From the IMG/VR virus record IMGVR_UViG_3300042392_000113, positions 1 through 34,807 of that record: DNA of 34,807 bases; one strand, 5' to 3'. Each line of letters begins with the position of its first letter. The first letter of the stretch is position 1. This document shows, piece after piece, positions 1-34,807 of the stretch. The notes beneath the pieces were generated by a model, which searched no databases, was not told where the DNA came from, and saw nothing but the letters and a program-made list of their open reading frames with translations. Source of the DNA: a virus. Both the position numbers and the translations under genes were made by a program.

Positions 1-4
1 GTAA

Positions 5-256
5 TCATTCTTCACCCCTCAGTTCACGGACAATCTTTATCCGAAGCTCTTTCATCTTGCGTGTCTCCTCTGCTGCCCGGTGCAAAGCATTGTTCATGTC
101 CATGTACATAACGCCCATGACAGGCAAGGCGATGACTAACACAAAACACAAGACCACCACGGCGATGAGTAAAGTCCACGGTACGTCTGACTCGTTCGAA
201 GCAGGAGCATGGTTCCGACGTACCACGCCACGACGAAAAGGATTGCTCCAACCCAT
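5..256 (-). CDS. Small single-span membrane protein nested in the upstream gene
   Basis: This is an 83-aa protein with a basic N-terminus, one strong membrane segment at about residues 26-48 (VPWTLLIAVVVLCFVLVIAL) and a charged helical tail rich in K, R and E. I do not recognise the family. Its first 121 bases overlap the end of the preceding 236-aa gene in another frame, which is unusual, but a purine-rich Shine-Dalgarno (AAGGAAG, about 8 nt upstream) supports the ATG at 256. The stop (TGA, 7-5) overlaps an ATG at 8-6 that opens another minus-strand gene running off the window. The size and topology would suit a pinholin or lysis accessory protein, and in a circular genome the next gene would be the endolysin. 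That role is inference only. Confidence 0.6.
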   Translation of the reverse strand: MGWSNPFRRGVVRRNHAPASNESDVPWTLLIAVVVLCFVLVIALPVMGVMYMDMNNALHRAAEETRKMKELRIKIVRELRGEE

Positions 257-846
257 ACTGCTTCTTCCTTTCGTTTCCTTCTCAACCTATGTTGCCGTGC
301 AGCTTCAATCTGTATCTTTGCAGTCTCACGCTTATGCGCTTCGTCCTGCTCAATAACAATCTGCCTCCACATTTTTTCGTACCTGCCCCACAAATCACCT
401 AATTCAGCCGGCGCTTTGTAGACCATTGTTTCACGCAACTCTGCAAGCATTGCATCCAACCTTGACCGGATGATGACGCGCATTAATGCGCGCTTTCCTA
501 CTGAATCCGTTCCTGTATAGACCTGCGTTGCCTCTGCCTCCTGCTGAATAAACACTTTGCCGATCTTGTCGTACTCATCCATCAATGCACCAAGGTCATT
601 GCCGATATTGATGAACACATCATTTGGATCAGCCCTGCCTATCTCCTGAATCCGCTGCACTTCTTCGTTGTATTGAATCTTCTGGGCATTGGTCGGGTTT
701 TGAATCTTCCCGAACTGTGACTTCAGATCATCAAGTACATCCTTGACCTCACCTGCTGCGCCCTTGATGTCCTTATATAGCTGGCATCCTTTCTTGACGG
801 CAGCAACCGCAGCATTGGCAGCAGCAAGGAGGGTTAGCGGATCCAC
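136..846 (-). CDS. Hypothetical phage protein with C-terminal membrane segment
   Basis: This 236-aa protein has an Ala-rich amphipathic N-terminus (MDPLTLLAAANAAVAAVKKG), a long helical, charged middle (about residues 25-185), a basic stretch RLRRKRKEE, and one membrane segment near residues 198-216. The start is GTG at 846, six nucleotides past the stop of the upstream gene. No good Shine-Dalgarno is visible, so translation may be coupled. It sits at the distal end of the tail-fibre cluster. Its last 121 bases also encode the start of the next membrane protein in another frame. No function can be assigned. A membrane-anchored coiled-coil role in lysis or superinfection control is possible but not shown. 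Confidence 0.65.
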   Translation of the reverse strand: MDPLTLLAAANAAVAAVKKGCQLYKDIKGAAGEVKDVLDDLKSQFGKIQNPTNAQKIQYNEEVQRIQEIGRADPNDVFINIGNDLGALMDEYDKIGKVFIQQEAEATQVYTGTDSVGKRALMRVIIRSRLDAMLAELRETMVYKAPAELGDLWGRYEKMWRQIVIEQDEAHKRETAKIQIEAARQHRLRRKRKEEAVWVGAILFVVAWYVGTMLLLRTSQTYRGLYSSPWWSCVLC

Positions 847-849
847 ATA

Positions 850-1128
850 TCAGAACAACTGCAACTGCTTCTTCATGGCAATCAGTTCCTCGCGCAAGGC
901 ATCATTGGCCTCCTCGCACCTACGGTTCTGTTCCTCTACCGCAGCCAGTCGATCAGACAAGCGTGATACTTCCTCGCGTAGAGTAGCGATAACCTGTTGC
1001 CATGCTGCGTCAGTAACATCCGCGGCCTTGTTGCTCCGGCTGTCAGCCATGATCTTCTGGTACATACCGTAAGCACCAGCGCCAGCAGCAGCGATACCGA
1101 CGCCGAGGTTAGTCAGCCAATCCTGCAT
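850..1128 (-). CDS. Small membrane-anchored coiled-coil protein
   Basis: The protein is about 92 aa. An N-terminal hydrophobic Gly/Ala segment (NLGVGIAAAGAGAYGMY) is followed by a long heptad-like coiled coil (about residues 45-90, with ATLREEVSRLSDRLAAVEEQ). Two ATG codons lie in tandem at 1131 and 1128. The GGAGG of the preceding gene's last codons is spaced correctly for the second ATG, which overlaps the upstream TGA by one base, so I chose 1128. The topology resembles an inner-membrane spanin-like or holin-associated protein, but a true Rz/Rz1 pair exists elsewhere, so its role is open. Confidence 0.65.
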   Translation of the reverse strand: MQDWLTNLGVGIAAAGAGAYGMYQKIMADSRSNKAADVTDAAWQQVIATLREEVSRLSDRLAAVEEQNRRCEEANDALREELIAMKKQLQLF

Positions 1129-1661
1129 CATCCCTCCACCATAATATTAATAGTGCCAGCGTCGAAGGTATCCGTGCCGTTGACAGTGGTGATGCAAATG
1201 CGGTCTAGGGTGTCGGAGAGGGTTTTTCCACCGGAAACAGTTGCAGGAGAACTTGTATTACCAAAATTAGTCATCCCTGATACAACCCAAGTATTAGACC
1301 CAAGTGAACTTATTATAATTAATCCTTGGTGTAGATTTGCAGCAGCAACTGTATCAGTCAAAGGAAATCCAGCAGTTGATGCTATAAACGCATTTCCCGC
1401 CGCTCCTTGCCTAGCACTTACGCCCGTGTACCCTGTATTTTCAATGCCACCAGCATCACCCAACTGAAGCAGAAATGCAGAGGTTCCGTTCGTACTCACC
1501 CCATTAAACATCACCGTAATTCGCTTGGCCCACGAAGGAATATCAGGAAAATCAACAGATGTTCCTGTGGCTGTTTTTGCTGTGTATAAAATTAACGGAC
1601 GCGCTCCTTCAGCATTAGCTGCTGAATCCGCAAAATCAGCTAAATCTCTTGACCTTGTCAT
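1128..1661 (-). CDS. Stand-alone tail-fibre-type beta domain protein
   Basis: This 177-aa protein has the look of a receptor-facing domain often found at the C-termini of phage fibres. It has an FPDIPSWAKRITVMFNGVST strand motif, a Gly-rich middle (LQLGDAGGIENTGYTG), and a closing RICITTVNGTDTFDAGTINI strand near the C-terminus. Here it is a separate gene with a short N-terminus of about 20 aa. It overlaps the upstream 57-aa gene by 4 nt (ATGA). The context, just after the fibre and the large adhesin, makes a tail or adhesin tip subunit likely. Family resemblance is from memory of fibre sequences, and the exact role is inferred. Confidence 0.7.
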   Translation of the reverse strand: MTRSRDLADFADSAANAEGARPLILYTAKTATGTSVDFPDIPSWAKRITVMFNGVSTNGTSAFLLQLGDAGGIENTGYTGVSARQGAAGNAFIASTAGFPLTDTVAAANLHQGLIIISSLGSNTWVVSGMTNFGNTSSPATVSGGKTLSDTLDRICITTVNGTDTFDAGTINIMVEG

Positions 1662-1831
1662 TGACCTTCTCCTTCATTAACTTGTGGCTCTGGGTCAGGC
1701 ACCTCGGTGATACCGATAGCGTTCTTCTCGTGGATCGTGGTGAGCCGCAGCCAGTTCGCCGGGTAGCTATTGCCATCGGCATCCTTGAATGGCGTATCCA
1801 GTGGCAGCGGTTGTCCGTTCAGTAAAAACAT
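1658..1831 (-). CDS. Small tail-fibre-associated protein
   Basis: This 57-aa protein starts MFLLNGQPLPLDTPFKDADG and contains a YPANWLRLTTIHEKNAIGIT motif and an acidic, Pro-rich tail. The motif resembles the N-terminal part of proteins encoded beside phage tail fibres, where it may help assembly or link fibre parts. It lies 3 nt downstream of the 1013-aa adhesin and its stop overlaps the next start (ATGA at 1661-1658), so it is translated in the same chain. It is shorter than proteins that carry this motif plus a C-terminal domain, so it may be a trimmed version. The function is inferred from position. Confidence 0.65.
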   Translation of the reverse strand: MFLLNGQPLPLDTPFKDADGNSYPANWLRLTTIHEKNAIGITEVPDPEPQVNEGEGQ

Positions 1832-1834
1832 GGG

Positions 1835-4800
1835 TTACCTCGCAAGAGAATTTTTAAACGGCGACTCACTGAAAGCCGCAAAAATATATGTGCCGCCGCT
1901 AGCGTTAGATTCAGTAGATGACACTCTCAACTTGAAACCATTGGAAAGCATATCGATGCTTGCATAACTTGTTTCTTCCGCTAAAGCTTCATTCGCTCTT
2001 TGCAGTTTTGTTGCAAGATTAAAAGTATCTCTTACGCTATCTAGCATCCACCAACTTCCTACTGAGTCAGTGCGCTTTACCATCACGAACCTCGGCCTAA
2101 ATCCGCAGAACACAAAAGGCCCATCAGCCGATCCGTTGCCTGTGTAGCTGCCAAACTTGGAATAGCCTGCGACTTCGGAGAATAGGTAGGCGACGTAGGT
2201 GTTGCCGTTGGAATTCCAACCAACATCGCTTGTGGATGGCAGAGTAATTGAAGACGAACCCCTTGTAATAGGGAAGTTTCCGAGATCACCGTTGGTAATG
2301 TTCAACCCGAGCCTTGTAAATCCTTGGCTGCCCCATACGTTCCAGCTTGCCGAGGCGCTTCTGTTTTTGACAATAACAAAGTTTGGGGCAACCCCCAAAG
2401 AGTGATTGACAACCTGACTTGCAGCCCCATTCCCCGTATAAGTCACAATGTCGAAGCCCTGCGTTGCGCCTTCTTTCCATTGCCAGCCGACGTAGGTTCC
2501 TGCGCTTGCATTTACTCCAGCAGATGTACTTAACGTAAACCCATTTGAATTGAACGCTGTTAATTCATCAGTGTTGCTAGTTTCTGCTCCTGTCGTATCT
2601 GAAAATAATTGTTTGCTTACCCCGCGAACAGAATCATGTAATCGGTTCGATCTGACTGCGCTTCGTTGTTTTATCCAAACCAGATCGGGTTGCATTGACC
2701 CGCTGTTGGTCACAGATAAAGTTGCACCAGTACCCGTCCACAGTGTCGCGTCAAAATACTGATTGCCATTCAGGATAGTCGGCGTTGGCAGGTTCAACGT
2801 GTTCAGTGCTTTGAAGCCTGTTGGTGGTGTGTAGCTGAAGGGGCGCTGGCCGAAGTTGGCTTGGAAGTATGCTGTCTCTGAAGAAAAGGCAGGAAAGAAT
2901 TCACCAGACAAACTTGAGAAGGCTACTCCTTGAGACGTGTTGTTTTTGTAGAACGTCAAAGTCCCAGCATCTAAGTCAAGCGCAACGCCAATGACATCGC
3001 CATTGGTGTAACTCGCACCATAAGCAGTGCCAGTGGAATTGTTTAGCTTCGTTCCACCTGCTGAATAACCATAGCCATTTGGATCACCGGAGTAACCCAC
3101 TATCTGAAATAGCGTAGTGTTCGTTTTGTGTATTCCAAGCACACCATCGCCGCTACCCGGTTTATAAAACGTAGCTTCCCAGTACCACTTGCCCGTCGAT
3201 ACGGCGATTGTCGAACCAACCATAGCCCAACCAGCGCCGCCGATTAAATCAAGATTGCCGTTCTTGGGTACGATAGCAGCGCCGCCTCCGCCGTTATACA
3301 TAATCAACGGATTGCCAGTGCAGTAATTCCCCCGCCCATTGCCGCCATCTGCCCATTGTGTCGGCACATCCAGCATCGAGTCGTAGGTTGTGCCAACAAC
3401 CATGCTGATGTTGTTTGGTGTCCAGTTGTTGCCGTTGCCTGAGTAGTCGTTGAAGAGGTTTGTCAGCAAGCCAGAACTTGTGAATGTGTGGATGGTATTA
3501 CCACCCGAAGTCGTAATCGTGCCGCCTGAAAAGCGAGCTGCTCCAGCGTAAGAGATGATGACTACGCCAGAGCCACCATTGCCGCCAGTTGTGCCGCCAC
3601 CGTTAGCGCCGCCACCGCCGCCGCCGCCGGTATTTGGAGTACCAGCAGTTGCATTTGCGCCGCCATGAACACCGCCAGTACCGCCGCCACCAAGACCGCC
3701 CGCACCATTTGAAGTGCCGTTAATACCGCCGCCGCCGCCACCCCCAGCATAGTAGGTAGCAGTGCCAGAAATTGATGAGAGGATACCTATACCACCTGCG
3801 CCAGATGCGCTAGTTGTTCCAACAGCACCAGCAGCACCAGCGCCGCCACCACCACCCACCCCAAAATTTGCAGAAGTAGCACTATTTCCACCATTGTTAC
3901 CCTGACCTGCTGTACCCAAACCTCCTATATAGCCGCCTGCTCCGGGGCCAGCGCCACTACCAGAACCGCCATTTTTTCCATTCTCAGCACTTTGAGAACC
4001 TACAGCACCACCTATTGCTGTGAAACTAGAAAAAACGGAATTGCCTCCGCTTGTTGACGTGTAATTGTTAGTGCCTATACCACCAGCGCCAACAGTGACT
4101 GCGTAGGATGTACCTGTTGACAAAGAGGTGCTTCCTGTCAGTACGCCACCCGCACCCGCACCACCACCAGCTATGCCACCACCACCACCGCCTGCAACTA
4201 CGAGGTAGTCTGCTGTGACTGATTGACCAGCGCTAGTAGAGAACGGCAAGTAGAAACCGTTCGTGCCGTATGTGCCTGCGTACTTCTTCGGTTGCCATAC
4301 ACCAGTGGCGGCATTGGTTTCGCCGAAGGCCGCAGGAGTCAGTGCTTGACCGTCGATGAAGTTGACTTCAGTGATGTAGCCATCAACATAATCAGAAGCA
4401 GATGCAGCGTAGCGACCAATGTAATGAGCGACCGCACTATTGATTTTTGTCGTTGAGTTCTGCGTCGGATAACCGGTAGCATCAAATGCCGTGATCTGTG
4501 AACCGTTAAGATAAATCTTTAGACGGTTTGATGCTGTCGCTTGCGTCGTATCGACCGCAAATACGAAGTGGTACCACGCCGACGGATCACGGAACACTTG
4601 TGTCGTTGTTTGTGAAGCTCCAAGGTACACAATCAACTTATCTGTACCGCCGCCTTGAAAATAAATCTGGTCAGACACAGCCGCGCCAGCAGACAACAAC
4701 TGCTGGTTGCTATTAAGCGAACCACGTTTCACCCATAACGAATAAGTCCAGATTGACCCGCTAGTGGGTGTTGTCAGCGTCCGATTCAAATACGCAGATG

Positions 4801-4876
4801 CACTTGACCGAAACCGCAAAGACCGGTTGATCTGGTAGCCCTCAGGGCCAAGCAGTAATGGCAGTACGTCAATCAT
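1835..4876 (-). CDS. Large multidomain adhesin (LamG-like, Gly-rich, SPRY-like, tandem repeats)
   Basis: This 1013-aa protein is a probable host-recognition protein on the tail. Four zones can be read. Residues about 18-190 resemble a LamG/concanavalin-A-like lectin domain (IWTYSLWVKRG, AWYHFVFAVD, RLKIYLNGSQITAF, EVNFIDGQALTP). Residues about 220-450 are extremely Gly-rich (DYLVVAGGGGGG and many GGGG runs). Residues about 540-690 look SPRY-like (GKWYWEATFY, IGVALDLDAGTLTFYKNNTS). Residues about 700-1000 hold three imperfect repeats built on YTGNG ... P-F-V-x-V-K-x-R. The start ATG overlaps the tail-fibre stop (ATGA). Gly-rich zones of this kind could form polyglycine-type sandwiches, as in some phage adhesins, but that is inference. 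Confidence 0.85.
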   Translation of the reverse strand: MIDVLPLLLGPEGYQINRSLRFRSSASAYLNRTLTTPTSGSIWTYSLWVKRGSLNSNQQLLSAGAAVSDQIYFQGGGTDKLIVYLGASQTTTQVFRDPSAWYHFVFAVDTTQATASNRLKIYLNGSQITAFDATGYPTQNSTTKINSAVAHYIGRYAASASDYVDGYITEVNFIDGQALTPAAFGETNAATGVWQPKKYAGTYGTNGFYLPFSTSAGQSVTADYLVVAGGGGGGIAGGGAGAGGVLTGSTSLSTGTSYAVTVGAGGIGTNNYTSTSGGNSVFSSFTAIGGAVGSQSAENGKNGGSGSGAGPGAGGYIGGLGTAGQGNNGGNSATSANFGVGGGGGAGAAGAVGTTSASGAGGIGILSSISGTATYYAGGGGGGGINGTSNGAGGLGGGGTGGVHGGANATAGTPNTGGGGGGGANGGGTTGGNGGSGVVIISYAGAARFSGGTITTSGGNTIHTFTSSGLLTNLFNDYSGNGNNWTPNNISMVVGTTYDSMLDVPTQWADGGNGRGNYCTGNPLIMYNGGGGAAIVPKNGNLDLIGGAGWAMVGSTIAVSTGKWYWEATFYKPGSGDGVLGIHKTNTTLFQIVGYSGDPNGYGYSAGGTKLNNSTGTAYGASYTNGDVIGVALDLDAGTLTFYKNNTSQGVAFSSLSGEFFPAFSSETAYFQANFGQRPFSYTPPTGFKALNTLNLPTPTILNGNQYFDATLWTGTGATLSVTNSGSMQPDLVWIKQRSAVRSNRLHDSVRGVSKQLFSDTTGAETSNTDELTAFNSNGFTLSTSAGVNASAGTYVGWQWKEGATQGFDIVTYTGNGAASQVVNHSLGVAPNFVIVKNRSASASWNVWGSQGFTRLGLNITNGDLGNFPITRGSSSITLPSTSDVGWNSNGNTYVAYLFSEVAGYSKFGSYTGNGSADGPFVFCGFRPRFVMVKRTDSVGSWWMLDSVRDTFNLATKLQRANEALAEETSYASIDMLSNGFKLRVSSTESNASGGTYIFAAFSESPFKNSLAR

Positions 4877-6456
4877 TTGACATCGCTCACAAGGCGAGCA
4901 GTGATGCGGCTGCTGCTCTCGACAAAGTAGACCAGCAGATCCACTGCATTGGCCGTCGTAGTCAGCGTCGGCGCTGTGCCATTGCTGAACTTCCAGTTGC
5001 TGCCGTAGGCCAGCGTCCTCGAACCAGTTCCGTCTTGAGTGATGGTGATAGCACCTGACTGACCTGCTGTCTGGTTCGTCGGGTTGGCTAGTGTCCGATT
5101 GCCGCCGAGTGTCACGCTGAAGTTATTCGACACAGCGAAGTCAGGTGTAATGGTCGCGCCATCGGTCAGCGCTGTGACTCCACCACGCTGCGCCCTAGTG
5201 AATGTCTGCGTTACATCGGTCTTAGCTGTATCAACGTCATACGCCTGTACATCTACGCCTACCTCAACGTCCATTGCCTGCTGTGCTGCTGCTACTGTTG
5301 CCGCAGTAAACACGCCGATACCAACTGTCGTACCACCGAGGTTTGTTCTAGCAGTGGATGCGCTTTGCAGGTCAGACAAGTTACTTGCCTTGGCAAGGAA
5401 GTCTGTACCAGAGACATAGGCGGCTACCCATGTGCTGCCGGTGTAGACCTTCATGATGCCGCTAGTGCTATTGAAGTACAGCGCACCAGCTACCAGTGCA
5501 TTACCATCATTGTCTACGGATGGATCAGAAGACTTGGCTCCAAGGTAGCGGTCATCGAATGAATCGAATGATGCCAGCGTCTGGTCACGGGCAGCTTCAG
5601 CCGCAGTCTGTGCAGATGCTGCGTTGGATGCTGATGTCGATGCACTGCTTGCAGAACTAGCCGCAGCCTGTGCATGGTACTTAGCAGAGAATTCACCGCC
5701 AGCTACAGCGCCTGATGTCTTGGTCGCCCAATCGTTTGCCAATGTGGCCGATGCCGCTGCTGCCGCTTCAGATGCTGCTGCTGCAGCAGCAGAAGCTGTG
5801 GCCGTACCAGAGTCAACCAACAGCGACCACTTAGCCGCATCGGTATTTGTGGAGATCGGCTGCGAACCGGTAGAAGTATGCTGGGTAATACACTGCCAGA
5901 TATTATTGTTGCTGGTGTCCTTGACGATATCTCGGACGTAGTACAGCGTACCAGATGCCCAGTTGCCACGGTTAGTGCCGAGCGTCTCACCCAATGTTGG
6001 GTTACCGTTTGCATCAAAGCCAAGCGTCTTATTGGCTCGCAGCGATGCACGGGGTAAGGTCATGTTGATCGTTGTCGGATCAGTCTGCGGAGCTTGCAGA
6101 GCACGACCTAGACCTTCAGCGTTCTGCTGGCTAAAGATTGTCTGCTGATCCAACTCATCATTAACCGTATTGGCAAAGAAGTCACCGCCAGTCGTGAAGT
6201 CAGTGGTACGCTGAATCGTACGGTTACCGACGATTGCAATCTGCGTAGCACCAGTGGGCGACGCTACCAGCGTGACATAACCAGTACCATTGCTATTAAT
6301 GGTGACCGTGTAATCAGTGGTCAAGGTCAGCAGCGCGTCGTCCTTGTAAACAGCAACGTCACCAGCCGCAAGGATTTCAAACGTGAAGTTATACGGGCCA
6401 GTGCCTGATGCGGCATAGACCACGCGCCTTGTCACATTGTTAATTGGTACGCCCAT
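4873..6456 (-). CDS. Tail fibre protein with T7-type N-terminal domain
   Basis: This is a 527-aa fibre. Residues about 1-150 match the T7 gp17-type virion-attachment domain (RRVVYAASGTGPYNFTFEIL, YTVTINSNGTGYVTL, NRTIQRTTDF, DQQTIFSQQNAEGLGRAL). A short region with W-x-S-G-T-x-Y and DIVKDTSNNNIWQCI at about 165-215 resembles carbohydrate-binding modules. An Ala/Ser-rich coiled stalk follows (about 220-300), then beta-rich units with LYFNSTSGIMKVYTGSTWVA and a C-terminal strand-rich tip (about 425-527). It is followed at once by the 1013-aa adhesin, so the pair probably works as attachment stalk plus receptor-binding part. An AAAGGA ribosome site precedes the ATG at 6456. Confidence 0.9.
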   Translation of the reverse strand: MGVPINNVTRRVVYAASGTGPYNFTFEILAAGDVAVYKDDALLTLTTDYTVTINSNGTGYVTLVASPTGATQIAIVGNRTIQRTTDFTTGGDFFANTVNDELDQQTIFSQQNAEGLGRALQAPQTDPTTINMTLPRASLRANKTLGFDANGNPTLGETLGTNRGNWASGTLYYVRDIVKDTSNNNIWQCITQHTSTGSQPISTNTDAAKWSLLVDSGTATASAAAAAASEAAAAASATLANDWATKTSGAVAGGEFSAKYHAQAAASSASSASTSASNAASAQTAAEAARDQTLASFDSFDDRYLGAKSSDPSVDNDGNALVAGALYFNSTSGIMKVYTGSTWVAAYVSGTDFLAKASNLSDLQSASTARTNLGGTTVGIGVFTAATVAAAQQAMDVEVGVDVQAYDVDTAKTDVTQTFTRAQRGGVTALTDGATITPDFAVSNNFSVTLGGNRTLANPTNQTAGQSGAITITQDGTGSRTLAYGSNWKFSNGTAPTLTTTANAVDLLVYFVESSSRITARLVSDVK

Positions 6457-6487
6457 GTCTCAATCCTTTCGATTGAATTGTATTAAA

Positions 6488-9400
6488 TTATTTGCCATAT
6501 AAGCTATAGAATTTTTTGTTTCTGTCAATCATGGCACCCAGTTCTGGAAACTCCACGCTGTCAGACAAAAAGCCATATTCCGTCAGGTCAGGGATTTCGG
6601 TTTGTCCCAACTCGGGACTAGGGTCAAAGCCAATCATTCTCAGTTTGGCAATGCGCCGATACTTCTTAATGATACTGTCCACAAACTTCTGAGCATCGCC
6701 CTTATTAAACGGCTCACCCATCTCAATGGCGTACTTCTCTTTCTCTTTCAGCAAGTAAGGCACTGCCATTTCTAGGTTCATAGGAGCCGCTGTAGCCGTG
6801 TCCACAAACAAGGATGGGTCAATCATTATCTCTTGCCCGTAAAGCTTCTTGTAGCGGTTGTATTGGGTCACAGATAGGCTTACACCATCCCATGTATCCC
6901 GTGGTCTGGATGTGCCGTGGTCGATGCTAACCATTGCCTCATTGTACGGATCACGCTTACCTTTGCTGCCCTGCACCATTGGAATGACGTTTGCCATAAA
7001 TTCAAACATATTGTTTTCGGCATACTTGCGGCGACCAATTTCATCTAGCTCTGCTTGCAGGCCCTCCGACCATGCGGGGATGCGGCTTTGAACTCGGTTT
7101 AGTTGCTCGTAAACAATACGGATATGCTGCGGCACATTCATTTGGTCAACGCGGGTAGACCGGATTAGCGGGTCATTCAGACGCTCGATGTGGGCAAGAG
7201 CTGAAGCATTGGTTGATCCAAGTATAGGAGTGCCGGTATACAGAACATCCACATACTGTTTGGCAATACGATTTAAAACCTCGTAAACCTTTTCGCCGCC
7301 GTCTTCGGCACGAGTTCTTAGGATGCCTACCAAGTCACCAATAGCCTGCGCTGATGGGAGGTTCTTGATGTATTCAAGGTTTGAGCCAGCATAAGCCAAG
7401 GCCAGCTTCGACCACTCATCTTCGTCTGGCTTACCGGTGTGGAAACGCTGGGCATCAGCAAAGTCTGCACCCATTGCCAGCACTGGGCTAAAGACTGAGA
7501 ACCGTGCGTAGCTGACAAATGTAAATCCACTGAAGTTACCTTGCCCTTTGGTCAGCGTTGTTAGCTTTGACAACTTTGCCTCAACATCTGGGCTAAGTTC
7601 ACCCGGCTTGAAGATCAGCGAATACTTTTGCCAACCAAGTGCCTCAAGAGCTTTCTTGTCTTGGATGTCGGATGGGCCAGAACCAGTCATCCTCCCGTCT
7701 GTTGCAAACTGAACAGCAGTGTACCCAGCCAGACCACCCAATGCCAAACGAGACATCGCCAGATCACGCTCTTTGCCGCCAGCATTCCACGCATCCATGA
7801 ACTTGGGGCTAATAAAGTTCATTATAGGAGTGGCGGCAGCGGTATGCAGGAACTCCTGCGTGATGGCACGGGAGAACGGAAGGAACGGCTTTAGCGCAGT
7901 GCTTTGGAATAGTTTGTCCGTCTTCCAATAAAACTCATTAAGTTTTGTCTCGCGGTTAAAGTCTTCTGTAAATGTCGTTTGCTGCCTTGCCTTGTCCATA
8001 TTGGCTTGCATCGAGGCAGGACGCTCGTCAAGGAACGAAGCGACAACACGCTGAGTCTCAGCTAACGCATCATCTGGACTTGAGCCAGCAGCAATAAACT
8101 TATCGTACTCTGTTTGTGCAACGTGCCAAGCTTCCTCATGCAATTGCATCCGCGCAGTAGTAAGCCCGATAAAATCGTCGGCTGCTCTCATTGCACGGAA
8201 CGGGACGCTGTACATATAGCCCATTGCATCCAAGCCCTTACCGATAAAGCTATTGGTAAAGTCAGGAGTTCGGAATAGCTCTTTGCTGCTAAACGGTAGG
8301 CGTACTGGCACATCGCTAAATGCCGCGCCAGACAGCGGGGCAACAGTTGCATCACCTTTGGCTGACGCTCTTAGGCCATAGTCTTTACTAAACGGCGTAG
8401 GCAAAGTAAAGTCAATACCCATGCTAGGGATCTGAACCCGTGGGCCACCTTTTGCCAGCGTTTCCCAAGCATCCATAATGCCGGGACCAAAGCCAGACAG
8501 ACGGGCTTGCAGGTCACCTAAGAAGAATCGACTACCCGGAGTTGGTTCTGCCATTGGATGTGGCGTTCCTTCTGGCAAACCCTCAAGAGAACGGATATTA
8601 AAATCTTTTCTCATAATCCCAATAGGGATAGCTACCAGACGCTCAACTGGGGCGCGAACAGTATTCAGAACACCAGAAGTAAAGCTGAACGCATGAGGGG
8701 CAATATCGCTCAACAGGTTTGACTGCCATGTGTTGATCCACGCATCACGCAGACGCTGACCAAGACCTGCTTCGATAAGCTGGTTCTTACCTTTGCGGCT
8801 TGGCAAGGCAATGTAGTCATTAGCAATCTGAAGCAATGACTTCTCGCCACCCACATCATCCAATATCTTACGGATATCCATTGGAGCAAAGCCGGGGCCC
8901 CCATCCCTAACGCGTTTAAAGACGTTCATGGAACGAGCCACATCAACCTGTACGCCCTTCATGGTGCCAGTGATGACATTGTGGAAGGCCATCTGCTGAC
9001 GCAACTGCAACTGACCTGCTTGGTCGAGCTGACCAGCGGCCATCTTCTGCATCAAGGTATCAAGCTGCTTTGCGCTCTGGTCGTGCAAGTCCACTACACC
9101 AGAAACCGTCTTTGCCAACTCGGAAGATCCGACAGTAGACTCAAGCGGCAAGCCTTGCAGCAGGCGATCAGCAACATTCTCACGGACACCAGCGTTAATC
9201 ATCCGCATCTTGATAGAACGCAGTGACATCGTTGGCTCGTTCTTGACCGAGTTCTCAGCCATCGCACGAACAGTGGCCTGCATTCCGTCATTGTCAAATG
9301 CAAGGTTGCTGATAGGCGTTTCTTTTGTACCAGCCGCAGGACCAACATCTTTTAGCCGCTGACGCTCTTGGATTAATCTTTGAGTTTCATCCAATGGCAC

Positions 9401-9754
9401 AGGGGCAATGCTTGGTTTAACCGGGTCAACCTTTGGAGCTACTGTTGTTTGGGCAGCAGGTGACGGTGTTGGCGCAATAGGAGGAGGGTCAGGCAAGATC
9501 TTAGGTTCTTCTTTAGCTCTCGCACCTTTCTCCAGCAAAGGCTTCAATGCTTTCTTTGGAGTAATCGCCTTTCTAACCGCGCCAAGTCCAAAGGCTGCTT
9601 GTGGCTCAAATTCCTCAAACGGCAATTCAGGCTGCGGCATTACATTGCCAGCATCCTCAACCCCGGCATTAGGGTCAAATACAGGCGCAGGAGATAACTC
9701 GGCTGACTGCGCCATCTCCGATAACTTCCCACCGATGTTTTGTTCGATAGCCAT
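6488..9754 (-). CDS. Large internal virion / DNA-ejection protein (gp16-like by position)
   Basis: This 1088-aa protein is the largest gene in the window and lies last in the block of ejection-type proteins before the fibre, the position of T7 gp16. It has an acidic N-terminus, a Pro-rich linker (about residues 80-120, with DPPPIAPTPSPAAQTTVAPK) and long helical regions. I see no lytic transglycosylase signature of the sort found in T7 gp16, so a peptidoglycan-cutting role is not supported. Its ATG overlaps the preceding TAA by one base, as expected for a translated chain. Role and similarity rest on size, order and composition rather than on recognised motifs. Confidence 0.7.
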   Translation of the reverse strand: MAIEQNIGGKLSEMAQSAELSPAPVFDPNAGVEDAGNVMPQPELPFEEFEPQAAFGLGAVRKAITPKKALKPLLEKGARAKEEPKILPDPPPIAPTPSPAAQTTVAPKVDPVKPSIAPVPLDETQRLIQERQRLKDVGPAAGTKETPISNLAFDNDGMQATVRAMAENSVKNEPTMSLRSIKMRMINAGVRENVADRLLQGLPLESTVGSSELAKTVSGVVDLHDQSAKQLDTLMQKMAAGQLDQAGQLQLRQQMAFHNVITGTMKGVQVDVARSMNVFKRVRDGGPGFAPMDIRKILDDVGGEKSLLQIANDYIALPSRKGKNQLIEAGLGQRLRDAWINTWQSNLLSDIAPHAFSFTSGVLNTVRAPVERLVAIPIGIMRKDFNIRSLEGLPEGTPHPMAEPTPGSRFFLGDLQARLSGFGPGIMDAWETLAKGGPRVQIPSMGIDFTLPTPFSKDYGLRASAKGDATVAPLSGAAFSDVPVRLPFSSKELFRTPDFTNSFIGKGLDAMGYMYSVPFRAMRAADDFIGLTTARMQLHEEAWHVAQTEYDKFIAAGSSPDDALAETQRVVASFLDERPASMQANMDKARQQTTFTEDFNRETKLNEFYWKTDKLFQSTALKPFLPFSRAITQEFLHTAAATPIMNFISPKFMDAWNAGGKERDLAMSRLALGGLAGYTAVQFATDGRMTGSGPSDIQDKKALEALGWQKYSLIFKPGELSPDVEAKLSKLTTLTKGQGNFSGFTFVSYARFSVFSPVLAMGADFADAQRFHTGKPDEDEWSKLALAYAGSNLEYIKNLPSAQAIGDLVGILRTRAEDGGEKVYEVLNRIAKQYVDVLYTGTPILGSTNASALAHIERLNDPLIRSTRVDQMNVPQHIRIVYEQLNRVQSRIPAWSEGLQAELDEIGRRKYAENNMFEFMANVIPMVQGSKGKRDPYNEAMVSIDHGTSRPRDTWDGVSLSVTQYNRYKKLYGQEIMIDPSLFVDTATAAPMNLEMAVPYLLKEKEKYAIEMGEPFNKGDAQKFVDSIIKKYRRIAKLRMIGFDPSPELGQTEIPDLTEYGFLSDSVEFPELGAMIDRNKKFYSLYGK

Positions 9755-10341
9755 TATTTCTGCCCTTTGCCGTCAACAACTGTTGGTGCGGCAGCAGCCG
9801 TACCAGCCACTGCCTTCTTTGCTTTCTTTACGCCTTGAACAATCTTCTTGCCGCCTTTAACGTACCCGCCGGGAGCTAGCATTTCTCCAACAGTCTCATA
9901 TGGATTGTCGCCAGCGCCAACTTTCCCGACATTAGTGTCAAGCCACTTCTTAATGTCTTCAGTAGTTGGAAGTATTGTTTCTTCTTGAATCCCACGCAAA
10001 AAAGCATCAAGCTTAGTTTCGTCGCCACCACGGTTATATATTTCTTTAATGCCACGACCAAGCATTTCAAAGTCGCCAAAAATACCGCCAAATCCTTGCG
10101 CAACTCCCTTGGCTGATGCTGCTCCAATATCAGCCATTCCCTTGCCAACAGACAGCATCCCCTTGCCAGCCTCAGTTACATTCTCCATTGCAGACTGGCT
10201 TTCAAACTTCTTGATCTGTTCGGAACTAGGGCCAGCGCTACCCATAGCCAACTGCATACCTTCTAACTCATAAGCATCAGGCGCATCAGGGTACTCGCGG
10301 AAATATAAATAATCTCCGTAATATTTGAAGTCATCGTCCAC
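9754..10341 (-). CDS. Virion-associated protein with Gly/Ala-rich amphipathic segment, GTG start
   Basis: This 195-aa protein begins DDDFKYYGDYLYFREYPDAP after the start residue. It has a Gly/Ala-rich amphipathic central stretch (GKGMLSVGKGMADIGAASAK, about residues 60-85) and a basic Lys/Ala-rich C-terminus. The start is set by a strong Shine-Dalgarno, AAGGAGG, 7 nt ahead of GTG at 10341. A longer in-frame reading to 10524 would overlap the upstream gene by almost 200 bases and has no such site. It lies between the two large ejection-protein candidates, so it is probably packaged in the virion. I do not recognise its family. Confidence 0.7.
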   Translation of the reverse strand: MDDDFKYYGDYLYFREYPDAPDAYELEGMQLAMGSAGPSSEQIKKFESQSAMENVTEAGKGMLSVGKGMADIGAASAKGVAQGFGGIFGDFEMLGRGIKEIYNRGGDETKLDAFLRGIQEETILPTTEDIKKWLDTNVGKVGAGDNPYETVGEMLAPGGYVKGGKKIVQGVKKAKKAVAGTAAAAPTVVDGKGQK

Positions 10342-12559
10342 CTGCTGCCCTCCTTCTACGCTCCATCGTCTCAATGCTTTCTTGAGAGCGAACAATTGAT
10401 TCAACGATAGCGTCAATCTCACCTTGGCTTGCTTTAGTTTTTGCAAGTTCATCAACAAGTCTGCGTCGATAGTTTGGCGTAACCTTGACTGCTGTACCCG
10501 ACTCAAAAGATGGCTGTATTGCAATTAAGTCTATATTTTGTTCTTTCGCATTTTTAGGCAAGCTTGTGCCGCCTTTACCATAAGCCGATTTCAAATCATT
10601 CTTAGTTGCTTCTAATTTCTTTTGCTCTTGTTCATTCAAGAATCTACCTTCAACGGTTCTTTTTGCCTCGTTAGCATTTGGTGGGGCTGTTCTTTTTCCA
10701 TTCTTATAGTCTGTTTTTTGCTGCTCTAATTCGGCGGCAATTTCTTTTTCAAGGTCAAGCTGTATACGCGCCTTGTTTTGAGGATTTCTAACGCCAGAGG
10801 ACTCAGCAACTTCATCTGCCCCACGTTTTACTTGCCCATCCATTTGAAGCTTTCTATCGCCAACTCGCTTTGCAAGGGAGCTAACAGTCTCTCCCTTAAT
10901 CCGCTTACCAGTAGCAAAAGAATAAACCTGACGCGCATCAGTTATTAGGTTGTTGTCTATTTGGTAGATAAGTTCGGTAACAGCGCGAGGATCGTCATCT
11001 GGGTCTTCTGGTTTTGCAGACAGCAATGCAGGCCAATCCTGTGGTGCATCAGCCATTGTTAGGCCAGCAGCTTCAATCGCAACTTTTAATTGCTGCTGTG
11101 TGGAAATTTTCTTTGTTCTTAAATCAAACTCAATCTGTTGAGCTTTGGTTTTTTTGTCAATGAGCGCAGCATCTTTAGGAAGAAATTCGCCAGCCAACTT
11201 TAAGGCGGTATCAGGCTTTATGCGGTTGCCTTTAGCATATCGGAGGATGTCTTCCGTTGTTTTTAAGTTTGGATCTTTATTACTTAATTTATCGCGCAAA
11301 CGAGCAACTGATTCAAAGTCATCATCCACATCTTCTTTCATCATTTTTTGAAGCAAACTAGGCAACTCTTCTCGTACTAGCTTTGCTCCAACAACAGACG
11401 AATCTTGTCTTGAAATGCGCTCTAAAGTGTCTAATGCAATAAGACGCTGGTCAGCACTTGCCTCTGGATTAAGGTAAGTAAGTGTTGCGTCATTAGCTTC
11501 AGTAGTAAGATCAACTTTTCGGACATCCCTATCTTTTTGCTTTAAGTCTATAAGTTGCTGATATTGCCCGACCATTTTGTCACGAGCTTTTTTCTGGTCT
11601 GTAATAGACATACTGTCCCAAACACGCTGCAAATCAGGCGGCAAGTTACGAGACTTTATTCTTGCATTAAGTGCGGTAAGGTCGCCACCTAATCCTTCCA
11701 TTCGGCTAACAACAGCGTTTTCAAGAACGGATGTCTTGATATCGCGCTCAATAGTTCCTAATTGTTCCAATGCAAAATTACCCGCATCAGCGCCACCAAG
11801 CGTAATTGCATTAGTTACAATACGAGCACGTTCTGCTTCAATCTCTTGATTAATTGATAGACCCGGAACAGGCAACGCATTCTGAATAATGTTTGCGACC
11901 GTATTGGAATAATTGTCAATTTCTGCTGCAATCTTTACTTTGTTCTTTGCTAAAGCAATTTGTGATTCTTTTTGGGAAGCAAGAAGCAAAACTCTATTTG
12001 CATGAGTAGCCGCCGTTGCTCGATACTTGTATGCAGCATCCGGGCTAACCGAAGCTAAAGACGAACTCCAGCCATTAATCATCGACTGAAAATCTTCAAC
12101 TACTTTTTTAGTGCTGACATCGTAAGAGTTACCTTGCTCATCCTTACCAGTTTCAATCCGGCGCTGAATAATGCCAGCCGCTTTAGTTATTTCTATTTCT
12201 GCATGAGCTGATAATTCAATCGCACGAAACTTTTGGATAGAAGCTTGGTAAGCGTTAAGAGAAAAGTTCTTCTTAAATGAGCTTGGGTCACCCTTGCTCA
12301 TTGCTTCTAGCTGGGCTTGGTTTGGAGGATTTTCCATAACAAATTCAGCGCCAGCAGCTTCAGCCAATTTTTCTGCTTGCCCAAACATGGATGCGGATAA
12401 ATTGGATATAACTCTACCAACTGTAGAAGAAGCTTCTGCCGCCGCTTGAAAGGCGATCTCGGGGCGCTGCGTCCCAAAGTTCATGTTAGGCTGCGGCAGG
12501 TTTGATACCCCAGCTACCTGAACATTCCCTGATTGAAGTCTTCTAATTGGGTCAGCCAT
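10331..12559 (-). CDS. Internal virion protein (gp15-like by position)
   Basis: This 742-aa, mostly helical, charged protein has many Ala/Gln/Lys-rich stretches and almost no Cys. It follows the 234-aa gp14-like gene by 2 nt and precedes the 1088-aa protein, the order gp14-gp15-gp16 known from T7-type ejectosomes. The N-terminal FGTQRPEIAFQAAAEASSTV region and long coiled segments fit a structural ejection protein that leaves the particle with the DNA. No enzymatic motif was seen. The call rests on order, size and composition. Confidence 0.7.
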   Translation of the reverse strand: MADPIRRLQSGNVQVAGVSNLPQPNMNFGTQRPEIAFQAAAEASSTVGRVISNLSASMFGQAEKLAEAAGAEFVMENPPNQAQLEAMSKGDPSSFKKNFSLNAYQASIQKFRAIELSAHAEIEITKAAGIIQRRIETGKDEQGNSYDVSTKKVVEDFQSMINGWSSSLASVSPDAAYKYRATAATHANRVLLLASQKESQIALAKNKVKIAAEIDNYSNTVANIIQNALPVPGLSINQEIEAERARIVTNAITLGGADAGNFALEQLGTIERDIKTSVLENAVVSRMEGLGGDLTALNARIKSRNLPPDLQRVWDSMSITDQKKARDKMVGQYQQLIDLKQKDRDVRKVDLTTEANDATLTYLNPEASADQRLIALDTLERISRQDSSVVGAKLVREELPSLLQKMMKEDVDDDFESVARLRDKLSNKDPNLKTTEDILRYAKGNRIKPDTALKLAGEFLPKDAALIDKKTKAQQIEFDLRTKKISTQQQLKVAIEAAGLTMADAPQDWPALLSAKPEDPDDDPRAVTELIYQIDNNLITDARQVYSFATGKRIKGETVSSLAKRVGDRKLQMDGQVKRGADEVAESSGVRNPQNKARIQLDLEKEIAAELEQQKTDYKNGKRTAPPNANEAKRTVEGRFLNEQEQKKLEATKNDLKSAYGKGGTSLPKNAKEQNIDLIAIQPSFESGTAVKVTPNYRRRLVDELAKTKASQGEIDAIVESIVRSQESIETMERRRRAAGGR

Positions 12560-12561
12560 GA

Positions 12562-13266
12562 TTAAGGTTTCCTTGATCGGTCTTCAATAGGTACTGTGCT
12601 ATTAGTTATTTTTGGTTGTTGTGGATAGTTCATCGCAAATCCGGTAGCCGCCTTAGACAACTCAACACCAGCCAACAAACCACCTGTACCTTTTGCAATT
12701 GTTCCTGCCTTTTGCAATGTGCCAGCGTTAGCAATAGCGGCTTCACGCTCATAGAATGCCATATCATAGGATTGCTGCAACATCGTCGTGGCATCTTCTA
12801 AGCCTAATATTCTGGCTGTCATCGCATTAAGATCACTAATGCCAACGTCCTGATATACCTCTCGTACATTTGCGCCACGGACTCCCTGATAAGAACCGCC
12901 AGTAGCCACTACGCCAGAGGCATACCCACGAGCCAAAATTGCTGCGTTAGTAGCACGAAGATTTTTTAGCTGGTTGTTGGCTTGAATCTTGTAGTTAAGC
13001 GTCTCATACTCAATCTTCATTAGATTGCGCTTAAACGCAGCCTCGCCATACTCAACAGCTTTGTCGGCTCGCAGGCCAGCCATCCGCAAGTTTTCTTGCG
13101 CTTGTACCGCATAACCTGCCTGCTGGTAATAGCCTTGCGCTTGTTGAGCGTAAGCCGCACCAATTCCTGCAATAAGGCCACCAGCCGCAGCCATCCCCAT
13201 ACTCGCAGTTGAGCTTGGGTCAAAGATAGAAGCTGGTTGGTTAGCGGCTGGGATCGGATCTGCCAT
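12562..13266 (-). CDS. Internal virion protein (gp14-like by position)
   Basis: The protein is 234 aa. A hydrophobic Gly/Ala segment (MGMAAAGGLIAGIGAAYAQQ, about residues 23-42) is followed by a Tyr/Gln-rich helical region (QGYYQQAGYAVQAQENLRMA) and a second Gly/Ala-rich segment near residues 190-210. This plan, a membrane-seeking segment plus helices, suits the small ejection protein that forms the outer-membrane part of the T7-type channel. It is one base from the tail tube B stop and starts the three- or four-gene ejection block. The function is inferred from context. Confidence 0.7.
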   Translation of the reverse strand: MADPIPAANQPASIFDPSSTASMGMAAAGGLIAGIGAAYAQQAQGYYQQAGYAVQAQENLRMAGLRADKAVEYGEAAFKRNLMKIEYETLNYKIQANNQLKNLRATNAAILARGYASGVVATGGSYQGVRGANVREVYQDVGISDLNAMTARILGLEDATTMLQQSYDMAFYEREAAIANAGTLQKAGTIAKGTGGLLAGVELSKAATGFAMNYPQQPKITNSTVPIEDRSRKP

Positions 13267-15255
13267 TTATGTCCCCTGATTTACAGCAACTTTGTAGTCA
13301 AGACCAAGCAACGTCATCTTGAGTGGCAAAGTTTGGGTTACTTCAATAACAGCATCCCGGCTATAGCCACGGACACCGTTTAGTCTTTTAATGCCTGTAA
13401 ACGGCGTAATCGCAATATCCAGCAAAGGGTTGTCAAAGTTCTGGAATGGTACAGGCTGGCTATTAATGTTCAGGTGCTGCGACTCGCTGACAATCGCGTT
13501 GACCTCGACAATCCTCTTCTTAAAGCCAATACGGGAGCCTGTCTGCAACTTGATCTCAACCGGCATTGTCTTGATGTACACGGTAATCGGCAGACCAACC
13601 TCGTAACTGGCTGTAGACGAACGGTCAAAGGTAACACTACCACCTGCGCTAACAGTCTCATTACCTTGCGGGACACCATCACAAATGACGTTTAAAGACT
13701 TACCAATGTGTGGAAGGCTGCTAGCAGAAGCTGCGACACCGCCAGTAAAGGCACAGTCAGTAAAGCGACTATCACTAAATAGCTCAACAAAGTACCGAGT
13801 CGTCCCATTAAATACCCGTTTGGTTACCGTATAAATATCTGTGACGTTTACGCTGACATCAATAAACTCACCGTCTGTGGTGAACTCTGATGGCGCTACA
13901 ATCTGCTGAGAGCGCAAGATTGAATAGACAGCCATTGAGCCGTCAGTCGAATTGGTAATTAGAAGTAAGTCGCCTTCATCCGTAGACGTAGCACGACGCA
14001 AAGACAGTCGGGTTGGGTTCTTCAGTAGGTGACCAGATAGTAGCGAGATACGCTGGGTAACGTAGGTCAGTTGTGTATCCGAGAACAAGAATTCATTAAG
14101 TGCTTTGCCTTGCCTTTGGATAAACAAGGAGCCAGATTCCAACGATTCAACTCGTGTGCCTGTCTTTGCGCCATTGCGGCTAACTTGCTTAAACGTGAAC
14201 GTCAGCGGCGTGATCGGGTCAGTGCCTTGTTGCGGAACATAAAACTCGCCACCCGTGGTGAAGACTTGCAAGTCGCGGCCAGAGATAATATCAACAATGA
14301 TATTAAGCTGATTAGTATCAAGGGTAGCCTCAACAGCATCATCATCCAGAAACTCAGACGGTTTAAAGTCAAAGAAGAGGGCCACTTTGCTGCCCCAGAT
14401 CGTAGACGGACGTGACTTAGAGCCGCCGAAATAGAGCCTACCTTCATGGAACGATACACTGCGAGGCCAGCCTTTTCCAGACGACCAGACATCTTCATAG
14501 CCTGTCTCCAGTTCCCAATCGCCAGAAGCGATAGCTGTAGTGTTAAAGAATGGGAATTCAGTAATTGCTTCGACAACCGTACCGCTGATGTACTTTGTAA
14601 TTCTGACGCGACCTTGTGGCGTAGCGTTGATGTACTGATTAACGTGCGTCGATAGGAACACCGACGAGCCAGCCGTCAAAGTAATATTGCCCGATACAGC
14701 CGATGGAGTCAGCGTTGCAGCAGGATTACTGAATGTCTGGGTAAATGCGTACTTTGGGATAGAGTCAAACGTAATAGTGCTGGCAGTCCAAGCCGCATCA
14801 TTGGCACCACGAACAATCTTGATTGGCTGCAAATCTGGGTGGACAACAATCAATGTATCCGCTGATTGTGTCCAGCACAACGATGACAGCATAGCTCCAG
14901 TCAATGCAGATACAGTCAGGTAATTATCAGCACCGCCATTAATGGCTGTAATCAATGCGCCATTCTTGACCACATACATCCTGCCAGCAACAAAGCAGAG
15001 CATATAACGGTCATCAACTGAGAACTCAAAAGATATAAGCCGAACACCATTTGCAGCAGATGGCGTACTAGAATTAGGCAGCTCAAAAACGTGCTTAGTA
15101 CCGGGACGGCGACGAGCGCCACCCTGCGGTTGAATGATGACATTGGTGGCTTTTGCCAGCGCATTCTCGTACTGCGGAATGTCCACACGAGCGCGTAGCA
15201 ACGGATCTAATTCCCCGGTACTAAAGTTCGTCTGGAAACTTAAGAACCTAGCCAT
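13267..15255 (-). CDS. Tail tubular protein B / tail nozzle
   Basis: This 662-aa protein starts with the typical opening of short-tail nozzle proteins: FSTGELDPLLRARVDIPQYE followed by GGARRRPGTKHVFEL (to about residue 60). The rest is beta-rich. It plugs the distal end of the tail tube and holds the fibres and DNA until ejection, like T7 gp12. The ATG overlaps the stop of the tail tube A gene by one base, and it is followed directly by the ejection proteins. The length is close to that usual for the family (roughly 600-800 aa). Confidence 0.88.
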   Translation of the reverse strand: MARFLSFQTNFSTGELDPLLRARVDIPQYENALAKATNVIIQPQGGARRRPGTKHVFELPNSSTPSAANGVRLISFEFSVDDRYMLCFVAGRMYVVKNGALITAINGGADNYLTVSALTGAMLSSLCWTQSADTLIVVHPDLQPIKIVRGANDAAWTASTITFDSIPKYAFTQTFSNPAATLTPSAVSGNITLTAGSSVFLSTHVNQYINATPQGRVRITKYISGTVVEAITEFPFFNTTAIASGDWELETGYEDVWSSGKGWPRSVSFHEGRLYFGGSKSRPSTIWGSKVALFFDFKPSEFLDDDAVEATLDTNQLNIIVDIISGRDLQVFTTGGEFYVPQQGTDPITPLTFTFKQVSRNGAKTGTRVESLESGSLFIQRQGKALNEFLFSDTQLTYVTQRISLLSGHLLKNPTRLSLRRATSTDEGDLLLITNSTDGSMAVYSILRSQQIVAPSEFTTDGEFIDVSVNVTDIYTVTKRVFNGTTRYFVELFSDSRFTDCAFTGGVAASASSLPHIGKSLNVICDGVPQGNETVSAGGSVTFDRSSTASYEVGLPITVYIKTMPVEIKLQTGSRIGFKKRIVEVNAIVSESQHLNINSQPVPFQNFDNPLLDIAITPFTGIKRLNGVRGYSRDAVIEVTQTLPLKMTLLGLDYKVAVNQGT

Positions 15256-15869
15256 TAGTATCTCACCGCGACCAATTCGTAATCTTCGATAACCTGTGGC
15301 GGCTGACCTTGAGCATCGATGTTTGACGCTTGACGGAAGTAGCCGCCTCGGCCATTCTCAGAAGGAGAGCCGACAGCAACACCCTGCCAGTAACCTGTTT
15401 TAGTCTCTTGCTCAGTAATCGGGTAAGCCAAGTGCCACGCCATCATGTACTTCAATAACTGAATGAAGTATTGCGGCATCGCGTATTCTGGGGTCTGGTA
15501 AGGATAGTCAATGTAGACATCCTCGTAGTTCGTCAGCAGCTTGTCGCCCTCAATCTCCCAGAGCTTAACGGGACGGGCATAAGCATTAGCTGTTTCAAAG
15601 ACTGCACGGGGATTACCAAGGCGATCTCCCGGCATCTGGTATTCGTACTTCCATTCTGTTGTCGGCGTAGTAATCAACCGTGACAATCGAACTTTTCTGT
15701 AGGCAAACGACCACGGGTACATAGATAACGTCATATCCCGAACGTCTGGGTACAGACGGTCACAAGAGTTGGCCTCGTCTGTTCCGTCGTTAAAAGACGA
15801 AATGGGCTTTGCGCCCAATAGGATCAATGCGTCAGAACAGATAGCAACTGCTGTATCGCCTGCGGCCAT
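15255..15869 (-). CDS. Tail tubular protein A (gp11-like adaptor)
   Basis: This 204-aa protein has a helical N-terminus AVAICSDALILLGAKPISSF, the D-R-x-Y-P-D-V-R-D motif with YPWSFAYRKVRLSRL (about residues 37-67), and EYQMPGDRLGNPRAVF. These are typical of gp11-like adaptors that join portal to nozzle in short-tailed phages. A GAGAGG ribosome site lies 5 nt before the ATG. A terminator-like hairpin just upstream (15891-15922) separates it from the capsid pair, so tail genes are either read by read-through or from a promoter I could not find. Confidence 0.88.
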   Translation of the reverse strand: MAAGDTAVAICSDALILLGAKPISSFNDGTDEANSCDRLYPDVRDMTLSMYPWSFAYRKVRLSRLITTPTTEWKYEYQMPGDRLGNPRAVFETANAYARPVKLWEIEGDKLLTNYEDVYIDYPYQTPEYAMPQYFIQLLKYMMAWHLAYPITEQETKTGYWQGVAVGSPSENGRGGYFRQASNIDAQGQPPQVIEDYELVAVRY

Positions 15870-15890
15870 AACAACCTCTCATGTAATAAA

Positions 15891-15922
15891 GGGCTAGTCC
15901 CAAGTTTCCCCAGAACTAGCCC
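15891..15922 (-). terminator. Terminator-like hairpin between capsid pair and tail genes
   Basis: A perfect 8-bp stem (GGGCTAGT / ACTAGCCC) with a 16-nt loop is followed on the minus strand by TTTATT. It lies in the only gap (72 bp) between the small capsid partner and tail tube A. The U-tract is short and the loop long, so it may reduce rather than stop transcription into the tail genes. Confidence 0.6.
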
Positions 15923-15941
15923 TGTGCTGCCTAACTACGGG

Positions 15942-16214
15942 TTAGTCCGTATCAGTTGCCGAAACAGTCGTGCCGTCAGCAATGTCTACTGCTGTAGACG
16001 AAACGGCGTTGACGTATGTCAGAACCAAACTTGGAGTCGTAGTGTCATAGACAAAGATAATATCGCCAGCTTTCAGGGTGTCTTTCAGGGACAGAAAGTA
16101 ATCTGCCGTGTTGACGGTTGCCTGAGTGTCAGCGGTCTTGTACAGGTACATCGAGGGTGCGTTGCCTGCTTTAGCAGCACACACTGTGACCCAGCCAGTT
16201 GCGGAAAATGCCAT
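15942..16214 (-). CDS. Small capsid-associated (possible decoration) protein
   Basis: This is a 90-aa beta-rich protein (MAFSATGWVTVCAAKAGNAP, then alternating Thr/Val/Ala/Asp). It is encoded 15 bp after the major capsid gene with an excellent AGGAGG site 6 nt before the ATG. It shares the capsid transcript bracketed by two terminators, so it is probably made in capsid-like amounts. A head decoration or cement role fits the size, composition and position. It has no recognised catalytic motif. Confidence 0.7.
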   Translation of the reverse strand: MAFSATGWVTVCAAKAGNAPSMYLYKTADTQATVNTADYFLSLKDTLKAGDIIFVYDTTTPSLVLTYVNAVSSTAVDIADGTTVSATDTD

Positions 16215-16229
16215 GATTAACCTCCTAGA

Positions 16230-17069
16230 TTAAGATTCGCGGCAGACGATCTTGACGATACCTTCATCGTCAATCGCCACAGCACCAGCCGAGAACATCG
16301 AAGCGATCAGGAAGGAAGTCTTCTCTGGCACATAGTTGATCTCAGTTTTTGGTGAAATGCCTTCTGCCAGACCAACTGCGTCTTTGTGGAATGCGAAGCA
16401 GGTACGGTCATTTGAACCGTCCTTAATCAAACCACCCTCAGTGCGGTCACCCAGAACGTGGAAGGTGAAGCCCAAGAATGTGTTGATTTCGCCCTGAACC
16501 AGCGCCTTGACAGTGTTAAAGTCAGACGAGGTAACAGCAGTCTCAGACAACAGCGAAGCCAAAGAACTTGCATGGATGATGATGTGACGGCCATCCATAG
16601 GGACGTTGTTGGCATTCAGCGTCTGAGCAGCAGAGCGCAGCTTGGCAACGTTCATGTTGGTGTCAGTACCACCGATGTCATTGCTAACCGAAGTGCCGCT
16701 AGAAGCAGTCAGCGCGTCCAGAATCAGTTGATCCTGACGACGACCGATTGCGCTCGACACAACCTTGACCAGCTCACGACGCTCGTCGAAGTTGACCTTG
16801 GCTTGCATGAAGATGTCCGAATACTCAGCAGCGATATAGTCGCTAAGAGTTGCAGTCACCTGCGAGTAAGTTACGTTCAGAGGAGTAACGTCAGTCTGCG
16901 GAATGCGGATCTGAGCGACACCCTTACCGATTTTAGGGAATTTGTAAGTTGAACCTTCAACACCCGAACGAATACGGACAGCCGGACGGAGAACCGCCGA
17001 AGCCTGATAGGCTTGCTTAACTTCCGCATCAAACAGGGTTACAAAGGCTGTAGACAGATTAACGGCCAT
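16230..17069 (-). CDS. Major capsid protein
   Basis: This 279-aa protein lies directly after the scaffold and carries coat-protein features: a helical start (VTLFDAEVKQAYQASAVLRP), KFPKIGKGVAQIRIP, EYSDIFMQAKVNFDERRELV, the helix AIGRRQDQLILDAL, and RHIIIHASSLASLLSE in the middle. This is consistent with a compact HK97-fold coat. Its ATG is preceded by AAAAGG. It has its own promoter (17211-17238) behind a strong terminator (17260-17286), leaving a leader of about 130 nt. That arrangement suggests high, separate expression. Confidence 0.88.
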   Translation of the reverse strand: MAVNLSTAFVTLFDAEVKQAYQASAVLRPAVRIRSGVEGSTYKFPKIGKGVAQIRIPQTDVTPLNVTYSQVTATLSDYIAAEYSDIFMQAKVNFDERRELVKVVSSAIGRRQDQLILDALTASSGTSVSNDIGGTDTNMNVAKLRSAAQTLNANNVPMDGRHIIIHASSLASLLSETAVTSSDFNTVKALVQGEINTFLGFTFHVLGDRTEGGLIKDGSNDRTCFAFHKDAVGLAEGISPKTEINYVPEKTSFLIASMFSAGAVAIDDEGIVKIVCRES

Positions 17070-17210
17070 TTTGTTTACCTTTTGATAAAGTTATAAAGAG
17101 GTTTCTCGCTGTCGGTGAGCCGGTGATCCGGGCCGGTTGCTTGCAGTAGGGTGCCAGCCAGTTGGGTACAACCATCTGAGGGTCGGTAATCTGATATGCC
17201 TCGGTTACAT

Positions 17211-17238
17211 ATTGTAATCAGGTTTGTCTATTGCGCAA
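17211..17238 (-). promoter_or_regulatory. Sigma70-like promoter for the capsid transcript
   Basis: On the minus strand TTGCGC and TACAAT are separated by 16 nt, just downstream of the terminator at 17260-17286 and about 140 nt upstream of the capsid ATG. The same pattern, TTGC-x-x with 16 nt to TACAAT, recurs at 23178-23205. The -10 matches the consensus at five of six positions. Confidence 0.65.
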
Positions 17239-17259
17239 GTCTTTTTGATAGTTTTTTGC

Positions 17260-17286
17260 AAAAAAAACCCCCAGACCGGCTGGGGG
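17260..17286 (-). terminator. Rho-independent terminator after scaffold gene
   Basis: A 7-bp GC-rich stem (CCCCCAG / CTGGGGG) with a 5-nt loop is followed on the minus strand by eight U residues. It stands about 30 nt past the scaffold stop and just before the capsid promoter. This is the clearest terminator on the minus strand and separates the packaging/head-assembly transcript from the capsid transcript. Confidence 0.9.
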
Positions 17287-17316
17287 CAAACTCCGTGGAG
17301 GAGTGGAGACTCCTAT

Positions 17317-18105
17317 TTAACCATATCGTTTCTGAAATAGGCGCTCTACTTTCTGACGGTAAGACGGGTCGGTTTCATACTTAGGATCGCCAACCATAGC
17401 CTGTAACTCAAGATCAGACATCTGGCCTTCAATCGGTTGCGACTCTGTGGGGATACGGCCTTCATAGGCTTCCCGAATCTTCGATAGAGCCTTAATCCCA
17501 CGGGCTGTACCACCCATGATCTTGAACTCCTCAAAGTCTTCTGATGACCACACACCCTTGTTGACCAAGCCTCTAGCCCAATTGACCATGCCATTAATGA
17601 CAGCATCAGCATTTGGCCCTAAAGCCTTACGCTCTGCTTGTATGTCAATGTCAGGGACACCTATTGTGTTTTCGGCAATCCCACGGAGCTTTGTTGCAAT
17701 GTCATCAAATGCAGCTTGGGATACGCCGTTTTCAGCAGCCCAGTCCTTAAACATCGGGACAAACTCAAGCTGCTCTGCGTTCTCGCCAAATGCGGAAATA
17801 TCGTACTTACCTTCTGGCGGGGCTTTGTGAGCGCCTTTGGATACCATCTTGCGAAGGTCTTTCCAAGACTTAGCCATGCCCTCAAGGTCTGGTTCGTTGT
17901 TATCTTTATTCCAAAAGTTTTCAGGCCACCAGTCAGGCCGGTCAACTGGCTCGTCATCGGGGATGGATTCTGCGGCACGATGATCTACTGCCGCTGCTTT
18001 GGTGTCTTCAGGAGCTTTGTCTTCACTGGCTTCTACGTTGTCAAGTAGGCCAGTGGACTCTGCTGCTGAATCACTAGGCTCGACTGCCGTTTCATTATCG
18101 CTCAA
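17317..18105 (-). CDS. Head scaffolding protein
   Basis: This is a 262-aa acidic, soluble, helical protein. Its N-terminal 60 residues are disordered and Glu/Asp/Ala-rich, followed by RPDWWPENFWNKDNNEPDLE, a motif common in phage scaffold proteins (WP-E-K/N-F-W), and a C-terminus rich in charged residues (RQKVERLFQKRYG) that would contact the coat. It lies between the Bbp19-like gene (4-nt ATGA overlap) and the capsid, the normal scaffold position in short-tailed phages. It is probably absent from mature particles. Confidence 0.85.
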   Translation of the reverse strand: MSDNETAVEPSDSAAESTGLLDNVEASEDKAPEDTKAAAVDHRAAESIPDDEPVDRPDWWPENFWNKDNNEPDLEGMAKSWKDLRKMVSKGAHKAPPEGKYDISAFGENAEQLEFVPMFKDWAAENGVSQAAFDDIATKLRGIAENTIGVPDIDIQAERKALGPNADAVINGMVNWARGLVNKGVWSSEDFEEFKIMGGTARGIKALSKIREAYEGRIPTESQPIEGQMSDLELQAMVGDPKYETDPSYRQKVERLFQKRYG

Positions 18106-18356
18106 AGGTTCCTCGCTCTATGTATGCGGGACTCAACCTCTTTGACTAAAGAGCATCGCCCCTCTAAAAAATAACCGTAGGATGGATCATTCCCCGGCCC
18201 CCAGCATGGCTGCTCAATCGTTATCTCTCGAAACCACTTGAGCAACTTCTGCCCTTCCTCTGTGCCAAAAACTCGTAAGCACAGTTTATCCATATCGCTA
18301 GATTGTGGAGGTGCCATTGCTTCCTGCATTGCCTCCAGATCATCCCACCCTGCCAT
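18102..18356 (-). CDS. Bbp19-like small structural-module protein
   Basis: This 84-aa protein has the pattern RVFGTEEGQKLLKWF, a variable W-G-P-G segment, then FLEGRCSLVKEVESRIHRA. That matches the small Bbp19-type proteins encoded next to scaffold and portal in Bordetella phage BPP-1 and relatives. The exact job is unknown. The gene overlaps the cupin gene by 17 nt and the scaffold gene by 4 nt. GGGAGG precedes the ATG. The family call is from recall of the motif and is moderately sure. Confidence 0.7.
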   Translation of the reverse strand: MAGWDDLEAMQEAMAPPQSSDMDKLCLRVFGTEEGQKLLKWFREITIEQPCWGPGNDPSYGYFLEGRCSLVKEVESRIHRARNL

Positions 18357-18660
18357 AAGCCTCCCTGTTTGGCACGATTACTACATCTTCCTCCTCTGCC
18401 TGCTCTGTCGCGTGTATGCAGTACCAGACGGTATCTGTCTGTGTAATGATGACGTGCGACTTCTCTGCTTCTATTTCTATGCAGGCTGGAGCCTTGTAAA
18501 ACTTATGTTCCCCATCTATATCTACAACCACTTCACCTTTTGCCAAGATAGATAGATGGGAATACGAGTGGACGTGTTGCGGAACCGCCCACCCTTTCGG
18601 CAAAAAGTATTCTTTCCCGTACAGCCCATCAGCGAAATGATGGCGCAGATCACATTCCAC
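18340..18660 (-). CDS. Cupin-fold protein
   Basis: This 106-aa single-domain cupin shows the first cupin motif, PKGWAVPQHVHSYSHLSILA followed by KGEV (about residues 21-44), with two His of the metal triad (HVH), and the second, PACIEIEAEKSHVIITQTDT (about 58-77), with a third His. A metal site is therefore plausible. It is wedged between portal (11-nt overlap) and the Bbp19-like gene. Small cupins occur in phage genomes without a known role. It might bind a metabolite, modify a sugar or be structural. There is no evidence for any of these here. Confidence 0.8.
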   Translation of the reverse strand: MECDLRHHFADGLYGKEYFLPKGWAVPQHVHSYSHLSILAKGEVVVDIDGEHKFYKAPACIEIEAEKSHVIITQTDTVWYCIHATEQAEEEDVVIVPNREAYGRVG

Positions 18661-20281
18661 CCGGCGCTCCTTGCGGCTGTCCTTCCATCAGTGCCTGCTG
18701 CTGTCCTGCCATCGCCAGTGCCGCCTGCTGTTGCAACATCATCTGTTCCTGACGCTCCATCAGGAAGCCACGCTCTGCTGCTGTATTCCTGACTGCTGAC
18801 GGGATACCCAGCTTGTCGCCAATGTAGTCAATCAACTCGCCCGTCTTAACTGCCAGCATCCCCTCTTGACCCATCGTGGAGGTAAGCTGCATGAACTGGA
18901 CGATGTTATTGATCTCTTCCATGTTCTGCGCCATTGCCAGCGGAGCCACAGGAGAGACTTTGATCTCCAGACCATTGACCTTCAGTGGCATATTGACCAA
19001 GCCACGCTCGTCCATGACCTGCAAGATACGAGAAACCAGCGGGATCATCGTCTCGTTAATCAAGCGGCCAAAGGCAGAGCCAAGGTTTTGAGCCAGCTCC
19101 TTCATGCGCTCAACCACCTCAGTGGCAGAACGAGCCGACATATTGTCTGGTGGCAGGGACTCATCCAGCAAAGTACGCTTGATGTTGGCACGGAGGTCGT
19201 TAATAACGATCTGGCTGACATTGAAGTCACCCGCACGAGGCAAGGCACGGAGTGATTCGCCCTGTGGGCCACCGTTACGAGCTACTGGGATAACCGCCCC
19301 CGGCACAATCTTGACTGTCTGAGGATTTAGCACACCATCATCAGCCGCAGTGTAGACACCAGCCACAGCCAAAGAGGCATTTTTCAGCAGCAACTCAAGG
19401 GTTTTGTTCAGCGTCTTGATGTCTGGCATTGCAGTGAGGAGTGGGCCACGACCGTAGACTTCACCTGCAATCTTGGAGTAGCGGCTAATGACCCAAGGCG
19501 AGGACAACATACGGCGGTAGACGATCTCCTCTTTGGTCTTTACCTCGATAACGTGGTAGCACCAATCGCCACGTTCTGAGTCATAGATAGTGGCCTCCAT
19601 CAGATCGATGTCTTCTGTTGGCTTGCTGTCGATCATCTGCTGCAAGTAGTCAGAGAATACAGCGTCTTTCCACTGCTGCTGGATGGCCTCTGCCTTCATA
19701 CGCATACGGCGGTAGATCTTGTCTACAGTACCGTTTGCACCTTCCTCATACGCCACAAGGAACATGGGAACCGGCGTAAAGTTGATAGGCGAGATGTCAT
19801 CGCCCGGCTGCACCATCATGCAGGCTGTGCCAACTGCTAGATCTAGCAGGAACTCACCGATAGCAATGTCGAAGTTCGACTGCTTGATGACGGCAAACAT
19901 CTTCTCCATGTACACATCCATGATGGCCTGTGCTTGGTCGCGCTGCTCAACAGGCACATCGGTTCCGGGTTCTAGCCTGCACCACTTACGCTGTGGCGGG
20001 AAGATGCCAGACTGAAGACGATTGGCAAACCGCTGAGTCGAGTTGATGGCTGTCGAGTCAAAGACCCGCGACATCTTCTTCGCGCCCTTGGAGTTGCCGT
20101 CGTAGTAGCCGTAAAGCTGACGTTGTGGCAGGGCAAACTCATAAGCATCGGTGTACAAAGCTTCAAATAGATCCTTGTCTCGCTGCGCTTTCTCGGCACG
20201 ACGTAAGATCTCATCCGTTGGCATCTTCTTGCCTTGGTAGACCTTGCGGCGTGTACCCTTCATGTAGGACATCTCAGCCAT
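18650..20281 (-). CDS. Portal (head-tail connector) protein, T7 gp8-like
   Basis: This 543-aa portal is of the T7 gp8 class. The N-terminus carries DLFEALYTDAYEFALPQRQL and RVFDSTAINSTQRFANRLQS followed by GIFPPQRKWCRLEPG (about residues 38-105), the central part has EVYGRGPLLTAMPDIKTLNK, and the C-terminus is Gln/Met/Gly-rich. It forms the dodecameric ring through which DNA is packed and ejected. The length is typical (about 510-560 aa). Its ATG overlaps the upstream TAA by one base, and the end overlaps the cupin by 11 nt. Confidence 0.93.
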   Translation of the reverse strand: MAEMSYMKGTRRKVYQGKKMPTDEILRRAEKAQRDKDLFEALYTDAYEFALPQRQLYGYYDGNSKGAKKMSRVFDSTAINSTQRFANRLQSGIFPPQRKWCRLEPGTDVPVEQRDQAQAIMDVYMEKMFAVIKQSNFDIAIGEFLLDLAVGTACMMVQPGDDISPINFTPVPMFLVAYEEGANGTVDKIYRRMRMKAEAIQQQWKDAVFSDYLQQMIDSKPTEDIDLMEATIYDSERGDWCYHVIEVKTKEEIVYRRMLSSPWVISRYSKIAGEVYGRGPLLTAMPDIKTLNKTLELLLKNASLAVAGVYTAADDGVLNPQTVKIVPGAVIPVARNGGPQGESLRALPRAGDFNVSQIVINDLRANIKRTLLDESLPPDNMSARSATEVVERMKELAQNLGSAFGRLINETMIPLVSRILQVMDERGLVNMPLKVNGLEIKVSPVAPLAMAQNMEEINNIVQFMQLTSTMGQEGMLAVKTGELIDYIGDKLGIPSAVRNTAAERGFLMERQEQMMLQQQAALAMAGQQQALMEGQPQGAPGGM

Positions 20282-20784
20282 TATTTCAGCCTTTCTTTCA
20301 TCAGCATTGAGCGATCAGCACCACGTTGTGTCGGCATTGCATTTTTACTGGACTCTTTCTTAGCAGACCATTGCCTTGCTTGGTCAAAGGTTGATAATCC
20401 AATATCATCAGGGTCTTTGTTGTACTGCCGCATAAAAAACTCTTTCCACGCCGTCTCATGTTTTGGAGATTTCAGCATCTTATCTCCAGCAGACGAAGGC
20501 CAATGAGGTCTGTTGTCGTGTTTGCTAATAACCTCTTTTACACCAGCCTTCCATGCCCCACGATAATCGTAGTCGTTCTGTTGAGACAACATATCTATAA
20601 CTTTGTTGTTGTCTAATTTTTCTGGTTGAAGATTATTTTCCGCAGCGATATCCGCTTTTACGGAGTTAAATAACTTTGTACCTTGAATCCAAGTGCGAAA
20701 CTTGGCCTCTTCAGCAGGAGCTAAAGTAGTTGGCTTCCAATCTTGGGAAGAAAAGTTCTGATATTCTTTTATCCAATCAGCCAT
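20281..20784 (-). CDS. Conserved phage protein with YDYRGAWKAG motif
   Basis: This 167-aa protein is mostly helical and charged. It contains NDYDYRGAWKAGVKE and RPHWPSSAGDKMLKSPKHET (about residues 70-110), a pair of motifs that recurs in phage structural-region proteins of unknown function. It sits immediately before the portal in the head-gene cluster. No catalytic motif was recognised. A virion or assembly role is likely from position only. Confidence 0.65.
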   Translation of the reverse strand: MADWIKEYQNFSSQDWKPTTLAPAEEAKFRTWIQGTKLFNSVKADIAAENNLQPEKLDNNKVIDMLSQQNDYDYRGAWKAGVKEVISKHDNRPHWPSSAGDKMLKSPKHETAWKEFFMRQYNKDPDDIGLSTFDQARQWSAKKESSKNAMPTQRGADRSMLMKERLK

Positions 20785-21106
20785 TTTCTCTCTCCAGCTT
20801 GTACTTATCTAGTAAATTCCTGCCCTTTGCGGCCAACCGTCTTGCTGATGCCGCTGTTCTTGGCACAGGCTCACCCCATGCGTTTGCAGCTAATGCCAGC
20901 CTTGTCGGGTCACCATCCTCATCAACCAGTGGGCCACTCGGATTGGTGTAAAACCGTGTCAAAAAAGATCCTTTACGTCTTGCTTTCTCACCTGACGGAG
21001 ACGATTCCTTGACTCCCGGCTGGAGATTCTTGCTCTCGCCCGATGCCTCAAACTTGCGCCTGCCAGCCTCAGTCAAACCGCCTTCAGGATCTTTGTATTT
21101 GCTCAT
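20777..21106 (-). CDS. DUF6321-like conserved phage protein
   Basis: This 109-aa protein has the hallmark order GGLTEAGRRKF, NLQPGVKE, ARRKGSFLTRFYTNPSGPLV, then PTRLALAANAWGEPVP. I recognise it as the DUF6321 type, found near packaging genes of many phages and without a defined role. It is basic and short, so nucleic-acid contact is possible. GTG and ATG lie in tandem. The ATG at 21106 is best placed after GAGGG and overlaps the previous TGA by one base, so I chose it. Confidence 0.75.
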   Translation of the reverse strand: MSKYKDPEGGLTEAGRRKFEASGESKNLQPGVKESSPSGEKARRKGSFLTRFYTNPSGPLVDEDGDPTRLALAANAWGEPVPRTAASARRLAAKGRNLLDKYKLERENG

Positions 21107-21273
21107 CACTTCCCTCTAGCCGCTGCCATATTGTCGATTAGATTCGGGTACGGACGGCCAGCTTTCTGCGCTCGGCGCATAGCATTGCGTTTTTGTGCGT
21201 CGCTCAACTTGTCTGGCTTACCTAGACCTTTTGGTCTTGGCTCATCCCAAACTTCTTTCTTTGGCTTGTCCAT
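21106..21273 (-). CDS. Small basic conserved protein
   Basis: This 55-aa, very basic protein (MDKPKKEVWDEPRPKGLGKP ... AQKRNAMRRAQKAGRPYPNL) has no recognised domain. It overlaps neighbours by one base on each side (TAATG upstream, TGATG downstream), which strongly supports that it is translated. It lies in a run of small genes between terminase and portal. Its basic, helical make-up would suit DNA or RNA contact, but nothing shows that. Confidence 0.7.
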   Translation of the reverse strand: MDKPKKEVWDEPRPKGLGKPDKLSDAQKRNAMRRAQKAGRPYPNLIDNMAAARGK

Positions 21274-21869
21274 TATTCGTACCAATCTATCCGCATCTCA
21301 GCCATTTGAGGGCTACCGTTTACGTTTGTCAATCTAAATAGATAAGTTGTCAGTGGTTTTAAAATAAATTCAAAACTTAAACCACGACCACCAGCGCCAC
21401 TTCTATTTCCTTGTCCTTCTGCGCTTGTAATCAGTTCAGAATAAAACTCAGTGCCTACTGCGGTTACCGTAGGATTTAATACTGCAACACCTTCACTAGC
21501 TGTGTTAATTACTCTGTTGCGTCTATGTAAAGTCATTGATGTACCACCACTTGTAGTGGGAGATTCATATACATAAACCTCAGTCTCTCCACCGCATTGG
21601 TAATCAACAGATGCATGAGCCTCAACACCAGCTGGGAATGCTATTGCAATATCAATACTTGCTCCAACTCCTAGTCTAGCTGTGTCTTTATGAGTCTTAT
21701 AAACGTGATAAGCTCTACCTTCATGCAGCCGCACATGATTTACGTCAGCCACAATCAATGGAGAATCTGACCCAGCTAGGATTATGTTCCCATCTTTATC
21801 TTTTTGAGCCAGTGATACTAAACGTGATTTAGTATTTAAAGACTCAATGTTGACTGTAGTGACAGCCAT
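21273..21869 (-). CDS. Putative virion surface / head-associated protein
   Basis: This 198-aa beta-rich protein has VRLHEGRAYHVYKTHKDTAR (about residues 46-65) and a C-terminal GLSFEFILKPLTTYLFRLTN segment. The H-E-G-R/K-x-Y/F motif followed by a beta sandwich is seen in phage head-fibre or decoration-type proteins of the packaging region. I am not certain of the family. It is linked by one-base overlaps to both neighbours. A structural role is likely and an enzymatic one is not suggested by any motif. Confidence 0.6.
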   Translation of the reverse strand: MAVTTVNIESLNTKSRLVSLAQKDKDGNIILAGSDSPLIVADVNHVRLHEGRAYHVYKTHKDTARLGVGASIDIAIAFPAGVEAHASVDYQCGGETEVYVYESPTTSGGTSMTLHRRNRVINTASEGVAVLNPTVTAVGTEFYSELITSAEGQGNRSGAGGRGLSFEFILKPLTTYLFRLTNVNGSPQMAEMRIDWYE

Positions 21870-22048
21870 TAATCTTCCTCTTTTTCGTGTTCTATCTCAG
21901 CAGCCTTCTTCATGTCCTCTGCATTGGGCTTACTTCTTCCAGCCATCTTTGCAAAGAGCTTTGCTGCCTTACGTTGGAAAGGAGTGCGCTGCATAGGCAT
22001 CTCTTCTTCTTTGTCTTCTTCTTCCCCGATAATGATCTTGATTTCCAT
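21869..22048 (-). CDS. Small charged protein of unknown function
   Basis: This 59-aa protein has an acidic N-terminal part (GEEEDKEEE, residues 8-16), a basic middle (RTPFQRKAAKLFAKMAGRSK) and an acidic tail. The stop overlaps the next start (TAATG). No domain was recognised. The charge alternation hints at an adaptor or a nucleic-acid mimic, but only its place in a tightly packed gene chain supports it as a gene. Confidence 0.65.
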   Translation of the reverse strand: MEIKIIIGEEEDKEEEMPMQRTPFQRKAAKLFAKMAGRSKPNAEDMKKAAEIEHEKEED

Positions 22049-22051
22049 TAT

Positions 22052-22207
22052 TTAAGCCTTTTGTTTAGTGGCCTTACGAGCTTCCGAAAGCGCAATCGCT
22101 TGAGCTTGTTTAGGGTCCTTAACAACCGGGCCGCCTTTGCCAGAATGTAGTGAGCCAGACTTGTATTCACGCATCACCTTTTTAACTTTTTTATCAAACT
22201 TGTCCAT
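22052..22207 (-). CDS. DUF6496-like small basic protein
   Basis: This is a 51-aa protein with K-V-M-R-E-Y-K-S-G-S-L-H-S-G-K-G-G-P-V-V and DPKQAQAIALSEARKAT. That pattern (a short Gly-rich turn, then an Ala-rich helix) is that of the small DUF6496-type proteins found in bacteria and phages. The function is unknown and the strong positive charge suggests DNA binding. Its ATG overlaps the preceding TAA by one base. It is shorter than usual lower limits for automated gene calls, but the motif is clear. Confidence 0.75.
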   Translation of the reverse strand: MDKFDKKVKKVMREYKSGSLHSGKGGPVVKDPKQAQAIALSEARKATKQKA

Positions 22208-22755
22208 TACAATGTAACTCCTTTGGATAACATCGGTCTTGATTGCGATCTGCGCCCTACTGCTGCCATCCGTCCTGCTTTGCGTTCAGCGACTTCTCGC
22301 TGGAATCCTTCACCAAGAGATTTCTTTTTTTCCTCAAGGGCTGCGGATTCTTGTTCAAATTGAGATAGGTCAGCAGAAGCTGGTGCCTCTTCTGTAAAGG
22401 TTGGCATTTTATTTTTTCTATAAACAGCCAATCCTTCAGTCAAATAATCAGCATCATTAATTTGGCTTAGATATCTTGTCTGACCGTCTTCAGTAAAAGA
22501 ATAATCTCTACTCTTTTTTACGGGCTTCATATATCCCAGCAGTGTTACTGGATTTTCTTTGTAAGCGGCTAATTGCTTATTAAACTCCTCAAGCCTTTTA
22601 GCATATTCGCCTGTTTGCGCACCGCCAGATTGCAAAGCAGATTGCTTTTTCTGGTAAACATCTTCGTACTCAGATGTCAGTGAGCCTAATTGCGATTGAT
22701 ATTGCTCGGCCAACCTAGCAATGTCGCGCTGCCTTGCTGTCGTTTTCTTAGCCAT
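22207..22755 (-). CDS. Coiled-coil phage protein of the packaging region
   Basis: This 182-aa, highly charged helical protein has coiled-coil stretches at about 10-70 and 130-165, with TLLGYMKPVKKSRDYSFTED and RYLSQINDADYLTEGLAVYR between them. I chose the ATG at 22755 (MAKKTTARQ) because a GGAG lies 7 nt upstream and the upstream gene ends there with an 8-nt overlap. A longer frame reaching 22836 would run deep into that gene. No known family was recognised. Position suggests a head or ejection role. Confidence 0.65.
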   Translation of the reverse strand: MAKKTTARQRDIARLAEQYQSQLGSLTSEYEDVYQKKQSALQSGGAQTGEYAKRLEEFNKQLAAYKENPVTLLGYMKPVKKSRDYSFTEDGQTRYLSQINDADYLTEGLAVYRKNKMPTFTEEAPASADLSQFEQESAALEEKKKSLGEGFQREVAERKAGRMAAVGRRSQSRPMLSKGVTL

Positions 22756-23149
22756 ACGAAAGCTCCATTCCTGTGCCAAGCATTCCAAGTTCTGGAGCCA
22801 ATCGCTGGTCAGACAGTAATGCACGTTGACCACCACGCGCCCTAGCTTTCATTTTTGCGGACTCTTCTTGCCCCATACGACGGCGCTCATCTTCAAGTTC
22901 CTTGGCAATCCGGTTAGCCTCGGCTTCCATTGCGCCTTTTTGCTCTGCATACTTAGCCGTTTCAGCCGCAAGTCGCTCTTTAGCAATACCTGCTTGCTGC
23001 TGTTGAATTGCTATTTGCTGCTGTGTTTGGCGTTCAGTTACTGCGGCTTCACGTTCGGCAGACGCACGGGCTTCTTTTGCCGACTTTCTCGCTTCATTTG
23101 TCTGATAAACGGAACCCGCCAAAACAGCGGCTGAAATCCAGAATGGCAT
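22748..23149 (-). CDS. Membrane-anchored coiled-coil protein next to terminase
   Basis: In this 133-aa protein a short hydrophobic N-terminus (MPFWISAAVLAGSVYQ) leads into a very long Gln/Glu/Ala/Lys-rich coiled coil (about residues 18-100) and a Gly/Leu-rich tail. It is the first gene of a transcript that starts from the promoter at 23178-23205. AAGGAGG precedes the ATG. It may be an ejected virion protein or a membrane-bound assembly factor. The sequence alone does not decide. Confidence 0.65.
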   Translation of the reverse strand: MPFWISAAVLAGSVYQTNEARKSAKEARASAEREAAVTERQTQQQIAIQQQQAGIAKERLAAETAKYAEQKGAMEAEANRIAKELEDERRRMGQEESAKMKARARGGQRALLSDQRLAPELGMLGTGMELSYG

Positions 23150-23177
23150 ACATCCTCCTTAACAAAACTTTCAGGGA

Positions 23178-23205
23178 ATTGTATGCTTTTTACCCGACTA
23201 TGCAA
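23178..23205 (-). promoter_or_regulatory. Sigma70-like promoter for the head-gene transcript
   Basis: On the minus strand TTGCAT and TACAAT are spaced by 16 nt, in the 86-bp gap after the large terminase gene and about 30 nt before the next ATG. The layout is the same as the capsid promoter at 17211-17238, which makes both more credible. Confidence 0.65.
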
Positions 23206-23211
23206 GCGTCA

Positions 23212-23230
23212 TGCTATCTTGGTGATAGCA
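23212..23230. other. Perfect 7-bp hairpin beside the head-gene promoter
   Basis: TGCTATC, a 5-nt loop (TTGGT) and GATAGCA form a perfect inverted repeat between the terminase stop and the -35 box at 23200-23205. No U-tract follows on either strand, so it is not a classical terminator. It could be an operator or an RNA pause or processing site. Confidence 0.45.
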
Positions 23231-23235
23231 AAATC

Positions 23236-24792
23236 TTAGGCAAAGATGTCAAAGTCCGTACTGGCTACGGTTTGCTGGATAAAATGACCGCCGGAACTCA
23301 TGGGGTTCTTGGTCATTCTGCGGTGTTCGCCGCCGCCTAGCAGCAGGTAGCCGAAAGCGTCACCAACGTGGGAGTGTTCGTTCTTGTTAGGCGCATCTCG
23401 GAAGCGTTCTTGCCCTGATCCGACGGATACCCGCTTGAAATGGTAGCCGCCAGCCAAGGATTTCCGCAATAATTTGCAGGATTTATCCACAATCAGGCCG
23501 GGTTTACCTTGAATTAAGCGTTGCATTGGGGCGGCTGCTGCTTCTCGGCGTACTTTGAAGTCGTTACTTGGCGTAGGCTGGGCGCGTAACCCCAGTGTTC
23601 GCAGGTGATCGAAGGCTGTAACCTCGTAAATAGCGTCTCGCTGCATACCGGCAGGGTCGCCCCAGATCATTACTTGTGCTTTAGGGAACCGGGCATTCAA
23701 TTCACCCAGCAGTTGCTGGCCGAAACGCTCCAGACCCATGTCGAAGGTGACGATCTCGTGCAAGACTTTCCATGTACCAGAGGATGTCTTCTGTCCTATG
23801 ACGGCAGCTGGGGTCAAACCGAAGTCGAGGCCAATCTGGATTGGCAAACTTGGGTCGTATTCCAAGTCAGCGGACATCATATTATCGTCGTACTCAGGCC
23901 AGACGGGTCTACCTTCTTGGACGTAGGTGTATTTACCTTCGGCGTAGCAGCGTATCCAGTCTAAGTTTTTACCGAGCAGCATTTGCTGGTAGTAGCCAGC
24001 GGGGAGGTTGCTGATGTTTTCAGCTTTAGGATTCTTTTGCCACCATCTTCCTGCGCTATAGATGCAATCGTTAGCCTCAGGATTTTCTGGAAGTTCTGCA
24101 AGATCAGCCTCGATGACTCCTCCGGGCTGTCTGAAGAATTCCCACTTAAACGCCCCACTCATCTTCTCCTTTTCTGCGAGCTTAAACCACCAATGGTCAT
24201 CATCCATTGGGTTAGTATCAAGAATAATGCCGTGCCAACTAGCACCGCCATCACGCTTAGTCGGGTATCGTCCGACTCGGTGTGTCAGTCCGTCGATCAC
24301 TGCCTTGGGTAACTCCCGTGCTTCGTTGACCCATGCACCTGTCAACTCCAATGAGAGCAGCTTTCTCACATCCTTTGGCTGATCCAGCGCAAGAAAGATC
24401 ACCTCGCAGTCGATCCCGGCAGCACCATCTCTTGCTGGCAGCTTGATGTGGTGGGTAATCGGTGGTGTCCATAACAGGGGGCCAAAGGTATTCTCTGGAA
24501 ACAGATCAAGCCACGTCTTAATCGTCGTGGTCTTTAGCATCGGGTAGCTGTTTCGGACAATCGCAAAGCGGCTGTACTTGATGCCGTCAATGGGACTAGG
24601 CTTTTGCTGAACGGCCTTCATCATAATCTCAGCACAGCAGGCGTATGACTTACCTGATCCTACTGGCCCCATGATGCCACGAACAAATGCTTTAGATTGC
24701 AGGAACTTCCACGCCATTGGGCTGGTAGAGAAGTCTAAGTTCAGCCCTGTGACGGGCATCTCCTTTGTGCCTGCATCTTTAGTTTTGCTCAC
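23236..24792 (-). CDS. terL: Terminase large subunit
   Basis: This 518-aa DNA-packaging motor has both halves. The ATPase shows Walker A GPVGSGKS (residues 42-49) and a Walker B-type strand LSLELTGAWVNEARE (about 146-160) with the acidic pair at N-E. The RNase-H-like nuclease has Asp in IGLDFGLTPA (D323), IWGDPAG (D379) and HSHVGDAFGYLL (D478). The length is normal. The start is GTG at 24792, with AAGGGG 6 nt upstream and a 4-nt overlap (GTGA) with the previous gene. An internal ATG at residue 12 has no spaced ribosome site. Confidence 0.95.
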   Translation of the reverse strand: MSKTKDAGTKEMPVTGLNLDFSTSPMAWKFLQSKAFVRGIMGPVGSGKSYACCAEIMMKAVQQKPSPIDGIKYSRFAIVRNSYPMLKTTTIKTWLDLFPENTFGPLLWTPPITHHIKLPARDGAAGIDCEVIFLALDQPKDVRKLLSLELTGAWVNEARELPKAVIDGLTHRVGRYPTKRDGGASWHGIILDTNPMDDDHWWFKLAEKEKMSGAFKWEFFRQPGGVIEADLAELPENPEANDCIYSAGRWWQKNPKAENISNLPAGYYQQMLLGKNLDWIRCYAEGKYTYVQEGRPVWPEYDDNMMSADLEYDPSLPIQIGLDFGLTPAAVIGQKTSSGTWKVLHEIVTFDMGLERFGQQLLGELNARFPKAQVMIWGDPAGMQRDAIYEVTAFDHLRTLGLRAQPTPSNDFKVRREAAAAPMQRLIQGKPGLIVDKSCKLLRKSLAGGYHFKRVSVGSGQERFRDAPNKNEHSHVGDAFGYLLLGGGEHRRMTKNPMSSGGHFIQQTVASTDFDIFA

Positions 24793-25001
24793 TGCTCACC
24801 CCTTGCGCGGATATATGTAGCTGCCACTTCAAAACATTCTTTAGCATCTCCCATGCAAGTAAGTTCGCCCATTAACTTTGCACACGCCTCGCGCTCGGCT
24901 GCGGCGACTAGTGCGCCGAAGCGTTCGATGCACTGGATAGAAGCATTCGTGTTTATCAATCCAGTTTCTCGCGCCATGCGAGCAATGTCATCTCTGGTCA
25001 T
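24789..25001 (-). CDS. Small conserved phage protein between terminase genes
   Basis: This 70-aa protein (TRDDIARMARETGL ... FGALVAAAEREACAKLMGEL) is of the type often found as short helper ORFs in phages, with the recurring A-A-A-E-R-E-A-C-A-K helix. Function is unknown. The start is fixed by GGAGG 6 nt before ATG 25001. Two upstream in-frame starts are worse placed. It overlaps the small terminase end by 14 nt and the large terminase start by 4 nt. Confidence 0.7.
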   Translation of the reverse strand: MTRDDIARMARETGLINTNASIQCIERFGALVAAAEREACAKLMGELTCMGDAKECFEVAATYIRARGEQ

Positions 25002-25431
25002 TGACATCCTCCACATCGATGATCTCAGGCGCTTTGACGTTGATGCCAATGACGCTTGGTTTATCTGACTCCTCGGCAGTATCCAGCAGGCCAGAGGCTT
25101 TAGCTAAGATGCGTAGAACGCCGACCTTATCGTATAGTTCTATGTCAAGAGTCCGCACACAGCCGCCTTCTTTGTCGTAGCGCTCGTTGACTTTGATGGA
25201 CTTGATGGCTTGCAGTGCGTGTTCAGGGATGTCTTTACTGGCTTTGACTTTAATATTGCCAGTCTCATCCCACTCCATGATGTCGGTGAGTTTGGTATTG
25301 GCAATAGTCAGCAGGGAGTAGGCGACAGCTTCCCTGTTCTTAGCGATAGTAGCTGATCCACCCAGACGCTTCTGGACATTTTGGACACCGCCCCACTGCT
25401 TTAGTGATGGTATTTGTTTAGTTACGCTCAT
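24988..25431 (-). CDS. terS: Terminase small subunit
   Basis: This 147-aa protein has a helical N-terminus, then MEWDETGNIKVKASKDIPEH and ALQAIKSIKVNERYDKEGGC, and IELYDKVGVLRILAKASGLL near residues 100-119. These features are typical of one terminase small-subunit class that recognises the packaging site and feeds the large subunit. It is placed directly upstream of the small helper gene and terL. An unusual leader with strong inverted repeats (25456-25516) lies just upstream of its start. Confidence 0.82.
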   Translation of the reverse strand: MSVTKQIPSLKQWGGVQNVQKRLGGSATIAKNREAVAYSLLTIANTKLTDIMEWDETGNIKVKASKDIPEHALQAIKSIKVNERYDKEGGCVRTLDIELYDKVGVLRILAKASGLLDTAEESDKPSVIGINVKAPEIIDVEDVNDQR

Positions 25432-25455
25432 AGTTTTTAATTAACCAACACGGAA

Positions 25456-25516
25456 GGGCAGGTTGCATTCCCAGTTAGCCGTGTGCAATATGCCACTATC
25501 GCCCTATGGCCTGCCC
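25456..25516 (-). other. Possible structured RNA leader before terminase genes
   Basis: On the minus strand GGGCAGG (25516-25510) can pair with CCTGCCC (25462-25456). It would enclose one hairpin with CCA/TGG arms and a second with TTGCA (25488-25484) / TGCAA (25467-25463), giving a three-way junction. An alternative stem, ACACGG (25484-25479) with CCGTGT (25453-25448), is mutually exclusive with part of this. It ends about 25 nt before the small-terminase ATG. Found by eye only. It could also be a DNA site for packaging. Confidence 0.4.
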
Positions 25517-25552
25517 TTGCGTCTTGATGCCGGTCTATCCCGGCTGTCTGTA

Positions 25553-25699
25553 TCAATTACAAGTGGTATTACAGTTCCCGCCATAGCAGCAGGTGGTGCA
25601 GTAAACGCATTGTCCGCCACTGCAATAGGTATTGTAGGTGCAAGCTGCGTAGCTCATAGTTGCGGTAGCTGCTAGCCAGAGTGCGATGAGATATTTCAT
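25553..25699 (-). CDS. Cysteine-rich exported peptide
   Basis: This 48-aa precursor has a Sec-type signal peptide (MKYLIALWLAATATMSYAA, residues 1-19) followed by a short mature part of about 29 residues with eight Cys (positions 20, 26, 31, 34, 37, 38, 43 and 47) plus many Gly, Tyr, Asn and Thr. A strong AAAGGAG site lies 4 nt before the ATG. It is flanked by non-coding DNA between the SSB-like gene and the terminase leader. A disulfide-rich periplasmic peptide or a metal-binding peptide are both possible. I know of no assigned function. Confidence 0.72.
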   Translation of the reverse strand: MKYLIALWLAATATMSYAACTYNTYCSGGQCVYCTTCCYGGNCNTTCN

Positions 25700-25816
25700 A
25701 TGGCTCCTTTAAGGATTATTAGTTGGGTACTCGCTGCGTCCTTAGCCCCGAACGGTTGCCCTTCGGTCATTACCCACAAGCGCATTCGGCATCCGCTTTC
25801 CCCGGAGAACAATATA
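25700..25816 (-). other. Intergenic spacer, 117 bp
   Basis: The gap between the SSB-like gene and the Cys-rich peptide holds a short inverted repeat (CCGAA / TTCGG around a 9-nt loop, near 25750-25770) and the ribosome site of the peptide. I see no convincing promoter or U-tailed terminator. Confidence 0.4.
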
Positions 25817-26104
25817 TCAGAACGGTATCTCGTCATCCATATTATCTTTTTTATCGTTAGGCATATATCCATTGCCTTTATCTATCGAGTGCTGGGTAGG
25901 TTCTGCTGGCACCATCTTTCCAAGCCGTACCGAGTAAAACAAATCCCCGTTCTTCGTCTTCTTCTCCCAAGCCGACAGGTAAAACACCTGCCCATTTAAC
26001 TTCATCTTCCCAGACCAGTCCGGGCTATTCTCATTCTTCTTCTTATTTAAGAACAAATTACCATTGTCATCTTGCAACTCATAAGGCTTATTACCGTAGT
26101 TCAT
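25817..26104 (-). CDS. Probable ssDNA-binding protein with IPF tail
   Basis: This 95-aa protein has a small beta-rich core with SGKMKLNGQVFYLSAWEKKT and KNGDLFYSVRLGKM (about residues 31-64), a flexible linker, and an acidic C-terminus ending MDDEIPF. That ending mimics the DDDIPF tip by which bacterial SSB recruits partner proteins. The core could be an OB-like fold, but it is shorter than E. coli SSB (178 aa). The ATG at 26104 has GGAG 6 nt upstream, while the TTG 12 bases further up does not. It may protect DNA during the recombination carried out by the YqaJ/RecT pair. Binding is inferred. Confidence 0.6.
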   Translation of the reverse strand: MNYGNKPYELQDDNGNLFLNKKKNENSPDWSGKMKLNGQVFYLSAWEKKTKNGDLFYSVRLGKMVPAEPTQHSIDKGNGYMPNDKKDNMDDEIPF

Positions 26105-26465
26105 GTGGCTCTCCAAAGAGATTACTAAAAGTTATTTGCACAACTGTGCCTATCTACTATACTTGATTCAAGGGGCTATGACCCAGCCCTCCCGTCGGTA
26201 GCTTGTGACCAAGGGAATAAACGTGGCGAATAGGACGGTACTCCTTATTCATACTCTCGGATGAGATCAAGTAGAGAATATCGGGACACATAGTTCTTGC
26301 AGAGGCTGGCCCCTCTGTTAGCCTAGATAAACTAGAACAAGCATCCAATACTGGATTACTCCTATATAAAAAATATGGGTTAGGTTCTTATTGCCCACCC
26401 CGTGAGGGCCTTTCCTTCGTAGCCAACGCTTCTAAGCCGTCAGTCAACTACCTCACAGTTATATA
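26105..26465 (-). other. Long non-coding stretch with several inverted repeats
   Basis: About 360 bp without a convincing gene lie between the SSB-like gene and the terminator at 26466-26499. It holds short palindromes close to the SSB-like gene, a GGGCT/AGCCC hairpin (about 26172-26190), and CAGAGG/CCTCTG around a 6-nt loop (near 26299-26316). It could be a leader, an origin or a small RNA. Nothing decides between these, and no tRNA signature was found. Confidence 0.5.
26138..26172 (-). promoter_or_regulatory. Candidate promoter with flanking palindromic operators
   Basis: On the minus strand a -10-like TATAGT (26161-26156) lies between two inverted repeats: CTTGATTCAAG (26162-26172, perfect arms of five) upstream and GCACAACTGTGC (26138-26149, arms of five) downstream. 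No good -35 is visible, so it may need an activator. It is placed to drive the SSB-like gene and the genes behind it. Confidence 0.4.
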
Positions 26466-26499
26466 TAAAAAAAGTCTGCAACAACCCGCTTTTAGACTT
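26466..26499 (-). terminator. Terminator after the winged-helix gene
   Basis: On the minus strand AAGTCT (26499-26494) pairs with AGACTT (26477-26472) around a 16-nt loop, followed by a run of U residues (TTTTTTTA). It stands about 50 nt beyond the stop of the winged-helix gene, so it should end the short two-gene regulatory transcript. Confidence 0.65.
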
Positions 26500-26547
26500 A
26501 TTCGTTATAAAGTACCTGCAAACCTGAAAAAGCTGGGAAAAATTGAG

Positions 26548-27312
26548 TTAGGTACCCACCGATACAGGCGAAGGGTGGGGGGAGGTAAGGGTGGGTCGCT
26601 CTGATGCCAGTCTGGCAGCAAACCATGCAAGCCGGTGTGGTGGCTCTCTGCGATACTGCTGCCAGTCTGCGAATACCTGCGACAGTACACGCTCGAATGA
26701 CTCCCGGCTGACTCCAGCAGCACACATCGACACAGCCACCTGCCTATCCTCACTGGTTACAATCCTGACAATGCTAGCAGCAGAACAGGCTTTCTTCCAC
26801 ATCAACATTACTTCATCAACACTTAAATACGAACGTTCGTTCTTTTCTGCCGTTACCGCAACAAGGTTAATTGGTTCCTTGTCCTGATTTAACACTTCGA
26901 TTGCCTTGCTAGTCTGCCAAGCCTGAAGTGTAGGCGGCAGGTCTTCAAACTTCACCTTGTCCATATGGTCAGTGGTACTGATGCTGTCGTCATATATAAC
27001 CCGCAGGATCTGGGCTGTCTTCCCGTAAGTGTGATTCTTTACCTTCTTTAAGTAACCCATCTCGATAAGCTTCTTAACCTGCCTGCCTGCTGCCTGCCTT
27101 GTTACCCCAAGCATCCTGCCTACATTCTCATGTCCCGGCCAGCACAGGCCAGCACGGTTAGCGAATGAACAGACAGCTAGCAATGCCCGCATGGCAGCAG
27201 GTCTTATCCGTCTGTCATTGACTGCCCGGATTGGAACTACGGTATACATTCTCTTGTCTACCGGCTTCTCTTTGGTTATCTTCGGTGGCTCTGGTAGCTC
27301 AAAGCTTTGCAT
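26548..27312 (-). CDS. Winged-helix protein, replication-initiator-like or regulator
   Basis: This 254-aa protein has an N-terminal winged helix at about residues 38-110: AMRALLAVCSFANRAGLCWP, the recognition region VGRMLGVTRQAAGRQVKKLI, then EMGYLKKVKN and a wing. This plan is shared by phage lambda-O-like replication proteins and by MarR-type regulators. The C-terminal half has Cys/Trp residues and a Pro-rich end but no recognised catalytic motif. It follows the ribbon-helix-helix gene with a 14-nt overlap and has GAGG 7 nt before ATG. No helicase or polymerase was found in the window, so an initiator role that recruits host replication enzymes is plausible but unproven. Confidence 0.7.
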   Translation of the reverse strand: MQSFELPEPPKITKEKPVDKRMYTVVPIRAVNDRRIRPAAMRALLAVCSFANRAGLCWPGHENVGRMLGVTRQAAGRQVKKLIEMGYLKKVKNHTYGKTAQILRVIYDDSISTTDHMDKVKFEDLPPTLQAWQTSKAIEVLNQDKEPINLVAVTAEKNERSYLSVDEVMLMWKKACSAASIVRIVTSEDRQVAVSMCAAGVSRESFERVLSQVFADWQQYRREPPHRLAWFAARLASERPTLTSPHPSPVSVGT

Positions 27313-27478
27313 TGATTAACCTCTGCATCTTGTCTTCGGTACTCTCATGCTGCCTGCAATACTCTCTGATGGCCTGTTCCGCAATGCTTACCCGTGAGCG
27401 TCTCTGCTGCTCTGCCTGCCGGTCGAGCATCTCACGCACATCTAAGCGCAACCTTAATAATGTAGCTTTCTGTTCCAT
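27299..27478 (-). CDS. Ribbon-helix-helix-like small protein
   Basis: This 59-aa protein reads as one beta strand (KATLLRLRLD) followed by two helices (VREMLDRQAEQQRRS and VSIAEQAIREYCRQ). That is the Arc/CopG ribbon-helix-helix plan, in which the strand pairs in a dimer and enters the DNA major groove. It is the first gene to the left of the divergent control region at 27479-27597, so it could repress one or both directions. It overlaps the winged-helix gene by 14 nt. The fold call is by pattern only. Confidence 0.65.
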   Translation of the reverse strand: MEQKATLLRLRLDVREMLDRQAEQQRRSRVSIAEQAIREYCRQHESTEDKMQRLINAKL

Positions 27479-27597
27479 AGGCTGATGCTATCACAATGCA
27501 ATAATCGATTGAAATAATTATCTTGTTTTCCTGCCGTCAAGATATATACTGCCAGTCAGCAGCACACATTAACGTCAACCCTGAAAGGACAGACACC
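27479..27597. promoter_or_regulatory. Divergent control region of early genes
   Basis: This gap of 119 bp lies between the leftward regulator pair and the rightward early genes. It is AT-rich and holds ATCGAT and ATAATTAT palindromes (about 27500-27520) plus the rightward promoter at 27523-27550. A good leftward promoter was not found. The repeats could bind the ribbon-helix-helix protein encoded next door, which is inference. Confidence 0.55.
27523..27550 (+). promoter_or_regulatory. Early rightward sigma70-like promoter
   Basis: TTGTTT and TATACT are separated by 16 nt, about 45 nt upstream of the first early ATG at 27598. The -10 matches consensus at five of six positions and the -35 at four. 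It is the only good rightward promoter seen in front of the early block. Confidence 0.65.
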
Positions 27598-27600
27598 ATG
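27574..27600 (+). repeat. Repeated translation-start cassette, copy 1
   Basis: The consensus GTCAACCCTGAAAGGA, then 8-9 nt, ACACC and ATG. It is nearly identical to copies at 27799-27826 and 28078-28105, with a weaker fourth at 28750-28773. It contains the AAAGGA ribosome site of the 58-aa gene. Confidence 0.75.
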
Positions 27601-27774
27601 GCATACGAAGCATACAAAGAGACAGTCAAGTTTGCGGCGCAACAAGCCGTCAAGGAATTCCGTACCCGCGATATTTCATACGATGCAGCAATCGAGAAAG
27701 CTGCTGACTACTGGAATCTTCAGCGCCACCATGTACGCGAACTGTTCTTCAAAGAACTGCATCACGGCAAATAA
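27598..27774 (+). CDS. First early gene, small helical protein
   Basis: This 58-aa protein (MAYEAYKETVKFAAQQAVKE, then DAAIEKAADYWNLQRHHVRE) is mostly helical with a basic, His-containing C-terminus. It is the first gene after the early promoter and has the repeated AAAGGA cassette. The ATG at 27598 was chosen because the ribosome site precedes it, although the frame is open further up. First-expressed small phage proteins often modify the host or counter defences, but nothing in the sequence shows that here. Confidence 0.72.
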   Translation: MAYEAYKETVKFAAQQAVKEFRTRDISYDAAIEKAADYWNLQRHHVRELFFKELHHGK

Positions 27775-27781
27775 TCAACCC

Positions 27782-27797
27782 GCCCGCTTCGGCGGGC
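27782..27797 (+). other. Very stable UUCG tetraloop hairpin
   Basis: GCCCGC, loop TTCG, GCGGGC: a perfect 6-bp GC stem with the extra-stable UUCG loop. It lies between the first two early genes directly before the next translation cassette. No U-tract follows, so it is more likely an mRNA-stabilising or processing element than a terminator. Confidence 0.7.
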
Positions 27798-27798
27798 T

Positions 27799-27826
27799 GT
27801 CAACCCTAAAAGGAAACGACACCATG
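27799..27826 (+). repeat. Repeated translation-start cassette, copy 2
   Basis: GTCAACCCTAAAAGGAAACG followed by ACACCATG. It differs from copies 1 and 3 at only a few positions and carries the ribosome site of the 53-aa membrane protein. Confidence 0.75.
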
Positions 27827-27985
27827 AAAGACTCTACTGCTCTCATCCTTGCATCCCTTGTATTCAATATCCTGACAATCTGGGCTGTCATTATTGATGC
27901 CCCTGTCGCTGGCTGTGCTGCTCTCTGCTTCGGTGGTGCTGCCTTGATGGCTGTCGGATTTATCCATCTTGTCAGAGATAAATAA
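27824..27985 (+). CDS. Small two-span membrane protein
   Basis: This 53-aa protein is almost entirely hydrophobic, with two likely membrane helices (about residues 5-23 and 28-49, ALILASLVFNILTIWAVIID and CAALCFGGAALMAVGFIHLV), and a short basic end (VRDK). It follows the repeated AAAGGA cassette. Early phage membrane microproteins can block superinfection or alter the envelope, but the role here is unknown. Confidence 0.7.
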   Translation: MKDSTALILASLVFNILTIWAVIIDAPVAGCAALCFGGAALMAVGFIHLVRDK

Positions 27986-28071
27986 TGAAACCCTCTCTCA
28001 CTGACATTCTCGCAAGCGTGTTTTCCTTTGCTTGCCTTGCTGTTTTCCTATTTATGTGCCTTGCCTATTAA
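27985..28071 (+). CDS. 28-aa membrane microprotein
   Basis: The reading MKPSLTDILASVFSFACLAV FLFMCLAY (28 aa in total) gives one membrane helix at about residues 8-27. Its ATG overlaps the previous TAA by one base (TAATG), the coupling used throughout this genome, and it fills the gap before the next cassette. At this length chance is a concern, so the call is moderate. Confidence 0.5.
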   Translation: MKPSLTDILASVFSFACLAVFLFMCLAY

Positions 28072-28077
28072 TTAACT

Positions 28078-28105
28078 GTCAACCCTGAAAGGAAATGACA
28101 TCATG
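28078..28105 (+). repeat. Repeated translation-start cassette, copy 3
   Basis: GTCAACCCTGAAAGGAAATG followed by ACATCATG, in front of the Gp88-like gene. It matches copy 2 at nearly every position. Confidence 0.75.
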
Positions 28106-28750
28106 GTAAAAATCTCTGTTACTTCAAAGCTTGACGGCATCCGTTCATGGTCTTTACAGGCCATTGATACCTGTCCCGGTTCCATTGCTTCACCCGGTGA
28201 GTTAGTCGATGCCTGCAAAGGCTGTTACGCCACCACAGGGAACTATCGGTTCAATAACGTCAAAGCCCCCAGACTACACAATCAGGAAGACTGGAAACGA
28301 TTAGACTGGGCAGATGACATGTGCCAAGAACTAGAAAAAGACCGGTATTTCCGCTGGTTTGATTCAGGCGATGTCTACACTCTTGCCCTTGCCGAAAAGA
28401 TTCTCGAAGTTATGAAGCGGACACCATGGTGCCAGCACTGGTTGCCAACCCGGATGTACAAGTTTCCAAAGTTTCGACAGGTATTCGCTGAAATGCAGGT
28501 ACTCAAAAACGTGTCTGTCAGGTTTTCATCTGACAGCGTGACCGGTCAATACACGAAGGGCTTACACGGTTCTGTGATCATCCCGTCTGCTGCTGATGCT
28601 AAAAAGGGCATGACAGTCTGCCAAGCTTACGAGCACGAGGGCAAGTGTAACGGGTGCCGGGCTTGCTTCCATAAGCTTGCCAAAGTCATTGCCTACCCAG
28701 CACACGGCAAGACCATGCATAAAGTTATATCAATCAAACTCGCAGCTTAA
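28103..28750 (+). CDS. Gp88-like cysteine-rich phage protein
   Basis: This 215-aa protein has the pattern ACKGCYATTGNYRF (residues 37-50), RWFDSGDVYT (84-93) and a C-terminal cluster C173, C182, C185 and C188 (KCNGCRACFH). These match my memory of the Gp88-type family named from mycobacteriophages and related to phage Gp37/Gp68-type proteins. Nine Cys in all could hold an Fe-S cluster or zinc. The canonical CxxxCxxC of radical SAM enzymes is not present, so radical chemistry cannot be claimed. It is one of the largest early proteins and sits behind a repeated translation cassette. Confidence 0.75.
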   Translation: MVKISVTSKLDGIRSWSLQAIDTCPGSIASPGELVDACKGCYATTGNYRFNNVKAPRLHNQEDWKRLDWADDMCQELEKDRYFRWFDSGDVYTLALAEKILEVMKRTPWCQHWLPTRMYKFPKFRQVFAEMQVLKNVSVRFSSDSVTGQYTKGLHGSVIIPSAADAKKGMTVCQAYEHEGKCNGCRACFHKLAKVIAYPAHGKTMHKVISIKLAA

Positions 28751-28773
28751 ACCTGAAAGGAAATAGCAAAATG
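28750..28773 (+). repeat. Degenerate translation-start cassette, copy 4
   Basis: AACCTGAAAGGAAATAGCAA then AATG keeps the AACC-TGAAAGGAAAT core of copies 1-3 but has lost the GTC start and the ACACC end. It serves the 93-aa gene. Confidence 0.6.
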
Positions 28774-29052
28774 AAACAGATCACAATCACTATCAACGTG
28801 CCAGACAATCTTAACGATCTGGAAATAAAAGACATTGAACGACAGTGCCAGACGATAGCAGACCCAGATTCAATCGCCATCTTTTGGAGTATTGAAGACG
28901 TACAAGAAGTGGCAAGGCATCTGACAGATGATCAAGCGCGAGAAGTATTGGACGCGGTAAAGCGCCGCCATGATGCCACCATCGGCATCAACTGGGACGT
29001 ATTGGAGACGGTAGCAGATGCCCTCTACGATGCCCCAGACGAAGACGAGTAA
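28771..29052 (+). CDS. Small acidic early protein
   Basis: This 93-aa acidic protein begins MKQITITINVPDNLNDLEIK, and later has WSIEDVQEVA, HLTDDQAREVLDAVKRRHDA and GINWDVLETVADAL. The second half is a recurring phage motif (L-T-D-x-x-A-x-x-V-L ... H-D-A-x-x-G-I-N-W) seen in short proteins of unknown function. The ending is strongly acidic (DAPDEDE). It is followed 20 nt later by a clear terminator. Confidence 0.72.
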   Translation: MKQITITINVPDNLNDLEIKDIERQCQTIADPDSIAIFWSIEDVQEVARHLTDDQAREVLDAVKRRHDATIGINWDVLETVADALYDAPDEDE

Positions 29053-29071
29053 CCCCAGCAGAGCATTACCC

Positions 29072-29098
29072 AACCCGGTATCCGTACCGGGTTTTTTT
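29072..29098 (+). terminator. Rho-independent terminator inside the early block
   Basis: A 9-bp perfect stem (AACCCGGTA / TACCGGGTT) with a 4-nt loop and seven U residues. It stands 20 nt after the 93-aa gene and only 28 nt before the next ATG, leaving little room for a new promoter. Downstream recombination genes therefore need read-through or antitermination, or a promoter inside the previous gene. Confidence 0.88.
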
Positions 29099-29126
29099 AC
29101 CGCCACATGAACCGAAAGGGATCACC

Positions 29127-29321
29127 ATGCCAGTCACACTTGTAAAACAACCAGCAAAACCAGCAACACTTGCAACCCTCTATGAAGTAGCACCGAACCT
29201 GTCAGAGCCAGACGCATTACAAGTCTTGCTGCTAGTCAATCTGTCAGCAGATCAGGGATACACAGTTACCCATTCACTGATCGAGCGAATCATTCAGCGT
29301 GTCACATTAACATTTTTATAA
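29127..29321 (+). CDS. Small protein ahead of recombination genes
   Basis: This 64-aa protein (MPVTLVKQPAKPATLATLYE, then PDALQVLLLVNLSADQGYTV) has a Pro/Ala N-terminus and a hydrophobic middle that may be a helix or a weak membrane segment. A GAAAGGG ribosome site lies ahead. It is the first gene beyond the internal terminator and 10 nt before the exonuclease gene. No family recognised. Confidence 0.6.
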   Translation: MPVTLVKQPAKPATLATLYEVAPNLSEPDALQVLLLVNLSADQGYTVTHSLIERIIQRVTLTFL

Positions 29322-29331
29322 GAGGTTTATT

Positions 29332-30285
29332 ATGGTCGGAAAAGTCACACCGAATACGATGCTGTCCGCTTCCCGCTTACCTGCGGTTATGGGTTACAGC
29401 AAGTACAGAAGCCCGAACGATGAGCTATCAGCAACCATTGATGCGCTGGGAAACAAGACACCAGAAAGCATTGCCAATGAAGCAATGGACTGGGGAAACA
29501 CGTTTGAGTCGGCGATATTGGAAAGGGCGGCAGGTCGGCTTGGAGTTTCAAATTTAATCACTGAGCATCCCGAACCTTACTTTCATCCACTGCTAAAACT
29601 TGCCTGTTCCCTTGACGCAACTGCCGATGGAAACGGGGTAATTGTCCAGAATAACCCCGATCTTGGCATCATGGTAATGGATGGGGAGTCGATCACCCTT
29701 GAAGGTCGCGGCATACTGGAAGCCAAGCTCACATCAGTCGCACCAGAACATAGCCCAGCGCTTTACAGGGGCGTGATCCAGCTACAGGCACAGATGGATA
29801 TCACCGGGGCTAAATGGGGCGCTCTGTGCGTCTTATATCGCGGCACAGAGCTACGCATCTTCCTGTTCAAACCACACGAAGCTACCCTCCGAGCAATCGC
29901 CCAAGCTACCCGAGACTTCCAACGTAGACTTGACATCTGGAAAATGGATAGGCATATTGAATACTATCCTCCTGTCAACTCTGCCGATGCCGACAGAACA
30001 TGGGCGCAGGGAGAAGATGTCGCAGTCCAGCTCGGCGGTGAATTTGAAACGTGGGCGCGTGACATTTTGGAAGCCAAGCAGGACATCAAGCAGTGCGAGG
30101 AAATCATTAATGATCGCGAAACTAAGATCAAAGAAGCAATGCAGACGGCCAGTAAAGCAACGATAGGATGTTACCAAGTAAGCTGGCCTATGCGAAATTA
30201 CCAAGCGACACAAGATCGCGTAGTCAAAGGAAAGGCTGCGTACTCAGTACGACAGTCAACATTAACCGTGAAGGAAATCAAATGA
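29332..30285 (+). CDS. YqaJ-type viral recombination exonuclease
   Basis: This 317-aa PD-(D/E)XK nuclease shows the motif order of the lambda-exonuclease/YqaJ class: MDWGNTFESAI with E59, LACSLDATADG with D95, GRGILEAKLTS with E130-A-K132, and GVIQLQAQMDI with the Gln pair (Q150, Q152). It would chew one strand of dsDNA 5'->3' to give the substrate for the annealing protein encoded next. The C-terminal 110 residues contain a coiled coil (ILEAKQDIKQCEEIINDRET) that may bind the partner. Its stop overlaps the next start (ATGA), typical of an exonuclease-annealase pair. Confidence 0.88.
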   Translation: MVGKVTPNTMLSASRLPAVMGYSKYRSPNDELSATIDALGNKTPESIANEAMDWGNTFESAILERAAGRLGVSNLITEHPEPYFHPLLKLACSLDATADGNGVIVQNNPDLGIMVMDGESITLEGRGILEAKLTSVAPEHSPALYRGVIQLQAQMDITGAKWGALCVLYRGTELRIFLFKPHEATLRAIAQATRDFQRRLDIWKMDRHIEYYPPVNSADADRTWAQGEDVAVQLGGEFETWARDILEAKQDIKQCEEIINDRETKIKEAMQTASKATIGCYQVSWPMRNYQATQDRVVKGKAAYSVRQSTLTVKEIK

Positions 30286-31361
30286 GTAACTTAACCGTGC
30301 GGCAAGGATTCCTGCCGACAACATTCTCAGAGGCAAAGGAGTTTGCTTCCGAGTTGGCGAACAGCAATCTTGTCCCGAAGAACTACGCAGGCAAGCCGCT
30401 GGATATTCTGGTGGCGATCCAATGGGGAACCGAAATTGGACTTGCTCCGATGCAAGCTTTGCAAAACATCAGCGTCATAAATGGCAAGCCGTCAGTCTAC
30501 GGTGATGCAGCGATGGCACTGGTGCAGGCACACCCAGCCTGTGAGGGCGTAGAGGAGTTCTTTGAGGACGCAGGGACACCGAACCCTGTCGCAGTCTGTA
30601 TCGCCCACAGAAGGGGGCGCAAGCCTGTTACAGCACGGTTCTCAGTGGAAGATGCCAAGCGGGCAGGACTGTGGAACAAACAGGGACCGTGGACTAGCTA
30701 CCCCAAGCGGATGTTGCAGATGAGAGCCAGAGGTTTTGCCCTGCGTGATGCCTTCCCAGATGCGTTAAAGGGACTCATCACCACCGAGGAGGCAGCAGAC
30801 TACCCGTCAGATGCCAAGCCAGCAGAGGTAAAGGACATCCCACGCAATCCATTGGATGCTATCGCTCCACCAAAATTGATAGAGGAAACCTATGAGGTAC
30901 TTGAGACAGAGAGCCAGCCAGATGCCGACACACCGGAGCCAGAGGCAGAGGCGGCAGTCGTGGTTGAGGAGGTTGTCATCGTTCAGGACGCTGCTCCCGT
31001 GGAAGGGGAGGCGGTCGCTAGTCCAGTCGTTTCGCAGGAAACTGGTGCCGAATGGCCTCTCTTTGTGCCGGGGAAGGAACCCATACCCTACGGCTCGATG
31101 GATACGTGGCTGGTTGAGTACAACAAACTCGCCGATCAAGTCACGCAATCGGGCAAGGCAGCACCGCGCACCCGGATGACTAAGCTTCGGGAACTACGGG
31201 AAGCCAATGAACCCACCATCAAGCGGCTCGATACGATGGTGCGTGTAGTATTAACCCAAGCGTACCAGACCCGGCTCGGGTACTTAGGCGCAAAGATGAA
31301 AGAGGAAGAGGGTCAACCAGATAACGTGAGGACAGACAATGGACTACAACGTCAAGCTTGA
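30282..31361 (+). CDS. RecT-family single-strand annealing protein
   Basis: This 359-aa protein is close to RecT-like annealases. The signature EIGLAPMQALQNISVINGKP (about residues 51-70), then VYGDAAMALVQAH, SVEDAKRAGLWNKQGPWTSY and MRARGFALRDAFPDALKGLI. A flexible acidic linker (about 205-250) joins a helical C-terminal domain of about 100 residues that is unusual for the core family and may be a phage-specific partner-binding part. ATG 30282 was chosen over a longer frame because it overlaps the exonuclease stop and has AAGGA 7 nt upstream. Confidence 0.88.
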   Translation: MSNLTVRQGFLPTTFSEAKEFASELANSNLVPKNYAGKPLDILVAIQWGTEIGLAPMQALQNISVINGKPSVYGDAAMALVQAHPACEGVEEFFEDAGTPNPVAVCIAHRRGRKPVTARFSVEDAKRAGLWNKQGPWTSYPKRMLQMRARGFALRDAFPDALKGLITTEEAADYPSDAKPAEVKDIPRNPLDAIAPPKLIEETYEVLETESQPDADTPEPEAEAAVVVEEVVIVQDAAPVEGEAVASPVVSQETGAEWPLFVPGKEPIPYGSMDTWLVEYNKLADQVTQSGKAAPRTRMTKLRELREANEPTIKRLDTMVRVVLTQAYQTRLGYLGAKMKEEEGQPDNVRTDNGLQRQA

Positions 31362-31566
31362 ACTAGCCAAAGAATACTTGCGAAGTAGGAAGAAACTCAT
31401 CAGCGAACAGATCACAAATGATCCAAACCGCTTCATCCCAACCGCAGCCGTAGAGACAGATGTTAAAAGGACAATCAATGAATACAGAATATCCACCAGA
31501 AAAAATAAGGAAACCGGCTCATCGACTATTCGATTTTTTGATAAAAAATTATCGTCTAAAAAATGA
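31339..31566 (+). CDS. Small helical basic protein, overlapping both neighbours
   Basis: This 75-aa, Lys/Arg-rich helical protein (MDYNVKLELAKEYLRSRKKL) starts inside the end of the annealase gene (23-nt overlap) with GAGG 7 nt upstream. Its last 89 bases overlap the HTH gene in another frame, so either the overlap is genuine or the true C-terminus is shorter than read here. Strong positive charge suggests nucleic-acid binding. No family recognised. Confidence 0.55.
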   Translation: MDYNVKLELAKEYLRSRKKLISEQITNDPNRFIPTAAVETDVKRTINEYRISTRKNKETGSSTIRFFDKKLSSKK

Positions 31567-31708
31567 CAATGCACTGGCAGATGCGCTTGATGTAGTGCCG
31601 TCTGTTATCTCCAAAGTCAGATCCGGTAGACAAGTCACAGCGTCCCTCATCCTGAAGGTTCACGAGAAGTACGAGATACCCATCCGTGACATCAAGGTGC
31701 TGCTATGA
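31478..31708 (+). CDS. Small helix-turn-helix regulator (Cro/XRE-like)
   Basis: This 76-aa protein has a clear HTH: RLKNDNALADALDVVPSVIS (residues 26-45) with A-L-A-D-A-L as first helix and S-V-I-S-K-V-R-S-G as recognition helix. The rest is short, as in Cro-type repressors. The start ATG at 31478 follows AAAAGGA with 6-nt spacing, and an earlier in-frame ATG at 31460 lacks a ribosome site. Its stop overlaps the next start (ATGA). It could switch off early transcription or control the divergent region. There is no paired larger repressor, so lysogeny is not implied. Confidence 0.82.
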   Translation: MNTEYPPEKIRKPAHRLFDFLIKNYRLKNDNALADALDVVPSVISKVRSGRQVTASLILKVHEKYEIPIRDIKVLL

Positions 31709-31884
31709 CCAAGCTAGAAAACACAGGCATTCGCTGGTGTACCTCATGCAATAGTCACCGGGAAATACAGGGCGGCTACTGGAAGAAGTGCAACAAGACA
31801 AACCGATGGGTATGCAGTCCATGCAAAGAGCGTAAGTCACCCAGCTTCTACGGGAAAAGTAATGCGCTGCCTGCATTGTATTAA
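31705..31884 (+). CDS. Small zinc-ribbon-like protein (two CxxC)
   Basis: This 59-aa protein has CTSC (residues 12-15) and, after about 25 residues, CSPC (37-40) with an extra Cys in KKCNKTNRWVC. It therefore has enough ligands for one structural zinc. Trp/Lys-rich flanks fit nucleic-acid binding. ATG overlaps the HTH stop (ATGA). No named family recognised. Confidence 0.68.
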   Translation: MTKLENTGIRWCTSCNSHREIQGGYWKKCNKTNRWVCSPCKERKSPSFYGKSNALPALY

Positions 31885-32071
31885 CTACAACCTGCGAGAC
31901 TACCCCTCCCATGCAAAGGTGGGGTACGGCAGGTGCATGGCAGCAGACTTGCAAAAAGATGGGGCTGTGTTCATGTCAATCGCAGCAGAAGTAGATTGCG
32001 ATGGATACAGCCCTGCTAAGGACGGCATAGTTTTCAAACGTGAGGAGTGGTATGAGAGCCGCAAAGGTTGA
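31862..32071 (+). CDS. Small CxxC phage protein
   Basis: This 69-aa protein begins MRCLHCINYNLRDYPSHAKV and has GYGRCMAA and EVDCDGYSPA further on. That is a four-Cys layout (CxxC, then two single Cys) known to recur in short phage proteins that open with M-x-C-x-x-C-x-x-F/Y-N-L-R-D. The ATG lies 23 bases inside the preceding zinc-ribbon gene. Probable zinc binding; function unknown. Confidence 0.7.
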   Translation: MRCLHCINYNLRDYPSHAKVGYGRCMAADLQKDGAVFMSIAAEVDCDGYSPAKDGIVFKREEWYESRKG

Positions 32072-32366
32072 TGACAATCAAAAGGAAATAGTGAAAGCCT
32101 TGCGGCACATGGGCTGCTTTGTTCAGCATCTGCATGGCGTAGGTGCTGGCTGTCCTGATCTACTGGTGGGATACAAAGGATTCAATATCCTGCTGGAGAT
32201 CAAGGACGGAACCAAGTCACAATCCCAACAGAAGCTAACCTCAGACCAGATTATCTGGCACAGGGATTGGCGAGGGCAGGTGGATATTGTCAACAGCGTA
32301 GACCAAGCCATCCTCGCAGTGCTACGGGTAGCCAGAGACTTGTCCGACTTGGATGACCTCAAGTGA
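32052..32366 (+). CDS. VRR-NUC-type nuclease
   Basis: In this 104-aa, minimal PD-(D/E)XK domain the catalytic residues are visible: D36 in GAGCPDLLVGYK, and E49-x-K51 in ILLEIKDGTK, followed by a Gln-rich motif SQSQQKLTSDQIIWH. Stand-alone VRR-NUC proteins occur in many phages and may resolve branched DNA, though the substrate of this one cannot be read. The ATG at 32052 is in frame 4 nt behind AGGAG. It overlaps the preceding gene by 20 nt. Confidence 0.85.
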   Translation: MRAAKVDDNQKEIVKALRHMGCFVQHLHGVGAGCPDLLVGYKGFNILLEIKDGTKSQSQQKLTSDQIIWHRDWRGQVDIVNSVDQAILAVLRVARDLSDLDDLK

Positions 32367-32401
32367 GCCTGTGGCGTAAACGACAAGTGGAGGAGTTAGA
32401 A

Positions 32402-32611
32402 ATGCAAACAGAGAAGCAGGATACCCTGCCCGAATCATTAGCCGTTATTTGGTACGCCATCATCGCTTGTGCCTCATTGGTGATGGTGATACTCATAGCC
32501 TTACAGCCGCCCCCTACTTACCGCAACATTTGTAATGTGGCAGAGATCAGTCCAGACGTTACACCACAGGAGCGTGAGCGTTGCCGTCAGATCCGAGGAC
32601 ACAAACTCTAA
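32402..32611 (+). CDS. Small single-span membrane protein
   Basis: This 69-aa protein has one membrane segment at about residues 12-33 (LAVIWYAIIACASLVMVILI) and a periplasm-side or cytosolic tail YRNICNVAEISPDVTPQERE that is recurrent among phage small membrane proteins. The ATG at 32402 has GGAGGAG 6-7 nt ahead, so I prefer it to an upstream GTG. It lies between the two nuclease-like genes. Function unknown. Confidence 0.68.
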   Translation: MQTEKQDTLPESLAVIWYAIIACASLVMVILIALQPPPTYRNICNVAEISPDVTPQERERCRQIRGHKL

Positions 32612-33030
32612 TGCGTCCAATCTATGAGACAGACGCTGATCTACAGCGCGAGAAGGAAGTACAGGAAGCACTGTTCCTCATGTGGGAGGTAGACTTTCAC
32701 AAGCTGCCTCGTGCCTACCATGTAGACTGGATGCTGACCAAGAGAGGAGAGGCCAAGGCATTTGCTGAACTCAAGTGCCGCAACAATCCTCGCAGTCAGT
32801 ACCCAACCCTGATGCTGTCCATGCACAAGTGGATGCACGGCAAGGCAATGGCACAGGAGATCGGCGGCAAGTTCTTAGTCATCGTCAAGTGGAGCGACGG
32901 TATCTTCTACCACACACAGGGCTGGTGCGATGTAACCTATGGAGTCGGAGGCAGGAAGGACAGGGGAGACAGTCAGGATATAGAACCAGTTGTCCATATC
33001 CCGACTGACTACTTCAAGCGGGTTACTTAG
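32611..33030 (+). CDS. PD-(D/E)XK-like nuclease-fold protein
   Basis: This 139-aa protein keeps the core of the restriction-endonuclease fold: Glu-rich helix QREKEVQEALFLMW, D39 in HVDWMLTKRG, and E53-L-K55 in AFAELKCRNNPRS, then a helix LMLSMHKW and strands KFLVIVKW. It may be a resolvase-like or DNA-end-processing enzyme and follows the VRR-NUC gene closely. ATG 32611 overlaps the previous TAA by one base. The stop lies 8 bases inside the converging Rz gene. Confidence 0.72.
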   Translation: MRPIYETDADLQREKEVQEALFLMWEVDFHKLPRAYHVDWMLTKRGEAKAFAELKCRNNPRSQYPTLMLSMHKWMHGKAMAQEIGGKFLVIVKWSDGIFYHTQGWCDVTYGVGGRKDRGDSQDIEPVVHIPTDYFKRVT

Positions 33031-33499
33031 GCATTAAGGATTCGTACTGGGCGCGGCATTGCTTGAGGAGGGTGACGGCTTCTGCTCCTCGGGCAGCTTC
33101 CCTTGCAAGAAATTCTCCATCCTCTTTAGAAAGTCCTGCTCCAGTACATACTGTGGGGGTGCATCCAGCACTGGTGGTACTGGGCACGGTACTGATCGTG
33201 TTGGTGGTGCGACTCGGGCGGTCCCGCAGGCTGTTAGCAAGGGCAGTAGAGCGAGCATTAAGATTCCGAATTTCAAGATCCTTCTCCTGTCTCAATCGGT
33301 CTGCGGTCTGCTGCATTAGCTTCTCTCGCTCCCGTGCAATCTGCTGATCACGGGCGTGAATAGTCTCAAGCTCCGCACGTTCAGCATCCCATTTTGATTG
33401 GACCTGCAAGCGGCCTGATTCCTCCCCTCGCATGTACCCATAAGCGCCAGCCGCCGCGGCAGCAATCATGACGGCCAGCGCAGTGTAGGCGATGTTCAT
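33023..33499 (-). CDS. Inner-membrane spanin Rz-like
   Basis: This 158-aa protein has an N-terminal membrane anchor (about residues 4-22, YTALAVMIAAAAAGAYGYMR) and a long periplasmic helix (about 30-85) with many Glu/Arg/Gln, followed by a Ser/Thr/Pro linker and a helical end. That is the i-spanin plan. An Rz1-type lipoprotein gene lies wholly inside it in another frame. ATG overlaps the previous stop by 3 nt. The gene end converges on the last early gene. Confidence 0.85.
   Translation of the reverse strand: MNIAYTALAVMIAAAAAGAYGYMRGEESGRLQVQSKWDAERAELETIHARDQQIAREREKLMQQTADRLRQEKDLEIRNLNARSTALANSLRDRPSRTTNTISTVPSTTSAGCTPTVCTGAGLSKEDGEFLAREAARGAEAVTLLKQCRAQYESLMPK
33034..33276 (-). CDS. Outer-membrane spanin Rz1-like lipoprotein nested in Rz
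   Basis: This 80-aa lipoprotein has a signal peptide MKFGILMLALLPLLTACGTA with lipobox L-T-A-C (residues 14-17, Cys17). The mature part is Pro-rich (RVAPPTRSVPCPVPPVLDAP), typical of o-spanins. The gene sits completely within Rz in another frame, the classic nested Rz/Rz1 layout. Together they fuse inner and outer membrane at the last step of lysis. Confidence 0.85.
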   Translation of the reverse strand: MKFGILMLALLPLLTACGTARVAPPTRSVPCPVPPVLDAPPQYVLEQDFLKRMENFLQGKLPEEQKPSPSSSNAAPSTNP

Positions 33500-33660
33500 T
33501 TTGGCGGGACCTTAGTTCCGTCCAGCTTCTTATGCATCTTCACCATCTTGCAAACTTCGACTTCTTTTCCCTTTTGCTTTTCCTTGTGGCAAACCTTTTT
33601 AGTTTCAGCAGCAAATAAAACTAATGGCACAAAGGCCAGAATCGCGATTAAGGTTTTCAT
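33496..33660 (-). CDS. Small exported Lys-rich protein of the lysis cassette
   Basis: This 54-aa protein has a signal peptide MKTLIAILAFVPLVLFAA (residues 1-18) and a basic mature part TKKVCHKEKQKGKEVEVCKM with two Cys and an end KKLDGTKVPPK. Its ATG overlaps the holin-like stop and its TGA overlaps the Rz ATG, so it is translated in the lysis chain. A periplasmic lysis helper is possible. I know no tested function. Confidence 0.7.
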   Translation of the reverse strand: MKTLIAILAFVPLVLFAAETKKVCHKEKQKGKEVEVCKMVKMHKKLDGTKVPPK

Positions 33661-34076
33661 TCATCTCTCTCCGGGTGGGGTGGTTGAATAGGCGCAGGTT
33701 TGCCAGCGTAGCCAGCGGCAACAGGATCTCCCTCGCTGCGTACTGTGGTCACTGTAGTGGTCACAACGGGCGCAGGCTTGGGTGGTGGTGCATCTTTAAA
33801 ATCAGCAGCAGTCGAGATGCCGGGCGGCGGGACGAAGGCATCCTTACCCTTGACGGCAATGAGGGTTGCCAGCGCGCCGAGTATGTACTTGGACATATCC
33901 GACAACAGCAGGAAAAAATTCTTATCTGCCGGAGCCATGCCCGACATTGGCTGGGTGACAAACACCACCGAGTACATCGACAGACCTGCCATGATGACCA
34001 AGATTAAGCAGAAGGTAATCCCGATGGTAAACTTCAGTAGCGAATTCAGTTGTTCTTCTGTGGCTTTCAAGATCAT
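33657..34076 (-). CDS. Holin-like membrane protein
   Basis: This 139-aa protein has two predicted membrane segments (about residues 15-40, FTIGITFCLILVIMAGLSMY, and 63-76, KYILGALATLIAVK) and a long Pro/Thr-rich, charged C-terminal tail. Size, topology and place between the endolysin and the spanin genes are what one expects of a holin that lets the endolysin reach the wall. The tail is longer than in classic holins. Its ATG overlaps the lipoprotein stop and its stop overlaps the next gene (ATGA). Confidence 0.7.
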   Translation of the reverse strand: MILKATEEQLNSLLKFTIGITFCLILVIMAGLSMYSVVFVTQPMSGMAPADKNFFLLLSDMSKYILGALATLIAVKGKDAFVPPPGISTAADFKDAPPPKPAPVVTTTVTTVRSEGDPVAAGYAGKPAPIQPPHPERDE

Positions 34077-34267
34077 GGCTTTACCTTTTCAGGTTGAGTA
34101 ACGTCTTCAGGACAAGTGCCGGTTGCAGTGCAAATAGGTGGTTTGCATTCTGTAGTCTCCCAGTTCTTTGGGTCTTGGCAAGGATACCTAAACCGATCAC
34201 TGCAAGCACTAGCCGCCCAGCACATGCAGAGCATGAGCGTAATGTTTCTTACGATCTTCAAGTCCAA
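34073..34267 (-). CDS. Small lipoprotein of the lysis cassette
   Basis: This 64-aa protein has a signal sequence with lipobox-like A-S-A-C (WAASACSDRFRYPCQDPKNW) and a Cys-rich mature part (PPICTATGTCPEDV). I chose TTG at 34267 because GGAGG lies 5 nt ahead. An in-frame ATG at 34279 has no ribosome site and gives a less typical signal. It overlaps the endolysin end by 59 nt. The C-S-D-R-F-R-Y-P motif recurs in lysis-region lipoproteins. Role unknown. Confidence 0.65.
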   Translation of the reverse strand: MDLKIVRNITLMLCMCWAASACSDRFRYPCQDPKNWETTECKPPICTATGTCPEDVTQPEKVKP

Positions 34268-34807
34268 TGGTGCCTCCATTAATTCGTTTGGTCATAGTCA
34301 AAATGTCGCCGGCATCAGCCAGCTTATTCAGGCTTGTTTGCTCCCAGTACCAGCAAGCACTTTGTGCCGCGCCTTCAAATGTCTGCATGTACTCAGACGC
34401 TTCCTCTGGCGTGATACCCAGTGAAGATGCAAACCAGAAATAATTATCTTTGCCAGTGACTTGGATTAGACCGCGGCCCTTGTACCGAGCACCATCTCCT
34501 GAAGACTCCGGGCCATTGCCCATGCGATTGGCATAGACCTTGTTTGCAATCTTGTCTGGTTGCCGGGCATAAGCATTGGCGGTTGTTTGATCTTTAAAAT
34601 ACTTATCAAAAGTTTTTAGTAATCCAGCAGCACTGTAGTTCAGGTTTTCTGTTAGCCATACGAATCCGCCAGACTCATGGCCACACTGCGCCATGAATGC
34701 AGCGATGCGCTTTGGTGTATTGATTTCGTAATCTTCAGTCAATGACTTGCCGGACAACTCAGTCTGCTTTCCGAACAGCGCGTCGTACCATTGCTGTGGG
34801 TACTTAG
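34209..34807 (-). CDS. GH19-type endolysin, 5' end cut by window edge
   Basis: The frame stays open to the right edge. The visible protein of about 198 aa is a glycoside hydrolase 19 (chitinase-type lysozyme): YPQQWYDALF, then INTPKRIAAFMAQCGHESGG with the first catalytic Glu in H-E-S-G-G, NLNYSAAGLLKTF, the second acidic site region PESSGDGARYKGRGLIQVTG and INGGTIGLEDRKKHYAHALH at the end. It cuts the glycan of the cell wall. A TTG at 34757 could start a shorter version but would remove conserved sequence, so the true start is most likely beyond the window. Its end overlaps the lipoprotein start. Confidence 0.9.
   Translation of the reverse strand, partial: KYPQQWYDALFGKQTELSGKSLTEDYEINTPKRIAAFMAQCGHESGGFVWLTENLNYSAAGLLKTFDKYFKDQTTANAYARQPDKIANKVYANRMGNGPESSGDGARYKGRGLIQVTGKDNYFWFASSLGITPEEASEYMQTFEGAAQSACWYWEQTSLNKLADAGDILTMTKRINGGTIGLEDRKKHYAHALHVLGG

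Follow-up and report, generated by a model that had tools for sequence, protein, structure and literature searches.

The window, a 34,807-base record of an uncultivated virus taken here at its full length, carries portal and capsid genes matching the Pfam families Head-tail_con and Phage_capsid_2. Elsewhere on it, a small gene encodes a 48-residue precursor (MKYLIALWLAATATMSYAACTYNTYCSGGQCVYCTTCCYGGNCNTTCN) with eight cysteines. The gene is flanked by an SSB gene and the gene for the terminase small subunit (TerS), all on the same strand, and the plus-strand frames at 25553-25699 hold no competing product. The locus is laid out as follows:

24988..25431, minus strand: TerS gene, downstream neighbour, recognised by a DNA match to the gp49 region of phage MEP301
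25553..25699, minus strand: peptide gene, 48 codons, with ATG at 25699 and TGA at 25553, supported by homologues and selection
25556..25645, minus strand: mature peptide (residues 19-48), with eight Cys and no charged residues
25646..25699, minus strand: signal peptide (residues 1-18, MKYLIALWLAATATMSYA), with Ala at the cleavage position and no lipobox
25704..25710, minus strand: ribosome-binding site AAAGGAG, 4 nt before the peptide ATG
25817..26116, minus strand: SSB gene with an acidic C-terminal tail, upstream neighbour (phrog_18154, E 4.7e-10), equivalent to MEP301 gp50

A first-pass annotation of this DNA had described a signal peptide ahead of a very small peptide, eight cysteines in about 29 mature residues and a strong ribosome site, and our reading agrees with each of these points. 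Translation of the minus-strand ORF shows the eight cysteines, AAAGGAG ends 4 nt before the ATG, and GGAG-type sites also precede most of the homologues. The first 18 residues begin with positive charge, run through a hydrophobic core and close with S-Y-A, a pattern of the SPI type with a predicted cut after ...SYA. An Ala stands directly or one residue before the first mature Cys in 154 of 157 family members, and a lipobox appears in one marginal case among the 157. This sequence pattern points to an export signal in the precursor.

The mature peptides are 29-30 residues long and, across the family, rich in Cys, Thr, Asn, Tyr and Gly. Glu (0%), Asp (1%) and His (1.7%) are nearly missing from the mature region, and the window peptide has none of the three. 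Net charge ranges from 0 to +2 across 158 distinct sequences (0 in 79 and +1 in 74). The charge bears on the idea that the peptide is secreted against competitor bacteria as a beta-sheet antimicrobial, akin to a bacteriocin. The size, the signal peptide and the predicted disulfide-stapled hairpins, recalling tachyplesin, protegrin and theta-defensins, would speak for this. However, the family is not cationic and no immunity or export gene was found beside the peptide gene, and we regard an antimicrobial role as very unlikely.

A real gene with a conserved cysteine pattern

A first scan of viral contigs confirmed 95 relatives and a second, of IMG/VR, confirmed 334, the best 80 being kept from each. 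A separate scan used a DNA pattern for the C-terminal half only, and the matches listed for it are a lower bound. The members found by this pattern again show a signal peptide, and their first Cys again stands 14-15 residues ahead of the core; since the pattern demanded neither, their conservation is not built in. Codon comparison revealed heavy synonymous change among relatives, with pN/pS in the window's clade at about 0.2 over all pairs and 0.13 over close pairs (overall range 0.13-0.21), ratios which are approximate because distant pairs have nearly saturated synonymous sites.

We also drew a sample independent of the peptide, consisting of 80 loci reached through the neighbouring TerS gene, for which 443 relatives were counted in viral contigs. 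In 42 of these 80 loci, an intact peptide copy with an intact core lies upstream of TerS, at a spacing of 3 to 725 bp. All 42 fall among the 52 loci with TerS at least 85% identical, the other ten or so of which either do not have the peptide or have too little upstream sequence, while the gene is absent from all 28 loci with TerS 69-74% identical. No broken copy was seen in the sample. The 42 intact copies and the absence from the loci with more distant TerS indicate that this is a lineage-specific accessory gene, maintained in frame.

The first-pass annotation had proposed a dN/dS comparison, and had named a lack of homologues with the same Cys spacing, or frame-breaking mutations in close relatives, as evidence that would count against the peptide. 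Instead, homologues with the same spacing are many, the TerS-anchored sample holds no frame-breaking mutations, and the pN/pS values indicate purifying selection. The relatives, the conserved spacing and the strength of this selection show that the ORF is not a chance frame but a real gene with a conserved cysteine pattern.

The same annotation had placed the peptide's expression with the terminase region; the gene's linkage to terminase holds for the window's clade but not for the wider family. Many loci have an SSB or Erf/SSB-type gene upstream of the peptide gene, others a MazG, HNH or Cro-like gene; the downstream neighbours vary (RusA, MazG, TerS and others). As distant relatives neighbour SSB, MazG, HNH, Cro-like or RusA genes rather than terminase, the association is with the replication or middle region and not with terminase as such. 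Hence, we rejected a strict terminase linkage for the wider family.

No family in Pfam, PHROGs or the PDB sequences matched the window peptide (P0001), the best PDB hit being a haemoglobin at E 1.4. Other members of the 122-member alignment gave a few matches to these databases at E 0.001-0.1, none common to more than 4 of the 122. We dismissed the scattered matches to YoaP, LPAM_1 and spackle (phrog_1586; one member, E 0.069). Outside viruses, the peptide was found in a single 33-kb contig of an alphaproteobacterial MAG (JAIXWE010000005.1; L084, contig 65 of G001), where both it and the RNA element described below lie beside an SSB gene; this contig is probably a mis-binned phage. Searches of some 780 other bacterial genomes (385 of the MAG's class and 398 of its phylum) turned up nothing convincing, the only other match being a weak one of 21 residues (E 7e-4). 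We found no cultured phage with the gene, and the closest isolate, MEP301, does not have it.

The suspicion that such a short gene is widely overlooked was borne out by the deposited phage genome MW202544.1. Its homologue, at 8001-8141 on the plus strand, has no CDS on its own strand, and the CDS of UOF78377.1 is drawn across it on the opposite strand, so that this genome misses the peptide gene. The gene occurs in hundreds of environmental phages, yet is missing from the Pfam, PHROGs and PDB collections searched.

Structured RNAs near the gene

Between the SSB gene and the peptide gene lies a further feature:

25722..25805, minus strand: structured intercistronic RNA (GGGGAAAGCGGATGC ... GACGCAGCGAGTACCC), directly upstream of the peptide gene, supported by covariation

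The element consists of an outer stem of 4-5 bp, a nearly fixed internal loop (AAAGCGGAUG/GCAGCGAGUA), an inner stem and a variable tip. Across an alignment of 60 copies, pairing in the outer stem reaches 96.7%, and each of the four pairs has undergone double changes; its first three pairs are 99% paired in 154 copies, using GC, CG, TA/AT and GU types. The element often lies within phage operons, about 4-8 nt past the stop of one gene and typically 15-30 nt before the start of the next. Scans with Rfam 15 of the window and seven loci, several of them carrying the element, did not report it.

Of 192 loci with peptide genes, 61 have the element nearby, and it invariably shares the strand of the gene. 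When searched for by its own pattern, only 2 of 108 elements abutted a peptide gene, and we therefore rejected it as a peptide-specific regulator. In 398 Pseudomonadota genomes it occurred once, on the same MAG contig as the peptide. The element is independent of the peptide family and far more general, being widespread in phage contigs. It may help to process or stabilise mRNA, or insulate the translation of neighbouring cistrons.

An adjoining structured RNA raises the question of whether the ORF is translated at all, its conservation being instead that of an RNA or DNA element. The pN/pS of 0.13-0.21 with heavy synonymous change argues against this, as do the separation of the RNA and the ORF, which do not overlap, and the small share (2 of 108) of independently located elements that adjoin a peptide gene. 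We consider an untranslated ORF scarcely credible.

Other RNA features were seen in passing. Further copies of the element lie in MW202544.1 (L083) at 4320-4360 (minus strand), in L205 at 5440-5479 (plus strand) and in L343 at 4956-5022 (plus strand). The gap between the peptide and TerS genes (25432-25552, minus strand) holds more modular inverted repeats, such as AAGGGCAGG...CCTGCCCTT, and the repeat AACACG...CGTGTT in this gap encloses different inserts in different phages (also in L007, L009 and L024); these look like additional swapped RNA hairpins. Elsewhere in the window, positions 17260-17311 (minus strand) resemble Betaproteobacteria_toxic_sRNA of Rfam, but at 32 bits the match falls short of the cut-off of 50. 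This feature ends in a GC hairpin and a T run, and is probably a terminator.

Predicted fold and cysteine pairing

Nine positions are invariant in the 122 aligned members: A18, C20, C34, T36, C37, C38, C43, T45 and C47, the C-terminal invariance being partly by construction for the pattern-found members but not for those found by the other two scans or through TerS. Most of the distant relatives have six cysteines, to which the window's clade adds C26 and C31. Among the 158 distinct sequences, 69 have both of these additional cysteines and none has only one.

We predicted the structure with AlphaFold2, using 121 family sequences as input (one row, from a phage record, was left out). The model of the window peptide has a helix at residues 3-19 and strands at 20-27, 30-39 and 42-47, with a mean pLDDT of 80; with a pTM of only 0.41, the overall model is modest. 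A six-cysteine relative, modelled from an alignment of six-cysteine members, was predicted to have the same layout of a signal helix and a three-stranded beta-meander. The meander would form two overlapping hairpins:

25589..25642, minus strand: predicted beta-hairpin 1 (residues 20-37), pairing C20-C37 and C26-C31 around the turn G28-G29 (AlphaFold2)
25559..25600, minus strand: predicted beta-hairpin 2 (residues 34-47), pairing C34-C47 and C38-C43 around the turn G40-G41 (AlphaFold2)

AlphaFold2 may set cysteines side by side without evidence of bonding, and the pattern across the family offers a separate line of argument. The Gly turns at 28-29 and 40-41 give the registers i+j=57 and i+j=81, which pair all eight cysteines. 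When eight cysteines were placed at random with these turns fixed, complete pairing arose in 0.05% of trials; with any two turns allowed it arose in 16%, and complete pairing alone is hence not proof. The register of hairpin 1 is kept in 69 of 69 sequences and that of hairpin 2 in 158 of 158, including three with a longer turn. Indels in the family are confined to the turns and preserve both registers, and the core of the second hairpin (CTTCC-x4-CxTxC) is almost invariant. Parity would place C20-C37 and C26-C31 on one face of the sheet and C34-C47 and C38-C43 on the opposite face. A Foldseek search against the PDB gave nothing at E <= 0.001 and no informative match; three-stranded meanders match anything.

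The registers also survive in further members. Those found later through TerS (CVTCCHFGVSCSTTC) retain both. So does a tandem paralogue (CFWRHYCTLEKCVSCSICCYESSCMKSC) that has diverged strongly, with most of its mature residues different but every one of the eight Cys positions conserved. Tandem second copies were found in L021 (66-197 and 206-352), in TerS-anchored loci and in G751. With this covariation behind it, we consider the predicted three-stranded fold with pairings 20-37, 26-31, 34-47 and 38-43 highly probable. If the disulfide ladder is right, the peptide would be a very dense natural cysteine scaffold and a ready-made stable mini-sheet.

As a separate observation, paralogues were noted in L021 (66-197) and in L394, L395, L399-L401, L404-L407, L409, L411, L412, L419 and L430, in several of these in tandem with the main gene. 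In the diverged paralogue type, the signal peptide looks degenerate (MTYLLAISLSLPPPDTLEKC).

The dense cysteines had been taken to suggest either a disulfide-knotted or a metal-binding peptide. The predicted registers, which pair every cysteine across strands, favour the former. The latter is not favoured, given that the peptide appears to be exported, that the optional cysteines come and go as a pair and that the predicted registers leave no cysteine without a partner. A related proposal would have the CTTCC segment load or drain DsbA/DsbB, or bind copper or zinc. It could draw on the CxxC and vicinal Cys of C34-x-x-C37-C38, invariant in the alignment, and on export, which would put the peptide next to DsbA. 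The predicted cross-strand pairs account for all the cysteines, however, and C26 and C31 are gained or lost together; the mature region is nearly without Asp, Glu and His; and C34 and C37 lie on opposite faces of the predicted strand. Overall, redox activity or metal binding seems unlikely.

Proposed function and comparison with known systems

Our best explanation, to which we give a probability of roughly 0.4 as a whole, is a disulfide-stapled periplasmic microprotein with an envelope target that acts in superinfection exclusion. The precursor would be exported by the Sec route and cut by signal peptidase I after ...SYA, releasing a neutral peptide of about 30 residues into the periplasm. Oxidation there would yield the three-stranded beta-meander with up to four cross-strand disulfides, the six-cysteine relatives being without only C26-C31. 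The resulting rigid, protease-resistant mini-sheet might bind one envelope component through its near-invariant second hairpin, and so act in the manner of T5 Llp and Rtp45, obstructing from within the periplasm either a receptor in the outer membrane or the route of DNA entry. We put forward the last two steps, target binding and superinfection exclusion, only tentatively.

Superinfection exclusion is our first choice by analogy, as small exported phage proteins with a disulfide-bearing beta-hairpin (Rtp45, Llp) have this function, and also because of the accessory status of the peptide gene and its maintenance in the company of replication genes. A lineage-specific accessory distribution is expected of an exclusion factor or of a host-interaction factor. 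The peptide may inhibit or modulate a periplasmic or envelope process of the host, with cell-wall or lysis timing, a protease, secretion and OMP assembly as candidates, and we consider this nearly as likely as superinfection exclusion, whereas the metal or redox and antimicrobial readings are less likely than either. The anatomy would be the same (exported, rigid, with a near-invariant second hairpin), and the gene sits in the replication or middle region, where host-takeover genes are often located. On the other hand, no lysis or envelope gene is enriched beside it, and its neighbours mainly serve DNA metabolism. The family might even represent a phage-only and undescribed class of exported cystine-ladder microproteins (about 30 residues with three to four disulfides), for example as an unusually small soluble exclusion factor acting on the envelope, a speculation we offer with considerable reserve.

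By DNA in this region, the closest isolate is Methylophilales phage MEP301 (69.6% identity, in pieces covering 19% of an 8-kb query), a phage with a short tail that infects marine OM43 bacteria (PMC8024684). It shares with the window the order SSB, terminase small and terminase large, but there the SSB gene directly adjoins TerS, and no peptide gene is listed between the two. The homologue in the Manatee Spring phages (MW202544.1 / MW202462.1) has an SPI-type signal and a six-cysteine core (CTTHTVVSGGRIVTCTTCCFGNNCQTNCF) in a precursor of 47 residues, but is without the C26-C31 pair and lies in a different genome context. Comparison with metallothionein-like binders is disfavoured by the predicted export and by the paired gain and loss of cysteines.

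In tachyplesin, protegrin and theta-defensins, cysteines face each other across hairpin strands joined by short turns. The peptide family would share the short turns and the cross-strand cysteines, here predicted and consistent with the registers, although we claim no homology; it also differs in being neutral rather than cationic, three-stranded and phage-encoded. The nearest functional parallels are T5 Llp and Rtp45, which are likewise small, exported and phage-encoded. Both are described as lipoproteins; Llp works on the periplasmic side, and Rtp45, with its single disulfide, inserts a beta-hairpin into LptD (PMC12685063). Searches with the window peptide gave no significant PDB match and no PHROGs family that would link it to exclusion lipoproteins of this type, and we do not file the family with them because their lipobox is absent (one marginal case in 157, against an SPI-position Ala in 154). 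The likeness to Rtp45 instead lies in a disulfide-bearing beta-hairpin, which the peptide family would extend: its roughly 30 residues are predicted to form three or four disulfides, where Rtp45 has one.
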